Below are positions 1 to 60,419 of a stretch of DNA of 60,419 nt, piece by piece; the first letter of the stretch is position 1; each line of letters opens with the position of its first letter. The notes under the pieces are model-generated. The model worked only from the letters and a program-made list of their open reading frames with translations. It did not search any database and was not told the origin of the DNA. This DNA is from Candidatus Woesearchaeota archaeon (GTDB taxonomy: Archaea > Nanobdellota > Nanobdellia > SCGC-AAA011-G17 > JACPIM01). The position numbers were made by a program, and so were the translations under genes. The stretch is taken from positions 1 to 60,419 of the forward strand of contig JACPIM010000019.1 in NCBI GenBank assembly GCA_016188045.1. Direction: 5' to 3'.

Positions 1-3000
1 ATGGAAATACACTAGTGATATTTATGGATTCATTTGTCAGAGCTGTTATGTTCTTGTATAATTCCACTCCTGTTGAATTTCTAAGATATAAAGTTAAGTT
101 AGCATGTGGTAACGTGCTACTACTGGAGGTTGTAGTTGTAGTTGCACTTGTTGTTATATAGGTACTAACTGTAAAATTACCTAGTAATATCGGGGAATAA
201 AAAGGGTTTATAGTGGAATTTCCAGCAAAATACCATATTTCAGGAATTAATTGAGTTATATTAGTAACATTTAAAGTGTGAGTATCAATATAAGTAGTGT
301 TTCCATTTAATTCTGTTGTTTGCTGTGAGGAATTTATAGGTGTTGTATAATCATAGTTTAATCTTCCTTTAATATATAAAGATTTAATTTCTTCTGAACT
401 TAAAGAACGATTCCAAATAGCAACTTCGTCTATTGTGCCGTTGAAAAATCTTTGTCCAATTCTTCCACCAATCAGCAAATTAGAAACTCCATTTGATGGG
501 TCATCTAAGGTAGAGTTTTTAACGCTTCCTTTTACAACACCGTTAAAATATAGTGTGGCATTTTGATTTATCCTATCAACTGTAAAAGCAATATGAGTCC
601 AGGTATTTGTCGAAATTGTTGTGGAAGGGTTTATAGAGTATATAGCTGTTCCTGCGCTTGTATTCATAATACTCGCAGAGATTCTAGTGGCAGGTGAAAA
701 TCTAATCCAATATTCCCAGCCTGGTGAACCATCCGAACCCTTAATCAGAATAGTATCTAAATCAGTTGAGCTTATTGGATATATCCATGCACTAATTGTT
801 GTTGCATTGTTTCCTATAACAAGAGGACTTAAACTATCAGAATCAGTTATTTTAACATAATCCCCATTGCCATCAAACTTAAAACTGCCTCCAAACTTAG
901 TTAATCCTAAAGTAGCATCACTAGAATTAGTAGGCTGTGCATTTCCTTTAGCAGTCCCATTATTCCCCCCAGTAGCAAAGTCATAAACATAAGTATCATT
1001 CTCACCATAAGAACTTAAATTATCAAAATGCCAATAACCAACTAAGCCAGTATCTGTATTATTATATCCATAAGTAATATTCCATTGTCCTAATCTTGAT
1101 TGTAAATAACTTCCTGAAAGATTCTGACCAAAATAAGTTATGTTTGCCCTATCATGTGTTTGGTCAGCAGTCATGTTTATTAATAAAAACTCTTGTTTTC
1201 CTTGAGTAACAAACCTGGCTGATTGATTTCTATATAAATCTGTTATTTCCTGTGCTGTTAATGTCCTGTTCCATATCATTACTTCATCTATGGTGCCATT
1301 TAAAGAAGAATCTGCTGTGGAATCAGCACCTATAAATAAATTATTCCCTGCTCCCGCATGAGTAATATTTCCACCAATATTTCCACCAGAATCTCCGAAA
1401 CTACCATCTATATATAATGATGCTTTAGAACCAAAATCTGTTCCGTTGTATATGCCAGTTATCATGTGCCAATCAGTATCAACAAGAGTATCATCATAAT
1501 TAATTAAGGCAGTTGATTGTACTGTACCATTATCAATTACAAAAGTATATCTTTCAGCGTTATTCCTTTGTAATGATATTGGGTCTCTTCCAGCACCAAT
1601 CTGTTCAAGAAGAGTCTGTGTTGTTGAAGTATTATCAACATTACTTCTAAACCACATGTTTACAGTAATTTGTTTTTGTCCTGCAACAATATCTGGCAGT
1701 TGAATATAACTTTTAATGCTTTGATTAATAATATAACCTCCGCCAAAATAACCAGAATAATTCCATCTTATTCCATCTGGAGAGCCAGTTACTGTACCAT
1801 CATTATTCTTTGAAGTATAATCATATACTGTTGTTAAAGAAGTATTAGTGTCAAATGGTATATATAATATTAAAGAAGAATCATTTAGGGTTAAATGATT
1901 AAAATTAGCTTCTCTTGTTATGTTTGTATCTATTGCTTGTGCCGAAGTTGTTGTATCTACTGAAATTGTTGGGTCTATGTCTATTAATCCTTTAATTGAA
2001 TCATAATTTGCGTAGAAAGTTACATTTAAAAGATATTCTGGGGTTGATAAGGGAGAATCCCTTATATATAGATTAAATACACATTTAGGGTCAAAAGAAT
2101 CTATAATGTCTTCTGATTCGTTTAAAGTTAATTCTACTGCACAAATATCACCAAAATCTATCTTATGCTGTTGAGTGAATATTCCACCTGATGGATTTGT
2201 TTCTGTTTTTTCTAAGTAATAAGTAAAACTATCTTTTTTTAGTATTGGAACTGTAGAGTTTATTTGATAATGGAAATAAGTTGTTTCATTTGTTGCGTTG
2301 AAATCTGCTCCGAATTTATTATTACTTTTTATCCATGTTTTATTTTCAATATTATCCCATTTATTTGAAGTATTTGCAAATAATTGAATATTCAAATCAA
2401 ACCAACTATCTTGATAATTAATTAATTTAGTTTCTTGGTATTCCATTACTAAAGTTGAATTTCCTAATTGTATATAATCATCAATGTTTACTGATTGTGC
2501 GTTAGTTAATGATATATAGTAACCATCTTTCATAACACCATTATCATTGCATTTTGCAGCTTCATACTTTAGAGTTATCTCTTTGTTTTTATCATCTAAA
2601 ACTGAAGTCCCGTTTCTGTTGTATAGTTGTTTGTCTGATAAATCAACCTTTGCCCCATTTACCCCCTCTTTTAAAACAAAGCAAATATCAGTGTTCTTGT
2701 CCTTTATATCAACAAATATTACTTTAAAATTATCTTCATTGCCTGCTTGTTTTGTTATTACCCAAGAACTTTCTGAGCTTTTTATTGATAAATTGCTTGT
2801 ATCTGTTGTTTTTGTGCTCTCTACTTTAGTATCATTTATTGTGCTTGAAATATCTTGTGTAATCATTTCCTTATTGATTGTTGTTGAACTTGTCGAGGTT
2901 GATGTTGTAGTAATAAGGATTTCATCCTTATCAACCTGCGTCTTATTCGGATTAGGTATTCCAAATTCATTTTCAGCAGTAGTGCTAGTAGTAGACGTAC

Positions 3001-3283
3001 TGGTTACTGTGTTTTCTACTGGTGATGGCAATCCAAAATTATAAACTTCCTCAACTACTTTTCCAGTTATTAAATTAAATTCTGCTTTTATTTTTTCAGA
3101 ATCTTTGTTAATTGGAAAACTTAGTTCATCGCTGATCAAAGAGAAAGTGAAAGAGGAAGTTTGAGTTTCACTAAATCCTGTTATGTTTATTATCAAGCTA
3201 AGCAGTATTATAGCTACAGCTAATGAAAAATATATTCTCTCTTGTTTTTTATTAAATCTCTTTTGTTTAGCGATATGTTTCAT
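1..3283 (-). CDS. Large LamG-domain surface protein, C-terminus cut by the window edge
   Basis: The minus frame is open from an ATG at 3283 to the left edge (1094 codons, no stop), so the C-terminus is outside the window. The start is preceded by GAGGTAATAG and lies inside the end of the upstream gene (17-base overlap), which suggests translational coupling. Seen in order: a basic N-terminus, one hydrophobic anchor (about residues 18-38), T/S-rich linkers (about 90-150), a middle region with many N-x-S/T sites, then two LamG/concanavalin-like domains at about 470-690 and 745-975. Each LamG domain starts with a L-x-x-Y/W-x-F-D pattern and ends with the typical I-D-E-V-x-I-W-N-R-T/S-L signature. 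Another T/S-rich stretch follows at the edge. The protein is probably exported, membrane-anchored and glycosylated. The ligand is unknown. Confidence 0.85.
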   Translation of the reverse strand, partial: MKHIAKQKRFNKKQERIYFSLAVAIILLSLIINITGFSETQTSSFTFSLISDELSFPINKDSEKIKAEFNLITGKVVEEVYNFGLPSPVENTVTSTSTTSTTAENEFGIPNPNKTQVDKDEILITTTSTSTSSTTINKEMITQDISSTINDTKVESTKTTDTSNLSIKSSESSWVITKQAGNEDNFKVIFVDIKDKNTDICFVLKEGVNGAKVDLSDKQLYNRNGTSVLDDKNKEITLKYEAAKCNDNGVMKDGYYISLTNAQSVNIDDYIQLGNSTLVMEYQETKLINYQDSWFDLNIQLFANTSNKWDNIENKTWIKSNNKFGADFNATNETTYFHYQINSTVPILKKDSFTYYLEKTETNPSGGIFTQQHKIDFGDICAVELTLNESEDIIDSFDPKCVFNLYIRDSPLSTPEYLLNVTFYANYDSIKGLIDIDPTISVDTTTSAQAIDTNITREANFNHLTLNDSSLILYIPFDTNTSLTTVYDYTSKNNDGTVTGSPDGIRWNYSGYFGGGYIINQSIKSYIQLPDIVAGQKQITVNMWFRSNVDNTSTTQTLLEQIGAGRDPISLQRNNAERYTFVIDNGTVQSTALINYDDTLVDTDWHMITGIYNGTDFGSKASLYIDGSFGDSGGNIGGNITHAGAGNNLFIGADSTADSSLNGTIDEVMIWNRTLTAQEITDLYRNQSARFVTQGKQEFLLINMTADQTHDRANITYFGQNLSGSYLQSRLGQWNITYGYNNTDTGLVGYWHFDNLSSYGENDTYVYDFATGGNNGTAKGNAQPTNSSDATLGLTKFGGSFKFDGNGDYVKITDSDSLSPLVIGNNATTISAWIYPISSTDLDTILIKGSDGSPGWEYWIRFSPATRISASIMNTSAGTAIYSINPSTTISTNTWTHIAFTVDRINQNATLYFNGVVKGSVKNSTLDDPSNGVSNLLIGGRIGQRFFNGTIDEVAIWNRSLSSEEIKSLYIKGRLNYDYTTPINSSQQTTELNGNTTYIDTHTLNVTNITQLIPEIWYFAGNSTINPFYSPILLGNFTVSTYITTSATTTTTSSSSTLPHANLTLYLRNSTGVELYKNITALTNESINITSVFP

Positions 3284-4202
3284 CTATTACCTCTTTTTCC
3301 TTTTTTGATTTGTGTGATAATTTTCTTATGATAAAATTTAATATTAAAATTAGAAGAGATAAGATAATTGAAATTGGTATAATGCCATAAAGTATTATTT
3401 CCTTATTTTCTGTGATAAATGAATATAACCCTATTTTTTGAATTGCTTTTGGTTTTAACCTGACAACTTTAACAGTTTCTTCGCTTTCAGATCCTATTGC
3501 AAACTCATTAATAGCTGTTGTTTTGCTACTATAATGGTAATATGTAGTATCTTCCTGATTTAACTTTGTAAATGTTGGACTCCATTTATTATTTGAAGAT
3601 TCATATAAAACAATCTTGTCTTTTGGTATATTATTAGAAATAAGCCATGATTTTTTCACTTTAAATTCTATTTCTATTTCCTTAATTTTATCCAAACTAG
3701 GCGGATTCTTAATTTTTACATATTTATATGTGGTAAATGTTGCTACATTTATTGGATTTTCGCTAGTTTCTGATTCTTCTAATACTAGTTCAGGGACATA
3801 TATTTGTTTGTCTAATGTTGAAAATACTATGTTGTGGATTATGGCTTCTTCATCGCTTATTTTTGTAGTAAATCCTGTGTAGTTGTTAAAGAATAAGATT
3901 CCAAGACCCATAATTAATAATATTGATAATACTACTAATCTATTATTTGTAGTCTGTCTTGGTAGTTTGTTTTCAAGATCTTCTATGTAAGAATCATAGT
4001 AGTTTAACCAATGACTTTCTGATTTATTACCAAATCTTTGTTTAAGTAAGCTTTGATATTCCCAGTATGAGATTACTCCTTTTTCATAATCGGTTTTTAA
4101 TTTAGATGAAATGAATTTTACTTTTTTCTTTAATTCTTTAGCTTTAGAGATATTTCTATTTATCTTTTCTATTTCACTAATCCTCTCTTTAGCTAGATTC
4201 AT
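3267..4202 (-). CDS. Two-TM protein with a PGF-pre-PGF-like extracellular domain
   Basis: 311 residues. Residues 1-85 are charged and probably coiled coil (cytoplasmic). A first TM lies at about 89-108, then an outside domain, a second TM at 269-292 and a basic tail. The outside domain has features of the PGF-pre-PGF repeat of archaeal surface proteins: V-K-K-S-W-L-I near 183, D-K-I-V-L-Y near 195, N-K-W-S-P near 205, and I-N-E-F-A-I-G near 231. It sits between a small upstream gene (4-base ATGA overlap) and the large LamG gene (17-base overlap), forming a three-gene leftward operon. A link to archaeosortase-processed surface proteins is inferred from what is known of PGF-pre-PGF domains. Confidence 0.7.
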   Translation of the reverse strand: MNLAKERISEIEKINRNISKAKELKKKVKFISSKLKTDYEKGVISYWEYQSLLKQRFGNKSESHWLNYYDSYIEDLENKLPRQTTNNRLVVLSILLIMGLGILFFNNYTGFTTKISDEEAIIHNIVFSTLDKQIYVPELVLEESETSENPINVATFTTYKYVKIKNPPSLDKIKEIEIEFKVKKSWLISNNIPKDKIVLYESSNNKWSPTFTKLNQEDTTYYHYSSKTTAINEFAIGSESEETVKVVRLKPKAIQKIGLYSFITENKEIILYGIIPISIILSLLILILNFIIRKLSHKSKKEKEVIDETYR

Positions 4203-4462
4203 TTTTTGTGATATCTCCCCTTGAATTTTACAATAGAACCCTCTCTGACTAAATCTATGAGATAATTCCTAATTAATTGCTCAAGATATCTTCTTCTAGA
4301 ACTGTATTTTGAAGACCATTCTTCTAATTTTAATGATTCATCTGCCAATTCTTGGATAGTATATGCAAAATCTGGATGATTAACTAAAAAATCCCTTAGA
4401 AAATCTTTGAATTTAGCAAAACCTTTTCCCGCTTTGTAAAGTTCTTTGACAGATATTGGCAT
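4199..4462 (-). CDS. Small winged-helix-like protein heading the surface operon
   Basis: 87 residues, basic at the C-terminus. The central part (about 30-80) predicts three helices followed by a short strand pair ending I-V-K-F-K-G-R-Y, a winged-helix-like pattern. No family is recognised with certainty. It is the first gene of the leftward operon and its stop overlaps the next start by ATGA. A regulatory role for the surface genes is only an inference from position. The upstream 130 bases are very A+T-rich and shared with the divergent toxin-antitoxin operon. Confidence 0.55.
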   Translation of the reverse strand: MPISVKELYKAGKGFAKFKDFLRDFLVNHPDFAYTIQELADESLKLEEWSSKYSSRRRYLEQLIRNYLIDLVREGSIVKFKGRYHKK

Positions 4463-4578
4463 TTATACATTTAATACACTTATTTAATATTTATAAATCT
4501 TATTATATTAAATAAATTATTAATATTTTTTAAATTATATAAATTAAATACATTTAATTGAATAGAAATATTTATATA

Positions 4579-4596
4579 GTATTACTATGGTAATAC
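4579..4596. promoter_or_regulatory. Palindromic operator of the RHH/PIN operon
   Basis: A perfect inverted repeat, GTATTAC and GTAATAC with a 4-base spacer, sits between a TATA-like TTTATATAG (4571-4579) and the antitoxin ATG at 4601. This is where a ribbon-helix-helix antitoxin would be expected to bind for autorepression. Confidence 0.65.
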
Positions 4597-4600
4597 TTTT

Positions 4601-4789
4601 ATGAAAACTATACCTGCAAAAATAACCCCGAGATTGGAATTAGAAATGAATGAGATAATTAAGGAAGGATGGTATGCAAACAAATCTGAATTTATACGAC
4701 AGGCTATCAGAGAAATGATAAAAAAAATCAAAATAGATAAATTAGAAAAGGCCATTAAAGAAGATGTAGAATGGGGTCTAATGCAATAA
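4601..4789 (+). CDS. Ribbon-helix-helix antitoxin (CopG-like)
   Basis: 62 residues. The N-terminus (K-T-I-P-A-K-I-T-P-R-L) gives the DNA-binding strand, followed by two helices with the typical K-S-E-F-I-R-Q-A-I-R-E motif around residues 28-38. The C-terminal tail is acidic and likely contacts the toxin. It overlaps the PIN toxin gene by 19 bases and has a palindrome just upstream of its start, so antitoxin-first order and autoregulation both fit a type II toxin-antitoxin module. Confidence 0.8.
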   Translation: MKTIPAKITPRLELEMNEIIKEGWYANKSEFIRQAIREMIKKIKIDKLEKAIKEDVEWGLMQ

Positions 4790-5256
4790 AAGAAACGGTA
4801 TTTGATGCTGGACCATTAATTCATTTATTTGAAATTGATGGATTTAATTTATTAAACTTATTTGGGAGTATATACATTACAGAAGAAGTAAATCAAGAAA
4901 CTTCTTGGATAAAAAAACCTAATAATATTGTTAAAAAAATAAACCTAAATAAAAAGTCTAAAGATTTTTCTAAAGCACTCATACTTGATTATGATGTTGA
5001 TTTGGGAGAAGCCACTGCAATCGCTTTGGCGAAACAAGCGAACATTTCTTTGTTTTTTACTGATGATCTTCTTGCAAGGGAGATTTCAAAACAATTTGGA
5101 TTAGAACCACATGGAACTATTGCAATAATAACTAGATGCTATAAGGTTAACATGATATCAAAAGATAAGACTATTGATTATTTAAAAAAATTAAAAGAAA
5201 AGTCCAGCTTATTTATCACTTCAGATATCATAAATGATATTATCAGAAACCTTTAA
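4771..5256 (+). CDS. PIN-domain ribonuclease toxin
   Basis: 161 residues, PIN fold of the long type (predicted nucleic-acid-binding protein with extra C-terminal helices). Acidic residues in the expected places: D12 in V-F-D-A-G-P-L-I, E38/E39 in I-T-E-E-V, E80 in L-G-E-A-T-A-I-A-L-A, and D98/D99 in F-T-D-D-L-L-A-R. In this family these residues bind Mg2+ for RNA cleavage. It is translationally coupled to the RHH antitoxin. The RNA target cannot be told from sequence. Confidence 0.8.
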   Translation: MGSNAIKETVFDAGPLIHLFEIDGFNLLNLFGSIYITEEVNQETSWIKKPNNIVKKINLNKKSKDFSKALILDYDVDLGEATAIALAKQANISLFFTDDLLAREISKQFGLEPHGTIAIITRCYKVNMISKDKTIDYLKKLKEKSSLFITSDIINDIIRNL

Positions 5257-5278
5257 ATTGTAACTAATTATTATTTAT

Positions 5279-6769
5279 ATGATGAACAACAATTTAGTAT
5301 TGATTAAGAATTATCAAAAAGAAATAACCATTCTTGGTCAAAACTTAGCTCTCCTTGAATGGGATCAGCTAACATATATGCCCCCTATGGGTGTTAATTC
5401 AAGATCAGAACAAATTTCCTTGTTATCTAACCTAATTCATAAAAAAATGATTTCTAATGAGTTATTTACTTCTTTAACTGCTTTAAAAAAACAAAAACTT
5501 TCTAATAAAGATGGTTTAATGGTGAAAAAATTATATAAGGAAGTTTCAAAATCGAGAAAATTACCTGAAAAATATATAAAAGAACTATCAAAAACTACTT
5601 CTTTAGCATATACTGCTTGGGAATTAGCTAGAAAAGAAAAGAGATTTAAGAAATTTCAACCTTATTTGGAAAAAATTATTAAACTAAAAAAACAAGAATG
5701 TAATTACATTAATGAACCTGGACATGAATATAATAGTTTATTGGATCAATATGAAGAAGGAATGACTGTAGAAAAATTAAAATCTGTTTTTTCTAAATTA
5801 AAAAAAGATTTGATTAATTTACTAAACAAAATAAAAGATAGCAGTAATTATAAAAAACAAAAGAATAGCATGTTAAAACAGCATTTTTCAATAGAAAAAC
5901 AGCGAAATATATGCGAAGATGTCATTAAAAGAATGGGATTATTGAATGGTTTTTCTAGATTAGACCTGACAACGCATCCCTTTTCACAGAAAATAGGGAT
6001 TGATGATGTGAGAATGGCAACAAATTTTAGAGAAAGTCCTTTATTTTCTTTTGAATCTACAATGCATGAGGCAGGACATGCGCTATATGAGTTTAATTTG
6101 CCGAAAGAAGATGCTTATAACATTTTAGGAAACGCTCCTTCTTTAGGTATACACGAATCGCAATCAATATTTTGGGAGAATATGATTGGTAAACAGAAAT
6201 ATTTTTGGCAGTTTTATTTTCCACTTTTTAAAAAAGAATTTAATTTGAAAGGAGATTTTAATCAATGGTTTAAAGAAGTAAATTATGTAAAACCTGGTTT
6301 AGTTCGAATAGAATCTGACGAACTTACTTATTGTTTACACATAATCTTGAGATTTGAATTAGAGCTTGGTTTAATTGAAGGCTCAATAAAAGTTTTAGAT
6401 TTGCCCAATTTATGGAATAAAAAAATGAGGGAATTTTTAGGTGTAACTCCAAATAATGATGTGAATGGGGTTTTACAAGATGTTCATTGGTCTGGTGGAA
6501 GCTTTGGCTATTTTCCTACTTATGCAATCGGGACAATTTATTCTTCTCAATTGTATAAACAACTATTAAAAGAAAGGCCCTTTGTTGAAGAAAAGATCAG
6601 AAAAGGTAACTTTAGGGAAATTATATTATGGTTAGATAAAAATATCTATAAACCTGGAAATAAGTTAACAGCAGAAGAAATTATAAAAAAAACTTGTGGA
6701 GATGGCCTAGACCCTAAAGTTTTTATTGATTATTTAACTAAAAAATATTCAGAAATATATGAAATATAA
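5279..6769 (+). CDS. Carboxypeptidase Taq, M32 metallopeptidase
   Basis: 496 residues, the usual length of M32 enzymes. The zinc site is complete: H-E-A-G-H at 263-267 and the downstream H-E-S-Q-S glutamate at about 293. The N-terminus (L-L-E-W-D-Q-L-T-Y-M-P) and C-terminus (W-S-G-G-S-F-G-Y-F-P-T-Y) match conserved blocks of the family. There is no signal peptide, so it is a cytoplasmic peptidase releasing C-terminal residues. ATG codons at 5279 and 5282 are both possible starts. It follows the PIN gene by 22 bases but is probably functionally unrelated to it. Confidence 0.93.
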   Translation: MMNNNLVLIKNYQKEITILGQNLALLEWDQLTYMPPMGVNSRSEQISLLSNLIHKKMISNELFTSLTALKKQKLSNKDGLMVKKLYKEVSKSRKLPEKYIKELSKTTSLAYTAWELARKEKRFKKFQPYLEKIIKLKKQECNYINEPGHEYNSLLDQYEEGMTVEKLKSVFSKLKKDLINLLNKIKDSSNYKKQKNSMLKQHFSIEKQRNICEDVIKRMGLLNGFSRLDLTTHPFSQKIGIDDVRMATNFRESPLFSFESTMHEAGHALYEFNLPKEDAYNILGNAPSLGIHESQSIFWENMIGKQKYFWQFYFPLFKKEFNLKGDFNQWFKEVNYVKPGLVRIESDELTYCLHIILRFELELGLIEGSIKVLDLPNLWNKKMREFLGVTPNNDVNGVLQDVHWSGGSFGYFPTYAIGTIYSSQLYKQLLKERPFVEEKIRKGNFREIILWLDKNIYKPGNKLTAEEIIKKTCGDGLDPKVFIDYLTKKYSEIYEI

Positions 6770-6816
6770 ATCTTCTATTCTATATTTTCTTATATATACA
6801 CTTCACAATAAAAACC

Positions 6817-6886
6817 TTTATATATAACCCCTGTTCTTATATACAAAATGTTGTATTTCAACAATAAAATACCACAATAGGTTGTG
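6817..6886 (+). promoter_or_regulatory. nrdR-nrdJ promoter with two inverted repeats (possible NrdR boxes)
   Basis: A TATA-like element TTTATATATAA (6817-6827) is followed by two inverted repeats: TGTTG/CAACA at 6849-6863 and CACAA/TTGTG at 6873-6886. Both lie in the 5' leader of nrdR. The second resembles half of a bacterial NrdR box. The centres are about 24 bp apart, which is not the most common 31-32 bp spacing. Autoregulation by NrdR is inferred. Confidence 0.5.
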
Positions 6887-6920
6887 TTTATTTAGAAGTT
6901 GTAACAATCCGTAACCACAA

Positions 6921-7376
6921 ATGAAATGCCCTTATTGCTATCATGAAGAAACCAAAGTAATAGACAAGAGAGAGACAGAAGAAGCTTTAGCGACAAGAAG
7001 AAGAAGAGAGTGTTTGAATTGTCAAAAACGTTTCACTACTTATGAAAGAATAGAAACGGATTTGATAGTAATAAAAAAGGACGGGAGAAGAGAGAAATTT
7101 AATAGGGAAAAAATAAAATCAGGTATTTTAAAGGCAATTGAAAAAAGACCAATTTCTATTGGGCAAGTAGATCAGATTATAGATAACATAGAGGCGACGT
7201 TAAAAACAAAAAATTCCTCAGAAATATCTTCAACATTAATAGGGGAGTTGGTAATGAAGAAATTGAAGGTGCTGGACAAAGTTGCGTATATAAGATTTGC
7301 TTCGGTTTATAGAGAATTTGAAGATCCTTCTTCATTTTTAGAAGAAATAAAAATTTTAACGAAAAAAAAGAGGTGA
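6921..7376 (+). CDS. nrdR: Transcriptional regulator NrdR
   Basis: 151 residues, full length. It has an N-terminal zinc ribbon (C-P-Y-C at 3-6 and C-L-N-C at about 31-34, followed by R-F-T-T-Y-E-R) and an ATP-cone domain (about 49-139, starting V-I-K-K-D-G-R-R-E-K-F). NrdR senses ATP/dATP and represses ribonucleotide reductase genes. The next gene is a ribonucleotide reductase, and its Shine-Dalgarno sequence overlaps the nrdR stop codon, so the two are one operon. NrdR is mainly a bacterial family, so its presence here suggests old transfer or patchy archaeal retention. Confidence 0.95.
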   Translation: MKCPYCYHEETKVIDKRETEEALATRRRRECLNCQKRFTTYERIETDLIVIKKDGRREKFNREKIKSGILKAIEKRPISIGQVDQIIDNIEATLKTKNSSEISSTLIGELVMKKLKVLDKVAYIRFASVYREFEDPSSFLEEIKILTKKKR

Positions 7377-7381
7377 TTTAG

Positions 7382-10300
7382 TTGACTAAATTATTAACGA
7401 AACAGGGGCTAAGAATAAATAGGATTTTCTCAAAGGAAGGTGTAGATCCTTTAACAGATGGGATTGAATATGAAATTAGGTCTTCAAAAATAACAGAGCC
7501 AGATGGGACTGTTGTTTTTGAAATGGATAATATAGAAGCTCCAAAATCATGGTCACAATTAGCAGTTGATATTGCTGCATCAAAATATTTCAAAAGAGCT
7601 CTGGTTCCAAATACAGGTAGAGAAATTAGTGTTAAACAGATGGTAACTCGTGTTTCCCATACAATAAAACAATTTGGAGAGGAAAATGATTATTTCTTAT
7701 CAATGGAAGATGCTCAAGCATTTGAAGATGAACTAACGCATTTATTAATAACACAAAAAGGAGCTTTTAATTCTCCTGTTTGGTTCAACTGTGGTCTATT
7801 TCATAAATATGGTATTAAAGGCACAACTTCTGATTCATATTTTTATAATTTAGAAACAAAACAAGTAGAAGAATGTAAAGATTCTTATTCTCATCCGCAG
7901 GTCTCGGCGTGTTTTATACAAAAAATAGAGGATTCACTAAACTCTATTTATGAATTAATAACAAATGAATCAAAGCTTTTTCGTCATGGAAGTGGTACGG
8001 GGACAAATTTCTCAGCATTAAGGGCTGCTGGAGAACCATTATCTGGTGGCGGAAAATCATCTGGATTGATGTCCTACTTAAAAATTTTAGACAGAAGTGC
8101 TGCCGCAGTTAAGTCTGGTGGCATAACTAGAAGAGCTGCAAAGATGGTAATTTTAGATATGGATCATCCAGAAATTGAAGAATTCATATGGTGGAAAGTA
8201 AAAGAAGAAGAAAAAGTTAAGGCATTAATGGCTGCAGGATATCCATCTGATTTTAATGGTGAAGCTTATCAAACAGTTTCAGGCCAAAACTCAAATAATT
8301 CTGTAATGATACCAGATTCTTTTATGGAATCGGTGTTAGAAGACAAGGAATGGAGCACTATAGAAAGAGTTACTGGTAAAATAAGAAAAACCTACAAGAC
8401 TCGTGAACTAATGAAAACAATCTCAGAAGCAGCGTGGCGCTGTGCAGATCCTGGAGTTATGTTTTATGATATGATGAACAAATGGCATACTTGTTCAAAT
8501 ACAGAACATATTCATGCAACTAATCCTTGTTCAGAATATATTTTTATTGATAATACTTCTTGTAACCTCGCAAGTATAAACTTAATGAAATTCATAGATG
8601 AAGAAGGTAATTTTGATATTGATGGATTTAAACATGCTTGTAGAATATTTTTCATAGCCCAGGAAATTTTTGTTGACCTTGCATCGTATCCAACAAAAAG
8701 CATCACACAAAGGACTCATGACTTTAGAACTATTGGATTAGGTTATGCTAACTTAGGTACTCTATTGATGACAGAGGGAATTCCTTATGATTCTGATAAA
8801 GGAAGAGCAATAGCCGCGGCTATAACTGCTATAATGACTGGTCATGCTTATAGAACCTCTGCAGAAATTGCGTCAATAAAAGAACCATTTGCTAGATTTG
8901 AAGAAAATAGAGAACCAATGTTAAAAGTAATGAATTTACATAGAGATGCAGCTTACAAAATAGATGTAAGACATTGTCCAGAGTATCTATTAGAAGCAGC
9001 TAGAGAAGAATGGGATAAAGTAATAGAAGAAGGAGAGAAATGTGGCTTTAGAAATGCTCAAGCTACTGTATTAGCTCCTACTGGTTGTTTAACTGGCAAT
9101 TCATTAATATCTACTGACAAAGGACTTATTAGATTAAAGAGCCTTGGGAATATAAACGGGAACCAATGGCAAGATGTATCTTTCAAAGTTATGACAGATG
9201 AAGGACCAAAAGAAGCAACTAAATTTTATATTAATGGTGAAGCTAAAACTATGAAGATTAGAACTTCATCAGGATATGAAATACAAGGAACAGAAAAACA
9301 TAAATTAAAAGTTTTAGATCAGGAAACTAAAGAATTTATATGGAAAAAGTTCTCTGATATAAAAGAAGGGGACGTAATACCCTTAGCCATGAATACAATA
9401 TTTGGAAAGCAACAAGAAGTTTTATTACCTTTAAAACCAGAACTGCATTGGAATTCTGATTACGAATTAAAAACACCAAATATAATGACAGAATCTCTTG
9501 CCGAACTTGTTGGTTATTTTATGGGTGACGGTAGTTTACATAGTAAAGGATTAAGATTCTGTGTTTCAAATGAAGATAATGATGTAATAGAACATTTAAG
9601 AATATCAATAAAAGAACTATTTAATTTAAACATAAATGTTACTCAATGTCAAGGCTATAAAGAAGTATCTGTTAATTCAGTTCCATTAACAATATGGTGG
9701 GATGCTTGTGGTTTTTCAAAACTAAAACCGACAAAAGACCATTCTGGTAAGGGTTATACTCCATATGTACCAGATGCAATACTTCACACTAACAATAAAG
9801 TTATATATTCTGTATTTTTAAGTGGTTTATTTGAAGCTGACGGTACAGTAACAATAGGAAATCCATCTTTTACAACAGCTAACAAAGAATTCTCCCAAGA
9901 AATAAAAACCTTGCTTTTAACTTTAGGATATCCAACAACCACAAAGACAGATATTTCAGGATGGGGTAATTCAGAAATTTACGTTTTAAGATTAAAAAAT
10001 GTATCTTATAATGCAAAATTTATTAAAGAAATAGGATTCCTTGGTGATAGAAAAACTAATCGTGTTTTTTTAGCAAGAAGTTCACAACCGGGAAATAGGG
10101 ACTACATTCATATTTCGCAGGAATTAGTAGATGAAATCGTTCCAGTAGGAAGTCCGCATAGACATAGCGTATTACTTTCTATACAGAGGAAGGGAGCAAT
10201 TCCAAGAGAAAGAGCTATATTAATATATCAAGATACACATAATAAAAAATTACTTAAGGTATTACACTTTTTTTATGATACAATTGAAAGTAATGTGGAT

Positions 10301-11668
10301 GGTGGAATTCAATCCACTTATGACTTGTCGGTGCCGGGAAATGTAACCTATATTGGTAATGGATTTCTATCCCATAACACCATAGGATTACTTATGGGTT
10401 GCGATACAACAGGGGTTGAACCTGAATTTTCGTTAGTTAAATGGAAAAAACTTGCTGGTGGCGGGTATTTTAAAATTGTTAACAAATCAATTGAAAGAGC
10501 ATTAAGAAAACTTGGTTACTCGGTTGATCAGATTGAAGATATAATAAAATATATTTTGGGATTTGGAACATTGAAAAATGCTCCAAATGTAAGCCCACTG
10601 GAACTAAAGAAATTAGGTTTTTCTGACTCAGATATTAGTGCTGCAGAAGAATATGTAAATAAATTTAGGACCCTAGATGAATATACTCCAAAAATAAATC
10701 CAAAATCACTAAAAGAAAAAGGGTTAACAGATGAGCAAATTCAGAAAGCTAAAATTTACATAGAAGGAGCACAAACAATAGAAGATGCACCACATATACA
10801 ACAAAAGCATTATGCTGTTTTTGACTGCGCGAATAAATGCGGCATTGGAAAAAGATTTATTGCCCCAATGGGTCATGTTAAAATAATGGCCGCAGTTCAA
10901 CCATTTATTTCAGGAGCAATATCTAAAACAGTAAACTTGCCAAATGAAGCTACAGTTGATGATATACAAACAATTTACTTTGAAGCTTGGAGATTGGGAT
11001 TAAAAGCTATTGCTTTGTATAGAGATGGTTGTAAGTTATCCCAGCCACTAAATACCAAATTAGATGAAAATAAGACCGTTTCTAATGGAAACATTATAGA
11101 AAGAGGGATGAGAAAGCCTTTACCTCAAAAACGTAAAGGTTTTGCATTAAAAACAAACATAGCAGGGCATAAACTATTTTTACATACCGGAGAATATGAA
11201 GATGGTAAATTAGGAGAGATTTTTTTGGATATTCACAAAGAAGGAGCAACTTACAGGAGTTTAATGAACTGCTTTGCAATTGCTGTTTCGGTTGGCCTGC
11301 AATATGGCGTTCCTTTAAAGAAATTTGTTGATATGTTCACTTTTACCAAGTTTGAACCACATGGAATGACCGATCATCCAAATATTAAAACCTGTACCTC
11401 AATGATAGATTTTGTTTTTAGGGTTTTAGGAATGGAATACTTGGGAAGAACAGATTTTGTACATGTTAAACCTAAATCAATTGATGAGTTAAGCCTTGAA
11501 GAAAAAGACAAAAAACTAGATAAGTTTATTGAATCAGATAAAGTAAACAAGGATATGGCAGAATTAATGGGCGATGCCCCTCCTTGTGATCTTTGTGGGC
11601 ATATTACTGTGAGGAATGGCGCGTGTTATAAATGCTTAAACTGCGGTAATTCAATGGGTTGTTCTTAA
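7382..11668 (+). CDS. nrdJ: Class II (adenosylcobalamin-dependent) ribonucleotide reductase with intein
   Basis: 1428 residues, of which 431 are an intein, leaving a 997-residue enzyme. The start is TTG at 7382, 6 bases after GAGGTGA. The extein shows F-N-S-P-V-W-F-N-C-G, G-S-G-T-G-T-N, the N-P-C-S-E-Y active-site block, A-P-T-G before the intein and T-I-G-L-L-M-G-C-D-T-T-G after it. The C-terminus has a zinc-ribbon-like C-D-L-C...C-Y-K-C-L-N-C and a terminal cysteine. It reduces ribonucleotides to deoxyribonucleotides with coenzyme B12, independent of oxygen. No cobalamin synthesis genes are in the window, so the cofactor is probably salvaged. nrdR lies upstream and a thioredoxin gene follows after one small gene. 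Confidence 0.95.
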   Translation: MTKLLTKQGLRINRIFSKEGVDPLTDGIEYEIRSSKITEPDGTVVFEMDNIEAPKSWSQLAVDIAASKYFKRALVPNTGREISVKQMVTRVSHTIKQFGEENDYFLSMEDAQAFEDELTHLLITQKGAFNSPVWFNCGLFHKYGIKGTTSDSYFYNLETKQVEECKDSYSHPQVSACFIQKIEDSLNSIYELITNESKLFRHGSGTGTNFSALRAAGEPLSGGGKSSGLMSYLKILDRSAAAVKSGGITRRAAKMVILDMDHPEIEEFIWWKVKEEEKVKALMAAGYPSDFNGEAYQTVSGQNSNNSVMIPDSFMESVLEDKEWSTIERVTGKIRKTYKTRELMKTISEAAWRCADPGVMFYDMMNKWHTCSNTEHIHATNPCSEYIFIDNTSCNLASINLMKFIDEEGNFDIDGFKHACRIFFIAQEIFVDLASYPTKSITQRTHDFRTIGLGYANLGTLLMTEGIPYDSDKGRAIAAAITAIMTGHAYRTSAEIASIKEPFARFEENREPMLKVMNLHRDAAYKIDVRHCPEYLLEAAREEWDKVIEEGEKCGFRNAQATVLAPTGCLTGNSLISTDKGLIRLKSLGNINGNQWQDVSFKVMTDEGPKEATKFYINGEAKTMKIRTSSGYEIQGTEKHKLKVLDQETKEFIWKKFSDIKEGDVIPLAMNTIFGKQQEVLLPLKPELHWNSDYELKTPNIMTESLAELVGYFMGDGSLHSKGLRFCVSNEDNDVIEHLRISIKELFNLNINVTQCQGYKEVSVNSVPLTIWWDACGFSKLKPTKDHSGKGYTPYVPDAILHTNNKVIYSVFLSGLFEADGTVTIGNPSFTTANKEFSQEIKTLLLTLGYPTTTKTDISGWGNSEIYVLRLKNVSYNAKFIKEIGFLGDRKTNRVFLARSSQPGNRDYIHISQELVDEIVPVGSPHRHSVLLSIQRKGAIPRERAILIYQDTHNKKLLKVLHFFYDTIESNVDGGIQSTYDLSVPGNVTYIGNGFLSHNTIGLLMGCDTTGVEPEFSLVKWKKLAGGGYFKIVNKSIERALRKLGYSVDQIEDIIKYILGFGTLKNAPNVSPLELKKLGFSDSDISAAEEYVNKFRTLDEYTPKINPKSLKEKGLTDEQIQKAKIYIEGAQTIEDAPHIQQKHYAVFDCANKCGIGKRFIAPMGHVKIMAAVQPFISGAISKTVNLPNEATVDDIQTIYFEAWRLGLKAIALYRDGCKLSQPLNTKLDENKTVSNGNIIERGMRKPLPQKRKGFALKTNIAGHKLFLHTGEYEDGKLGEIFLDIHKEGATYRSLMNCFAIAVSVGLQYGVPLKKFVDMFTFTKFEPHGMTDHPNIKTCTSMIDFVFRVLGMEYLGRTDFVHVKPKSIDELSLEEKDKKLDKFIESDKVNKDMAELMGDAPPCDLCGHITVRNGACYKCLNCGNSMGCS
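9086..10378 (+). other. NrdJ intein with LAGLIDADG homing endonuclease
   Basis: In-frame insertion of residues 569-999. It begins with Cys (C-L-T-G-N-S-L-I) directly after A-P-T-G and ends G-F-L-S-H-N before Thr+1 of T-I-G-L-L-M-G-C. Splicing motifs are intact: N-terminal Cys, G-T-E-K-H-K-L-K as block B, and the terminal His-Asn. Two DOD motifs, L-V-G-Y-F-M-G-D-G and L-S-G-L-F-E-A-D-G, retain their acidic residues, so both splicing and homing look functional. The insertion point is the conserved substrate/radical-site segment of the reductase, a known hot spot for inteins. Confidence 0.92.
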
Positions 11669-11707
11669 ACCTAAACCTTTTTAAATTTTTTTAATCTATT
11701 ATACTTA

Positions 11708-11977
11708 ATGATATTAATCTGGGTGTTGGCAATATTGGATGGGGTAGTTGCTTTAACTCTGTTGGGATTACAATTTGGTATTCTTCAATTTTTAGCAATA
11801 CCAGCAGCAATTTATTTGTTCATAAAGGGTTTAATCTTCCTTGTTGATCCTTTTTCTATTATTGATATAATAATAGGAATTTATATATTGCTAATGTTGG
11901 TTGGATTAAAAATATTTTTAACATATATCTTTATTTTATACTTTGTTTATAAAATATTTATCTCGTTTGCTGCTTAG
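11708..11977 (+). CDS. Small hydrophobic membrane protein
   Basis: 89 residues, almost entirely hydrophobic, with three or four predicted TM segments (about 3-20, 25-45, 50-68, 68-87). No family is recognised. It lies between nrdJ and thioredoxin on the same strand with its own short upstream gap. Confidence 0.55.
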   Translation: MILIWVLAILDGVVALTLLGLQFGILQFLAIPAAIYLFIKGLIFLVDPFSIIDIIIGIYILLMLVGLKIFLTYIFILYFVYKIFISFAA

Positions 11978-12029
11978 TATACTGGAAGATAGAAATATTT
12001 ATTAACTAAATAGAAAATTCTAATTAAAA

Positions 12030-12344
12030 ATGGTGATGGAACTAACATCTGATAATTTTTCACAGAAAGTTGAAAAAGAGGATAAAACAATATTGATTGA
12101 TTTTAGTGGTGAATGGTGTACGCCTTGCAAAGCATTAAACCCCGTTTATGAAGAGTTAAGCAAAGAAATAACAAAGGCGAAATTCTATAAAGTAGATGTT
12201 GATAAAGAACAAGAATTAACAAAAAAATTTGATATAATGTCTGTTCCAACCATAATAATTTTTAAAAAAGGAAGGGAAATAGCAAGAATTAACGGATATC
12301 CGGGCAAGGAAAAATTAAAGGATGTTATTTTATCAAAAATATGA
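12030..12344 (+). CDS. trxA: Thioredoxin
   Basis: 104 residues, the standard single-domain length. The active site is W-C-T-P-C-K (Thr replacing the usual Gly) and the cis-proline motif S-V-P-T-I is present. The C-terminal helix has G-Y-P-G-K-E. It is cytosolic and could reduce NrdJ or the Bcp-type peroxiredoxin encoded at 16463. The start is the first ATG of M-V-M-E-L; the ATG at 12036 is an alternative. It overlaps the next gene by ATGA. Confidence 0.92.
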   Translation: MVMELTSDNFSQKVEKEDKTILIDFSGEWCTPCKALNPVYEELSKEITKAKFYKVDVDKEQELTKKFDIMSVPTIIIFKKGREIARINGYPGKEKLKDVILSKI

Positions 12345-12913
12345 TAATTGGCTTAACAGGAACAATAGCTTCTGGAAAAGGAACTTTTTCTAATTACTTA
12401 AAAGAAAAAGGCTTTAATTATATTACTTTGTCTGATCTAGTTAGAGAAGAAGCTAGAAAAAAAAGGTTACAAATACAAAGAGAAATACTACAGGATATAG
12501 GAAATTCTATGAGAGAAAAATATGGCAAAGGTTATTGGGCGAAAAAGGCAATTGAAAAGATAGATATTGGTGAAAATTGGATTATAGATGGAATACGAAA
12601 CATAGGTGAAGTTGATGAAATAAGAAAGGTAAATGGTTCTGTTATTATAGGAATAGATGCTCCTGAAGACATTAGATTAAGAAGGGTGAAGAAAAGAAAT
12701 AAATCAAAAGAAGAGGGCAGAAAAGATTCTGATCCTAAAGCCATAGAAGAGATGAAAAGATTAGAAAAGAGAGATAGGGGATTTCATGAACCAGAACATG
12801 GACAACAAGTATTGAAATGCCTAGAATTAGCTAATTTTAAAATAATAAATGATTCTTCATTAGAAGAGTTCTATGAAAAAATAGATGAATTATTAAGAAA
12901 AATACAAAAATAA
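12341..12913 (+). CDS. P-loop nucleotide kinase (dephospho-CoA kinase/UPF0200-like)
   Basis: 190 residues. Walker A is G-T-I-A-S-G-K-G at about 6-13, with a W-I-I-D-G-I-R-N core, a basic lid-like segment R-L-R-R-V-K-K-R-N near 108-116 and a C-terminal N-D-S-S-L-E-E-F. This resembles archaeal dephospho-CoA kinase-like and UPF0200 kinases, so the substrate could be dephospho-CoA or a (deoxy)nucleoside monophosphate. The position next to nrd and trx genes makes a nucleotide substrate attractive, but that is inference. The start overlaps the trxA stop. Confidence 0.65.
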   Translation: MIIGLTGTIASGKGTFSNYLKEKGFNYITLSDLVREEARKKRLQIQREILQDIGNSMREKYGKGYWAKKAIEKIDIGENWIIDGIRNIGEVDEIRKVNGSVIIGIDAPEDIRLRRVKKRNKSKEEGRKDSDPKAIEEMKRLEKRDRGFHEPEHGQQVLKCLELANFKIINDSSLEEFYEKIDELLRKIQK

Positions 12914-12938
12914 TATAAATAATGATATTTTTTAATAA

Positions 12939-13478
12939 TTGATGGATGATATAAAATCTTATCTGCAGTATCTTTTCACAAGATTATTTGTGGCCTTGTT
13001 TTTTGTTATTCTTGGTATTAGGATAATAGAATCTATCTTTGGTCCAATTACTTTTTATTTGTCTTATTATACCTTGCAGTATTATAATCCTATATTAATT
13101 TCATCAACAGAATTTATAATTAATGAGATTAAATTAAAATTTATTCCTGCGTGCATTGCTTCTGGAGCATATTTGTTATTGATAATATTGACTTTGATGA
13201 CAGAGATGGAATTTAGAAAAGCACTAAAAACAATTGCCCAAGGTTTTTTAATAATTTTAATAGCTAATCTAATCAGAATAGACTTGCTAGTAATATTATT
13301 AGTTAATAATTACTCAGATTTGTTTAATACATTGCATTTACTGATATGGAAGACTCTTTCAACTTTATTTGTTGTTTTATTATGGATAATTTTAACTAAA
13401 ATAAACAAAATAGAAAATATTCCAATTTATTCTGATTATAAAAAAATATTAGGGATAATAAAGGAAGCTAAAAGATAA
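12939..13478 (+). CDS. Pacearchaeosortase-like exosortase/archaeosortase family protein
   Basis: 179 residues with about five TM segments. The conserved exosortase/archaeosortase residues can be placed: the nucleophile C72 in F-I-P-A-C-I-A-S-G-A-Y at a membrane edge, N110 and R113 in A-N-L-I-R-I-D, and H133 in N-T-L-H-L-L-I-W. In the family this Cys-Arg-His set processes proteins with a C-terminal tripartite sorting signal. The P-A-C-I-A-S-G pattern resembles the variants called pacearchaeosortases. Likely substrates are exported T/S-rich proteins such as the LamG proteins in this window. Its 3' end overlaps a convergent PIN gene by 11 bases. Confidence 0.75.
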   Translation: MMDDIKSYLQYLFTRLFVALFFVILGIRIIESIFGPITFYLSYYTLQYYNPILISSTEFIINEIKLKFIPACIASGAYLLLIILTLMTEMEFRKALKTIAQGFLIILIANLIRIDLLVILLVNNYSDLFNTLHLLIWKTLSTLFVVLLWIILTKINKIENIPIYSDYKKILGIIKEAKR

Positions 13479-13836
13479 CGGTTTTGAGATTATTTATATT
13501 TTTAAAATCATTATCTAAACTTACTAAAGTTAAATCATTAGAAACTGCTATTGAAGCCATGAATATATCAACCAAGTTGATTTTTTCACCTTTATCTGTA
13601 AGTTTTTTCATTATTTGAACTGCTATTAAAGAAGAATTAGTATCAAAATTGATTACTTTTAGGGCGTTTAGTAATTTTTCCAATATAAATAACTCATCTC
13701 GCTTTAAACCTAAAAATATTTCATAAATCGAAAAAGGAGTAGTAAGTAATTCTCCCTTTAATTTAGGAATGATATCTTTAGATTTCTTGGTATCATTAAT
13801 TATTTCTAATATTACTGAACTGTCTAGCAAGAACAT
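13468..13836 (-). CDS. PIN-domain toxin (VapC-like)
   Basis: I start this gene at the ATG at 13836 rather than the upstream in-frame position at 13905, because M-F-L-L-D-S-S-V-I-L is the canonical PIN N-terminus and the longer version only adds a lysine-rich tail. 122 residues. Metal ligands: D5, E39 (F-S-I-Y-E-I), D90 (I-N-L-V-D-I-F-M-A-S) and D108/D110 (L-D-N-D-F). It overlaps the antitoxin gene by 41 bases in another frame, typical of VapBC-type pairs. Confidence 0.82.
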   Translation of the reverse strand: MFLLDSSVILEIINDTKKSKDIIPKLKGELLTTPFSIYEIFLGLKRDELFILEKLLNALKVINFDTNSSLIAVQIMKKLTDKGEKINLVDIFMASIAVSNDLTLVSLDNDFKNINNLKTVIF

Positions 13837-14059
13837 TTTTTCTTTTCTCCGCATCTTTTGTAAACTCTTCTTTAAACTCTTTAATTTTCTTCTTTGCTTC
13901 TTCAATATCTATTTTACCTTTCATAATTCCAATTATTGATGTAATATCTTTTTTAGGAGAGTTAATTCTATTAATCACATCACTGAAACTTTCGTCACCA
14001 ACTTTCATTTTACTTAGCTTATTATAAGCATCTTCAGTTATTGTAATTGTTTTTACCAT
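13796..14059 (-). CDS. DUF217/VapB-like antitoxin
   Basis: 87 residues. The N-terminus (K-T-I-T-I-T-E-D-A-Y-N-K-L) and S-F-S-D-V-I-N-R-I at about 24-32 match the short archaeal antitoxins of the DUF217 type. The charged C-terminal helix is the likely toxin-binding part. It is followed with overlap by the PIN toxin. A 14-bp palindrome lies upstream in the promoter. This antitoxin fold differs from those of the modules at 4601 and 14563. Confidence 0.75.
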   Translation of the reverse strand: MVKTITITEDAYNKLSKMKVGDESFSDVINRINSPKKDITSIIGIMKGKIDIEEAKKKIKEFKEEFTKDAEKRKNVLARQFSNIRNN

Positions 14060-14077
14060 GTTTATGTTTATGTTTAA

Positions 14078-14091
14078 ACTTATATATAAGT
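14078..14091. promoter_or_regulatory. Palindrome over the TATA box of the DUF217/PIN operon
   Basis: ACTTATATATAAGT is a perfect 14-bp palindrome 19 bases upstream of the antitoxin start (14059, minus). It contains a TATA-like core, so a bound antitoxin would block TBP. Low complexity makes chance possible. Confidence 0.45.
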
Positions 14092-14172
14092 CTTATGTTT
14101 TTTACGGCTTTGCGTGGAAACTCAATAGATTCGGAATTCTAATCCCTTATTAGCACGTATGCTTTCTTTCCT

Positions 14173-14505
14173 ATGAATTCTTTATGGATGTATTTAAGTA
14201 ATGGATTAGCTAAAGAACTTTTAGACAAATTTAATCAAGAAAATCCACAAAATCAAAAACCAGGAATTGGTGGGGATGATAATCATGGTGAATTATATTT
14301 GGTTGGCAGGTGTGGAATATATTTACCTGGGGATATCTTAAGCACAAAACCAGAAGATTTTTTTGAAAGAAGGAAGCAATCATTTAAAGATCAAAACTTA
14401 GTACAAAGAATTAATTCTGGAGAACTAATCCACTTTAATGTTGCAGATATAAAAACTTTCTTTAGAACAATGATCTGGCCTTCACTCGCTGGAAACTTGG
14501 ATTAG
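14173..14505 (+). CDS. Hypothetical protein
   Basis: 110 residues, soluble, no family recognised. Visible features: a Gly/Asp-rich turn G-I-G-G-D-D-N-H-G-E-L at about 32-42, followed by Y-L-V-G-R-C-G-I-Y-L, then an amphipathic C-terminal half. No clear Shine-Dalgarno precedes the ATG. It lies between two toxin-antitoxin modules. The 113 bases upstream (14060-14172) hold the divergent antitoxin promoter and nothing else I can name. Confidence 0.45.
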   Translation: MNSLWMYLSNGLAKELLDKFNQENPQNQKPGIGGDDNHGELYLVGRCGIYLPGDILSTKPEDFFERRKQSFKDQNLVQRINSGELIHFNVADIKTFFRTMIWPSLAGNLD

Positions 14506-14542
14506 CCCACTAAATTTTAAAAATAGCAAAGTTTAAATATAA

Positions 14543-14560
14543 GTTATACTATAGTATAAC
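14543..14560. promoter_or_regulatory. Perfect 18-bp palindrome, operator of the AbrB/PIN operon
   Basis: GTTATACTATAGTATAAC is exactly self-complementary and ends two bases before the antitoxin ATG at 14563. TTTAAATATA (14532-14541) is the likely TATA box. The site would cover the transcription start, so AbrB-type autorepression is a reasonable inference. Confidence 0.7.
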
Positions 14561-14562
14561 CT

Positions 14563-14826
14563 ATGGTAAGAATTAAAACTAAAGTTGGTCCCAAAGGACA
14601 AATTGTAATCCCAAAAGTGCTTAGAGATGAGTATAATATATTTCCTGGTGATGAAGTAATAATAGAAGAAAATAATCAAACTCTTATTCTTGAAAAACCT
14701 AAAGAAGATATTGTGAAAAAACTTGAAGCTTTTGCTAAAAAAATTAGGTTTGAAGGAAAGATAAATATACATGCCATAGAAGAGGAGTATGAAGAAAGGT
14801 GGAAGAAAGCTCAACATTCTACGTAG
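14563..14826 (+). CDS. AbrB/SpoVT-type antitoxin
   Basis: 87 residues. The swapped-hairpin DNA-binding domain is at 1-45: K-V-G-P-K-G-Q-I-V-I-P-K then P-G-D-E-V-I-I-E-E. The acidic/basic C-terminal helix (about 50-85) would bind the toxin. It overlaps the downstream PIN gene by 28 bases. The palindrome at the promoter supports autoregulation. Confidence 0.88.
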   Translation: MVRIKTKVGPKGQIVIPKVLRDEYNIFPGDEVIIEENNQTLILEKPKEDIVKKLEAFAKKIRFEGKINIHAIEEEYEERWKKAQHST

Positions 14827-15221
14827 ATGCTAATATTTTTGTTTATTCAATAGTTAATAATGAAAATCTAGGAAATAAATGTAGGTTAATCTTAAATGCA
14901 ATACAAAATAGCACTATTGTTGGAATTACTTCGTGCCTAACATTTGATGAAATTTTATGGTCTATACGGAAAATTGATCCCGAATCTGTTATCGAAGCGG
15001 GAGTTAATATCCTTAATCTAAATTTAAAATTTATTGAAGTTAATAAAACCATCTTGTATAAAACATTAGAGATTATGAAGGAATTTAATTTAAAGCCAAG
15101 AGATGCAATTCATGCTGCAACAATGAAAGTTTATAATATTAAAAATTTAATTAGTGAAGACCTAGATTTTGATAAAATTCCTTGGTTAAAAAGAAAAAGT
15201 ATAAAGGAATTTAAAATTTAA
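14799..15221 (+). CDS. PIN-domain toxin (VapC-like)
   Basis: 140 residues. PIN acidic residues: D10 in F-Y-V-D-A-N-I-F-V-Y, E51 in T-F-D-E-I-L-W, D102 in K-P-R-D-A-I-H-A-A and D121/D123 in S-E-D-L-D-F-D. The P-R-D-A-I-H-A-A and L-I-S-E-D-x-D-F blocks are typical VapC. It is paired with the AbrB-like antitoxin. Its 3' end overlaps the convergent membrane protein gene by 4 bases. Confidence 0.87.
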   Translation: MEESSTFYVDANIFVYSIVNNENLGNKCRLILNAIQNSTIVGITSCLTFDEILWSIRKIDPESVIEAGVNILNLNLKFIEVNKTILYKTLEIMKEFNLKPRDAIHAATMKVYNIKNLISEDLDFDKIPWLKRKSIKEFKI

Positions 15222-16045
15222 TTTGCTAATAATTTATCTCTTCTTAAAAATAAACTTTGTACAAAAAAATACATAACATATAATTCAAAAGCAAACGGGA
15301 AATAGCCTAAATAGCCTAACAAAGGCATCTCAAATATTTTAAAAAAACTTACAAACGGAATATTATATGTCCATTTAGGCAATGCATAAAAATTCCAGAA
15401 TTCCCAAAAGAAGCCCATTATGATTCCTGCCAATAACAAACTTAAAGGAATTGCCAAGTTTCTATCCTTTATATGTTTTATAATGCTTGGTTGTTTATGC
15501 AAATAGTTTATGGGATCTAATATGAAATAAAAACTTAGCCAAACCAGAGGAAAGGCAAGTTTTGGAAATAATAATGGTAAAATAAAGAAAATAATGCCAA
15601 TTACCATCATAGTATGTAAAAATCTTTTAGTTATATCGTGTTTTTTCTTTAATTTTAATTTATCAAACAAATGAATATTCCTTATTAATTCATAAGTCTC
15701 AAAGAAAGCAGGCAAAACGGTTGCGAAGCTTAACAAGCCAAATAAATTTCTTAATCTTAAATCTCCCATTATTCCTATATACCCCCAATTATGAACTGAT
15801 AAATTAGTAAACTCAAAAACCCACCAAAATAAAGCACTTATAATTAGAATGCCAAAAAAATTATTCTTATTATCACTAATCAAACTTTTTCCAGATATTT
15901 TTTTATTTATAGCATCTAGTACTAAGATATAACCTATCCATATTATTGGAAAATACCAGCTAGCAAATGGTTGTATTTTGAAAAAGAAATTAATTTCCAT
16001 TAAAACAATTATTAAGATCCCCACTAAGCCATACCACTTGAACAT
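15218..16045 (-). CDS. Polytopic membrane protein with an internal duplication
   Basis: 275 residues, about eight TM segments. Two halves share a pattern: a W/F-W-x-F-E-F-x-N motif near residues 74-81 (F-W-W-V-F-E-F-T-N) and again near 214-220 (F-F-W-E-F-W-N-F), each followed by a W-x-Y segment and then a glutamate-containing TM. This suggests an ancient duplication. No family name is certain; membrane cyclase-like proteins show a similar look but I cannot assign that. GAGGTTAAAA precedes the ATG. Confidence 0.6.
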   Translation of the reverse strand: MFKWYGLVGILIIVLMEINFFFKIQPFASWYFPIIWIGYILVLDAINKKISGKSLISDNKNNFFGILIISALFWWVFEFTNLSVHNWGYIGIMGDLRLRNLFGLLSFATVLPAFFETYELIRNIHLFDKLKLKKKHDITKRFLHTMMVIGIIFFILPLLFPKLAFPLVWLSFYFILDPINYLHKQPSIIKHIKDRNLAIPLSLLLAGIIMGFFWEFWNFYALPKWTYNIPFVSFFKIFEMPLLGYLGYFPFAFELYVMYFFVQSLFLRRDKLLAN

Positions 16046-16145
16046 TTTTAACCTCTTTTGAAAATATTAAACATCATCTTTATATAAAAGTTTTTATTCT
16101 AGAATAAGAGCAAGATTTATAAGAATAAAAGTCTAACTTTATGGT

Positions 16146-16238
16146 ATGGATATGAAAAGTTTTGATTTCGGTGATTGGATTCTATTTATAGGTATTATTG
16201 CATTATTAATTATATTAATTATAAGTTTTTTTAAATAA
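16146..16238 (+). CDS. 30-residue single-TM micro-protein
   Basis: ATG at 16146 opens a 30-codon frame: a short polar start (M-D-M-K-S-F-D-F-G-D) then an unbroken hydrophobic helix ending S-F-F-K. It ends 2 bases before the next small membrane protein gene, so the two are probably co-transcribed. Composition is like a genuine TM peptide, but the length makes the call tentative. Confidence 0.4.
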   Translation: MDMKSFDFGDWILFIGIIALLIILIISFFK

Positions 16239-16240
16239 AA

Positions 16241-16466
16241 ATGAAAAAACCAACTTTTTTGGATATAGTCTTATTGATAGTGGTAATTCTCTTAATAATA
16301 TTATTTATTTGGAGAATATTTGGAACTAGTCCCACATTAGAGCAAATAGGATTAGTTTTAACAATATTTTTTGGTTTATTAAGTCTTGAAAGTAGATCTA
16401 CAGATAATAAAACAACTAGGGAATATACAAAATATTTTATCAGAAATTAAAGATAAACTGAAATGA
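16241..16466 (+). pseudogene. Small membrane protein gene with a one-base frameshift
   Basis: The frame from 16241 encodes a TM (about 6-28), then F-G-T-S-P-T-L-E-Q, a second hydrophobic segment ending G-L-L-S-L, and then an unnatural tail to a stop at 16450. Skipping one base near 16388 gives a convincing amphipathic helix instead (K-V-D-L-Q-I-I-K-Q-L-G-N-I then S-E-I-K-D-K-L-K). That frame stops at 16464-16466, overlapping the next ATG as ATGA, the junction used throughout this genome. A sequencing error is as likely as a real mutation. Confidence 0.65.
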
Positions 16467-16915
16467 AAATTGGAGAAAAAGCACCCGATTTTGAATTAAA
16501 AGACACTAATGATGAAATTAGGAAACTATCTGATTATAAAGGAAAATTTCTAGTATTATATTTCTATCCTAAGGATATGACTCCCGGATGTACTAAAGAG
16601 GCTTGCAATTTAAGAGATAATTATGATGAGTTGAGAAAAAAAGGAGTTGAGATTTTAGGGGTAAGTTTGGATGATCAAAATTCACATAAAAAATTCACTG
16701 AAAAATATTTATTGCCTTTTCCGTTATTATGCGATGCAGATGCTAAAGTTTCTAAAAAATATGGAGTTTATAAAAAGAAAAATCTGTATGGAAAGGAGTC
16801 TTATGGAATTCAAAGGACCACTTTCATAATAAAAGAGGGAAAAATATTTTCAATAATCAATAATGTTGATACTGAAAATCATGCCAAACAGATATTAGTT
16901 GCTATAGAACCCTAG
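16463..16915 (+). CDS. bcp: Bcp/PrxQ-type peroxiredoxin
   Basis: 150 residues, typical length. Peroxidatic C43 is in D-M-T-P-G-C-T-K-E-A-C and the resolving C48 is five residues later, the classic PrxQ alpha-type arrangement. I-Q-R-T-T-F-I-I near the C-terminus carries the conserved Arg. It reduces peroxides with electrons from thioredoxin, for which trxA in this window is a candidate donor. The 3' end overlaps the convergent DedA gene by 14 bases. Confidence 0.94.
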   Translation: MKIGEKAPDFELKDTNDEIRKLSDYKGKFLVLYFYPKDMTPGCTKEACNLRDNYDELRKKGVEILGVSLDDQNSHKKFTEKYLLPFPLLCDADAKVSKKYGVYKKKNLYGKESYGIQRTTFIIKEGKIFSIINNVDTENHAKQILVAIEP

Positions 16916-17540
16916 TTTTTCTTCTTTTTAAAAATTCAATTATTGGTGGTATTAAAGAGAGAAGAATAATTGCTAAAACAACTAAAGATAAATTATCTTG
17001 AACAAATTTTATGTTACCAAAAAAATACCCACCGAACAAAAAAAGAGCTACCCAAAAAACACCACCTGAAATATTAAAAACCAAAAATCTAAAGTAATTC
17101 ATTTTGCCGATACCAGCTACAAAAGGAGCAAAAGTTCTTATTATTGGTATAAATCTTGCGAGTATTATGGTTTTTCCACCGTATTTATCATAGAATTCTT
17201 TTGTTTTATCCAAATATTCTTTTTTAAAAAATCTGCTTTTAGAAAAAACATTTTCTCCAAAGTAATTTCCGATCCAATAATTAAAAGTATCTCCCAATAT
17301 GGCCGCAACTATTAAAATTAAGAATAATAAATAAACATTAATAACATTTTTGGCTGCAAATGTTCCTGCTACGAATATTAAAGAATCTCCTGGAAGAAAG
17401 GGGGTTATTACTAGTCCAGTTTCTAAAAATATTATTAAAAACAAGATAAAATATGAAAAAGTCCCGTAGTTTTGTATTATGCTGCCCAGATATTTATCTA
17501 TATGCATAATAAAATCAAATAATTTTGAGATTATGTTCAT
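16902..17540 (-). CDS. DedA family (VTT domain) membrane protein
   Basis: 212 residues. DedA hallmarks: E-T-G-L-V-I-T-P-F-L-P-G-D-S-L near 41-55, A-I-L-G-D-T-F-N-Y-W-I-G near 80-91, and the R-F-I-P-I-I-R-T-F-A-P-F-V-A-G block near 125-139. Four or five TM/re-entrant segments. The family is implicated in lipid scrambling and envelope homeostasis. It is downstream of, and overlaps by 4 bases, the coiled-coil gene at 17537. Confidence 0.92.
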   Translation of the reverse strand: MNIISKLFDFIMHIDKYLGSIIQNYGTFSYFILFLIIFLETGLVITPFLPGDSLIFVAGTFAAKNVINVYLLFLILIVAAILGDTFNYWIGNYFGENVFSKSRFFKKEYLDKTKEFYDKYGGKTIILARFIPIIRTFAPFVAGIGKMNYFRFLVFNISGGVFWVALFLFGGYFFGNIKFVQDNLSLVVLAIILLSLIPPIIEFLKRRKTRVL

Positions 17541-18418
17541 TCCTTCTTGCCTTGCATTGTTAATAGATCTTCAGTAGTAAGCTTTTCGCCTTTTTTTATT
17601 TTTTCCTCAACTTTTTTTATTTTTTCCTCAATTATTCTGTCTTCTCTTTGTTTCTTTTTTGTTTCTTGCGTGGCTCTAAACTCTTGTTTTTTTATACTCT
17701 TGTCTTTGCTTAATTCTCTTGCTTGCATTAATTTATTTCTTAATTGGGCGCTCAATTCAACAAATTTCTTCTTAAAACTTATGAACATTTCAAAGGCCCT
17801 TTCCTGCTGTTTTTTAATCATCCCGATTTGTTTGCTTAAACTAAAGAATTCTCTATATCCGCTTCTATGCCCTTTAATGGCTTCTTTGAATTTCTTATGC
17901 GCCTCATTAGCTTTTTCTTTATCAATCTCGATTTGCTTAGAAATATCAGTAATTTTATCAGTTATTTCCTTTACATTTCCCACTTGGTCATATGCTTTTT
18001 TTAATCTTTTTATCTGCTCCATCAATTTCTTTTCCTTGTCAAAGCTTATGGCTTCTGTTTCAATTTTCTCATTTAACTTGCCTATGGTCTCTTTTATCTT
18101 TACAGGATCTTCCTTTAAACCATATTTTTTTAATAAAGAATTCTTTTCCTCATTTAATTCTCTAATTTTTTTAATTAGTTCTTTAACCCTATTGTTATAT
18201 TCATCCCTCTCTTTTCTTAATTTTTCAACTTCTTCATTAGAGATACCACCATCTTTTCTAATTTCCTTGACTTTGTCAATTAATGTCTTAATCTCTTTTT
18301 TTAGATCTTCTTTTTGCTTGAACCATTTTTCTTTGTCTTCATTTATGGCATTGAGCTGGGTTTTCAAACTATTAATTTCTTCCTCTAATGCGTTCAAATC
18401 CTTTTTTTCATCACTCAT
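17537..18418 (-). CDS. COG1340-like coiled-coil protein
   Basis: 293 residues, nearly all charged heptad-repeat helix (K/E about half of residues). It matches the archaeal COG1340-type coiled-coil family, whose function is unknown. A conserved-looking segment lies at about 185-235 (R-S-G-Y-R-E-F-F-S-L-S-K-Q-I then F-E-M-F-I-S-F-K-K-K-F). AAGGAG precedes the ATG, and a 9-bp hairpin lies just upstream of that. The opposite strand has a long shadow frame that I discount. Confidence 0.75.
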   Translation of the reverse strand: MSDEKKDLNALEEEINSLKTQLNAINEDKEKWFKQKEDLKKEIKTLIDKVKEIRKDGGISNEEVEKLRKERDEYNNRVKELIKKIRELNEEKNSLLKKYGLKEDPVKIKETIGKLNEKIETEAISFDKEKKLMEQIKRLKKAYDQVGNVKEITDKITDISKQIEIDKEKANEAHKKFKEAIKGHRSGYREFFSLSKQIGMIKKQQERAFEMFISFKKKFVELSAQLRNKLMQARELSKDKSIKKQEFRATQETKKKQREDRIIEEKIKKVEEKIKKGEKLTTEDLLTMQGKKE

Positions 18419-18436
18419 TTACCAAGGCTCCTTTCG

Positions 18437-18465
18437 TGGCTAAATAAAAATAAAAAATTTAGCCA
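18437..18465 (-). promoter_or_regulatory. Hairpin in the 5' leader of the coiled-coil gene
   Basis: A perfect 9-bp inverted repeat, TGGCTAAAT and ATTTAGCCA, with an 11-base A/T loop, lies immediately upstream of the Shine-Dalgarno of the gene starting at 18418 (minus). In RNA the loop is U-rich. It could control translation or mark a processed end. Confidence 0.45.
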
Positions 18466-18552
18466 AACAATTTGCGTCTTATGGTGAATTGAACAAAAAC
18501 TACTATTTTTAAAGGTTTTTGTATATTCTATAAAATATATATTCTAGGCAAG

Positions 18553-18588
18553 TGTTACACGACAACCACGCGTAGCATATATAAACTA
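18553..18588 (+). promoter_or_regulatory. Promoter-like repeat, copy 1
   Basis: A 36-base block beginning TGTTAC, with GACAA, ACGCGTAGC and ending TATATAAACTA. 31 of 36 positions match the block at 33483-33518 without gaps. The end is a good TATA box, 20-30 bases before the ATG at 18609. The conserved upstream part is longer than a normal BRE, so a regulator site is likely. Confidence 0.6.
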
Positions 18589-18608
18589 CTTTAATTTTAA
18601 TTTACTCC

Positions 18609-19728
18609 ATGAACATAAAAACGCTTAAAAGCGGTCATAAATTTGAGTTATATTTTCCTAATATATATCGCTTTAGAAAAGGAGAGTTCTACAATTAACA
18701 GCTAAAAGAAAAAATCTATTTTCTTGATTAGATTTAATCGGGTAATAAGTATAAGAAAAGAAGTAGAGAAAGAACTAAGCTTAAAAAATAGTGATATAAT
18801 AAATATAGAAATCAAAAAATAAATAACCTAAAAAGGACTAAAAATATTTTCCATAATAATAAAGTGGATTTATTAAGTTTGATACCGGAAACAACTTCTA
18901 GAGGGTATGAGATTATAGTAACCTCTTTTCTAGAAAATAATGGTTTTGGTTAAGATTATGGTATTCCCATTCTATTGGTTCTGGAAGACAATTGATTATT
19001 AGGAGATTTGTAGACATAGACCTGTTTGGTTATCTACTTGGCAATATCAAGCAGAAGGAACAAAAAATACAAATAGGAAATCTAAATACATATTTGAATT
19101 TAAAAATAAAATTATACAAGAACATGTGGATTTGCTAGTTTCATTAGAAGAAATTGGGCTTGACAAAGATAGATTTAGTAGTAGATTTTTTTGCAACAAA
19201 GAAAGTACAAATAATAAGGTATTGAATGAACTCATCAATAAGTTTCATATTAAAACTGGAATAATGCCTTCTATGGCCTTCAGTAAAAATATAAAGGGTA
19301 TTGCTTTTAGTTTGGAAACGAAAAATACTCTCTTTACAGAGATAGTTTTATATTCTCTTAAAAAAATAAAAAACATACTTGTAGAAGATACAAGCTACGA
19401 TGCAAACAAAAAAAGATTAGCTGAAGCTTTTATAGCAAAACTTTTGACCGGCGATGGTAGTATAGAATCAAGAAAACGCTACACTAACAGCATAGATGTA
19501 AGAATAAAAATTGTAGATTCTAATAAAGAGTCATTAAAACAATATAATCAAATTTTGACTAATTTAGGTTTCAATGGGTATATTTATGGTATTGAAACTA
19601 TGGCATATTGCAATATTAAAAAACTCCTCTATCTTCATAAAATATCTGCTTTCAAAAATACAAAAAATTGGGATAAACTAATTAATATAATTAGATTTAT
19701 GAATTACAATAGCGATATATCTATATAA
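18609..19728 (+). pseudogene. Decayed free-standing LAGLIDADG homing endonuclease
   Basis: Pieces in different frames read as one protein: M-N-I-K-T-L-K-S-G-H from 18609 (TAA at 18696), F-L-I-R-F-N-R-V near 18720, V-D-L-L-S-L-I-P-E-T-T-S-R-G-Y near 18865, then W-Y-S-H-S-I-G-S-G-R-Q (about 18958), L-F-G-Y-L-L-G (about 19023), Y-Q-A-E-G-T-K-N (about 19049), and an open segment to 19728. The last segment includes the DOD-like A-E-A-F-I-A-K-L-L-T-G-D-G near 19427. At least three shifts or stops interrupt it, notably near 18940 and 19048. From about 18997 the last frame is open, and GTG at 19126 only looks like a start. The family signature A-E-G-T-K plus G-D-G supports a homing endonuclease. It is not within an intein. 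Confidence 0.72.
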
Positions 19729-19767
19729 AACACAGAAAAAATTTAAAAAAGAGAATAGATCTTTTTA

Positions 19768-20064
19768 TCATCCAAAGAGGGCGCCGAGACCTGCAGCAGC
19801 TTTTTCATCACTGACTTTCTCTTCTTCTTTTTTCTCTTCTTTCTTCACTTCTGTACCGGCTGTCGTACTAGGAGCAGCAGCTACAGGCAATGCAGCTTCT
19901 TTAATAGCTTTGTCAATATCCACATTTGCTAAGGCAGCAACCAAGGCTTTTACTTTTCCATCATCTGGTCTACCACCGGCGGCTTCTATAACCTTTTTCA
20001 CTGTATGCTCGTCAATCTTTCCTCCGCATTTATGGATTAAAATTGCACTGTACACATATTCCAT
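19768..20064 (-). CDS. rpl12: Ribosomal protein P1/L12 (archaeal type)
   Basis: 98 residues. N-terminal dimerisation domain (M-E-Y-V-Y-S-A-I-L-I-H-K-C-G-G), Ala-rich hinge, K/E-rich linker and the conserved C-terminal tail ending G-L-G-A-L-F-G that recruits elongation factors. GGAGGATT precedes the ATG. Last gene of rpl1-rpl10-rpl12. Confidence 0.96.
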   Translation of the reverse strand: MEYVYSAILIHKCGGKIDEHTVKKVIEAAGGRPDDGKVKALVAALANVDIDKAIKEAALPVAAAPSTTAGTEVKKEEKKEEEKVSDEKAAAGLGALFG

Positions 20065-20083
20065 TGTTAATCCTCCGTAATTA

Positions 20084-21103
20084 TTAAATTTCCCCCTTAA
20101 TTTTTTTATCTACCAGGTTTTTTAAAATTTCCTCTGCTTGTTTCATCTGTTCCTTTGTTATTTCTGTTGTATCTTTTTGCTCTATTGCAACTTCTTCCTT
20201 TATTTCATCAACAACTTTTGTTTTTTCTTCTAATTCTTTTTCTAATCTTGTCTTTTTTACTTCTCTAGTCTCATCTATTTTACTTTCTTCTTTAACTACT
20301 GAATCCTCTGTTTTAGTGTCTTGTTTTATTTGACTTAAATCTACTTTATTAGACAATCCCAGATATTCTCTTGCCGCTTTTTTGATTAATAATTCAATTG
20401 TTTCATCTGTTGTGTATCCTATTTGTATTGCCAGGCTTAAGCCTTCTCCTGTTGCTGATTTTATGTCTTCAAAATATTTATCAACATCTATATCTAAAAC
20501 ACTTCTGACTAATATTTCATTATTACCATAAGTTAAGACTAGATTTAACCCTATCTCCATAGGTTCTATTTTTAATTTTGACATTAATTCTGCATTCTTA
20601 GCGTTTATTATTTCTCCTTCTTTAACCAGCAATTTATCCAATTTTATTACAATTTTACCACCTTCAACAGCAGTTTTAATGCCCATATGACCTAATTCTC
20701 CGATCATTGGTCCAGGGGTGAATTCTGTCGGCCCGGCAGGTATGATTATCTCTCTTGGAGCGAGATCTCCTGCTTTAGCTTGAGCCTGACTTTTACTTTT
20801 TTTCAATAATTGGAATAACTTGAAAGGATCTTCATTAGTAAATATTAGTGCTGGAATTCCTATTAATTTATCCTTTAAACTTTTAATGGACGGATCATTA
20901 CTTTCGTCGAAAGCAATTTTGATTAATCTTTTTTTAGAATATTTCAATAAGATTCTTCCCTTTAATTGTGATTTTATCTTCATTAAATTAAAAGCAGGCA
21001 ATTTCTCTAGATTAACTATACCGATTACTTTGAATTCTTTTATTAATCTCTTTATCTCTTCTACTTCTTTCTTTTTCTTTTCACTTACCCTAGTTTTTCT
21101 CAT
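20084..21103 (-). CDS. rpl10: Ribosomal protein L10 (P0 stalk base)
   Basis: 339 residues. The rRNA-binding domain is N-terminal, with G-E-L-G-H-M-G-I-K-T-A-V-E-G-G-K near 136-151 typical of archaeal P0. The C-terminal third is K/E-rich and carries the L12-binding spine. It starts by ATGA overlap with the rpl1 stop. The C-terminus ends K-K-I-K-G-E-I without the F-G-L-G-A-L-F tail often seen in archaeal P0, which is worth noting. Confidence 0.93.
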   Translation of the reverse strand: MRKTRVSEKKKKEVEEIKRLIKEFKVIGIVNLEKLPAFNLMKIKSQLKGRILLKYSKKRLIKIAFDESNDPSIKSLKDKLIGIPALIFTNEDPFKLFQLLKKSKSQAQAKAGDLAPREIIIPAGPTEFTPGPMIGELGHMGIKTAVEGGKIVIKLDKLLVKEGEIINAKNAELMSKLKIEPMEIGLNLVLTYGNNEILVRSVLDIDVDKYFEDIKSATGEGLSLAIQIGYTTDETIELLIKKAAREYLGLSNKVDLSQIKQDTKTEDSVVKEESKIDETREVKKTRLEKELEEKTKVVDEIKEEVAIEQKDTTEITKEQMKQAEEILKNLVDKKIKGEI

Positions 21104-21870
21104 CTTTTACCTCTGCTTTCTTTTTTCTTTTGGGTTTTTTCTTCTTTTTTCTTTACTTCTACTTCTTTAGCTATTTTACTTTCTTCTTTTTTCTCTTCTT
21201 TTATTATCGGTTTTTGACCTACAATAAATGGCTTGCCCATTGTTAGCTTTAGTATAGAGTTTCTTATACTATGGGTTTCATTCGGTACGGCATGAAGAAC
21301 CGCATTATAAACTGCCAATATATTCTCAGTTATTTCTTCGTCTTTTATGTTTTCTTTTCCAATTATTGCTTTAATTGCCTGTTCGTTCTTTGTTTGTATT
21401 TTAGTGGTTCTTCTTAATTTTTCAACTAAAGGTTTTAGATCTATTGCATTTGGCGGTATAACTGCTCCGGCTTTAGGATTTGGCATTTTACCGATAGGTC
21501 CCAAGGTTTTACCAAAGAACTTAGCAATATCTGTCATTAGATTGGCCTGTGCTATGAAAAAATCAACGTTCTTAGCTATCTTTTTTAATTCTTTTAGATT
21601 ATTTCCATATTTAGAAAAATCTTTTTTATTTATGACTAAATCACAAACTTCTTTTGCTTTATTTTGTAATTCATCACTAACAAAAGCCCCTATTTTGGTA
21701 TTTTTTCCAACGTGATGAGGTAAAACAACGAAAGTATTGATGTTTTGTTCTGGTTTTTTTAAGTCTATGCCTTTTAGATTTATGATTAAGTCAATAGACT
21801 GAGCAAAATTTCTTTTTTTAGAATTTTCTCTTGCTAATTTTAAAGTTTCTAATATTTGGCTTTTATTCAT
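21100..21870 (-). CDS. rpl1: Ribosomal protein L1
   Basis: 256 residues, longer than the usual ~215 because of a K/E-rich C-terminal extension (about 222-256). Core motifs include F-V-V-L-P-H-H-V-G-K near 47-56, L-G-P-I-G-K-M-P-N-P-K-A-G near 126-138, and the conserved S-I-L-K-L-T-M-G-K-P-F near 206-216. L1 often represses its own mRNA, and a strong hairpin repeat lies 16 bases upstream of the start. rpl11 is not here but at 44037. Confidence 0.95.
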   Translation of the reverse strand: MNKSQILETLKLARENSKKRNFAQSIDLIINLKGIDLKKPEQNINTFVVLPHHVGKNTKIGAFVSDELQNKAKEVCDLVINKKDFSKYGNNLKELKKIAKNVDFFIAQANLMTDIAKFFGKTLGPIGKMPNPKAGAVIPPNAIDLKPLVEKLRRTTKIQTKNEQAIKAIIGKENIKDEEITENILAVYNAVLHAVPNETHSIRNSILKLTMGKPFIVGQKPIIKEEKKEESKIAKEVEVKKKEEKTQKKKESRGKR

Positions 21871-21885
21871 TTATTGCCCTCCTAC

Positions 21886-21915
21886 ATAAGAAACTACGTT
21901 TCTTATCATCTTCCT
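21886..21915 (-). repeat. 30-bp hairpin repeat in the rpl1 leader, copy 1
   Basis: Contains the 9-bp arms ATAAGAAAC and GTTTCTTAT around TAC, plus flanking CATCTTCCT (plus strand). The 30 bases are identical to 37877-37906 upstream of the site-2 protease. In the minus-strand mRNA it forms a stem-loop 16 bases before the rpl1 start, ahead of its GGAGGG Shine-Dalgarno. Confidence 0.8.
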
Positions 21916-21991
21916 TTAAAATAGGAAGTGTAGTAATAATGGGTAACTTTTAGCTAGAAAATAGGATTTATAAAGATATCGAATCAAGACC

Positions 21992-22672
21992 TTAACTTTC
22001 TAATAGGATATTATCTAGTTTATCTAAAATATGCAAAGAGTATTTTTTATCAGACTTACTAAATTTATCTGAACGGGTGCTTTCTTTTTTCTGTAATTCT
22101 CTAATAAAATAGTTTTCTTTTATAGTTAGAATCTGTTTATTTAATTCTAAGTTTTTATTTATATCCCAAATTATGCTATTTTTTTTAATATATGTCAATA
22201 ATTGTAATCTTTTTCTTAGTTCTGGTAAGGCCCATTTAATTGCATCATATCCTTTTTTCTTGATTAAAACATTTCTAATATATCTTCTTTTTCTTTCAAT
22301 TCCTAAAATATTGTTATTCTTAAGATGCGGCATATTTCTAATATGTTGAATTAATTTGTTATATTCCTTGGTTTTAAACAGAGTCTTGCTTCTTTTTAAT
22401 AAAGTAATATAAATGGCCCAATGTCCTTCTAAGATATATCTTTTAATGTCATCAATGTTACAAAAGTATTGCAAAGAAATTCTTCTAAATCTTTTATTTA
22501 TATTCTTTCTTTTTCTTGGAATTCTATCTTTAAATATTATAAAAACGTCATAATCGCTTTTTTCTTTTTTAAAATAATTCTCTATATAAGAACCGTATAT
22601 AACTATTGCAATTAATTCATCTTTAAACTCTCTTTTGCAGTAATTAACAAATTTCCTAAGATATTTATCCAT
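21992..22672 (-). CDS. Nucleotidyltransferase-fold protein
   Basis: 226 residues. The N-terminal motif V-I-Y-G-S-Y at about 24-29 with S-D-Y-D-V-F near 39-44 is the G-S...D-x-D signature of minimal nucleotidyltransferases. The rest is basic and helical. The length exceeds a MNT antitoxin, and no HEPN partner is adjacent. It may transfer nucleotides to RNA, protein or a small molecule; the target is unknown. It is downstream of a PD-(D/E)xK-like gene with a 7-base gap. Confidence 0.7.
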   Translation of the reverse strand: MDKYLRKFVNYCKREFKDELIAIVIYGSYIENYFKKEKSDYDVFIIFKDRIPRKRKNINKRFRRISLQYFCNIDDIKRYILEGHWAIYITLLKRSKTLFKTKEYNKLIQHIRNMPHLKNNNILGIERKRRYIRNVLIKKKGYDAIKWALPELRKRLQLLTYIKKNSIIWDINKNLELNKQILTIKENYFIRELQKKESTRSDKFSKSDKKYSLHILDKLDNILLES

Positions 22673-22679
22673 CTAAAGT

Positions 22680-23102
22680 TTAGCCTAATCCCCAATCGTC
22701 GCCCACATTTTTTGGTACATATTTATACTTCTTTGATAAGCCCTTTAATTTAGAATATTCAGAACCTTTGCTGTCCATTATTTCTAATATTTTGGTTATT
22801 ATATAATGTTTCCAATCTGGTCTTTCCAGTCTTTGTGGGGTTACATAGATAAAATCAATCCTTAAAGCTTTAAACAATTTGGTTTTCCTACCAACTGCTT
22901 TATCATACTCATCTTTTCCTTTCATTCCTAGGTATTCTATTACTATGTTTAATTTTGGCAAGAAAAAATCTGGATACCATATTCTAACCTGGCCTTGTTC
23001 ATCTATTAGGGCCAATGGATACTCATACAAAAAGTGTATTTTCTCAGAGGCAAAAAACTTGCCTATCTGGTCTTCTCCATCAGATTTAAATTTAGGTAAC
23101 AA
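22680..23102 (-). CDS. PD-(D/E)xK nuclease-like protein
   Basis: 140 residues. Starts at TTG (23102) after GGTGA with a 6-base spacer; an in-frame stop blocks longer starts. The block W-Y-P-D-F-F-L-P then N-I-V-I-E-Y-L-G at about 41-61 fits the D...E-x-x core of the restriction-endonuclease fold as in DUF559/VSR-like proteins. R-K-T-K-L-F-K-A-L follows. A DNA repair or nicking role is inferred from fold only. Confidence 0.62.
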   Translation of the reverse strand: MLPKFKSDGEDQIGKFFASEKIHFLYEYPLALIDEQGQVRIWYPDFFLPKLNIVIEYLGMKGKDEYDKAVGRKTKLFKALRIDFIYVTPQRLERPDWKHYIITKILEIMDSKGSEYSKLKGLSKKYKYVPKNVGDDWGLG

Positions 23103-23149
23103 AGTGTATCACCAATTCATAATTTAAAAATAATTTGTTATTTAAAAAG

Positions 23150-23701
23150 CTATCTAAAGCATTCATAAACATACAGGCTTTCAAAAAATATTCTTTTTTC
23201 AGCTAATTTTCTATGTTTAAAACCATATTTTTCAATTATCTTTAAAACATCTCCACTTAAACTGCTAAAACTTACTAGTAATTTGCCGTCTTTTTTTAAA
23301 TAATTTTTAGCCTTAGAAAAAAATCTTTCCATTGTTTCCCAACCATGTTTACCTCCTACTAGAGCAATGTCATTTACATAATTAAAATCTTCTTTGCTCA
23401 TTTTAATGCCAAAATAGTCTCTTTCCTCTGGTAGATAAGGAGGATTAAATATTATCAGATCAAACTTTCCTTTGATGTTTTCAAATAAATCGCTTTTAAT
23501 TGTATTTATGCCTTTTTTCTTACAATAATTAACTGCTTCTTCATTTATGTCGGCAGCTAAAACCTCACCTTTGTTTTCAATAGCTCCTTCTGCCTGTATT
23601 CCAGAACCAGTACCCATATCCAGAACTTCCATGCCTTCTTTTACTGTTTTTTTAACAAATTCTAATAATAAGAAAGAATCTTCACTGGGTTCATATATCA
23701 T
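23150..23701 (-). CDS. HemK2/Mtq2-type protein N5-glutamine methyltransferase
   Basis: 183 residues. SAM-binding V-L-D-M-G-T-G-S-G near 26-34, acidic A-A-D-I-N, and the N-P-P-Y-L-P active-site motif near 85-90. The short form without an N-terminal helical domain and the start Y-E-P-S-E-D-S-F-L-L match archaeal/eukaryotic HemK2, which methylates the GGQ glutamine of release factor aRF1. The partner is outside the window. Confidence 0.88.
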   Translation of the reverse strand: MIYEPSEDSFLLLEFVKKTVKEGMEVLDMGTGSGIQAEGAIENKGEVLAADINEEAVNYCKKKGINTIKSDLFENIKGKFDLIIFNPPYLPEERDYFGIKMSKEDFNYVNDIALVGGKHGWETMERFFSKAKNYLKKDGKLLVSFSSLSGDVLKIIEKYGFKHRKLAEKRIFFESLYVYECFR

Positions 23702-23716
23702 TTTAAAAAAAGAAAA

Positions 23717-23917
23717 TTAGATATCCAAATCTTGGATATCATCTAATTCTGAATCTAGATTGTTTAAGTCATCAAGATTGGTATCGGTTTCATTTAAAGT
23801 ATTTAAATCATCTTCTAATCCTGTCGCTTCACTAGATTCAACGGTTTCTTGTTTAGTGCAACCTACTAAAAATATTACCAATACCAAAAATAGGAAAGCA
23901 ATAATTTTTTTATTCAT
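23717..23917 (-). CDS. Small acidic lipoprotein
   Basis: 66 residues from the ATG at 23917 (M-N-K-K-I-I-A-F-L-F). A hydrophobic signal ends with the lipobox L-V-G-C near residue 20, then a Glu/Asp/Leu/Asn-rich mature part ending D-L-D-I. The start overlaps the stop of the upstream secreted coiled-coil gene, so the two are co-expressed. Confidence 0.65.
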   Translation of the reverse strand: MNKKIIAFLFLVLVIFLVGCTKQETVESSEATGLEDDLNTLNETDTNLDDLNNLDSELDDIQDLDI

Positions 23918-24983
23918 TTTCCTGCTCCTCAAGCACTATTTCGTTTCCTGTTTCTTTAATCTTTCTTACTAATTCTTTCAAAATATCGTGTGCTTCTTTC
24001 AAGATATTTTTAGCTTCATTAAATTTTATTCTTGCTTCAGCGTAAGCTTTGTTTTCAATTAAATCACTAGCTTCCTTGAGTTTATCTATTACTTCCTGCA
24101 ATTTAACATCATAGCTGTCTTTTAGTGTGTTCAACTCAGCAGTATCTTTTCCTTGTTCAGCTAATTTGTTAATAGCCTTTTCTAGCCTGTCGCTTACTTT
24201 TTCGAACTTTCCTGCAACGTTACCAAATCTGGCAATTGCTGTCTTATGTGAGCTTTTTTCAAGTTCTGGTTTTGTTTTTTTCCAGGCCGCGTTTATCTTT
24301 TTAGCTGCTTCTTTTATCTCTTTTCCTGAAGTTGCATTTTCAATACTTGCCTTTGCTTCTTCTATTTCCTTTATTTTTGCATCTATTTCACTAATCATCT
24401 CTGTTTTTTCTTCTTCTGTAAACCTATCACTTTCCTGTATTCTTGCTTTAACCTTTTCTAAAGCGGTAATTATTGCATCAGCAGATCTACCCAAGAATTC
24501 TTTTGTTTCATTTTTAGCTTCATCTCTTACAGCACTGCATTCATCGCTTTCATCATCTTTGCATTTCTTTAAGTCCTCTTTTAATTCTTTTATTTTTTCC
24601 TTATTTTCCTTGGCTTTTTCCTTAGCTTCTTCATATCTTTCCCTTGCGTTTAGGTAGTTTTCTCTTGCTCTTTTTATGTTTTCTAAAGCGATTTCACTTA
24701 CTTTATCTAATCTCATCTTTGCCCTAGATTTGCCACCAATTTGAATGCCTTCTCTTTCATCCTCATCCTCTTCAGTTTCATCATCAGAACCTTCATCATC
24801 TTCTGTTTCGTTAACATCGTCTAAATCGTCATCTACTTCATCGTCTTCATCTTCGTCATCAACCTCGCTTTTTTCAAATTTTACTCTATTTTCCTGACCA
24901 TAGGCGGCCAAGCTAAATGGCACTATAGAAATCAAAAGTACCAAGATCAGTAATATTGATATTGTTTTTTTCATTATTTTCAC
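23910..24983 (-). CDS. Secreted acidic/coiled-coil protein
   Basis: 357 residues. Signal peptide at about 4-27 ending S-L-A-A; then a very acidic stretch (about 40-75, runs of D/E), then helical charged repeats to the end. It is probably exported and extended. No enzyme motif. The acidic tract may bind divalent cations. It is paired with the small lipoprotein downstream. Confidence 0.7.
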   Translation of the reverse strand: MKIMKKTISILLILVLLISIVPFSLAAYGQENRVKFEKSEVDDEDEDDEVDDDLDDVNETEDDEGSDDETEEDEDEREGIQIGGKSRAKMRLDKVSEIALENIKRARENYLNARERYEEAKEKAKENKEKIKELKEDLKKCKDDESDECSAVRDEAKNETKEFLGRSADAIITALEKVKARIQESDRFTEEEKTEMISEIDAKIKEIEEAKASIENATSGKEIKEAAKKINAAWKKTKPELEKSSHKTAIARFGNVAGKFEKVSDRLEKAINKLAEQGKDTAELNTLKDSYDVKLQEVIDKLKEASDLIENKAYAEARIKFNEAKNILKEAHDILKELVRKIKETGNEIVLEEQENE

Positions 24984-25034
24984 CTTATATAATACTTTAA
25001 AATTGTTTAGTATTTATTTATATAGTTTACTAAG

Positions 25035-25493
25035 TTACTTTATGCTATTAAAATACTCTTTTGTCCTTAACTTTATATTTTCTAAATAGTATTTTTCAAT
25101 TCTTTCTTCAAATATCTTTCCTAAGTCTTCCCATTCAGTTATCCTATAGTTATTACTTATTTTTTCAACTAAAAATAAATCTCTTAATCTTTTTAATTGT
25201 CTCCTAATATTACTTTCTGCTATGCCTCTTAAAGCCAAATTATTCTTTTTTCTTAATTTCACGACCTCTTCCATGACTTGGTAACTATTCAAAAATCTCT
25301 TACTCTTAGAAGCATGTAATAAAGCCTGAAATACTTCAACTATAACATCCCTGGAATCACCGGGCTGTAGTAATCCTATGCTTAAACATAATTTTCTTAA
25401 CAGATCTCTACCGGTTAAATCAGAAGGTTTTTCGTATTTCCTTAAAGTAATTTCGCTTAAAGGTATGTCTTTACTAATTGTTTTTTTAGGCAT
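25035..25493 (-). CDS. Winged-helix transcriptional regulator-like protein
   Basis: 152 residues. An N-terminal region (P-G-D-S-R-D-V-I-V-E-V-F-Q-A-L-L) precedes a predicted winged helix at about 70-120 (A-E-S-N-I-R-R-Q-L-K-R-L-R-D-L-F as recognition helix). It resembles archaeal regulators of unknown target. It is divergent from the endonuclease IV gene, sharing an 87-base promoter region. Confidence 0.6.
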   Translation of the reverse strand: MPKKTISKDIPLSEITLRKYEKPSDLTGRDLLRKLCLSIGLLQPGDSRDVIVEVFQALLHASKSKRFLNSYQVMEEVVKLRKKNNLALRGIAESNIRRQLKRLRDLFLVEKISNNYRITEWEDLGKIFEERIEKYYLENIKLRTKEYFNSIK

Positions 25494-25580
25494 TACTAGA
25501 AATGAGTAATCATAGTTTAAATATTTTTGTTTTCTCTAAAACCATAATTTTATATATTTTAGATAATATAAATTATCTTT

Positions 25581-26420
25581 ATGATTATTAAAGACCTTTT
25601 TTTTGGGACTGCTGGAATTCCGTTATCAACAATACCAAGGGGAACTGTTAATGGGATAAAGAAAGTAAAATCATTAGGACTTGGTGCCTTGGAGTTGGAA
25701 TTCGTAAGAAAAATATACATAAAAAAAGAAGATGCTCCAAGTATAAAAGAAGAGGCTGTAAAAGATAGGGTTATATTAACTGCCCATTGTCCTTATTTTA
25801 TAAATTTAAATTCAGAAGACAAGAAGAAATATTATGCTTCTATAGGTTATATAAAAAACTCTGCAAAAATTGCTTCTTTGTGCGGTGGTTATTCTGTATG
25901 TTTTCATGCGGGCTATTATCAAAAACAAGATGCTAAAAAAGTTTATAATAAAATCAAGGAAGCGATTAAAATAATTGTGAAAGGTGTTAAAGAACACGAT
26001 AAAAACATATGGATAAGGCCAGAGATATCAGGAAAAAAGGTACAGTTTGGTGATTTAAACGAAATAATTAAAATTTCTAATGAAGTTGAGCAAGTATTGC
26101 CCTGTATAGATTTTTCTCATTTATATGCCAGGACAATTGGAAAAAACAATACTAAAGAAGAATTTGAAAATATTTTAAAAGATCTGGAAAAAAATTTAGG
26201 TAAGACTGCTTTGAATAATATGCATATACATTTATCCGGAATTGAATTTACAGATAAAGGAGAGAAAAATCATCTGAATTTGGATGATTCCAGACTGGAT
26301 TATAAAGACTTATTGAGGACATTAAAAGAATTTAAATGCAAGGGGGTTGTAATCTGCGAATCTCCCAACATAGAAAAAGATGCTGTTTTATTAAAAGAAA
26401 CTTTTTTTATGATAAAATAA
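25581..26420 (+). CDS. nfo: Endonuclease IV-like AP endonuclease (TIM barrel)
   Basis: 279 residues. Metal-binding blocks of the family: L-T-A-H-C-P-Y-F near 61-68, C-F-H-A-G near 102-106, I-R-P-E near 140, C-I-D-F-S-H near 170-175, and M-H-I-H-L-S-G near 214-220, with a late glutamate in V-I-C-E-S-P. These fit Nfo, which cuts DNA 5' to abasic sites. The sequence is somewhat divergent, so a related sugar isomerase-like role is a lesser alternative. Confidence 0.82.
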   Translation: MIIKDLFFGTAGIPLSTIPRGTVNGIKKVKSLGLGALELEFVRKIYIKKEDAPSIKEEAVKDRVILTAHCPYFINLNSEDKKKYYASIGYIKNSAKIASLCGGYSVCFHAGYYQKQDAKKVYNKIKEAIKIIVKGVKEHDKNIWIRPEISGKKVQFGDLNEIIKISNEVEQVLPCIDFSHLYARTIGKNNTKEEFENILKDLEKNLGKTALNNMHIHLSGIEFTDKGEKNHLNLDDSRLDYKDLLRTLKEFKCKGVVICESPNIEKDAVLLKETFFMIK

Positions 26421-26455
26421 CAATCTTTATATTAGCTATTTTTTTTAATTACAAT

Positions 26456-27163
26456 ATGGCTCTACCAGAACCGCAAGAAGCAATAGTTGAATTTAATAAG
26501 AAATTAACTAGTGAAACTTCTTTAATAAGATTGAAATTACAAAAACCTATTGATTTTAGATCTGGGCAGTTTATACAAACAATTACTTTATTGGATAATA
26601 AAAAAATAAGAAGATCTTGGTCGATTGCCTCTTCACCAAAAAATAAAGAGTATATAGAACTTTTAATTAAAAAATATGAAAAAAGCTTAATTTCTCCGAT
26701 GTTATTTAAAGCTAACCAGAATGACAAAATTACTATTCAGGGTCCATTTGGTTTCTTTACTTTAATAAAACCGTATAAAAAAGAAACGGTTTTTATAGCT
26801 GCTGGTGTTGGAGTGGCTCCTTTAAGAAGTATGATATATGACTTGCTTGAAAATAATATTGATACTAAAGTTACTTTAATCTTTGGCTTTAGAACTGAGA
26901 AAGACTATTTACTAGAAGATGAATGGTTGAACTTAGAAAAAAAATATGAAAATTTTAAAATAATTCCAGTAATCTCAAGACCAGAAAAGAATACAGAATT
27001 TTTTAAAGGACATGTAACTGATTTTATACCTAAAATTATTAAAAAATCAGATGATACTGACTTTTATATTTGTGGTCCTAATATTATGATTGCAGATACT
27101 ATGAAAGTTTTAGAGTTAATCGGGATTAATAAAAAACAGATTCATATTGAAAGGTGGCAATGA
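26456..27163 (+). CDS. FAD/NAD(P)-binding oxidoreductase (ferredoxin reductase-like)
   Basis: 235 residues from the ATG at 26456; the frame is open from 26336 but the extra N-terminus overlaps nfo and is not family-like. FAD site R-R-S-W-S-I-A-S near 50-57, NAD site G-V-G-V-A-P-L-R near 120-127, and C-terminal Y-I-C-G-P near 201. No 2Fe-2S ligands are seen, so it is a plain FNR-type flavoprotein. The electron partner is unknown. Confidence 0.85.
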   Translation: MALPEPQEAIVEFNKKLTSETSLIRLKLQKPIDFRSGQFIQTITLLDNKKIRRSWSIASSPKNKEYIELLIKKYEKSLISPMLFKANQNDKITIQGPFGFFTLIKPYKKETVFIAAGVGVAPLRSMIYDLLENNIDTKVTLIFGFRTEKDYLLEDEWLNLEKKYENFKIIPVISRPEKNTEFFKGHVTDFIPKIIKKSDDTDFYICGPNIMIADTMKVLELIGINKKQIHIERWQ

Positions 27164-27233
27164 AAGTAGATAGGACTATATATTAATTAGAGTTACAATA
27201 AATATATAAATAGAATAAAGATTATTTAATAAA

Positions 27234-27527
27234 ATGCCCGTGGACAATAAAAACAGAATTATATTAATATTAGTAATTATTGTGGCAATATTAGCCTTGG
27301 CGTTATCTTATAAATTCTTAAAAGATTATAATAATAATAACTTGAACTTGGCTTATCAAGCTGGTAGAACTGATGCCCTTTTTCAGTTTCAGCAAAATAT
27401 TATAACGCAGCTCAATAGTTTTGGTTTTTTTTCAGTTACTTTGCCTGCTGAAAACAATCAAACCATAACAGTAAGATTAGTACCTAGTCAACCAACACCA
27501 CAATTAACAGAAGAGGAAAAGAAATAA
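27234..27527 (+). CDS. Single-TM small protein
   Basis: 97 residues. Basic N-terminus, TM at about 9-30, then a polar outside region with A-Y-Q-A-G-R-T-D-A and a C-terminal T-V-R-L-V-P strand. No family recognised. Ends one base before the next gene. Confidence 0.5.
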   Translation: MPVDNKNRIILILVIIVAILALALSYKFLKDYNNNNLNLAYQAGRTDALFQFQQNIITQLNSFGFFSVTLPAENNQTITVRLVPSQPTPQLTEEEKK

Positions 27528-27528
27528 A

Positions 27529-27775
27529 ATGCGAAGTAATGAATTAGAAACAATAGCAAACAGAGAATCTCCTCCTTTTTCATATAATGACAGAATATAT
27601 CAAACGTTAGCAATTGCGGCTATTTTAGCAAATACAACACCTTTATACGCATCAAATAAAGACGTCCTCCCATCATGGGAGGGTATTATTGGTGTGGGTA
27701 TATGGGGCTACATTCACAATCGGGGGCTTTCTCCTTCTTGCTTATGCAAGTACTGAACCAGAAGATAAAAACTAG
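27529..27775 (+). pseudogene. Two-TM small protein with a one-base frameshift
   Basis: The uninterrupted frame (27529-27756, 75 codons) ends in an unlikely tail (H-N-R-G-L-S-P-S-C-L-C-K-Y). Dropping one G in the GGG at 27696-27698 gives G-V-V-Y-G-A-T-F-T-I-G-G-F-L-L-L-A-Y and then S-T-E-P-E-D-K-N with a stop at 27773-27775. That restores a second TM and a natural polar end. An extra G in the assembly is the simplest cause. Function is unknown. Confidence 0.6.
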
Positions 27776-27794
27776 TCTAATGAAGAAGAAATAA

Positions 27795-28841
27795 TTAACA
27801 TAAACGAGAAAAAGGATTATAACCATAAACTTGCCATAGAGATTCGTCGTATTCTATATCAACAATTTGCTTAGGTAAGTCTAGTCTAAATATTCTATTT
27901 GCCTCATTAAAAATCAGATTTTCTAAAAGAGATTCACTTATTCCATTTTCTCTTAATAATTGAATACCTCTTGGCCAGAATGGTAAGGTTGGTATGCCAG
28001 ATGGCGGATTATTTCCTGTTTTTAGTTCATATGGGTGTGGAGCGTGATCTGTTCCTATAATTTGAACTTTGCCACGCAAGACCCTTTCTAATAGGTCGCT
28101 TTGAGTAACTGGATATCTTAATGGCGGATTCATCTTAACTCTGTTACCATTTATTCTATAATCATCAGTATTTAGGAACATATGATGAAAAGTTACTTCT
28201 AGGACAACTTCAAATGGCAATCTTTTTCTTTCTGCTTCAATATAATCTACTGTGTCTGGATTAGATACATGAGCAATGTAAAATACTCCAGTAAAATTAG
28301 CGTCAACTGCATTTCTTATCTGTTTTTGTACTTGAACTAGTTCTGCCTTTGCTGTTTGTCTTACTGAGTGCGTAAATGGTTGACTCGGGTTAAATTTAAC
28401 AGAACTAAATTCTACTTCGTCTTCAAAATGCCCTATAGAAACTCCTGTGTATCCTAATTTTCCTTTTATAATCCAGATTCTTCTTTGTAGATCTGGATCT
28501 AATATTCCCATATTTCCTGTAGAATGCACGTAAAAAGTTTTATCTGATCCAATGCTTTCTTCAGACATTGCAAACCTGAGTGCCTGTTCTACTTTTGTTA
28601 AGTCTGTTGTAAGGCCAATATGAACCCCATGATAAACTCCATCTGAATATCTTCTTGCTTCAGACAATCTTGTCCTTATTTTATCAATGCTTGTTAGTTG
28701 TGGTTTAGGATTTGGTTGTTCTAATAATCCTGCTAGTCCAACTGTTCTTGCATCTTTAAATCCTAGTTCTAGGTAATTTGTTGGATATTCTTCTCCCCTT
28801 AAATGAACATGAGGATCAATTGGTTTGATGTATCTTACCAT
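27795..28841 (-). CDS. Dihydroorotase-like amidohydrolase
   Basis: 348 residues. Metal site I-D-P-H-V-H-L-R at 8-15, a histidine at Y-V-H-S-T near 124, I-A-H-V-S near 189 and the catalytic G-T-D-H-A-P-H near 264-270. These fit dihydroorotase (carbamoyl-aspartate to dihydroorotate). The usual M-P-N-T-x-P-P segment is altered to E-Q-P-N-P-K-P, and no other pyrimidine genes are near, so the substrate is probable but not certain. Confidence 0.78.
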   Translation of the reverse strand: MVRYIKPIDPHVHLRGEEYPTNYLELGFKDARTVGLAGLLEQPNPKPQLTSIDKIRTRLSEARRYSDGVYHGVHIGLTTDLTKVEQALRFAMSEESIGSDKTFYVHSTGNMGILDPDLQRRIWIIKGKLGYTGVSIGHFEDEVEFSSVKFNPSQPFTHSVRQTAKAELVQVQKQIRNAVDANFTGVFYIAHVSNPDTVDYIEAERKRLPFEVVLEVTFHHMFLNTDDYRINGNRVKMNPPLRYPVTQSDLLERVLRGKVQIIGTDHAPHPYELKTGNNPPSGIPTLPFWPRGIQLLRENGISESLLENLIFNEANRIFRLDLPKQIVDIEYDESLWQVYGYNPFSRLC

Positions 28842-28972
28842 TTTAAATAAAATAACTGAAGTTGTATAAAAATATATCTTACCACTTAAATCTACAAATT
28901 AATTTTTAATTTAGTTAATCTGATAGATTTAATTTCAAAAACCTTATAAAGAATAATCCTTTGTTCAAATTT

Positions 28973-29329
28973 ATGTCAACTTTAATTGCTTGTTTATCAA
29001 CAGGAAAAGGAACTTGGGGGCATGTTTCCAGAATTATTGAAGACCAGAAATGGGATAAAGTAGTTTTAATTACAAATGATTACGGGAAAGAGAATTTCAA
29101 TAAAAATGATAAAACAGAACTAATTTCTGTGAATATGAATTCTGGATTGAAAGAATTAAGAGATGAAATACAAGGGCAATTAAAAGAAAAAATAAAAGAT
29201 ACTGAGGTTGAGGTTAATTTCATTTCTGGAACTGGAAGAGAGCATATGGCTTTGGTTTCTGCTTTATTAAAATTGGGGATTGGAATAAGATTAATAGCAT
29301 TAACAAAAGACGGAATAGAAGAAGTTTAA
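28973..29329 (+). CDS. Small Rossmann-like protein, possibly CARF-related
   Basis: 118 residues from the ATG at 28973 (M-S-T-L-I-A-C-L-S). Pattern: a first strand ending in S-T-G-K-G-T-W-G-H, a second strand V-V-L-I-T-N-D, and S-G-T-G-R-E-H-M-A-L-V-S-A-L-L-K-L-G with a final strand I-R-L-I-A-L. The strand-loop-helix layout with a G-T-G/H-M loop recalls stand-alone CARF-type domains. No CRISPR genes are present, so the ligand is open. Confidence 0.5.
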   Translation: MSTLIACLSTGKGTWGHVSRIIEDQKWDKVVLITNDYGKENFNKNDKTELISVNMNSGLKELRDEIQGQLKEKIKDTEVEVNFISGTGREHMALVSALLKLGIGIRLIALTKDGIEEV

Positions 29330-30069
29330 GCCTCAAAAAATCTAACAAAATAAAAGATAAATAATATTCCCATTATTAAAAATAACAAATGCAATATTAG
29401 CTTTTTTTTATCAGTTTCTTTATGCAATCCAGGAAGCAAATCAGCAACAGCGATATAAATAAATCCTCCTGCAGCAACAGAGATCAAGTAAGGAATAATT
29501 CCTTCAATAACATTAGAAGCAAAATATGTCAAAACTGCGCCTAATATGGCCATAACAGCAGAGAGAAAATTATAAAGTAATGCCTTAGCTTTTGAAAAGC
29601 CAGATTTAATTAAAATAGCAAAATCACCTAATTCCTGCGGTATTTCATGAAATATTATAGCCAAAGTAGAAATTAAACCCAAATTGAAATCTATTAAATA
29701 AGAGGCAGCAATAATAACACCATCACCAAAGTTATGAACCGCATCTCCAACTAAGATTAAATAACTAACAGGATGCACTTCGCATTCTTCATGGAAATGA
29801 TGCCATTGTATAACTCTTTCAACTATAAAAAAAATGATTATGCCTAAAAGAATTAATGGCATAACTTTGTTAGTTCCTATATTTTCAAGTCCTTCAGGAA
29901 TCAAATCAAAAAAAGCAGCTCCAAGCATTGAACCAGCAGCAAAAGCCACTAATATCAGCAAAATACTTTCAAATAATTTCTTACTTAAACCGAGGATAGT
30001 TACACCAATTAAAGAAACAACGCTAACCAATAAAACACTGAGAAAAATATAGACTAAGACATTAACCAT
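29326..30069 (-). CDS. ZIP family divalent metal transporter
   Basis: 247 residues from the ATG at 30069 (M-V-N-V-L-V-Y-I-F). The longer frame to 30156 would overlap the divergent orc1 gene. About eight TMs; metal-site motifs H-N-F-G-D-G-V in TM4 and H-E-I-P-Q-E-L-G in TM5, and a His/Glu-rich loop (H-H-F-H-E-E-C-E-V-H) between TM3 and TM4. It imports Zn2+, Fe2+ or similar. Confidence 0.92.
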   Translation of the reverse strand: MVNVLVYIFLSVLLVSVVSLIGVTILGLSKKLFESILLILVAFAAGSMLGAAFFDLIPEGLENIGTNKVMPLILLGIIIFFIVERVIQWHHFHEECEVHPVSYLILVGDAVHNFGDGVIIAASYLIDFNLGLISTLAIIFHEIPQELGDFAILIKSGFSKAKALLYNFLSAVMAILGAVLTYFASNVIEGIIPYLISVAAGGFIYIAVADLLPGLHKETDKKKLILHLLFLIMGILFIFYFVRFFEA

Positions 30070-30154
30070 AAATAGTTTTACAAATTTAATTAGTATAAAA
30101 AGCTTATGCTTAATCAACGAAATAATTAAAAACTTGTTTTCACCATTTATATGC

Positions 30155-31213
30155 ATGGGGTTGTTTGATGGGGTTTTAAAGGATTCTGAAAGTTTGTTTA
30201 AAGAAGAACTTGCTTTGGACTTTGAATATCAGCCCAAATTATTGAAATTCAGGGAGAATGAGCAATTTCAAATAGCTTCTTCAATAAAACCTTTGTTTCA
30301 GAAAAGAAATGGCTGTAATGTTTTTATAACTGGTAAGCCGGGGATAGGAAAAACAGTGGCTACTAAACACGTTTTAACAGAGATTGAACAAGAAACAAAT
30401 GATATATTACCTATTTATGTAAATTGCTGGCAAAAAGACACCTCTTTTAAGATAATATTATCAATTTGTGATTCTATTGGCTATAAATTTACACAAAATA
30501 AGAATACAGACGAGCTTTGGGGTGATGTTTCTAAAATACTGAATAAAAGATCTTCTGTAATAGTTTTGGATGAAATAGATAAAGTTCAGGATTATCATAT
30601 ATTATATTCTTTATTAGAAGATCTGTATAGAAAATCTATTTTGTTAATTACCAATGACAAAGAATTTCTTTCTTCTTTGGATAAAAGAATATTGTCAAGA
30701 TTAATTCCTGAAACTATAGAGTTTAAGCCTTATAATGATAAAGAAACTTATGAAATACTGAAAAATAGAGCTGAAGTTGCACTTGTTAAAAATGTTTTAA
30801 CTGAAGAATCTTTAAGATTAATTTCTGAAAAATCATTTGAAATGAGAGACATAAGGGTTGGGTTGTTTTTGGTAAGAGAAGCGGGGAATATAGCTGAACA
30901 AAGGCTCAAGAAAAAAATTGAGAAAGAAGAGGCTGAAAAAGCTATAGAAAAATTAGCTGATTTTAAAATAAAAAATTCTTCTTCATTGACTGAAGAACAG
31001 GATAAGATTTTAAATTTAATTAAAGAGAATAACGGGAAAACAACTACTGAGATACATAAACTTTTGGAAAATGATATTTCCTACAGGACGTTTTTTAGAA
31101 AATTGAAAGAACTTGAGGAAGGGAACTTGATTTCTATGAAAGAAGAAAATATTGGTCCTGGGAAAAAAACAACAGTTAATTTTGGTTCTACTAAGAAACT
31201 GGATGAATTTTAA
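30155..31213 (+). CDS. Orc1/Cdc6 replication initiator
   Basis: 352 residues from the ATG at 30155 (M-G-L-F-D-G-V-L). AAA+ core: Walker A T-G-K-P-G-I-G-K-T near 59-67, Walker B V-I-V-L-D-E-I-D-K near 140, sensor 1 L-L-I-T-N-D and the R-I-L-S-R-L arginine block. The C-terminal winged helix (about 275-340, T-T-E-I-H-K-L-L...S-Y-R-T-F-F-R-K-L) binds origin DNA. Archaeal origins often lie beside this gene. Confidence 0.93.
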   Translation: MGLFDGVLKDSESLFKEELALDFEYQPKLLKFRENEQFQIASSIKPLFQKRNGCNVFITGKPGIGKTVATKHVLTEIEQETNDILPIYVNCWQKDTSFKIILSICDSIGYKFTQNKNTDELWGDVSKILNKRSSVIVLDEIDKVQDYHILYSLLEDLYRKSILLITNDKEFLSSLDKRILSRLIPETIEFKPYNDKETYEILKNRAEVALVKNVLTEESLRLISEKSFEMRDIRVGLFLVREAGNIAEQRLKKKIEKEEAEKAIEKLADFKIKNSSSLTEEQDKILNLIKENNGKTTTEIHKLLENDISYRTFFRKLKELEEGNLISMKEENIGPGKKTTVNFGSTKKLDEF

Positions 31214-31461
31214 TTAATAAATAAAGATTCTTTAGGAAATTGGAATTGGTGTTGTTAAGTTATTTTTCCATAAAAAGTGGGGGAAAATTGTATCAGTAAA
31301 GTCAATTTTTACTTAATAAATATCGACTGTGGGGAGTGTAACTATCCGCATGACTAAAGAGTTGGAGGCGTTTTATCAAGTTCGTAAGAATTATAGAAAA
31401 TAAGAATAGAGAGTAGCATTTTGTAGAAAAATTTAATAATCAAAGGTATTACTGTTGCTCT
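31214..31461 (+). other. 248-base intergenic region beside orc1
   Basis: A+T-rich with two isolated G-runs, AGTGGGGGAAAA near 31277-31288 and TGTGGGGAG near 31329-31337, the first preceded by TTTTTCC so that TTTTCC/GGAAAA form a gapped inverted repeat. G-runs next to GGAA are a feature of archaeal origin recognition boxes, but I do not see a full ORB. A 17-codon frame at 31350 is not convincing as a gene. Confidence 0.35.
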
Positions 31462-32565
31462 ATGGTAGATAAAGATGATTCGCTCGAAAGAAAATTGACA
31501 TATGATGGTGTAGTTCACCATCCTCTTGGGGGAGGATCTTATGTATTCAAACGAAGGTATGTAGAATATTTAGTTAGAAATATTTCTAAAAACAACCTAA
31601 GAATTAGTATTGGCGCACAGCCCAATTCCTCTCCACATTTTGGGACGTTGGTTGTATTTAACTTGGCTTATGTATTAGGACAAAAAATTTCAGAAAGAAT
31701 TGAAACAATCAAACCCGAAATATTTTTTGAGGTAATTGATACCGCACCATCAGAAACAAGAAAAATAGATGGTATTGATTACCAAATCAGTTTAAGGGAT
31801 AGTAAAGTTGCAGATGGCTGTCTTGGAGAATATTTTGAGTTATTAGATTTGCTAAAAAGATTTACTGGAATAGATTACACTGTTAGAAGACAAAGGGGGT
31901 TTAATTCACAACAAGGAATACCCAGGATTCTAAGAAAAATTGTTCAGAACAGAGAGATAATAGCGCCGATTCTTGATCCACAGAATGGACTATTGAGGAT
32001 TAGAGTTGCATGTTCTGATTGTGGTTTAACTGATAAAAATGGGATTAATACTAAATATTATGATGATAAAATAGGATCTTACTGTCCTGAACATGGATGG
32101 TTTGAAACTTATTTTGATGGAGAATCTGAAAAATTTGAATTTAATACTCCGTTAAGAAATCTTGTAAGAGGAATTATTTACGCTGCAGATAATCAAAATG
32201 TGGAGGTTCCATTCGAATGGTTACGGGTAACGGGAAGTGATTATGCAGGATATTATCAAGAACAACTACTTTACAAAGTAGCGTCACTTTTGGGAACTCC
32301 CGCCCATGAATTGCCAACAATTGTTTATGCTCCACTAATCGTTGATTGGTCTGGTGCAAAATTATCTAAATCATTATACGTTAAACAGAATGCTTATAGA
32401 GATCTTCCGCCATATTTAGTTAATTATGGTGAGTTTAGAAATAAACATGGAGAAGCTGGAGTTAAAAAGATGTTTGAAGAAGTTTCTTTATGGTTAGAAG
32501 AGTCATACAAATTATTTAGAAACTATTCAGTATACTATTTTATGGAGCTTTTCAAAAATGACTGA
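31462..32565 (+). CDS. Class I aminoacyl-tRNA synthetase homologue lacking an anticodon domain
   Basis: 367 residues. Class I signatures: S-S-P-H-F-G-T-L (HIGH equivalent, H59-F-G-T62) and G-A-K-L-S-K-S-L (KMSKS equivalent at 300-304). Between them is a zinc-like set C184/C187...C208/H211 and T-G-S-D-Y-A-G-Y-Y near 257-265. The layout resembles the catalytic half of class I LysRS, which is normally ~500+ residues with a C-terminal anticodon-binding cage. Here only ~60 residues follow KMSKS. It overlaps the next gene, an ASCH protein, by 8 bases. It may charge a non-tRNA acceptor or make an aminoacyl-adenylate; function unknown. Confidence 0.72.
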   Translation: MVDKDDSLERKLTYDGVVHHPLGGGSYVFKRRYVEYLVRNISKNNLRISIGAQPNSSPHFGTLVVFNLAYVLGQKISERIETIKPEIFFEVIDTAPSETRKIDGIDYQISLRDSKVADGCLGEYFELLDLLKRFTGIDYTVRRQRGFNSQQGIPRILRKIVQNREIIAPILDPQNGLLRIRVACSDCGLTDKNGINTKYYDDKIGSYCPEHGWFETYFDGESEKFEFNTPLRNLVRGIIYAADNQNVEVPFEWLRVTGSDYAGYYQEQLLYKVASLLGTPAHELPTIVYAPLIVDWSGAKLSKSLYVKQNAYRDLPPYLVNYGEFRNKHGEAGVKKMFEEVSLWLEESYKLFRNYSVYYFMELFKND

Positions 32566-33001
32566 TCAAATGAATCTAGATTTTATGGAACCCAAAGAGG
32601 TTTTTTTAAGCATAAAACCGGAGTTTGTAGAATTATTAGCTACAAGGAAAAAGACGTATGAGTTTAGAAGATATAAGCCTAATGAACCTGTCAAAAGAAT
32701 TTGGCTGTATGTCACAAGACCAGAATGTATGTTAAAATATATTGCTGAAGTTGGAGAACCTGTTGAATATCCAACTCAGATTCCAGAGGATGGCATAGGT
32801 AATTCTGATTTTAATAGTGGGTTGAAAGTATCTAAGTTTGCTTATCCAATATTACATCTTGATGAGTTAATTGAAGGTGTGCCTCTTGATACATTAAGAA
32901 AGCAATTTCATTTTAACCCACCACAAGGTTACATTTATACAGATACATTTCCGGATTTAGTCGAATTTGTCAATGGTTGTGAGATAAGAAGGTTATATTA
33001 A
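32558..33001 (+). CDS. ASCH-domain protein 1
   Basis: 147 residues. S-I-K-P-E-F-V-E-L-L then K-K-T-Y-E-F-R-R at about 18-38 is the ASCH (PUA-like) signature around the K-x-x-E-x-R motif, followed by the strand R-I-W-L-Y-V-T-R-P. The C-terminal half (G-V-P-L-D-T-L-R-K-Q-F) is less typical. ASCH domains bind RNA or act on modified nucleosides. It overlaps the synthetase-like gene by 8 bases and ends 1 base before the second ASCH gene. An alternative start is the M of M-N-L-D-F-M. Confidence 0.75.
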   Translation: MTDQMNLDFMEPKEVFLSIKPEFVELLATRKKTYEFRRYKPNEPVKRIWLYVTRPECMLKYIAEVGEPVEYPTQIPEDGIGNSDFNSGLKVSKFAYPILHLDELIEGVPLDTLRKQFHFNPPQGYIYTDTFPDLVEFVNGCEIRRLY

Positions 33002-33002
33002 A

Positions 33003-33377
33003 ATGCCTAATAAAACTTTTTTCAAAAATTTGAATGAAAGACCATTTAATGCAATAGCAAGTGGACAAAAAAATATTGAAATAAGGGCGAACAAAAATCT
33101 TTTTTCAGAAAATTCTATCAATCTTATCAATGCAGGGGATTTTATAATTTTTAAAAAAGTAGGAAGCAAGGATAAAATAAAGTGTACTGTAGAGCGAAAG
33201 ACGCTTTACAGGACTATTAGGGAGCTTTTAGAAACAGAAGGAACACAACATTCTCTTTCTGGTGCGAATAATATTGAAGAGGGAATTAAGGCTATTGAAT
33301 CTATTGGCAATTATAAAGAGTTAATCGTTAAAAATGGGGTTTTTGCAATTAAAATAAAAGATGTGCAACGAATTTAG
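33003..33377 (+). CDS. ASCH-domain protein 2
   Basis: 124 residues. The complete signature G-Q-K-N-I-E-I-R (G-x-K-x-x-E-x-R, 21-28) is followed by A-G-D-F-I-I-F-K-K, then a T-L-Y-R-T-I-R-E-L-L helix and a final V-F-A-I-K-I strand. It is a distinct ASCH subfamily from the upstream one, so the operon has two different RNA-binding-type folds. The 223 bases after it hold the promoter repeat at 33483 and otherwise nothing recognisable. Confidence 0.78.
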   Translation: MPNKTFFKNLNERPFNAIASGQKNIEIRANKNLFSENSINLINAGDFIIFKKVGSKDKIKCTVERKTLYRTIRELLETEGTQHSLSGANNIEEGIKAIESIGNYKELIVKNGVFAIKIKDVQRI

Positions 33378-33482
33378 TGTTTCAGGTTATGTCCCGCTCC
33401 ACTAATATATATCTAGATTACCACTAGTCTTTGACTTACTAAAAAGTGAATCTTGTTCTCTAAAATGGAGATTATAGAATAA

Positions 33483-33518
33483 TGTTACTTGACAAGTACG
33501 CGTAGCCTATATAAACTA
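33483..33518 (+). promoter_or_regulatory. Promoter-like repeat, copy 2
   Basis: Same block as 18553-18588: TGTTAC, GACAA, ACGCGTAGC and TATATAAACTA, 31 of 36 identical with no gaps. It lies 82 bases before the first micro-gene (33601), leaving a leader of roughly 55 bases. Confidence 0.6.
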
Positions 33519-33600
33519 ATTCGTCTTTATACCATTAAACCTGAAATAATCGATAGATTCGGGTTACGAGTAGGGGCCTGACCTCTACAGGAGTGATAAA

Positions 33601-33744
33601 ATGAAAATAGATATATCCAGTGAGAGCTATCTTCCTTGGGAAGAGTTTTGCAAGCTTTCAGATGAAAGAGAAAGACTTGTTCTAATGCAAGTTACTGAAA
33701 GAAGTAGTTTGAAGGATCTATTCCTAAGGAGGCTGAAATGGTAA
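33601..33744 (+). CDS. 47-residue hypothetical protein
   Basis: ATG with GGAGTGA 5 bases upstream. Contains Y-L-P-W-E-E-F-C-K-L-S-D-E-R-E and S-S-L-K-D-L-F-L-R-R-L-K-W at the end. No family recognised. First of three tiny genes, each with a strong Shine-Dalgarno; its last bases contain the AAGGAGG of the next gene. Confidence 0.55.
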   Translation: MKIDISSESYLPWEEFCKLSDERERLVLMQVTERSSLKDLFLRRLKW

Positions 33745-33803
33745 CTGCTGAAGAAATAGAAGAGATATTTAGCCAGATATTAAGGAATTTGCCATTAAAC
33801 TAA
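33738..33803 (+). CDS. 21-residue micro-protein
   Basis: ATG with a perfect AAGGAGG (33726-33732) at optimal spacing, overlapping the upstream stop by 7 bases. The peptide starts M-V-T-A-E-E-I-E-E-I-F and is amphipathic. The ribosome-binding site is the main evidence. Confidence 0.4.
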   Translation: MVTAEEIEEIFSQILRNLPLN

Positions 33804-33815
33804 AAGGAGGTTGAT

Positions 33816-33914
33816 ATGAAAAACATATATGAAGAAGAGGACATAGAAGAAATGTTGGATAGTGATGAAATTTCAGCAGAGGAAGAAGGTTTTATGCTTG
33901 GTTACTTAGATTAA
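33816..33914 (+). CDS. 32-residue acidic protein
   Basis: ATG with AAAGGAGG 5 bases upstream. Very acidic, ending S-A-E-E-E-G-F-M-L-G-Y-L-D. This D-E-I-S-x-E-E-E-G-F-M-x-G-Y type of short acidic protein is familiar from DPANN genomes but has no assigned function. Confidence 0.55.
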   Translation: MKNIYEEEDIEEMLDSDEISAEEEGFMLGYLD

Positions 33915-33953
33915 TCCAAAAAATTATTAAACAAAGAAAAAGCAGATTAAGTT

Positions 33954-34673
33954 ATGACAAACAAGAGATACTTTGAATACTTATATACTCATCCAAACAA
34001 TCCACTATCAAGATTACTGATGGAATTTGGTGATTTTATTTATAGAAATTTTACCAGCGTAATAGATGAAAAAAATCAAAGGATAGTTGATCTGACTGCA
34101 CAAACTCTTAGAACCGCAATATCACTAAATCAGTATAGAGCCAGATTGGAAGTGGGAAATCAGTTATTGAAGGAACAAGCTGAGAGAGAAAGATTAAAAA
34201 AAGAAAATGCGTTGAAAGCATGGAGCCAGCAATATGATCTGGCTCAAAGATTACCTAGAGAACTGCCTGCAAGGGTTTTAGAAATACAAAGGAGAGTTCA
34301 AAAATCAAGAACACCAAGAATATGGGCTGATTTAGAAGGAAAAATACAGATTACTAATCTCCCAAACGGAAACCTGCTCGTTGGCAGAAGTCTTAAGGAC
34401 TATTTAGTTGAAGCTCAATATCCGAATACTGCTAGATCTTATGAAGAGGTAACCGGTATTCAGCATAATAAAAGAATATATGAAATTAAAGATATGGTGC
34501 GATCTGTTGAAGGAGATATATCAATAGGAACTATGGTAAAACTAAAAAAGACAAGGGCAAGAAAAATAAAAAATGCCGAGGAAGGATTATTAAGGAGTAA
34601 AGAAGGATTTTTAAGAAGAACGATTATGGGTTTGCATCATAGAAGACAACAAGCTAAACCCCGAGAAACCTAA
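33954..34673 (+). CDS. Unknown 239-residue protein, coiled coil plus basic tail
   Basis: N-terminal part (about 1-60) globular, about 40-100 helical and charged, and a middle domain (T-N-L-P-N-G-N-L-L-V-G-R-S-L-K-D-Y near 134-150). The C-terminus is rich in Arg/Lys (G-L-H-H-R-R-Q-Q), suggesting nucleic-acid contact. No family recognised. Its end overlaps the true 3' end of the convergent tyw1 gene by 20 bases. Confidence 0.5.
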   Translation: MTNKRYFEYLYTHPNNPLSRLLMEFGDFIYRNFTSVIDEKNQRIVDLTAQTLRTAISLNQYRARLEVGNQLLKEQAERERLKKENALKAWSQQYDLAQRLPRELPARVLEIQRRVQKSRTPRIWADLEGKIQITNLPNGNLLVGRSLKDYLVEAQYPNTARSYEEVTGIQHNKRIYEIKDMVRSVEGDISIGTMVKLKKTRARKIKNAEEGLLRSKEGFLRRTIMGLHHRRQQAKPRET

Positions 34674-35642
34674 AGTCTTTATCTTCTTTTTTTGTCATTA
34701 AAACAACCTGGCTTGGTGGTTGTTCGTCTATAATTTTAAAATCAGTTAACTTGCTTATTTTTTCAGCAAATTTTTTTATTTCTTCATGTCTTGGTGATTG
34801 ATCTTCTCTTAATCTATATCTTGCGTAACCAATGGCATTGCACTTTTTAATTCTAAAAATTTAAATTCATTAGCATTTATTATTTCAGCGTATTTTTCAG
34901 GATCTTTGAAATTCAGTTCTTTAGCAAGTGTTAATCTAATTACGCTTCTATTGAAGTGTTTTAATAAATTTATAGATCCCATTATTCTTTTCCATCCGTT
35001 TTTTCCTAATGGACGGCAAGCCTGGTTAAAAGTTTCTTCATCTGGCGCGGGCAATGTTATATACATCTGAGTTGGCTGACTATCAATTAATTTTTTAACC
35101 ATCTCAGTAAAAGTTCCGTTTGTAACAAGAAAAATAGTCATATCTTTTTTGTGAATCTCATTTATTAATTCAGGCAATCTTGGATACATGCAAGCATCTC
35201 CTGTTAAACTTAATGCAACGTGCTTTGGCTTCATGCTTTCATCCAATTTTTCCTTAATGACTTTATCATAACCATAATAACCAATTAAGGCGTTTCTTTG
35301 TTCTCTTATGAATCCTTCAACTATGTCTTTAGGATTATCAAGAAATTTGATTTTTTTTGGATTGTAATCGATATCTCTCCAGCACCAGGTACATCTTAGA
35401 TTACAAATATCCAAAGTAACTGAAGCTTGGATGCATTGCCAGCTGTTTATACCATAGAATGTATGCTTATAACAGCTTTCATTACCTTTTATTGAACTCT
35501 TACAGAAATGACATAATTTTATTGCAGAATGGTTTCCAACTATCCTATAGCCTTGTTTTGCTAAGTACTTTCTTCTTATTTCCAAGCTTTCATTTTCCAA
35601 TATTTTTTGTTTTGGTGGCTCTTGGAGTACAACTAGTTTCAT
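34654..35642 (-). pseudogene. tyw1: TYW1 (4-demethylwyosine synthase) gene with a one-base frameshift
   Basis: The open frame (34809-35642, 277 codons) has the radical-SAM C80-x3-C84-x2-C87 in C-N-L-R-C-T-W-C and an extra N-terminal cluster (C44, C47, C57). It ends abruptly after L-K-S-A-M-P-L. In the other frame from about 34833 the expected C-terminus continues (G-Y-A-R-Y-R-L-R-E-D-Q-S-P, then H-E-E-I-K-K-F-A) to a stop at 34654. Two leftover bases (GG, 34834-34835) mark a missing base. The enzyme modifies G37 of tRNA-Phe. The gene is probably intact with a base missing in the assembly. Confidence 0.82.
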
Positions 35643-35704
35643 AAAATGAAGAAAGAAAACAAAATTTATAAATTTTATTAAAAAAAAGAACAGAAAAAGA
35701 AAAT

Positions 35705-35770
35705 TTATCTTCTTTTTCTTTTTGACTTTTTACCTGATCTCTTCTTAGCCTTTTTTCTTTTTTTAGCCAT
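35705..35770 (-). CDS. 21-residue Lys/Arg-rich protein
   Basis: ATG at 35770 (minus) with GAGGTGATAAT directly upstream, a strong ribosome-binding site. The peptide is M-A-K-K-R-K-K-A-K-K then more K/R, with almost no other residues. Such tiny basic proteins may bind rRNA or DNA. The longer overlapping frame to 35590 is not used because this one has the Shine-Dalgarno. Confidence 0.5.
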   Translation of the reverse strand: MAKKRKKAKKRSGKKSKRKRR

Positions 35771-35839
35771 ATTATCACCTCTTTAATAAATATTATTAAT
35801 ATTTTATAGTGATTTTTTATTTAAATAGTTTTCCTTTTA

Positions 35840-36628
35840 CTAATTCTTCAGAAAAATTTTCTGAAAATTCATAAAAATATTTTTCTCAACTTCATCTTTG
35901 TCTAATTTTTTTATTTCAGAAATTTTTTCAACAGTTTTTTTCACGAAAATCGGTTCGTTTCTATTTTCACCTAATGGGGGAGCGTATGGAGAATCTGTTT
36001 CTGTTAATAACTGATTAATGTTTACTTTTTCACAGACTAACTGAAAATGCTGCAATCTGTCAATATTGCATGGAATTGAGAAACTCCATCCGTTATCTTC
36101 TATTCTTTTGACTAGTTTCATGCTTCCAGAAAAGAAATGCATTACAATGTTATTGTGTTTGCAACTTTCTAATAACTCAACACATAACTGCTCTGCTTTT
36201 CTTGAATGAACAACTAAGGGTTTATTTATTTTCTCGCTTAGTTCTATTATTTTCATGAAAACTTTTTTTTGATCTTCTATTTTAGAATTTTCTATAGAGT
36301 TATCCAAGCCAACTTCAGAAATCGCATTTATTTTGCCTTTATTTTTCTTGATAAATTCCAGTTCTTCATCAACATTAAATTTTATAGGTTTCCTGCCTAA
36401 ATATTCTTCATCAGTTTGAATATTAACCGCATCAAAAGGATACATGCCTAAGGCTGCTTTAACAACATCATTATATTTCTTGCTGATTTCCAAAACTTTT
36501 CTGTTGGAGTCTTTATTAACACCACAAGTTATAACCAAAACTTTATTTTCTCTGCATCTTTCTATTACTTTATCTAGATCCGTATAGTATCTAGTGTGGT
36601 CAAGGTGTGCATGACAATCTATTAACAT
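35840..36628 (-). CDS. tatD: TatD family metal-dependent hydrolase
   Basis: 262 residues. I-D-C-H-A-H-L-D at 3-10, A-I-S-E-V-G-L-D near 98-105, V-V-H-S-R-K near 138-143, and T-E-T-D-S-P-Y near 210-216 supply the two-metal site of TatD-type 3'-5' nucleases. Cytosolic. DNA repair or RNA turnover are known roles of the family. Confidence 0.9.
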   Translation of the reverse strand: MLIDCHAHLDHTRYYTDLDKVIERCRENKVLVITCGVNKDSNRKVLEISKKYNDVVKAALGMYPFDAVNIQTDEEYLGRKPIKFNVDEELEFIKKNKGKINAISEVGLDNSIENSKIEDQKKVFMKIIELSEKINKPLVVHSRKAEQLCVELLESCKHNNIVMHFFSGSMKLVKRIEDNGWSFSIPCNIDRLQHFQLVCEKVNINQLLTETDSPYAPPLGENRNEPIFVKKTVEKISEIKKLDKDEVEKNIFMNFQKIFLKN

Positions 36629-36665
36629 AGAAGTAAAATAAAAATAATTTGGTTTATATTATTTA

Positions 36666-37862
36666 CTAAACAACTAAACTAATAAGAAAACTGAAAAATT
36701 TGGATATCCAAGGCAACAATTTGGCTAACCATGGCAATAAGTTTATGAATATTAATAATAAAAGCAAGAGGCTAACAAATGACCATATTTTTCTTGATTT
36801 TTTTTCATCTTTAGTTATGCCTAATAATAAAGCATAAAACATTCTTCCGCCGTCTACCGGGCCTAGAGGAAGTAAATTAAACAAGCCAACACCAATGTTA
36901 ACCATTCCTAGCCACATTATTAATAACTGGAACCAGTTGAAAACTTTTCCGAAAAATTCACTATAACCTTGTTTTATTCTTGTTTGTAAATTTATATTAA
37001 TGCCAATTAATCCCCTATTGCTTTTTTCATCTTTTACCGCTTTAATTTTAAATTCTCCCTGATCTGTGTTTAGCATGACTGTATTTTCCGGCTTAATTTC
37101 GTTAAACATTTTTTCCAGAGAATTTATACTAGAACCAATTACTTTTTGTTCATTTAAACTAATAATTTCAAAAGGAACTTTTAATCCAGAAGCTTCTGCC
37201 GGCAATCCTGCTGTAAAATTGTCTACTGTTAATTTATCAACAACAAATAAATTTCCCTGGATTGGGACCATAATAAACAGAAAAAATAAGGAAAATAAAG
37301 CACCCAAAATTAAATTTGAGTAAGGACCTGCTGAAAACATGCTTAATTGTGCTGCTTTGCCTGCTTTTGAGACCTGTTTTTCATCAGGTTCAACAAAAGC
37401 CAATAATATCGGACCAATGAAGCCAACGCCAGAGCTGTTGACTTTTAGTTTGTATAATCTTGCAATAACTCCATGAGAAAATTCATGAACTGTTGCAACT
37501 ACGAATATTGCAATTATCCAATGCCAAAAACTTAGAGTTGGCAATCCCGGAATTTTAACTCCTGGTAATACAGGGGCTATTTGCGGAACTGCTCCTTCAA
37601 CAAATATTAATTCAATGGTCCATTTTAATAATGAAAAAGCAATTAGTAACATGCCGGTAAAACCGAAGAAAATACCTGAGTAACCCAGATATTTTAGCAA
37701 ACGAGGAAACTTATTAGAAATTTTATCCATTAATTTTAATCCAATCTTTGTTTTGTAAAGAGCAATTATTCTTGCCTGGACTTCCCACTTATCCCGTGTT
37801 TTAAAAAAAATTAGAACTATGACACCATAAAATAATATTGCGAATAATAAATCTAAATTCAT
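36666..37862 (-). CDS. Site-2 protease (M50) with PDZ domain
   Basis: 398 residues. Zinc motif H126-E-F-S-H130 in a TM, the second ligand in L-L-P-L-G-P-V-D-G-G-R-M near 337-348, a PDZ-like domain between (about 200-300) and several further TMs. It cleaves within the membrane and often releases regulators. A hairpin repeat identical to that of rpl1 lies 15 bases upstream of the start. Confidence 0.92.
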   Translation of the reverse strand: MNLDLLFAILFYGVIVLIFFKTRDKWEVQARIIALYKTKIGLKLMDKISNKFPRLLKYLGYSGIFFGFTGMLLIAFSLLKWTIELIFVEGAVPQIAPVLPGVKIPGLPTLSFWHWIIAIFVVATVHEFSHGVIARLYKLKVNSSGVGFIGPILLAFVEPDEKQVSKAGKAAQLSMFSAGPYSNLILGALFSLFFLFIMVPIQGNLFVVDKLTVDNFTAGLPAEASGLKVPFEIISLNEQKVIGSSINSLEKMFNEIKPENTVMLNTDQGEFKIKAVKDEKSNRGLIGININLQTRIKQGYSEFFGKVFNWFQLLIMWLGMVNIGVGLFNLLPLGPVDGGRMFYALLLGITKDEKKSRKIWSFVSLLLLLLIFINLLPWLAKLLPWISKFFSFLISLVV

Positions 37863-37876
37863 AATATCCTCTTTTT

Positions 37877-37906
37877 ATAAGAAACTACGTTTCTTATCAT
37901 CTTCCT
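37877..37906 (-). repeat. 30-bp hairpin repeat upstream of the site-2 protease, copy 2
   Basis: Identical over 30 bases to 21886-21915, including the 9-bp arms ATAAGAAAC/GTTTCTTAT and flanking CATCTTCCT. Flanks differ on both sides, so the match is confined to the element. In the minus-strand transcript it sits 15 bases before the protease start and just after the eL40 stop. Confidence 0.8.
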
Positions 37907-37918
37907 AACTTAATTTCA

Positions 37919-38101
37919 TTAAGTTGGACCTGCCTTTGTCACTCCTTTCTTTATTGGTCTAAAATTTCTCTTGCCGCATTTTTTACACTTTAACTCTTTT
38001 AAGTTGATTTTTTTTGGAATGCTCCTCATTTTAGTATTGCAGCTTCTGCATACGTATACGTTATGAAACAATCTTTTTGATGCTTCTGGAAACTTGACCA
38101 T
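37919..38101 (-). CDS. rpl40e: Ribosomal protein eL40
   Basis: 60 residues. Zinc ribbon C-R-S-C near 18-21 and C-K-K-C near 39-42, with basic flanks and R-P-I-K-K-G at the end, as in archaeal L40e. It follows the aIF5A gene by one base, a two-gene translation operon. Confidence 0.92.
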   Translation of the reverse strand: MVKFPEASKRLFHNVYVCRSCNTKMRSIPKKINLKELKCKKCGKRNFRPIKKGVTKAGPT

Positions 38102-38102
38102 T

Positions 38103-38498
38103 TTATCCTCTTACTTCCTTCATGACTTTATCATTCAAAACAATCCAGTATAACACTTCTTTACCTTCTGTAACCTTGTCTTTCAATTCTTCAGGAATTT
38201 TTAAATCAAATGTTTCATAGCTTTCACTGTCCATTACATTGGCAATATCATCGTGAACGCTTAGGACCTGGGCGTTTTTTTTCTCTATTATCGGAGAGAA
38301 TAATTTACCATGACCTGGCAGCACTATGATTTTTTTTTGCCCCTGTATCATCCCAACTGCTTCTATTCTAACTTTGGAATGGCCATGTTTTCCTGGTTTT
38401 GAAGTTTGCACGTCTCTAACAATGCAAGCAATATCATCAATAATCACATAGCTTCCCTTTTTTAAACTGGTAGCTATCACTTGTTTTGTCTCTGACAT
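38103..38498 (-). CDS. eif5a: Translation factor aIF5A
   Basis: 131 residues from the ATG at 38498 (the TTG at 38504 is the upstream option). The hypusination loop T-S-K-P-G-K-H-G-H-S-K with the modifiable Lys is intact, and the C-terminal OB fold is complete. It rescues ribosomes at difficult peptide bonds. Co-transcribed with eL40. Confidence 0.96.
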   Translation of the reverse strand: MSETKQVIATSLKKGSYVIIDDIACIVRDVQTSKPGKHGHSKVRIEAVGMIQGQKKIIVLPGHGKLFSPIIEKKNAQVLSVHDDIANVMDSESYETFDLKIPEELKDKVTEGKEVLYWIVLNDKVMKEVRG

Positions 38499-38580
38499 AA
38501 ACAATAAGATGAAAATTTTATTTATAAGACTTTTGGTTTTTCTAAATCAAAAATTTTAAAAACAGACTAATAAAAATATA

Positions 38581-39222
38581 ATGATGGTTTTAAAAGAAAA
38601 AGATTTTATTGAGCTGGATTTTGTAGCTAGAGACAAAGAAACAAATAAGATATTTGATTTGACAGATGAAACTTTAGCAAAAAAAGAAAAACTGTATAAT
38701 AAAGACATGAGTTATGGTCCTGTGACAATTTGTTTGGGAGAAAATCAGATAATAAAAGGGATAGATTTCTTTTTGATTGGCAAAGAGATAAATAAAGAGT
38801 ATAAGGTTGAAATTAAACCTGAAGAAGGGTTTGGAAAAAAAGATCCAAAATTATTAAGGTTAATACCACTAAAGATATTTAAAAAACAGAACATAGTTCC
38901 ATTTCCTGGATTGCAGGTTAACATAGATGGCTTATTTGGGATTGTGAGAACTGTTTCTTCCGGGAGATCTATTGTTGATTTTAATCATCCTTTGGCTGGA
39001 CACGAATTAATTTATGAGGTTAAAGTTAATAGATTAGTCACAGATGACAAGGAAAAGGTTGTTTCTTTATTAACTTTCTTTTTAAAATCTCCTGAAATTG
39101 AATTAAAAGAAGGCACATTAACAATAAAATCAAAAATAACTGAGCCAATACAGAAAATGCTGGAAGAAAGGATAAAAAAACTTATTCCTGGTGTAAAAGA
39201 GATAAAATTTGAGAATAAATAA
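38581..39222 (+). CDS. FKBP-type peptidyl-prolyl isomerase with IF domain
   Basis: 213 residues. FKBP halves (Y-G-P-V-T-I-C-L-G near 43 and H-P-L-A-G-H-E-L-I-Y-E-V near 138-149) flank an inserted domain with K-P-E-E-G-F-G. A C-terminal extension of about 60 residues matches the long archaeal FKBPs. It is a folding catalyst and chaperone. ATG codons at 38581 and 38584 are both possible. Confidence 0.88.
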   Translation: MMVLKEKDFIELDFVARDKETNKIFDLTDETLAKKEKLYNKDMSYGPVTICLGENQIIKGIDFFLIGKEINKEYKVEIKPEEGFGKKDPKLLRLIPLKIFKKQNIVPFPGLQVNIDGLFGIVRTVSSGRSIVDFNHPLAGHELIYEVKVNRLVTDDKEKVVSLLTFFLKSPEIELKEGTLTIKSKITEPIQKMLEERIKKLIPGVKEIKFENK

Positions 39223-39267
39223 CAAAGTATAAATAAGTTTAAATATATCCAATATATTAGTTTTACT

Positions 39268-40347
39268 ATGGTGCTACCTACAGACAAGAGGAAATCAACT
39301 GAAGAGATTGATAGGGAGTTAGAAGAGATATTAGCCAGGCAGAAAGCCAAGATAAAGGTTGTTGGCGCCGGTGGTGGCGGAAATAACACCATAAACAGAA
39401 TAACTGAGGTTGGCATTATAGGTGCTGAAACTATTGCCGTGAATACTGATGCACAGGACTTACTTTATTGCAATTCTGATCAGAAGATTTTAATCGGAAG
39501 AGAAGTTACTGGTGGCCTTGGTGCTGGTTCTATACCTGAAGTTGGTGAGGAAGCAGCCAGAGAAACAGAGCACGAAATTAAAGCTAAGCTTCAAGGTGCT
39601 GATATGGTTTTTATAACTGCAGGAATGGGAGGTGGAACTGGAACTGGCTCTGCTCCCGTGATCGCTGAGATGGCTAAAAAACTAGGGTGCCTGACTGTCG
39701 CAATTGTAACTATGCCTTTTGAAATGGAAGGGGCAAGAAGAATTGAAAATGCTGTAAAAGGATTGGAGAAATTAGAATCTAATGTAGATACTTTAATTGT
39801 AATACCGAATGATAAGCTATTGGAATTGGCTCCTGACTTGCCATTGCAAACTGCTTTTAAAATTGCAGATGAGATTTTGACTAATGCTGTTAAGGGAATA
39901 GCTGAATTAGTAACTAAAGCGGGATTAGTTAACTTGGATTTTGCGGATATAAGAACTGTAATGGGAAATGGTGGTGTTGCTTTGATAGGTGTTGGAGAAT
40001 CTGACACTGATAACAGGGCTGTTGAAGCTGTTAACAAAGCAATAGGAAATCCATTATTAGATGTTGATATTTCTGGAGCAAATGGCGCATTGATTAATGT
40101 TTCTGGTGGACCGGATATGACTTTGGAAGAAGCCAAGAAAGTAGTTGAAACTGTTTCTAATAAATTATCTGAAGAATCCAGGATAATCTGGGGCGCTCAA
40201 ATTTCAGAAGATTTAGCGAATACGGTAAAAGTTATGCTGATAGTTACTGGTGTAAGTTCTCCGCAGATATTTGGGGCTAAGCAAAAAAGATCACAAATGC
40301 TGAAGAAAGAAATGGAATCTGATTTGGGAATTGAGTTTATTAACTAA
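39268..40347 (+). CDS. ftsZ: Cell division GTPase FtsZ
   Basis: 359 residues. The tubulin signature [11 protein letters not shown]-terminal G-A-G-G-G-G-N-N-T and T7 loop N-L-D-F-A-D-I are all present. The short tail lacks the bacterial C-terminal FtsA/ZipA peptide. The partner SepF is encoded at 46034. An upstream TATA-like TTTAAATATA lies at 39239-39248. Confidence 0.97.
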
Positions 40348-40348
40348 A

Positions 40349-40729
40349 ATGGAATCCATATACAAAGTTGGAGCAATTGTTCTTAATGATAAAAAACAAC
40401 TTCTTGTTGTAAGAAAAAAATTCAAAGACAGAACAGAGTATATAATACCAGGTGGGCGCCAAGAAAAAAATGAAAATGATTATGAAACATTAGCCCGAGA
40501 ATTATTAGAAGAATTAGGAGTGAAAGTTATTTCTAAAGAGTTCTTTGGTAAATTTAATGAACAGGCAATATTTGAGAATATTCCGTTAACAATGAGCGTA
40601 TACAGGGTGGAAATAGAAGGGGTACCTAAGCCACAGTCAGAAATAAAAGAATATGTCTGGATTGATAAAGAGTATGGATCAAAGGGAATTTCCCTCGGTA
40701 CTGTATTATCCAAGCATATAATCCCGTAA
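40349..40729 (+). CDS. NUDIX hydrolase
   Basis: 126 residues from the ATG at 40349, one base after the ftsZ stop. The full NUDIX box G-x5-E-x7-R-E-L-x-E-E-x-G-V is at about 37-59. It hydrolyses a nucleoside diphosphate-linked compound; the substrate is unknown. Its position suggests read-through from ftsZ. About 114 bases after it are empty. Confidence 0.88.
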   Translation: MESIYKVGAIVLNDKKQLLVVRKKFKDRTEYIIPGGRQEKNENDYETLARELLEELGVKVISKEFFGKFNEQAIFENIPLTMSVYRVEIEGVPKPQSEIKEYVWIDKEYGSKGISLGTVLSKHIIP

Positions 40730-40843
40730 CTTGTTAAGATAGGGGATATGTAGGGTAAAAAGAGATGGAATCTGGTTTAGTAATAATTAATTCTAATTGA
40801 AGTTATCAAAAAATTTAAAAAAGAGAAGTATTTAGATTTATAG

Positions 40844-41071
40844 ATGCTTAATTTAAAAAAATTAATTATAGGAATTATTATTTTAATTATTGGTTTAATT
40901 TTAAAATTTCCTAGTAAATATGAGTCCTTGCCGTTGCAATACAGAATCTTAGGTTTGGGTCCTTATTTATCAGAAGCATAATACAACACAATAAACCTAA
41001 TTTCTTATGTCATTATTTTATCAATAGCATATTTATTATTTATAGCTTATAACAAGATAACCAGAAATTAA
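40844..41071 (+). pseudogene. Two-TM small protein interrupted by an in-frame stop
   Basis: ATG at 40844 reads 45 codons (TM at about 7-20, then G-L-G-P-Y-L-S-E-A) to a TAA at 40979-40981. The same frame continues at once with a second TM (L-I-S-Y-V-I-I-L-S-I-A-Y) and ends I-T-R-N at 41071. A single changed base would restore a 75-residue protein. Either a nonsense mutation, an assembly error or two micro-genes. Confidence 0.45.
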
Positions 41072-41099
41072 TCCTAATACATTTTTAGTTTTCTTTGTC

Positions 41100-41477
41100 T
41101 CACTTTTTTCTGATTTTTTTAAGTTCTAAGGATTCACCACCTATTGCTTCAATTCCACTTTTCTCAGTTCTGATCCTTATACAATCTTCCAAAGGTAAAA
41201 CAAATATTTTACCATCACCTATATTTCCAGTTCTTGCTCCTCTTATTATTGCTTTAATAGTGCTATCGACAAAACTGTCGTTTACTGCTATCTCAATTTT
41301 AACTTTTCTTAACAAGTTGACTTCTTCAATTAAACCCCTGAATTCTATTGGATAACCTTTTTGCTCACCAGCTCCACGGACGTCTGTTACAGTCATTCTA
41401 TACACTTTTTCATCCCATAATGCTTTTTTTACATCAGGAAGTTTTTCTGGCCTTACTATTGCAATTATATATTTCAT
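41100..41477 (-). CDS. glnK: PII nitrogen regulatory protein GlnK
   Basis: 125 residues. PII signatures T-V-T-D-V-R-G-A-G near 29-37, the T-loop and the C-terminal [13 protein letters not shown] block are complete. The T-loop lacks the usual uridylylated Tyr51 context. It senses ATP/ADP and 2-oxoglutarate and plugs the Amt channel. It lies 8 bases after amt. Confidence 0.95.
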
Positions 41478-41485
41478 AATTTACC

Positions 41486-42811
41486 TCAATTATTTGTAGC
41501 TGAAATAGGAAAGTCTGCATATGCTTCTGTATTATGTTCTGATAAATCCAATCCCTTTAATTCTTCCTCTCTACTTACTCTTAAACCAATTATTGAGTCT
41601 ATTATTTTAAAAAATACTAGCATAATACTAAAAGTCCATAAAAACACGGATATTACTCCAATGAATTGACTTACTAATTGTGATATTCCCCCACCAAAAA
41701 ATAATCCATTTATTCCACCGAATTCTTTTTGAGCGAATAATCCAACTGCTAAAGTTCCCCAAACTCCATTTATGGCATGACAAGAAACTGCACCAACTGG
41801 ATCATCTATTTTTATTCTATCAAAGAAGCTGACAGAAAAAACGTACAATATTCCAGCTATTAAACCAATTATTATAGAACTTAAGGGGCTTACATTTGCG
41901 GTACCTGCAGTAATTGCAACTAAACCGCCAAGAGTTCCTCCTAGAGTTAAGCTAACATCTGGTTTTTTGTATCTTATCCATGAAGTCAGTAAAGAACCTA
42001 TGGCTCCTGCTGAAGCTCCCAAAGTTGTAGTAACCGCAATTGTAGCTATACTCCAATTAGTACCTGCAACTGTAGAGCCAGGATTAAATCCATACCAGCC
42101 GAACCACAATAAGAACACACCTAAGGCAGCCAATGTTAATGAATGTCCTCTTATTGGTTTTACACTGTTATTCATATATTTTCCTATTCTTGGGCCTAAT
42201 ATAATCGTGCCTGCTAATGCAGCCCATCCACCAACACTATGAACTACTGTAGAACCAGCAAAATCAATCATTGGGGTTGATAATTTAGCTAACCAACCTC
42301 CACCCCAAATCCAATGACCAACGACTGGGTATACAAGGGCACTAATGAATATAGAATAAAATATGTAACCATTAAATTTTATTCTTTCTGCAACAGCTCC
42401 AGAGACTATTGTAGCTGCTGTTGCAGCGAAAACAACTTGAAACATCCAATAAGCATATTGCCATAAATCTGAACCATTATTTGCACTACTTAAAAAAAAT
42501 CCTTCTGTGCCAAAAAATAGATTTCCCGCACCAAACATAATGGCATAACCAACTGCCCAAAATGCTACTGCACCAAAGCAGAAATCAATTAGGTTTTTCA
42601 TCATGATATTACCGGCATTTTTTGCTCTTGTAAAACCAGTTTCAACCAGTGCAAATCCGGCTTGCATTATAAAAACCAAAAAAGCAGCTATTAAAGTCCA
42701 AACAAGATCAATAGATTTTGCATTATTCTCTGGTGTTGCTTCATATGCTAAAACCAAACTAATACTAAAAATTATAGACAAAATGATTGAGATAATTACT
42801 TTTAATTTCAT
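41486..42811 (-). CDS. amt: Ammonium transporter Amt
   Basis: 441 residues, 11 TMs after an N-terminal signal-like helix. Conserved blocks D-F-A-G-S-T-V-V-H, F-G-W-Y-G-F-N-P-G-S and the twin-His pore region (H-S-V-G-G near 190; A-I-N-G-V-W near 345) are present. The first gene of amt-glnK; its promoter is shared with the divergent Lrp gene. Confidence 0.96.
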   Translation of the reverse strand: MKLKVIISIILSIIFSISLVLAYEATPENNAKSIDLVWTLIAAFLVFIMQAGFALVETGFTRAKNAGNIMMKNLIDFCFGAVAFWAVGYAIMFGAGNLFFGTEGFFLSSANNGSDLWQYAYWMFQVVFAATAATIVSGAVAERIKFNGYIFYSIFISALVYPVVGHWIWGGGWLAKLSTPMIDFAGSTVVHSVGGWAALAGTIILGPRIGKYMNNSVKPIRGHSLTLAALGVFLLWFGWYGFNPGSTVAGTNWSIATIAVTTTLGASAGAIGSLLTSWIRYKKPDVSLTLGGTLGGLVAITAGTANVSPLSSIIIGLIAGILYVFSVSFFDRIKIDDPVGAVSCHAINGVWGTLAVGLFAQKEFGGINGLFFGGGISQLVSQFIGVISVFLWTFSIMLVFFKIIDSIIGLRVSREEELKGLDLSEHNTEAYADFPISATNN

Positions 42812-42858
42812 TGATATTATGAAAAAATTAATAATTATATATATTTTTTCTAAATTTT

Positions 42859-42938
42859 ATTAAACAATTGAACATTTTTTTAGAAAAATTTAAATATTTG
42901 TTTAATTTCGATATAACCATTTAGGAAATATTAAACAA
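42859..42938. promoter_or_regulatory. amt/lrp divergent control region with three copies of a 9-mer
   Basis: ATTAAACAA at 42859-42867 and 42930-42938 and its reverse complement TTGTTTAAT at 42898-42906. The third copy ends on the A of the lrp start codon. A TATA-like AAATTTAAATA lies between (about 42887-42897). The sites are placed for autoregulation and control of amt. Confidence 0.6.
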
Positions 42939-43390
42939 TGAAACATGATGAACTAGATAAGCAGATTATGAATCTTTTATTAGAAAACTCTAAATTGTCA
43001 TACAGGCAAATAGCAAAAAAACTCAAAGTTTCTGCGGCAACAATAATGAATAGGACCAAGTTATTAGAAAAGGGAGGCATAATTAAAAATTATACAATAT
43101 CTATTGACTATGAAAAGGTGGGGTTTGATATTGAAGCTATAATAGAAATGAGAATTTCAAAAGGAAAACTAATTGAAGTTGAGAAAAAAATAGCAACAAA
43201 TCCTAATGTTTTTGCAGTTTATGATATAACTGGTGATTTTGATGCTATAATCTTGGCTAGGTTTGAGAATAGAAGAAGGCTGGACACCTTTTTAAAAAAA
43301 ATACAAACTTACGACTTCGTAGAAAGGGTTTTTACTAAGGTTATTCTTAATACTTTAAAAGAACAACAATTGAAGTTCCAAAACATTTAA
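42938..43390 (+). CDS. Lrp/AsnC family transcriptional regulator
   Basis: 150 residues. N-terminal helix-turn-helix (S-Y-R-Q-I-A-K-K-L-K-V-S-A-A-T-I) and a C-terminal RAM effector domain (Y-D-I-T-G-D-F-D-A-I near 91-100). Divergent from amt-glnK, so a role in ammonium or amino-acid supply is likely. The start codon overlaps one of its putative sites. Confidence 0.92.
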   Translation: MKHDELDKQIMNLLLENSKLSYRQIAKKLKVSAATIMNRTKLLEKGGIIKNYTISIDYEKVGFDIEAIIEMRISKGKLIEVEKKIATNPNVFAVYDITGDFDAIILARFENRRRLDTFLKKIQTYDFVERVFTKVILNTLKEQQLKFQNI

Positions 43391-43415
43391 AAAAGCCGTT
43401 TTTAAAGTAATTTAT

Positions 43416-43586
43416 ATGATTACTCGTTTAATAAGTTTTATAAAGGAAACCGTTAGGGTTTTTAAAATAACAAAAAAGCCAAATAAGCAGGAATTTTCCG
43501 TTGTTGTGAAGGTTTCTGCTATAGGGATAGGTTTAATAGGATTAATAGGATTTGTTATTTATATAGGCTGGGAATTATTAAAATGA
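43416..43586 (+). CDS. secE: Protein translocase subunit SecE (Sec61 gamma)
   Basis: 56 residues, one C-terminal TM after an amphipathic helix (R-V-F-K-I-T-K-K-P-N-K-Q-E-F), exactly the archaeal SecE layout. It overlaps spt5 by ATGA, and secE-spt5-rpl11 is the usual archaeal order. Confidence 0.9.
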   Translation: MITRLISFIKETVRVFKITKKPNKQEFSVVVKVSAIGIGLIGLIGFVIYIGWELLK

Positions 43587-44044
43587 TATTCACAATTAGA
43601 ACAACTGCGAATAGAGAGGATCAAGTATTAGATTTTATTACATCTAATGTTCAAAAGAGGAATTTAAATGTTTATTCAGTTATAAGACCGCATGGGTTAA
43701 GAGGATATATATTTATAGAAGCAGAAGACAAACAGGCTGCTGAAGAAGCTTTTTATGGAATACCTTATGCTAAGGGTTTATTGGGAAGTCCTGTTGATTA
43801 TAAAGAAATTGAGTCCATGCTAGAGCAAGTAAAGAAACAAGTCAATATACAGAAAAATGACATTGTTGAAATAATTTCTGGACCTTTTATGAGAGAAAAA
43901 GCAAAAGTTACCAGAATAAACCAGCAAAAAGAAGAAGTTGTGGTTGAGTTATTAGAAGCAGCTGTTCCAATACCAATAACTGTAAAACTAGATGCTGTAA
44001 AAGTTATCAGAAGAGAGGAAGAGGAAAAACCTGAAAATGAGTAA
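43583..44044 (+). CDS. spt5: Transcription elongation factor Spt5 (NusG)
   Basis: 153 residues. NGN domain at 1-85 (R-P-H-G-L-R-G-Y-I-F-I-E-A) and a KOW domain near 93-130 (D-I-V-E-I-I-S-G-P-F-M-R-E-K-A-K-V). It binds RNA polymerase clamp and couples to Spt4. Ends inside rpl11. Confidence 0.95.
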   Translation: MIFTIRTTANREDQVLDFITSNVQKRNLNVYSVIRPHGLRGYIFIEAEDKQAAEEAFYGIPYAKGLLGSPVDYKEIESMLEQVKKQVNIQKNDIVEIISGPFMREKAKVTRINQQKEEVVVELLEAAVPIPITVKLDAVKVIRREEEEKPENE

Positions 44045-44768
44045 TGAAACTATTGAAATGCTGGTTGAAGGCGGAAAGGCTGTGGCTGGACCTGTAGTTG
44101 GTCAGAAATTAGGTCCATTAAAAATAAATATACAGCAAGTTCTTCAAGATGTTAACAAAAAAACAGAGCCTTTTAAAGGAATGCAAGTTCCTATTAAATT
44201 AATAGTTGATACAAAATCAAAAGAATATAAAATAGAAGTTGGAACTCCGCCTACTTCTGAATTAATAAAAAAAGAGCTGGGATTGCAGAAAGGATCTGGA
44301 ACTCCTGATAAACAAAAAGTGGCTAATATTTCTATTGAGCAATGCATTAAGATAGCTAAGATGAAAATGGATGGAATGTATACCGATAACCTAAAATCTG
44401 CTTTGAAATCTGTTGTTGGTTCTTGTAATTCATTAGGTGTTTTAATAGAAGGCAAAAACTCAAATCAAATAAGAATTGATATCGATAATGGAATATATGA
44501 TAATGAAATTAACTCTGAAAAAACTGAACCTACTGAAGATAAAAAGAAATCATTACAAATACAATTAAAAGAAGTTCAGGAAAAGATTACTAAGGAATTA
44601 GAAAAGTTAAAGGCTGCTGAAGCTGAGGCTGTTGGAGTTAAAGAAGAGAAGAAGGAAGAAGTTGCTGGGGAAACTCCTAAAGAAGAAGGAACTGTTGGTA
44701 AGGCTCCTGCGGGTAAAGAAGCCAAGGCTCCAGAAGCTAAGAAACCAGAAACTGAGAAAAAGAAATAA
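44037..44768 (+). CDS. rpl11: Ribosomal protein L11 with long K/E/A-rich extension
   Basis: 243 residues against ~160 normally. Core V-E-G-G-K-A-V-A-G-P-V-V-G-Q-K-L-G-P-L near 9-27 and the C-terminal RNA-binding domain to about 150 are normal. The extra ~90 residues are charged, then Ala/Pro/Lys-rich. L1, in a separate operon, carries a similar tail. Overlaps spt5 by 8 bases. Confidence 0.94.
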   Translation: MSNETIEMLVEGGKAVAGPVVGQKLGPLKINIQQVLQDVNKKTEPFKGMQVPIKLIVDTKSKEYKIEVGTPPTSELIKKELGLQKGSGTPDKQKVANISIEQCIKIAKMKMDGMYTDNLKSALKSVVGSCNSLGVLIEGKNSNQIRIDIDNGIYDNEINSEKTEPTEDKKKSLQIQLKEVQEKITKELEKLKAAEAEAVGVKEEKKEEVAGETPKEEGTVGKAPAGKEAKAPEAKKPETEKKK

Positions 44769-44841
44769 ATTTATAAACTATTTTCTTACATATCCTTTGT
44801 ATAGGGGCTGTGGTCTAACTTGGTAGAATTCGAGGTTTGGG

Positions 44842-44854
44842 ACTTTAGCAAAAA
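44842..44854 (+). other. tRNA-Pro intron 1, canonical 37/38 position
   Basis: 13 bases. The bulge-helix-bulge is visible: TTTG (exon) pairs with CAAA (intron 3' end), the 3-base bulges are GGA and AAA, and cutting after the second base of each yields exact exon ends. Confidence 0.9.
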
Positions 44855-44869
44855 ACCTCGCGATCCAGG

Positions 44870-44901
44870 AGAGCCTTTAGATAAGTCTGAGGTTCTGGAA
44901 A
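44870..44901 (+). other. tRNA-Pro intron 2, non-canonical 53/54 position
   Basis: 32 bases between the 5' T-stem and the T-loop. Central helix TCCA/TGGA, bulges GGA and AAT, inner helix GAGCC/GGTTC. Splicing restores CCAGG next to TTCAAAT. A strict BHB of this quality at a non-canonical site implies a broad-specificity splicing endonuclease. Confidence 0.9.
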
Positions 44902-44970
44902 TTCAAATCCTGGCAGCCCCAAATTTTCAATAAGAAACATTTAAAAATACAAAATCAAGGTTGGTTCATT

Positions 44971-45180
44971 ATGGCAACAAAGAAAGTTGGATCTACTGGT
45001 AGATTTGGAGCTAGGTATGGTAAAACCATAAGGCAAAGAATCTTGGCAGTTGAAAAAAAGCAAAAGAAAAAACAGCTTTGTCCTTATTGCAAAAGACTAA
45101 CTGTAAAAAGGGTAGCATTAGGAATATTTTTATGCAAGAAATGCAATTCAAAATTCACAGGATCTGCCTATCATGTTTAA
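44971..45180 (+). CDS. rpl37ae: Ribosomal protein eL43 (L37Ae)
   Basis: 69 residues. Zinc ribbon C-P-Y-C near 37-40 and C-K-K-C near 55-58; N-terminal T-G-R-F-G-A-R-Y-G and the typical ending K-F-T-G-S-A-Y. Start of a cluster with rpoP, prefoldin and UPF0147. Confidence 0.94.
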   Translation: MATKKVGSTGRFGARYGKTIRQRILAVEKKQKKKQLCPYCKRLTVKRVALGIFLCKKCNSKFTGSAYHV

Positions 45181-45196
45181 GAGGTGAAAAGTTAAG

Positions 45197-45334
45197 ATGA
45201 TAAATTATAAATGCATAAGCTGTGGAAAAAAAATCAAAGAAGAATATATAAAAAAGAAAATTAGATGCCCGCATTGCGGATCTAAAATAATATATAAGAC
45301 TAGATCAATAACCACAAAAGTAAAGGCAATTTAA
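45197..45334 (+). CDS. rpoP: RNA polymerase subunit P (Rpb12-like)
   Basis: 45 residues. C-I-S-C-G near 6-10 and C-P-H-C-G-S-K near 24-30 form the zinc ribbon, followed by I-I-Y-K-T-R as in archaeal RpoP. GAGGTGAAAA precedes it. It begins the operon with pfdB one base downstream. Confidence 0.9.
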   Translation: MINYKCISCGKKIKEEYIKKKIRCPHCGSKIIYKTRSITTKVKAI

Positions 45335-45335
45335 A

Positions 45336-45677
45336 ATGGCTGAAGATAATAAAGAAATGGAAGAGAAAATAGCTGAATTGCAAATGATTGAGCAGAATTT
45401 GCAACAGTTATTATCACAAAAACAAAACATACAAGTGCAGCAAATAGAAACAGAGAATGCTTTGGAAGAATTAAAAAAACAAACAACAAAAGAGGTATAT
45501 AAAATTGTAGGACAAATATTAATTAATTCTGATAAAAAAGAAGTAGAAAAGGATTTAAACTCTAAAAAAGAAATATTTTTACTTAAAATCAAAAACATTG
45601 AAAAACAAGAGGAAAAACTAAGAGAAAAAGCTAAAGAAATGCAAAGAGAAATCTTGGATAAGATGAATAAAAAATGA
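45336..45677 (+). CDS. pfdB: Prefoldin beta subunit
   Basis: 113 residues, two long helices joined by a beta hairpin (E-V-Y-K-I-V-G-Q-I-L-I). The N-terminal E-E-K-I-A-E-L-Q-M-I-E-Q-N-L-Q family motif is clear. It forms the hexameric holding chaperone with an alpha subunit encoded elsewhere. Confidence 0.93.
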   Translation: MAEDNKEMEEKIAELQMIEQNLQQLLSQKQNIQVQQIETENALEELKKQTTKEVYKIVGQILINSDKKEVEKDLNSKKEIFLLKIKNIEKQEEKLREKAKEMQREILDKMNKK

Positions 45678-45922
45678 CTGAAGAAAAAATAATCATTGTT
45701 TTGCAGAGGTTATGTCAAATTGAAGAAGATGTTTCAGTACCTAAAAACGTCAGATGCAGGATAAAAAATGCGATTGTTGCACTTGAAGACAATAATAGGC
45801 AGATAGATGTAAAAATAGACAAGGCTTTGGAAGAACTAAGCGAAGTTGACAATGATCCTAACATACCAGTTTATACCAGAACACAAATTTGGAACATAGT
45901 TTCAACGCTTGAATGCAAATAA
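45674..45922 (+). CDS. UPF0147 family protein
   Basis: 82 residues. D-V-S-V-P-K-N-V-R near 19-27 and N-D-P-N-I-P-V-Y-T-R-T-Q-I-W near 62-75 are the two family blocks. Archaeal protein of unknown function commonly found by prefoldin/ribosomal genes. Overlaps pfdB by 4 bases. Confidence 0.9.
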   Translation: MTEEKIIIVLQRLCQIEEDVSVPKNVRCRIKNAIVALEDNNRQIDVKIDKALEELSEVDNDPNIPVYTRTQIWNIVSTLECK

Positions 45923-46033
45923 AAGCTTAAAATAATGTATTCTTATACTACTAGCTAATTTAAAAAAAGTGAATAGAAATATTTATATATTGGTTATAGC
46001 TTTTTATCTATAAATAAATGTGAGAACTTCAAA

Positions 46034-46423
46034 ATGGGTACATTTTCAAGAATTAAAAACAAGATTTTAGGCACCGATATTGATTATTCTGAGGAATTCA
46101 CAGATGATTATGTTGAGATTGACACTAAAAAAGATGTTGGCAGGAAATCAAAAGTGGTTGTAAGACCATTTATAATTAGCGAATTTACAGATGTTAAAGA
46201 TGCTTTGGATGCATTAAGAGAAGGGTATACTATTGCTTTGATTAATATAAAACCAATAAGAGATAGAGACATAGTTGAATTAAAAAGAGCTATAAATAAA
46301 TTGAAGAAAACTTGTGATGCTATTGAAGGGGATATAGCTGGATTTGGTGAAGACTGGATTGTTGTTACACCAAGTTTTGCACAAGTCTATAGAACTTCTG
46401 AAACTGAAGAAGTTAAGGAATAA
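46034..46423 (+). CDS. sepF: Cell division protein SepF
   Basis: 129 residues. An N-terminal amphipathic helix (M-G-T-F-S-R-I-K-N-K-I) for membrane binding and the SepF core with V-V-R-P-F, V-K-D-A-L-D-A-L-R-E-G and C-D-A-I-E-G-D-I. In archaea SepF anchors FtsZ at the division site. Preceded by ATTTATATATTGG as TATA region. Confidence 0.93.
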   Translation: MGTFSRIKNKILGTDIDYSEEFTDDYVEIDTKKDVGRKSKVVVRPFIISEFTDVKDALDALREGYTIALINIKPIRDRDIVELKRAINKLKKTCDAIEGDIAGFGEDWIVVTPSFAQVYRTSETEEVKE

Positions 46424-46468
46424 TTCTTAAACAAAACCTTTTTAAATTTATTTCATTGATTTTTTAGG

Positions 46469-46990
46469 ATGGATAAGTTAGAAAACCAGCAATGCCCAAT
46501 ATGTTTTAGCAAGAATTTGACTTTGACTGAAGAGGAATCTGAAATTCCATTTTTTGGAAAAGTGTATTTGTTTTCTATGAATTGTTCCGCTTGCAAATAC
46601 TACATGTCTGACGTAGAGGCTGAAGAAGGAAAAGAGCCAACCAGGTATACTTTTGAAACAAGTTCTGATAAAGATATGAACATAAGAATAGTGAAGTCAT
46701 CTACAGCAACTGTAAAAATTCCTACATTAAAAATGTCAATGGAGCCCGGACCGGCTTCAATTGGATTTATCAGCAATATTGAAGGGTTATTAGACAAATT
46801 CAAAGAGATAATCGAACAGGAAAGAGATAATGCTGAAGAAGATGAGATTAAACAGCATGCTAAAAATTTGTTGAAAAAAATATGGAAATCTAAATTAGGA
46901 GATCTTTCTTTGAAGATAATTATTGAAGATCCGTCTGGAAATTCTGCCATAATCTCTGAAAAAGCTAAAGTTGAAAAATTAAAGAAATGA
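46469..46990 (+). CDS. ZPR1-type zinc finger protein
   Basis: 173 residues. C-P-I-C...C-S-A-C zinc finger at about 9-43 with G-K-V-Y-L-F-S-M-N-C, then the ZPR1 A-domain (E-P-G-P-A-S-I-G-F-I-S-N-I-E-G-L near 99-114). Archaeal members are single-domain like this one. Eukaryotic ZPR1 assists eEF1A folding. Confidence 0.92.
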   Translation: MDKLENQQCPICFSKNLTLTEEESEIPFFGKVYLFSMNCSACKYYMSDVEAEEGKEPTRYTFETSSDKDMNIRIVKSSTATVKIPTLKMSMEPGPASIGFISNIEGLLDKFKEIIEQERDNAEEDEIKQHAKNLLKKIWKSKLGDLSLKIIIEDPSGNSAIISEKAKVEKLKK

Positions 46991-47027
46991 AAAAGCCTTT
47001 CTTGAAAAGAAAGCCTTGGGAAAGAAA

Positions 47028-47633
47028 ATGAAGCGTTTGTTTATACCTGCCAGAGTGAAAATAGATCTAAATACAATTCTAAAAAAAGTAAAAATAAAAG
47101 AGGAAAAGGTGGGTTTAATAACCACCGTACAATTTGATGAAGAAGTTAAAAAAATCAAAAATGATAAATTTGTTTATGGTGGTCCAATCCTTGGATGTAA
47201 TATAGACAAGATATTACCAATAAAAGATGAAGTAGATGCTTTTCTTTATATTGGAAGTGGTGATTTTCATCCTTTGGCTTTAGCTAAATTAAACAAACCA
47301 ATTTATATCGCAAATCCATTAACAAATAAGTTTTCTAAGATATCTGAAGAAGAAATAAAGAAACTGGAGAAACAATTAAAAGGTAAAATAATAAAATACT
47401 ATACCGCCAAAAAATTAGGAATTATAGTTTCAACAAAACCAGGACAAAATTTGTTTTTCCAAGCCTTAAATTTGCAAAAAAAATTGAAAAAACCTTCTTT
47501 TTTATTTATATGCAATGATTTAGATTTAAATGAATTAGAGAATTTTCCAGATATTGATTTATGGATTAATACTGCTTGTCCTAGGATAGAAGGCAAAAAC
47601 ATTATAAATATGTCTGATTTACCAAAAGAGTAA
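47028..47633 (+). CDS. Short Dph2-like protein lacking the first domain
   Basis: 201 residues from the ATG at 47028 (the TTG at 47016 is less likely). It contains blocks of Dph2 domains 2 and 3: G-G-P-I-L-G-C-N, and N-T-A-C-P-R-I near the C-terminus. The domain-1 cysteine region is absent; Dph2 is normally ~330 residues with three Cys binding a 4Fe-4S cluster. It therefore has only two visible cluster ligands. Ends one base into glyS. Confidence 0.72.
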   Translation: MKRLFIPARVKIDLNTILKKVKIKEEKVGLITTVQFDEEVKKIKNDKFVYGGPILGCNIDKILPIKDEVDAFLYIGSGDFHPLALAKLNKPIYIANPLTNKFSKISEEEIKKLEKQLKGKIIKYYTAKKLGIIVSTKPGQNLFFQALNLQKKLKKPSFLFICNDLDLNELENFPDIDLWINTACPRIEGKNIINMSDLPKE

Positions 47634-49177
47634 TGGTTTCAATTGATGAAATAGCAACTTTTTGTAAAAGAAGAGGCTTTATTTATCCAAATTCTGAAAT
47701 CTATGGCGGTGTTGCTGGTTTCTTTGATTATGGTCCTTTAGGTGTAGAATTAAAGAATAACATTAAGCAGCAATGGTGGAAGTTTCATGTTCATTCAAGA
47801 TCTGATATGGTTGGCATTGATGGATCTATAATAACACATCCAAAAGTTTGGGAAGCTTCCGGACATGTTGCTTCTTTTTCAGATATAATGATTGAATGCG
47901 AAAATTGTCATGAGAGGTATAGGGCAGATCAATTAATTGAGGATCAATTAAAGATTAAAGCGGATGGATTATCTGTTGATAAAATAAATTCTTTAATGAA
48001 AACAGATAAATTAACTTGTCCTAGTTGTAAAAAGGATAAATTATCAGATGCATCCAGATTCAATTTAATGTTTCAAACATATATTGGGCCTAAGAAAAGC
48101 GAAGAATCAGTTGCTTATTTAAGACCAGAAACAGCACAATTAATGTTTGTTGATTTTAAATTAGTACAAGAAAATGCCAGGTTGAAATTGCCTTTTGGCA
48201 TAGCTCAAGTAGGAAAAGCATTTAGGAATGAGATTTCCCCAAGAAATTTCTTATTTAGATGTAGGGAATTTGAACAGATGGAAATAGAATATTTTGTTCA
48301 TCCTGAAAAAAGAGAAGAATGTCCTTATCTAAAAGAAGTTCTTAATCATGAATTGTTAATTTATTCAGAAGAAATGCAGAAAAATAATTTTAAGCCTAAA
48401 AAAATGAAAATTTCAGAAGCTTTAAAGAAAAAAATAATAAGAAATCCCTGGCATGCTTACTGGTTGGCTACTGAGCATAAATGGTTTGTTTCTTTGGGGG
48501 CAAATAAAGAGAATTTTAGAATAAGACAACATCTAAAAGATGAGCTTTCACATTATTCATCCGATACTTGGGATTTGGAGTATAATTTCCCTTTTGGTTG
48601 GAAAGAATTGCAGGGTATTGCTGATAGGGCTGATTATGATTTACAACAGCATATGAAACATTCTAAGAAAGATTTATCTTTGTTTGATGAGGAAAACAAG
48701 AAAAAGATAGTTCCGCAAGTGATTTCAGAACCTTCCTTGGGTGTTGACAGGACATTTTTAGTGTTTTTATTTGATGCTTATAATTATGATAAGAAAAGAG
48801 AGAATATTGTTTTGAAGTTACATCCAAAATTAGCACCATATAAGTTAGCTGTATTTCCATTGTTGAGTAATAGACCAGAACTAGTAGAAAAAGCAAAAGA
48901 AGTTTTCGATTTACTTAAAGAAGAGTTTACTTGCTTTTTTGATGAAAGTGGTTCTATCGGTAGAAGATACTTTAGACAGGATGAGGTAGGAACATTATAT
49001 GGGATAACAATTGATTTTGATTCTTTGAAAAAAGAAGATATAACTATTCGTGAAAGAGATAGTACTAAGCAGATAAGAGTAAAAATAAAAGATTTAAAAG
49101 ACACTATTAAAAATTTATTAAATAGTGAAATAAAATTTGAAAAGGCCGGAAAAATAATAAATACTAAAAACGAATAA
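47633..49177 (+). CDS. glyS: Glycyl-tRNA synthetase (alpha2 type)
   Basis: 514 residues. Class II motifs: the start F-C-K-R-R-G-F-I-Y-P-N-S-E-I-Y-G-G, motif 2 region F-R-N-E-I-S-P-R, motif 3 G-V-D-R-T, a zinc-ribbon insert C-E-N-C/C-P-S-C and a C-terminal anticodon domain. Start codon overlaps the previous stop. Confidence 0.96.
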   Translation: MVSIDEIATFCKRRGFIYPNSEIYGGVAGFFDYGPLGVELKNNIKQQWWKFHVHSRSDMVGIDGSIITHPKVWEASGHVASFSDIMIECENCHERYRADQLIEDQLKIKADGLSVDKINSLMKTDKLTCPSCKKDKLSDASRFNLMFQTYIGPKKSEESVAYLRPETAQLMFVDFKLVQENARLKLPFGIAQVGKAFRNEISPRNFLFRCREFEQMEIEYFVHPEKREECPYLKEVLNHELLIYSEEMQKNNFKPKKMKISEALKKKIIRNPWHAYWLATEHKWFVSLGANKENFRIRQHLKDELSHYSSDTWDLEYNFPFGWKELQGIADRADYDLQQHMKHSKKDLSLFDEENKKKIVPQVISEPSLGVDRTFLVFLFDAYNYDKKRENIVLKLHPKLAPYKLAVFPLLSNRPELVEKAKEVFDLLKEEFTCFFDESGSIGRRYFRQDEVGTLYGITIDFDSLKKEDITIRERDSTKQIRVKIKDLKDTIKNLLNSEIKFEKAGKIINTKNE

Positions 49178-49208
49178 TCTTTATATATCTAGAAAATATT
49201 TCTTTTTT

Positions 49209-49388
49209 ATGTTATGCGGATATAAATTAAAAGAAGGTGAAAGAGTTTATTTATCTTGGAAACCTCCTGAGGAATGTTCTATTGTTGGAGATTATATTAT
49301 CAGAGTAATGGAAAGATTTGAAGTTAGAGATAGTGAAGGAAGATTAGTTAGAGATTTACTTAAAAGTGTGGCTACAATAGAATCATAA
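49209..49388 (+). CDS. 59-residue hypothetical protein
   Basis: ATG at 49209 about 30 bases after glyS. Contains W-K-P-P-E-E-C-S-I-V-G-D-Y-I-I-R-V and a basic amphipathic end. Codon use looks coding. No family recognised. Confidence 0.45.
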   Translation: MLCGYKLKEGERVYLSWKPPEECSIVGDYIIRVMERFEVRDSEGRLVRDLLKSVATIES

Positions 49389-49455
49389 AGGATTATGTTT
49401 ATTTTTTCTCAGTAACTTGATCTATCTTTTTCTCATCAATAATTACTGGTTTTTC

Positions 49456-49731
49456 TTAAAATTTTGAGGCAATAACTATTCCAATAACGCTTACAACAGT
49501 TACTATCAAGGCAGCAATTAACTGTGATAAGTTACCAGATACTTTGAAATAGTAGACTATAGAGTTAACCCAAGTAGTTATAGCATCTTTCCAACTCAAG
49601 GCTATTAAAAAACCAAAACCAGCGGTTATTGCGGTAATAATGTGTTTTCTAACTTCCTTTCTAACTAGCTTAACATTTTCTATGATGTGTTTATCAATTC
49701 TTCTTTGAATTTCTATTTTTTTATCTGACAT
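49456..49731 (-). CDS. DUF5654-like two-TM protein
   Basis: 91 residues. Charged helix at 1-30, TM with T-A-G-F-G-F-L-I-A-L-S-W-K-D-A-I-T near 35-52, and a second TM at about 68-90. The A-L-x-W-x-D-A-I motif marks the DUF5654-type family of small archaeal membrane proteins, function unknown. Confidence 0.65.
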   Translation of the reverse strand: MSDKKIEIQRRIDKHIIENVKLVRKEVRKHIITAITAGFGFLIALSWKDAITTWVNSIVYYFKVSGNLSQLIAALIVTVVSVIGIVIASKF

Positions 49732-49771
49732 AAAAACGTTTAAATACGTTATAATTTATAAAATTTATTAT

Positions 49772-49844
49772 GGGCCTGTAGTATAACCTGGCAGAACATT
49801 TCCATGGCATGGAAGGGATCCGAGTTCAAATCTCGGCAGGTCCA
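49772..49844 (+). tRNA. tRNA-Ala (GGC)
   Basis: 73 bases, no intron. Acceptor GGGCCTG/CAGGTCC contains the G3-T70 wobble pair that identifies alanine tRNA. Anticodon stem TTTCC/GGAAG (first pair T-G), loop ATGGCAT, anticodon GGC. T-arm CCGAG/CTCGG. Discriminator A, no encoded CCA. The D-stem has an A12-A23 mismatch. Confidence 0.96.
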
Positions 49845-49861
49845 TAAAAAGAGGTTAAATT

Positions 49862-50908
49862 ATGAAAATATTATATGGCTTGGCTGGAGAAGGATTTGGT
49901 CATAGTTCTAGAGCGAGAGAAATTATCCCCTATCTGGAAAGAAAAGACCATAAAGTTAAAGTATTAACGTATGGGCAAGCCCTAAAAGTCTTGAGAAAAG
50001 AAGGGTTTGATGTTCTTAAGATTCATGGAATGTATCTTATCTTTAAAAAGAATAAACTTGATTACAAAGAAACATTGAAAAAAAGTTTGATTAGTTTTTT
50101 CTCTAACACTAAAAATGCAAAGGAAATCTATAGACTTATGAAAGAAAATTTTGATTTAGTCATAACTGACATGGAGCCTTTAGTTTCGATGCTTTCAAAC
50201 TGGTATTCTTTGCCTTTATTGAGCATAGATAATCAACACAGATTAGTGAATTTGAATATTAGTGTTCCTGAAAAATATCAACAGGATTATTTATTAGCAA
50301 AACACATTACTAATCTTTTTGCTTCCAGAGCTGATTATTATATTATAACAAATTTTGCTAAGGCAATAATTAAAAAGGAATATAAGAAAAATACTTTTTT
50401 AGTTCCGCCAATTGTTAGAAAAAGTATTAGGGAATTAAAAATACAAAAAAATAATTTTGTATTAGTTTATCTGACTAAAAAGAATTATGAAATTATAAAT
50501 ATTTTAAAAAAAATAAATGAAAACTTTGTTATTTATGGCTTTAATATTGAAAAAAGAGAGAAAAATCTTATTTTTCATAAAACGGGAGATGATTTTTTGA
50601 ATGATTTAGGAAAATGCAAAGCAATTATTGCTACATCAGGATTTACTCTTATTTCAGAAGCAATTTATCTTAAGAAACCTTATTTTGCCATACCTTTGAA
50701 AGGGCAATTTGAACAGACTTTTAATGCTATTATCTTAAAAACTTCTGGATTTGGAGATTATTCTGAAGATCCTTCAAAAGAAGATTTAACCTTATTTTTA
50801 GATGAAATGGAAAAATATGAAAAAAGTTTAAAAAGATATAAATTTGATGATAAACTATTATTTAAAACATTAGACTTAGTTTTAAGGAAAGTTAAAAATG
50901 GAAAATGA
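49862..50908 (+). CDS. MJ1255-like glycosyltransferase (GT28/GT-B fold)
   Basis: 348 residues. Starts M-K-I-L-Y-G-L-A-G-E-G-F-G-H-S-S-R, the family hallmark, and has the C-terminal donor site A-T-S-G-F-T-L-I-S-E-A-I-Y-L-K-K-P near 259-275. It probably transfers a sugar from a nucleotide donor for surface glycans. Overlaps the HIT gene by 11 bases. Confidence 0.86.
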   Translation: MKILYGLAGEGFGHSSRAREIIPYLERKDHKVKVLTYGQALKVLRKEGFDVLKIHGMYLIFKKNKLDYKETLKKSLISFFSNTKNAKEIYRLMKENFDLVITDMEPLVSMLSNWYSLPLLSIDNQHRLVNLNISVPEKYQQDYLLAKHITNLFASRADYYIITNFAKAIIKKEYKKNTFLVPPIVRKSIRELKIQKNNFVLVYLTKKNYEIINILKKINENFVIYGFNIEKREKNLIFHKTGDDFLNDLGKCKAIIATSGFTLISEAIYLKKPYFAIPLKGQFEQTFNAIILKTSGFGDYSEDPSKEDLTLFLDEMEKYEKSLKRYKFDDKLLFKTLDLVLRKVKNGK

Positions 50909-51296
50909 TTGTATTTTTTGCAAAATTGTAAACAAGAAAATACTTGCCGATATTATTTATGAGGATAAAGATACTTTGGCTTTCTTGGATATAAGCCCTG
51001 TTAATCCTGGACACTTATTAGTAATACCAAAAAAACATTATAAAATGATGATAGATACACCAGATGATATACTTGCTAGTGTTTTTGCTAGATCTAAAAG
51101 ACTTATGAAAACTTTACAAATTGCCACAAAGGCAGATTTTATAGCCGAGGCAGTAGTTGGTCTAGATGTCCCACATTTTCATGTTCATTTAGTACCGAGA
51201 TATTTTAATGATGGAATGGCAAATTTCTGGCCTACAAAGAAATATAAAGAAGGCGAAGCTAAAGAGATAGCTGAGAAAATCAAATCTTTAATATAG
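50898..51296 (+). CDS. HIT family nucleotide hydrolase
   Basis: 132 residues. C-I-F-C-K-I at the start (zinc-type HIT), V-N-P-G-H-L-L-V-I-P-K near 36-46 and the triad H-F-H-V-H-L-V-P-R near 94-102. It cleaves adenosine 5'-monophosphoramidates or similar dinucleotides. Confidence 0.94.
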   Translation: MENDCIFCKIVNKKILADIIYEDKDTLAFLDISPVNPGHLLVIPKKHYKMMIDTPDDILASVFARSKRLMKTLQIATKADFIAEAVVGLDVPHFHVHLVPRYFNDGMANFWPTKKYKEGEAKEIAEKIKSLI

Positions 51297-51352
51297 TAAT
51301 CACTTATTAAGTAAAAATTATTTTTATATAGTTTCAAAAAAATAAATTAAAC

Positions 51353-52027
51353 ATGCAAGCAACAGAGATATTAAATTTTATACTAGTATATTTAGAAGAA
51401 GATTTGATACCAAGATTCTTAAAAATAATAATCACTCCATGGTTGCATAAAGAAGCACTATGGCTTGTTATACCTTTAATTGTTATCTTATTTTTTATAG
51501 AAGCTTACTTTGGCAGAAATAAAACAGAGCAAATTGGATGGAATACTGCTTTTGGAAATGCTGTGTCTCTGTTTTGGATTAGTGTGTTATTATTTAAATT
51601 CCTGGTGGAAAATAACCTAGTAAACCAAACATTCTATTATACTCAGTTAAAGGGCTTGATTTTAGTTGGAATTTTGCTGACTTGGAGTTTAATTTTGTTG
51701 GTTTCAGATTATTTTCACGCTTTATCGAAGAAAATTGCTTTTTTGATTTCGTCAGTAATACCAGTTAATGTAACTGCTTATATTTTTATATCAATCATAG
51801 TTGGCAAAATTCCAATTGACAAAACAACAATACTGGCTAGTATATTATTGTTTATTGTAACTATTTTGTTTTTTACTTTATTTAAACTTATGATATCACC
51901 ATCACAAACTGCTGAAAGAATAATAGAAAAGAAAAAAAGAAAAGAAAGATTAATAAGGGCTCGTAAAAAAGAAGAAAGGAGAAAGAAAATACAAGAATTA
52001 AAGAGCAAAATATTGAGAAAAATCTAA
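51353..52027 (+). CDS. Polytopic membrane protein with a basic tail
   Basis: 224 residues, about five TMs between 35 and 190, then a Lys/Arg-rich coiled tail (about 193-224). N-terminal amphipathic segment E-E-D-L-I-P-R-F-L-K. No family recognised. It precedes the transglutaminase-like surface protein on the same strand. Confidence 0.55.
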   Translation: MQATEILNFILVYLEEDLIPRFLKIIITPWLHKEALWLVIPLIVILFFIEAYFGRNKTEQIGWNTAFGNAVSLFWISVLLFKFLVENNLVNQTFYYTQLKGLILVGILLTWSLILLVSDYFHALSKKIAFLISSVIPVNVTAYIFISIIVGKIPIDKTTILASILLFIVTILFFTLFKLMISPSQTAERIIEKKKRKERLIRARKKEERRKKIQELKSKILRKI

Positions 52028-52063
52028 AGAAAAATTAATAAATTGGTATATTTTAACCTATGT

Positions 52064-53974
52064 ATGAAAAAGAGGTTTTTACTAATACTTATTTTAATAA
52101 TATCTTTTCTTTCTGTTAATGCTGAAAATTATGATAATGTAAAAGAAACACAATTAAGATTTACAATAGGTTCTTATCTGAACGCTGTTGAATCTGGAAA
52201 TAATCCTAATTTAGAGAGATTAGAGGTTTTTTTGAAATTATATCCTAAAGAAGATTTTAGGCAGAAAATTGTTGATTTTAAAATTAAATCTAATCCGAAA
52301 GCTGAAACTAATCTAAATAAAGTTGTTTATTATAAATGGAATACGGTTAGCAATAAGTATGAATATAGTGTTGATTCTGAGGTTAATGTCAAAAATGTAT
52401 TTAATAGCATGAAATCACAGGTTAAGTTTCCCTTTACTAATGATTTAGGGATGGATGAATTTTTAGGTGAGACTGAGTTTATTGATATAAATGAGGAGAT
52501 AAGAGAAAAAACTAATGAGATTATAACTGGAGAAAGTGATTATTATGTTGCTGTTTATAAAATTGGCGAGTGGGTCAGGCAAAATGTGAAGTATGACTTA
52601 AGCACTTTAACTGCTGAAACTGTGCAAAAATCAAGCTGGGTATTGAAAAATAGGAAAGGTGTTTGTGATGAAATAACTAATTTATTTATTTCCATGTTAA
52701 GAAGCGTTGGTATACCTGCTAGGTTTGTTACAGGGACCGTTTATACAGAAGCTGTTGGTGGTTTTGGAAATCATGGGTGGGCAGAGGTTTATTTTCCTAA
52801 CATAGGCTGGGTTCCTTTTGATGTTACTTTTGGGCAATATGGTTGGGTTGATCCTACTCATTTAAAATTAGCTGAAACATCTGACTCTGGAGAAAGCAGT
52901 GTTGATTATAAATGGCTTAGTAGTAATATTGAAATTAAACCAGCACATCTGAAGCTGGATACAAAAATAAAAAATAACGGGGAGAAATATAATAATTTAG
53001 TAAAGGTAAGTATATTGCCTTTAGAAAAAATGTTTAGATTTGGAAGTTATCTGCCTATTTTAATTAATGTTCAGAATTTACAGGATTACTATTTAACTAC
53101 GAGGGTAAGCTTAACTAAAGGTCCTAGTCAAGTTGAAGGCGATAACAGTAAAATTGTTTTATTAAAACCCAAAGAGGCAAAAACAGTTTATTGGCTGATG
53201 AAGTTACCTAGTGATTTAGAGGAAGATTTACTTTATAGTTCTATTATTGAAGTTATAGAAACTTTTGGAGATAAAGATGTAGTTACTATTGCTTATTCTA
53301 ATGATGGGAAATATTATGGTTTAGATGAACTAAACAAGATAGTTAGAGGAATAGAAGAAGAGGAGAATAAAGAATTCTTTTTTGATCTATATATAGAGTG
53401 TGATGAAGATAGTAATGAATACAAAACAGGGGATAAAATAAAAGTAAAATGCTTGTTTAAAAATAATGGAAATACTAAGTTAAATAATATAAGAATCTGC
53501 TTTAATAATGAATGTAGCTTTGAAAATTTTGATATTAATGAGAAGAAAGAATATATTAAAGAAATTGATGCAATTGACAGCGTGATAGTTACTGCTGAGA
53601 ATAATGAATTAATCAGAAAAAAAGTTTTGAAACTTAATTATGTTAAAATTCCCAAGCTACTGATTACTAAAGTAAGGCCTGAAAAAGTTGATTATAATGT
53701 CAATACTGAGGTTATTTTTTCTTTAAGCTCTAGCATTAAAGCTTATAATATTGAAATTGACATTAAAGGATACAAGCCCTTATATATCGATGAGTTAGAT
53801 GGGGAAAAAGAGATTAGCTTGAATATTAATTCTAAAAATTTAAAGAATGGGTTAAAAATGGATATTAAATATAAAGATGAGAAAGGCAATGAATATAGTT
53901 ATGATTGGAATTATCCTTTTGTTGTTGAGAAAGTACCTTGGTATGTAAAGATTTTAGATATGGTTGGGTTTTAA
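52064..53974 (+). CDS. Exported transglutaminase-like protein
   Basis: 636 residues from the ATG at 52064 (M-K-K-R-F-L-L-I-L) with a signal peptide. The transglutaminase-like core has Cys in R-K-G-V-C-D-E-I-T near 196-204, His in G-N-H-G-W-A-E-V-Y near 233-241 and Asp in V-P-F-D-V-T near 249-254. C-terminal beta-rich Ig-like regions follow. It may be a surface peptidase or crosslinking enzyme. No C-terminal TM is seen. Confidence 0.83.
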   Translation: MKKRFLLILILIISFLSVNAENYDNVKETQLRFTIGSYLNAVESGNNPNLERLEVFLKLYPKEDFRQKIVDFKIKSNPKAETNLNKVVYYKWNTVSNKYEYSVDSEVNVKNVFNSMKSQVKFPFTNDLGMDEFLGETEFIDINEEIREKTNEIITGESDYYVAVYKIGEWVRQNVKYDLSTLTAETVQKSSWVLKNRKGVCDEITNLFISMLRSVGIPARFVTGTVYTEAVGGFGNHGWAEVYFPNIGWVPFDVTFGQYGWVDPTHLKLAETSDSGESSVDYKWLSSNIEIKPAHLKLDTKIKNNGEKYNNLVKVSILPLEKMFRFGSYLPILINVQNLQDYYLTTRVSLTKGPSQVEGDNSKIVLLKPKEAKTVYWLMKLPSDLEEDLLYSSIIEVIETFGDKDVVTIAYSNDGKYYGLDELNKIVRGIEEEENKEFFFDLYIECDEDSNEYKTGDKIKVKCLFKNNGNTKLNNIRICFNNECSFENFDINEKKEYIKEIDAIDSVIVTAENNELIRKKVLKLNYVKIPKLLITKVRPEKVDYNVNTEVIFSLSSSIKAYNIEIDIKGYKPLYIDELDGEKEISLNINSKNLKNGLKMDIKYKDEKGNEYSYDWNYPFVVEKVPWYVKILDMVGF

Positions 53975-54076
53975 ATTACTACTTTTACGAGATTAAAATA
54001 AAAACGATATATATATATTCTGTAATTAATACTATTTTAGTAATAATTTTAATAATTAAAAAAAGAAGGTGATTTG

Positions 54077-55576
54077 ATGGTTAAATGGGATGATAATAAA
54101 ATTATTCTACTTATTTTTGTTTTTATCCTTGGTTTGGTTTTGGTTGGTTCTTTTTGGAAACCAACAGGTAAAGTTTTTTTGGGAAATAGTGAATTTAGTT
54201 TGATTGTTGGTGGCGTTAATACTGCTTATGTTAATGATAAGACCATTACATTATTAAATCTAGGTGAAGGTGGTGCTGTATTAGTTGATGTTGACGGTAT
54301 AAGAGATACAATTAGTTCAGGATCAACTAATACTATTAATGGTTTAGAAGTTAGTAACATAGATACAAATTATAATGCTGATGTTAATAAAAGAAGTGCT
54401 ATTTTGAAAATTGTGCAGGTAAATTGTTTTGATTCTGATGGTGGATTGAATTATGATGTGAAAGGAAATGTTACATACAATGGTTTAGTTTACTATGATT
54501 ATTGTACTAGCGGCAGTAATCTTGCAGAGAGATATTGTTCTAATGGTGCTGTACAAACTACTTATTATAATTGTCCTGATTGGGTTTATGGCTTTTGTTA
54601 TGATGGGGCTTGTTTAGTAAATACAACAATGACTACAACTACTAGTACTGCTTTAACAACAACTACAACTATTTATGGTGATCCCTTTTCTACAACATCA
54701 ACCTCTTCTTCTACCTCAACAACAACAACTTTACCACAAAGTTGTATAGATAGTGATGGAAATAATATATACGTCAGTGGTTATATATACTTTGATCCGC
54801 ATAATGCAACAACTGGAACATATTATGATTACTGTTATTCAAATAACCAATATGTACAAGAATATGTATGTGGGATGGGATTAAATGGCGGATATTACAT
54901 ATCGGGTGGTGGTTATTATTGTCCTAATGGATGTGTTGCGGGAGCATGTGTGAATATTAATTCCACTATTAGTAGAAGTTTATTAGCTTTATATCCTTTT
55001 GATGATAGTAGTGGTTCTCGTGATTATAGTGGAAATAATAATCATGGAGATATCTATGGTGCAAGATTGGTATATAACGGTGGTGTTGAGTATGGTGCTT
55101 ATGCGTTTGATGGAAATAATGATTATATTAGGGTAAATAATAGTCTGGTTAGCAATCTTGATCAGTTAACTGTTCGTGCTTGGGTAAAAGCAAATTCTTC
55201 AAATACTAATAAAATGAGAATTTTTAGAGTTGGTGGAGGAAATATACTATATTTGGATAGAAGAAGCGATGAAAGGTTTGAAGTTACTTTGTATAATAAC
55301 TTAGGTGTACAGGGAAAGGTTACTTCTAGCATATATCCAGATACTTCTTGGCATAACTTGATTTTAACATATAATGGGCAACAGTTAAAATTGTTTGTTG
55401 ATGGGGCCGAGACAGGAAGTCCAGCAACCTTAAGCGGACCCATACAAATGGGCACTAATTTTAATATAGGATATAATAGCATTGATACATGGAATGGGAT
55501 TATTGATGAAGTTGCTGTTTGGAATAGGACCTTAACACAGCAAGAAATACAATACTTACAAAACAACTTTATGTAA
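54077..55576 (+). CDS. Membrane-anchored LamG surface protein
   Basis: 499 residues from the ATG at 54077; GGTGA lies 4 bases upstream (the TTG at 54074 is too close). TM at about 8-28, a Cys-containing region (about 115-180), a T/S-rich linker (about 183-225), a second Cys-rich repeat, then one LamG domain from about 305 to the end (Y-P-F-D-D near 312; I-D-E-V-A-V-W-N-R near 478). It is related in design to the protein at 1-3283. Confidence 0.82.
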   Translation: MVKWDDNKIILLIFVFILGLVLVGSFWKPTGKVFLGNSEFSLIVGGVNTAYVNDKTITLLNLGEGGAVLVDVDGIRDTISSGSTNTINGLEVSNIDTNYNADVNKRSAILKIVQVNCFDSDGGLNYDVKGNVTYNGLVYYDYCTSGSNLAERYCSNGAVQTTYYNCPDWVYGFCYDGACLVNTTMTTTTSTALTTTTTIYGDPFSTTSTSSSTSTTTTLPQSCIDSDGNNIYVSGYIYFDPHNATTGTYYDYCYSNNQYVQEYVCGMGLNGGYYISGGGYYCPNGCVAGACVNINSTISRSLLALYPFDDSSGSRDYSGNNNHGDIYGARLVYNGGVEYGAYAFDGNNDYIRVNNSLVSNLDQLTVRAWVKANSSNTNKMRIFRVGGGNILYLDRRSDERFEVTLYNNLGVQGKVTSSIYPDTSWHNLILTYNGQQLKLFVDGAETGSPATLSGPIQMGTNFNIGYNSIDTWNGIIDEVAVWNRTLTQQEIQYLQNNFM

Positions 55577-55605
55577 CTTTTTTCTTTTTTTATTATTTTT
55601 GAGAA

Positions 55606-57048
55606 TTAGTAAGATTTACCTATTCTTACAATGTATTCTGCTGGTTTTTTACACCAAATACAAGTACCTAAACTTTTAGGTTGATCAAATGGGATGTTTA
55701 ATGTTTTTGCTCCTTCTGTTTTTTCTTTAATGTAGTCTTCACATTCTACAGAATTGCACATAGGTGCTTCAGCTATTTTTTTATCTTTTATTGCTTTTTT
55801 TAATTCGTCTAATGTTTTTACTCTTACCAAGCTTTTTTCTACTATATTTTTAGAATTTTGATATAAACTATTTTGAATATTTTCTAGTATTTTTGGTATT
55901 TCTTTTGGTACTTCTGTTTCTTTTATTTGTGTTTTTGAAAGAGTATCTCTTCTTACTATAGTTACCTGTTTTTTTTCTAAATCTTTAGGTCCTATTTCAA
56001 TTCTGATTGGTACGCCTTTCAATTCCCATTCGTTATATTTCCAACCTGGTGTGTACCCTTCTCTGTCATCTAAAATCGGGTCGAATGCTTCTAGCTTTGA
56101 AAATATTTCTTTTGCTTTTTTTAGTATTTTATCTTTATTTTCTTTTATTATTATAGGAATTATTACTATTTTATTTGGAGCTAAATTTGGCGGTAAGACT
56201 AAACCGCGATCATCACTATGTATCGCTATTAAAACGCCAATCATTCTTGTTGTTATAGCCCAAGTATTTTGATAAGCGTATTTTATTTTTTCATCTTTAT
56301 CTAAAAATTTAATATCAAATGCTTTAGCAAAGTTTTGCCCATCATGATGCGAATCTGGGCCCTGGATTGCTTTCCCATTTGGTAAAACTAGTTCTGCTGT
56401 TAAAGTGTATTCTGCTCCTGCAAATTTTTCACTATTTGTTTTTTTACCCAAAAGAGCGTATAAAGCAAAATATTTTTCTAAAATCTCATTATACATATGT
56501 AAAATACCATAAACTTCTTTTTCAGCTTCTTCTTTTGTTGCAAAAACTGTATGTCCTTCATTCCATAAGAACTCGCGAGTTCTTAAAAAAGGAACTGAGT
56601 GCTTGAATTCCCATCTTACTACTGAATTCCATTGATTTATTTTTAATGGCAAATCTCTCCAAGAGCGTATCCATTTTGAGTAAGAATCATACATAATTGT
56701 TTCAGAAGTTGGTCTTACTGCTAATCTTTCTTCCATTTTTGTTGAGCCTGCTTCTGTTACCCATGCAACCTCTGGAGAAAATCCTTTAAAATTCTCTGCT
56801 TCTTTTTTTAGTAATCTTTCTGGTATAAATAAAGGAAAATAAGCGTTTTTAACTCCCATTTTTTTAATTCTTTCATCCACTGCTTCTTTTATTTTCTCCC
56901 AGATCGAATATGAATATGGTCTGAAAACTATGCAACCAGAAACAGCACTATAGTCCGCTAATTCTGCTTTCTGAATAACTTGAGTATACCATTCTGAGAA
57001 ATCTTCTGCTTTTTTTACTGTTAATCCTTGTTCTTTATTTGATTTCAT
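55606..57048 (-). CDS. proS: Prolyl-tRNA synthetase
   Basis: 480 residues from the ATG at 57048 (M-K-S-N-K-E-Q-G); the longer start at 57087 overlaps alaX more. Archaeal/eukaryotic-type ProRS: R-P-T-S-E-T motif 2 region, R-W-E-F-K-H, and a C-terminal zinc domain with C-N-S-V-E-C and C-I-W-C. It charges the tRNA-Pro at 44804. Confidence 0.95.
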   Translation of the reverse strand: MKSNKEQGLTVKKAEDFSEWYTQVIQKAELADYSAVSGCIVFRPYSYSIWEKIKEAVDERIKKMGVKNAYFPLFIPERLLKKEAENFKGFSPEVAWVTEAGSTKMEERLAVRPTSETIMYDSYSKWIRSWRDLPLKINQWNSVVRWEFKHSVPFLRTREFLWNEGHTVFATKEEAEKEVYGILHMYNEILEKYFALYALLGKKTNSEKFAGAEYTLTAELVLPNGKAIQGPDSHHDGQNFAKAFDIKFLDKDEKIKYAYQNTWAITTRMIGVLIAIHSDDRGLVLPPNLAPNKIVIIPIIIKENKDKILKKAKEIFSKLEAFDPILDDREGYTPGWKYNEWELKGVPIRIEIGPKDLEKKQVTIVRRDTLSKTQIKETEVPKEIPKILENIQNSLYQNSKNIVEKSLVRVKTLDELKKAIKDKKIAEAPMCNSVECEDYIKEKTEGAKTLNIPFDQPKSLGTCIWCKKPAEYIVRIGKSY

Positions 57049-57739
57049 AATACAGCCTTCTGTTATTTTTTCCTTTGTTTTCAGCATTTATAAATTCTAA
57101 TGTTCCTATTTCTTTAGTTGAATTAACATGGGTTCCGCCGTCTGCTTGAATATCGAAGTTACCTATTTTTACTAATCTTATATTTTCTATGAAATCCGGC
57201 AGTCCTTTGGCTAATTTTGAAACTTGTGGTATTTTAAAAGCCTCTTCTCTTGTGGTAAATGAAATTGTTATAGGTAACTCTTGTTGAATTATTTGATTTG
57301 CTTCTTCTATGTAGTGTTTAAATTTTTCCTTATCAAAATTTTCTAAAGAAAAATCAATTCTTATCTTATTTATGTCTAACTGATTTCCTGTTATTAATGC
57401 TCCTGTATTCCTATGAATAATTTCAGAAACTATATGGGCTGAGGTATGAGCTTTCATTAAACTATATCTTCTTTCCCAATCAATAATGCCTTTTACTTTA
57501 TCTCCCTGTTTTAAACCTGGTTTGTCTACTTCATGAGAAATATCTTGGCTTAGTTTTTTTACAAATATGACGTTGTAAATTTGATTGTCTTTAATCAGTT
57601 TTCCTGTGTCGTGTGGTTGACCACCGCTGTTAGGGTAAAAAACAGTTTTATCTAGGATTATGAAATTTCCCTCTACTTTAAGAACTGTTGTTTTAAATTC
57701 TTTCAAGTAATGGTCCTTTAAATAAAGTACTTCTGTCAT
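57035..57739 (-). CDS. alaX: AlaX-type trans-editing protein
   Basis: 234 residues. H-T-S-A-H near 97-101 is the H-x3-H zinc motif; the second zinc motif appears as Q-A-D-G-G-T-H near 201-207 with Gln in place of the usual Cys. N-S-G-G-Q-P-H-D-T-G near 37-46 is intact. It clears mischarged Ser- or Gly-tRNA-Ala. Operon with proS, overlap 14 bases. Confidence 0.9.
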   Translation of the reverse strand: MTEVLYLKDHYLKEFKTTVLKVEGNFIILDKTVFYPNSGGQPHDTGKLIKDNQIYNVIFVKKLSQDISHEVDKPGLKQGDKVKGIIDWERRYSLMKAHTSAHIVSEIIHRNTGALITGNQLDINKIRIDFSLENFDKEKFKHYIEEANQIIQQELPITISFTTREEAFKIPQVSKLAKGLPDFIENIRLVKIGNFDIQADGGTHVNSTKEIGTLEFINAENKGKNNRRLYYEIK

Positions 57740-57794
57740 AATGAAATAAGTAGAAATTGTTTATTTAAGGTTTTTGGGGTTTAATAGAAAGATT

Positions 57795-57810
57795 TATATA
57801 TTAATATATA
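57795..57810. promoter_or_regulatory. A/T palindrome upstream of the fourth TA pair
   Basis: TATATATTAATATATA is a perfect 16-bp palindrome 15 bases before the ATG at 57826. Its A/T-only content makes chance likely, but the position matches the palindromes of the other modules. Confidence 0.35.
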
Positions 57811-57825
57811 CTTTTATATAAAATT

Positions 57826-58092
57826 ATGGATATTAAAATAAATATCAATTTTAGATCATTGGGTTTTTGGAAAGATTCACCAAAAAGAGCCGAACATATT
57901 TTTGATAGAATGAAATTAAGAGGTATAGGGGTTGAACAAATAAAGGAAGCAATAAGACGTGGTGCCAAAACAATCAGAAAAGATGGCTCAATAGTAACAG
58001 AGTATAGATGGTTTAAAGTGGCATATAGGGAAATTAAATTTAAAGAAATAAGAAAAATATATCCAATAACCGTTATGGAGGTTTTAAGATGA
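57826..58092 (+). CDS. Small DUF4258-like toxin candidate
   Basis: 88 residues. F-S/D-R-M-K-L-R-G-I-G-V-E-Q-I-K-E-A-I-R-R-G at about 27-46 and V-A-Y-R-E-I-K-F near 65-72 resemble DUF4258/BrnT-like RNase toxins. Toxin precedes antitoxin here, as usual for YgiT-type pairs. Overlaps the next gene by ATGA. Confidence 0.65.
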   Translation: MDIKININFRSLGFWKDSPKRAEHIFDRMKLRGIGVEQIKEAIRRGAKTIRKDGSIVTEYRWFKVAYREIKFKEIRKIYPITVMEVLR

Positions 58093-58430
58093 TAAAAAAA
58101 TATAATTATCCGTGTCCTTGTGGCGGAGAAATAAAATGGAAAAAAGAAAAAGTAATACAAGAAGGGATAGATTGTGGTATTTTAGATATTGAATATTGTG
58201 AAAGTTGTGGTGAAGAATATTTGCCAGAGGAGAGTATGCTGGTAGTAGAAAATAAACTTAGAGAAGCAAACTTGTGGGGTGTAGAAAGGAAAGAAATTAA
58301 ATTTTGGAAAACTGGAAAAGCGATAACTATGAGGCTTCCAGTTGAGATAGTTAAGAAACTACAATTAGATAATATAAAAAAGGGATATGTTTACCAAGAA
58401 GGTAATCGTAAATTAGCTATTGAATTTTAG
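58089..58430 (+). CDS. YgiT-type zinc finger/AbrB fusion antitoxin
   Basis: 113 residues. Zinc ribbon C-P-C-G-G near 9-13 and C-E-S-C-G-E-E-Y near 37-44 (YgiT/MqsA type), then an AbrB-like hairpin (G-K-A-I-T-M-R-L-P-V-E-I-V-K-K-L). MqsA normally has a C-terminal HTH, so the DNA-binding part differs here. Confidence 0.75.
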   Translation: MIKKYNYPCPCGGEIKWKKEKVIQEGIDCGILDIEYCESCGEEYLPEESMLVVENKLREANLWGVERKEIKFWKTGKAITMRLPVEIVKKLQLDNIKKGYVYQEGNRKLAIEF

Positions 58431-58494
58431 TATTAGTTATTACACTTTTTTTTGGAGAAAAATTAATAAATTATTAAGTTTTGTTAAATTTTAG

Positions 58495-58986
58495 ATGGAA
58501 TCTTTAATTGTGGGCTTAGATCCTGGGGCTACTGTTGGTTATGCTATTTTAGATTTAAATGGCGGTTTAATTGATGTTGGTTCTTTTAAAGGAAGTCTAG
58601 ACCAAGCAGTTAAGATAATAAGCAATAAAGGCAAAGTTATCATAATTGGGACCGATGTAATGAATACTCCAAAATTTATTCAGAAATTTTCAGCTAGAAT
58701 AAATGCTAAGGTAATTGTACCCGAAAGGGATTTACTTTATATTCAGAAGAAGAAAATGACTAAAGAATATTTGAAAGAAAAGGAATTAAAGTTAAAAAAT
58801 AAACATGAAATGGATGCTTTGGCTTCTGCTTTGTTTGCTTATAAAAGTTTTAAAGGATTATTTAATAAGATTGATAACGAAATAAACAATGAAGAGATTT
58901 CCAACAGAGTTAAGAAATTAGTGTTGGTTGAGCAAATTCCTATTAAAAAGGCTTTGAGTAAATTATTACTTTCTAATCTGCATTAG
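58495..58986 (+). CDS. DUF460 RNase H-like protein (short form)
   Basis: 163 residues. I-V-G-L-D-P-G-A-T-V-G-Y-A near 5-17 is the RNase H-fold acidic strand, with G-T-D-V near 52 and K-H-E-M-D-A-L-A-S-A near 102-111 as the other carboxylates. DUF460 proteins in other archaea are much longer (>600). The start at 58495 follows GTTAAATTTTAG. Confidence 0.75.
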   Translation: MESLIVGLDPGATVGYAILDLNGGLIDVGSFKGSLDQAVKIISNKGKVIIIGTDVMNTPKFIQKFSARINAKVIVPERDLLYIQKKKMTKEYLKEKELKLKNKHEMDALASALFAYKSFKGLFNKIDNEINNEEISNRVKKLVLVEQIPIKKALSKLLLSNLH

Positions 58987-59069
58987 GAATGTTTTTAAAT
59001 ATAAGTCTAGGTATATATTTTATGAGGTGGTTTAGAATACTTTTTTGGAAACTTTTTCTATTAATTATC

Positions 59070-59378
59070 ATGGAGAATAGGCTATACAATCAAATAGTTA
59101 ATATTGATCTAAAACCAAAAAGCGAGTCTTGGATAAAGAATAGGACTAAAAAATTAATTAGATTTGCTAAATCTTCAACTGAATATTATGGAAATTATAA
59201 AGGCATAATAACAGATAGGACTTCCTTTAAAGAAGCAGCAGTTAATATGTTGTCTGATAAGTATAGAAATAATTTTAGAAATTATAATATTAAATTAAAT
59301 TCTAGTTTGTCAATTTCGTTTGGTTCATTTATTGAAGGATTCCCTTCTTCTATTTCACATAAAATAAATGCCAGATGA
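59070..59378 (+). CDS. Hypothetical protein convergent with NUDIX
   Basis: 102 residues from the ATG at 59070; starts at 59022 or 58989 would add a hydrophobic N-terminus. Contains W-I-K-N-R-T-K-K-L-I-R-F and K-Y-R-N-N-F-R-N-Y, helical and basic. Its last 97 bases overlap the opposite-strand NUDIX gene, so the true end is in doubt. No family recognised. Confidence 0.4.
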   Translation: MENRLYNQIVNIDLKPKSESWIKNRTKKLIRFAKSSTEYYGNYKGIITDRTSFKEAAVNMLSDKYRNNFRNYNIKLNSSLSISFGSFIEGFPSSISHKINAR

Positions 59379-59608
59379 ACTGAAAATTCTGGTAAATTGC
59401 AATTAGCCATTATTTTCTTGGTTTTAATTTTAACATTTAACTCTTCTTTAGCTTCTCTTATTGCTGTTTTATGAATTTCTTCATTATTTTCTACTGTTCC
59501 TGATGGAAAAGACCAAGCACCAGGAAGAGTTTTCTTTTTCATAGATCTTTTAATAAAAAGAATTTCGTTATTTTTATTTTTTATAACTAAAGCAACGTGG
59601 GTTTTCAT
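59282..59608 (-). CDS. NUDIX hydrolase, short at the C-terminus
   Basis: 108 residues. The NUDIX box (G-T-V-E-N-N-E-E...R-E-A-K-E-E-L-N-V) is at about 37-59. The protein stops at E-F-N-L-I-L, where relatives continue for 20-40 residues, so it may be truncated. It starts by ATGA overlap with the protease gene. Confidence 0.75.
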   Translation of the reverse strand: MKTHVALVIKNKNNEILFIKRSMKKKTLPGAWSFPSGTVENNEEIHKTAIREAKEELNVKIKTKKIMANCNLPEFSVHLAFILCEIEEGNPSINEPNEIDKLEFNLIL

Positions 59609-60351
59609 TGTGTTTGATTTTGTTGTGCTTGTTGTTCTTCTAATTTCTGGAATATTTCTTCTGTAACGTCTTTTACGAGATTTGATTCTATTGCAAATCC
59701 TAAAGACTCAAAACCGCCGATTTTAAAATTGTTAATACCAATAATTTCCTTTTTAATGTTTATTAAAGGGCCACCAGAATTACCTGGATTTATTGGAACA
59801 TCTGTTTGAATATACTCGTTGTCCTCATTTCTAACTTTTCTATGAACTGCAGAAACAATACCTTCTGTTACTGAAAAATCCAAACCTGCCGGGTTACCAA
59901 CAGCAATAACTCTTTGACCTGGTTTTACATCATCTGAGTCGCCAAACTTTAGATAATCTAAATCATCAGCATCTATCTTTAATAATGCAATATCTGTTGT
60001 TTTAGAGTAACCTATGAGTTTTGCGCTATATACTTCTTTATCAGATGATATAACCCTAATTCTTCTTGCGTCTTCTAAAACATGAACATTTGTTACAATA
60101 TAACCATCACTTTTTATTATGACTCCTGAGCCTTGTGAAACATCCGTAATTACTGAAACTACTGATTTGGTTACATCTTCTATAATACCTGTGAAATCCT
60201 GGCTTTTAACTTGGATGTTTGAGACATCATTTTTTAATTCTGATAATTGAAATGAACTTTCTTCTATAAGAGAGGATATATTTTTTATGATTTCTCCGAG
60301 CAAGAACACTTCAGGGTTTAGAACCCTGAGATGAATTGCGAGTTCTTGCAT
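59605..60351 (-). CDS. HtrA/DegP-like serine protease, N-terminus disrupted
   Basis: 248 residues from the ATG at 60351 (a TTG at 60369 extends it). Trypsin-like triad: H in V-T-N-V-H-V-L, D in T-D-I-A-L-L-K and S in G-N-S-G-G-P-L. No PDZ follows. Relatives have a signal/TM before the coiled-coil stretch (about 20-55), which is missing here. The first ~17 codons lie in hairpin DNA resembling a transposon end, so the native start is probably lost. Confidence 0.78.
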   Translation of the reverse strand: MQELAIHLRVLNPEVFLLGEIIKNISSLIEESSFQLSELKNDVSNIQVKSQDFTGIIEDVTKSVVSVITDVSQGSGVIIKSDGYIVTNVHVLEDARRIRVISSDKEVYSAKLIGYSKTTDIALLKIDADDLDYLKFGDSDDVKPGQRVIAVGNPAGLDFSVTEGIVSAVHRKVRNEDNEYIQTDVPINPGNSGGPLINIKKEIIGINNFKIGGFESLGFAIESNLVKDVTEEIFQKLEEQQAQQNQTQ

Positions 60352-60410
60352 TTTAAGAAGCAGTTTCAATTTGGAAGGTGAAAACTGCTAAAAAGAGCTA
60401 GTTCTTCTTA
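60300..60410 (-). mobile_element. Candidate IS200/IS605 right end with structured RNA-like hairpins
   Basis: Nested inverted repeats: GCAAGAAC (60300-60307) with GTTCTTGC (60342-60349) around TCAGGGTT/AACCCTGA (60311-60329); and TAAGAAG (60354-60360) with CTTCTTA (60404-60410) around GCAGTTT/AAACTGC (60360-60388). In the minus strand the GCAAGAACTCGCAATTCATC context with a short hairpin before a G-T-T-C-T-T-G-C end is like the 3' end of tnpB-bearing IS605 elements, whose RNA acts as an omega RNA. The transposase would lie beyond the right edge. Confidence 0.45.
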
Positions 60411-60419
60411 CTTAAAAAA

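Follow-up and report, generated by a model that had tools for sequence, protein, structure and literature searches.

Class I synthetase-like proteins without an anticodon-binding domain and their ASCH-domain neighbours in a Woesearchaeota contig and related loci

Synthetase paralogues are an already known kind of protein. GluQRS (tRNA glutamyl-Q34 synthetase) is a stand-alone synthetase core without an anticodon-binding domain that glutamylates a tRNA base, and BshC and MshC, the cysteine ligases of bacillithiol and mycothiol synthesis, join an activated amino acid to sugar acceptors. We know of no ASCH partner of GluQRS and of no ASCH genes that accompany BshC or MshC, and the characterised blasticidin S and mildiomycin clusters are not known to include either an ASCH gene or a synthetase-like one. 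A tRNA-dependent aminoacyltransferase, BlsK, is known from clusters of this kind. For the ASCH fold, mutants of E. coli YqfB at Lys21, Thr24 and Arg26 are inactive, with Thr24 being the nucleophile.

Here, a 60,419-nucleotide stretch of a Candidatus Woesearchaeota archaeon (contig JACPIM010000019.1, hereafter the window) was analyzed, in which a truncated class I synthetase homologue had been predicted to form an operon with two ASCH-domain proteins. This combination had not been recognised as described, and the open-licence literature (subscription papers being outside the scope) yielded no paper on it, nor any on the PADLOC system PDC-M11.

The synthetase-like protein and its family

The cassette comprises three plus-strand open reading frames, with boundaries and spacing as originally predicted. 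A synthetase-like gene (31462..32565, 367 aa) overlaps the first ASCH gene (ASCH1; 32558..33001, 147 aa) by 8 bases, and a 1-base gap separates ASCH1 from the second (ASCH2; 33003..33377, 124 aa). Among the matches listed, Woesearchaeota were the closest named relatives; the host assembly measures 1.02 Mb and is 92.55% complete. The window cassette stands alone with no biosynthetic-cluster genes adjoining, nothing striking was seen in DNA repeats around it, and Rfam found just the window's known tRNA. An Orc1/Cdc6-like protein (30134-31213, below NCBIfam cut-offs) is encoded 248 bases upstream, hinting at a possible origin or mobile replicon. Elsewhere in the window, we observed by eye a ribonucleotide reductase-like ORF (7382-11668, 1428 aa) with an apparent intein (internal block starting ...TGCLTGNSLISTDKG and ending ...GNGFLSHN), a short ORF resembling a free-standing homing endonuclease (19126-19728) and, on the minus strand (55606-57739), an AlaX-like editing protein (57035-57739) that overlaps a ProRS-like gene (55606-57087). 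A dihydroorotase-like ORF (27795-28841) matched NCBIfam at E 1.7e-36 and no Pfam family at E<=1.

The synthetase-like protein carries a HIGH-like motif (P58-H59-F60-G61-T62), a KMSKS-like motif (KLSKS, residues 300-304) and a Cys/His set (C184, C187, C208, H211), and together with a predicted Rossmann catalytic fold both motifs place it in the class I aminoacyl-tRNA synthetase superfamily. Only 63 residues follow KLSKS, where the predicted structure contains helices 322-346, 348-352 and 357-365, and an anticodon-binding domain is absent, as had been proposed. A homologue search retrieved 532 relatives at E<=1e-3 from 2631 candidates. Among the 120 listed homologues, both motifs were kept in 113 (PHxG[TS] in 117, KMSKS-like in 116), 111 were 350-390 aa long, and the median tail after KMSKS was 65 residues, with the three longest tails being ASCH fusions. 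The term "truncated" in the original prediction fits the architecture, but not the gene, which is full-length within its own family.

Residue conservation was assessed in two alignments. In the first (34 of the listed homologues plus the window protein, n=35), P58, H59, G61, T62, K300, S302, K303, C184, C187 and C208 were invariant and H211 was at least 90% conserved. The second was a superfamily set (n=26) widened to Macrococcus, Pantoea, Streptomyces and deeply placed archaeal members, and it retained Q53, G61, R181, C184, C187, C208, H211, D260, K300 and K303 as invariant positions; the P-H of the HIGH-like motif is missing in a distant paralogue (L055). As the motif and Cys/His residues are (near-)invariant, the core is strongly constrained and, judged from these sequences, is likely catalytic. 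Loss of active-site residues, which in combination with absent amino-acid adenylation had been named as an observation that would speak against the prediction, was thus not what most of the listed homologues displayed.

Few enzymes are as well charted as aminoacyl-tRNA synthetases, but for the window protein of this conserved-motif family neither Pfam nor NCBIfam provides a name: no Pfam family matched at E<=1, PF01921 (class I LysRS) included, and in NCBIfam only GluQRS appeared, at E 0.14. A PDB sequence search returned nothing for the single sequence and chance-level matches only for its profile, and listed relatives are mostly called "hypothetical protein", with a few named tRNA synthetase or class I tRNA ligase. 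The nearest fold in predicted structure comparison was class I LysRS (LysRS-I). PF01921 was matched by 4 of the 120 listed relatives, and relative L056 reached 21.9 bits against a cut-off of 27. However, when profiles were compared using alignment A4, LysRS-I (E 9e-4 over 243 columns) was accompanied by GluRS (4e-4 over 37 columns) and CysRS (0.14), and an assignment to LysRS by sequence was rejected as weak and not unique to that enzyme. Overall, the gene belongs at full length to a large, unnamed class I family of its own and is not a shortened LysRS.

ASCH partners, synteny and spread

ASCH2 exceeded the cut-off of the Pfam ASCH family (PF04266; 27.8 bits, cut-off 21.2) and contains the full G-x-K-x-x-E-x-R motif that had been read from its sequence (K23, E26, R28), of which K, E and R were kept in 18/18 aligned ASCH2 sequences. 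ASCH1 scored 16.1 bits, below the cut-off; its K32-x-x-E35-x-R37 motif (kept in 27/27 aligned ASCH1 sequences) and a modelled ASCH beta-barrel clearly place it in the ASCH superfamily. The predicted ASCH1 fold resembles the base readers ZmASCH, TRIP4, EVE and YTH, and the TRIP4 ASCH structures that it matched are bound to dsDNA. Two genes for SinI-family restriction endonucleases were also seen with an ASCH1-like sequence immediately following, one on an Enterococcus plasmid (L062 5214-6396, where the match is longer than the annotated gene) and one in a Streptococcus phage (L063 4193-5411). An ASCH1-like protein beside a SinI-type enzyme is likely the identity of PADLOC PDC-M11.

The original prediction had suggested a survey of gene neighbourhoods, and this revealed conserved ASCH synteny. 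Profiles from the adjacent ASCH genes were run on 70 DNA sources, and in 32 of 34 species-genome loci the synthetase-like gene had at least one ASCH gene nearby (mostly adjacent) or fused to it (ASCH1 in 31; ASCH2-type in 22, some on the opposite strand just downstream). In L013, L015 and L016, ASCH1 belongs to the same gene string but follows at a distance of ~2 kb, and in L007 it is located upstream. The two exceptions were L009, where a methyltransferase-like gene (by eye) follows the synthetase-like gene, and L034, whose contig ends 169 bases past the match so that a missing ASCH gene means nothing there. The profiles matched nowhere else in the 34 genome loci, nor in 12 loci fetched with a LysRS model, although they are not exhaustive, as the second ASCH gene of L029 was missed and found by Pfam. 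ASCH genes were present in 10 of 11 fetched plasmid loci, the exception being Pantoea, and in each of the 10 viral contigs that a search with the actinobacterial alignment A7 had retrieved, phage Picard included; neither the window protein nor alignment A1 retrieved any viral contig. In many loci a contig end lies less than 8 kb from the synthetase-like gene, several loci are repeats (L049=L002, L050=L004, L051=L009, L054=L032, L092=L060; L001 and L048 repeat the window), and plasmid match H7 and two of the three phage matches (H13, H15) were left out of the fetched loci.

Fusions were of two kinds. The synthetase-like core is fused to a C-terminal ASCH1 in L019, P0065, P0067 and P0079. In L059, L064, L067 and L069 it shares a single open frame with a C-terminal ASCH2-type domain, and for these four the public gene tables show just the ASCH part as a gene. 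Distance matrices of the synthetase-like protein correlated with those of ASCH1 (r=0.88, 27 loci) and ASCH2 (r=0.74, 23 loci), values that ignore shared organism phylogeny and include the partial copies L017 and L025.

Carriers of the module include archaea, Patescibacteria, Bacillota, actinomycetes, plasmids and phages. In a tree of the synthetase-like proteins, which has long branches that meet, the window copy and three other Woesearchaeota grouped with three WWE3 (Patescibacteria) copies (support 95/95), apart from other archaeal copies, and most Bacillota copies formed one set. A deep second branch occurs in Streptomyces and relatives (765 matches to the Picard protein at E<=1e-3, with only 7996 candidates scored), and a third type comprised 19 proteins at the same threshold, including Pantoea and Pseudomonas syringae. 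The plasmid copies and the integrase-linked phage copy fit horizontal spread. Copies in phage Picard and on Streptomyces plasmids come from cultured hosts.

Candidate acceptors and competing explanations

The reading that we tentatively prefer is that the enzyme and its ASCH base readers transfer an amino acid to an RNA nucleotide, probably within a tRNA. The class I synthetase-like enzyme, lacking an anticodon-binding domain, would activate an amino acid with ATP to an aminoacyl-adenylate, and this activation by the conserved core is the step that we infer most firmly. One or two ASCH proteins would replace the anticodon-binding domain as the base-reading part and bind the acceptor, to which the amino acid would then be transferred. 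An RNA acceptor read by ASCH would explain lone cassettes, fusions and the replaced domain together. The RNA or nucleotide modification pathway suggested at the outset thus remains the best reading of a stand-alone enzyme with conserved motifs and ASCH synteny, the modification itself being conjectural.

Several observations argue against this reading. No linked RNA gene was found in the flanks, where tRNAs occurred in 4 of 58 loci, always more than 4 kb away from the module. An ASCH neighbour is missing in the Pantoea member, in L009 and in L055, the last also lacking the P-H of the HIGH-like motif, and profile comparison did not single out LysRS. In addition, ASCH1 might read DNA instead, because TRIP4 ASCH structures bind dsDNA and ASCH1 relatives pair with restriction enzymes.

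Gene clusters around some copies point to a small nucleoside acceptor. In four loci from uncultured Clostridia and Bacilli (L012, L013, L015, L016), the synthetase-like/ASCH pair lies within a dense blasticidin-like gene string (454-11482 in L013; L015 and L016 were assigned to this type through clustering with L013). Proteins of these strings match cytosylglucuronate synthase (TIGR04467; E 6e-44 in L012, 2e-48 in L013), BlsE (TIGR04466; E 5e-42 and 5e-54, respectively), CMP N-glycosidases including MilB and BlsM (an L013 protein) and DegT aminotransferases. The TIGR scores fall below strict equivalog cut-offs, which indicates relatives and not known clusters. L013 also contains a MazG-like protein below both Pfam cut-offs (24.3 vs 27; 21.7 vs 22), and an APH-like kinase of these clusters has an N terminus with a weak match to the ASCH2 profile (E 3e-6 in L012, 0.003 in L013). 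All four clusters encode a GNAT/Fem-like protein for which, under the preferred reading, aminoacyl-RNA might serve as donor; its Acetyltransf_6 scores were 16.4-21.5 bits against a cut-off of 22, and with no meaningful PDB match a Fem-like assignment was rejected.

Other contexts were two ATP-grasp genes and an MFS exporter beside the module on Macrococcus plasmids, an operon with LOG, a HAM1-like NTPase and an exporter in Pantoea, and an adjoining MazG in one archaeal copy. The archaeal gene cluster of the distant paralogue (L089 5826-11183, the same locus as L055) contains radical SAM, paralogue, CysRS-like, DegT-like (by eye) and radical SAM genes, the CysRS-like protein being 412 aa long (cysS 325 bits vs cut-off 340). 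These contexts favour nucleoside chemistry. NUDIX genes numbered 3 in 207 kb near the module and 1 in 311 kb far from it, a loose count as the NUDIX/MazG pattern missed the MazG of L091, and a NUDIX/MazG enrichment was set aside with so few cases. An AAA_28 neighbour in L064 was likewise considered as a nucleotide kinase and rejected for want of a PDB match.

The main rival is a small-molecule ligase that would attach the amino acid, once activated, to a nucleoside, nucleotide or nucleobase in free form (probably of cytosine type), with ASCH binding the base of substrate or product. It accounts for the biosynthetic clusters better than an RNA acceptor does, and MshC and BshC provide analogues that act on sugars. 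Nevertheless, the majority of loci in the operon list, among them that of the window, lack adjoining genes of these biosynthetic kinds, no cytosylglucuronate synthase match was found in the host genome at its present completeness, the NUDIX count near the module is small, and the GNAT/Fem-like protein could be the actual transferase. We regard this ligase as somewhat unlikely.

A stress/defence module had also been raised by the original prediction and is so far not supported. As an anti-phage or toxin-antitoxin-like module, it would sense modified bases through ASCH and would itself modify RNA or nucleotides on infection. The family is patchy (7 of 371 genomes of the host's phylum) and occurs on plasmids and phages, an integrase adjoins it in phage Picard and on Macrococcus plasmids, and ASCH1 matches PADLOC PDC-M11B at E 6e-12. 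However, PADLOC gave no match for the synthetase-like protein, the SinI-type enzymes of the two PDC-M11B-type loci were not seen beside the cassette, and neighbours were mixed, with single defence genes near some copies among the 25 of 149 families listed; a defence role thus appears improbable. At least as improbable is protection from inhibitors, whereby nucleoside antibiotics would be aminoacylated or RNA altered at their target site: in the L013 cluster an APH-like gene occurs together with an ABC-F of the ribosome-protection type that scores above the NF000355 cut-off, and copies reside on Streptomyces plasmids and phages, but in most loci of the operon list the module is not flanked by genes of this kind. 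Finally, decay of a class I LysRS that has its neighbours by chance, suggested by the fold and the few PF01921 matches, is excluded in practice by the 532 homologues, by the uniform length and kept motifs of most of the 120 listed, by conserved synteny and fusions, and by a host that encodes its own full-length class II LysRS.

If active, the enzyme would imply a new aminoacylated RNA or nucleoside, with acceptor choice by ASCH rather than anticodon recognition as a new way of selection, and the blasticidin-like clusters offer a concrete product to look for. More tentative still is the wider proposal of an undescribed synthetase-like class that is widespread in archaea, CPR bacteria, Firmicutes, actinomycetes and their phages, has ASCH base readers in place of the anticodon-binding domain, produces an aminoacylated RNA or nucleoside of a new kind and provides the amino-acid-loading step for uncharacterised blasticidin-like antibiotics.

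Comparison with described systems

Among ASCH proteins, ZmASCH (PDB 5guq, 5gus) is a single-strand RNA nuclease, whereas the position aligned with its Lys53 is not conserved in ASCH1; the consulted part of its description mentions no synthetase. YqfB, an ASCH-fold N4-acetylcytidine amidohydrolase, shares the K-x-x-(T/E)-x-R spacing. A YqfB-type N4-acylcytidine amidohydrolase was nonetheless rejected, since the spacing of the motif puts Glu at the place of Thr24 in all aligned ASCH1 and ASCH2 sequences. PDC-M11 resembles the cassette through ASCH1, but a SinI-type nuclease is absent among the scanned window neighbours and no synthetase is annotated in the two SinI loci. With the blasticidin S and mildiomycin clusters, the four Firmicute loci have CMP N-glycosidase, CGA-synthase, BlsE and DegT relatives in common.

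On the synthetase side, BshC and MshC did not match the window protein in NCBIfam or PDB sequence scans. Class I LysRS (PDB 1irx) shares ~11% identity with it, but the window protein has no LysRS C-terminal anticodon-binding domain and has ASCH partners instead. GluQRS differs in sequence, with NCBIfam NF004312 giving the window protein 11.5 bits against a cut-off of 453, but its structure 4a91 was among the Foldseek matches (E 9e-6), and GluQRS is the closest mechanistic model for the synthetase-like enzyme.
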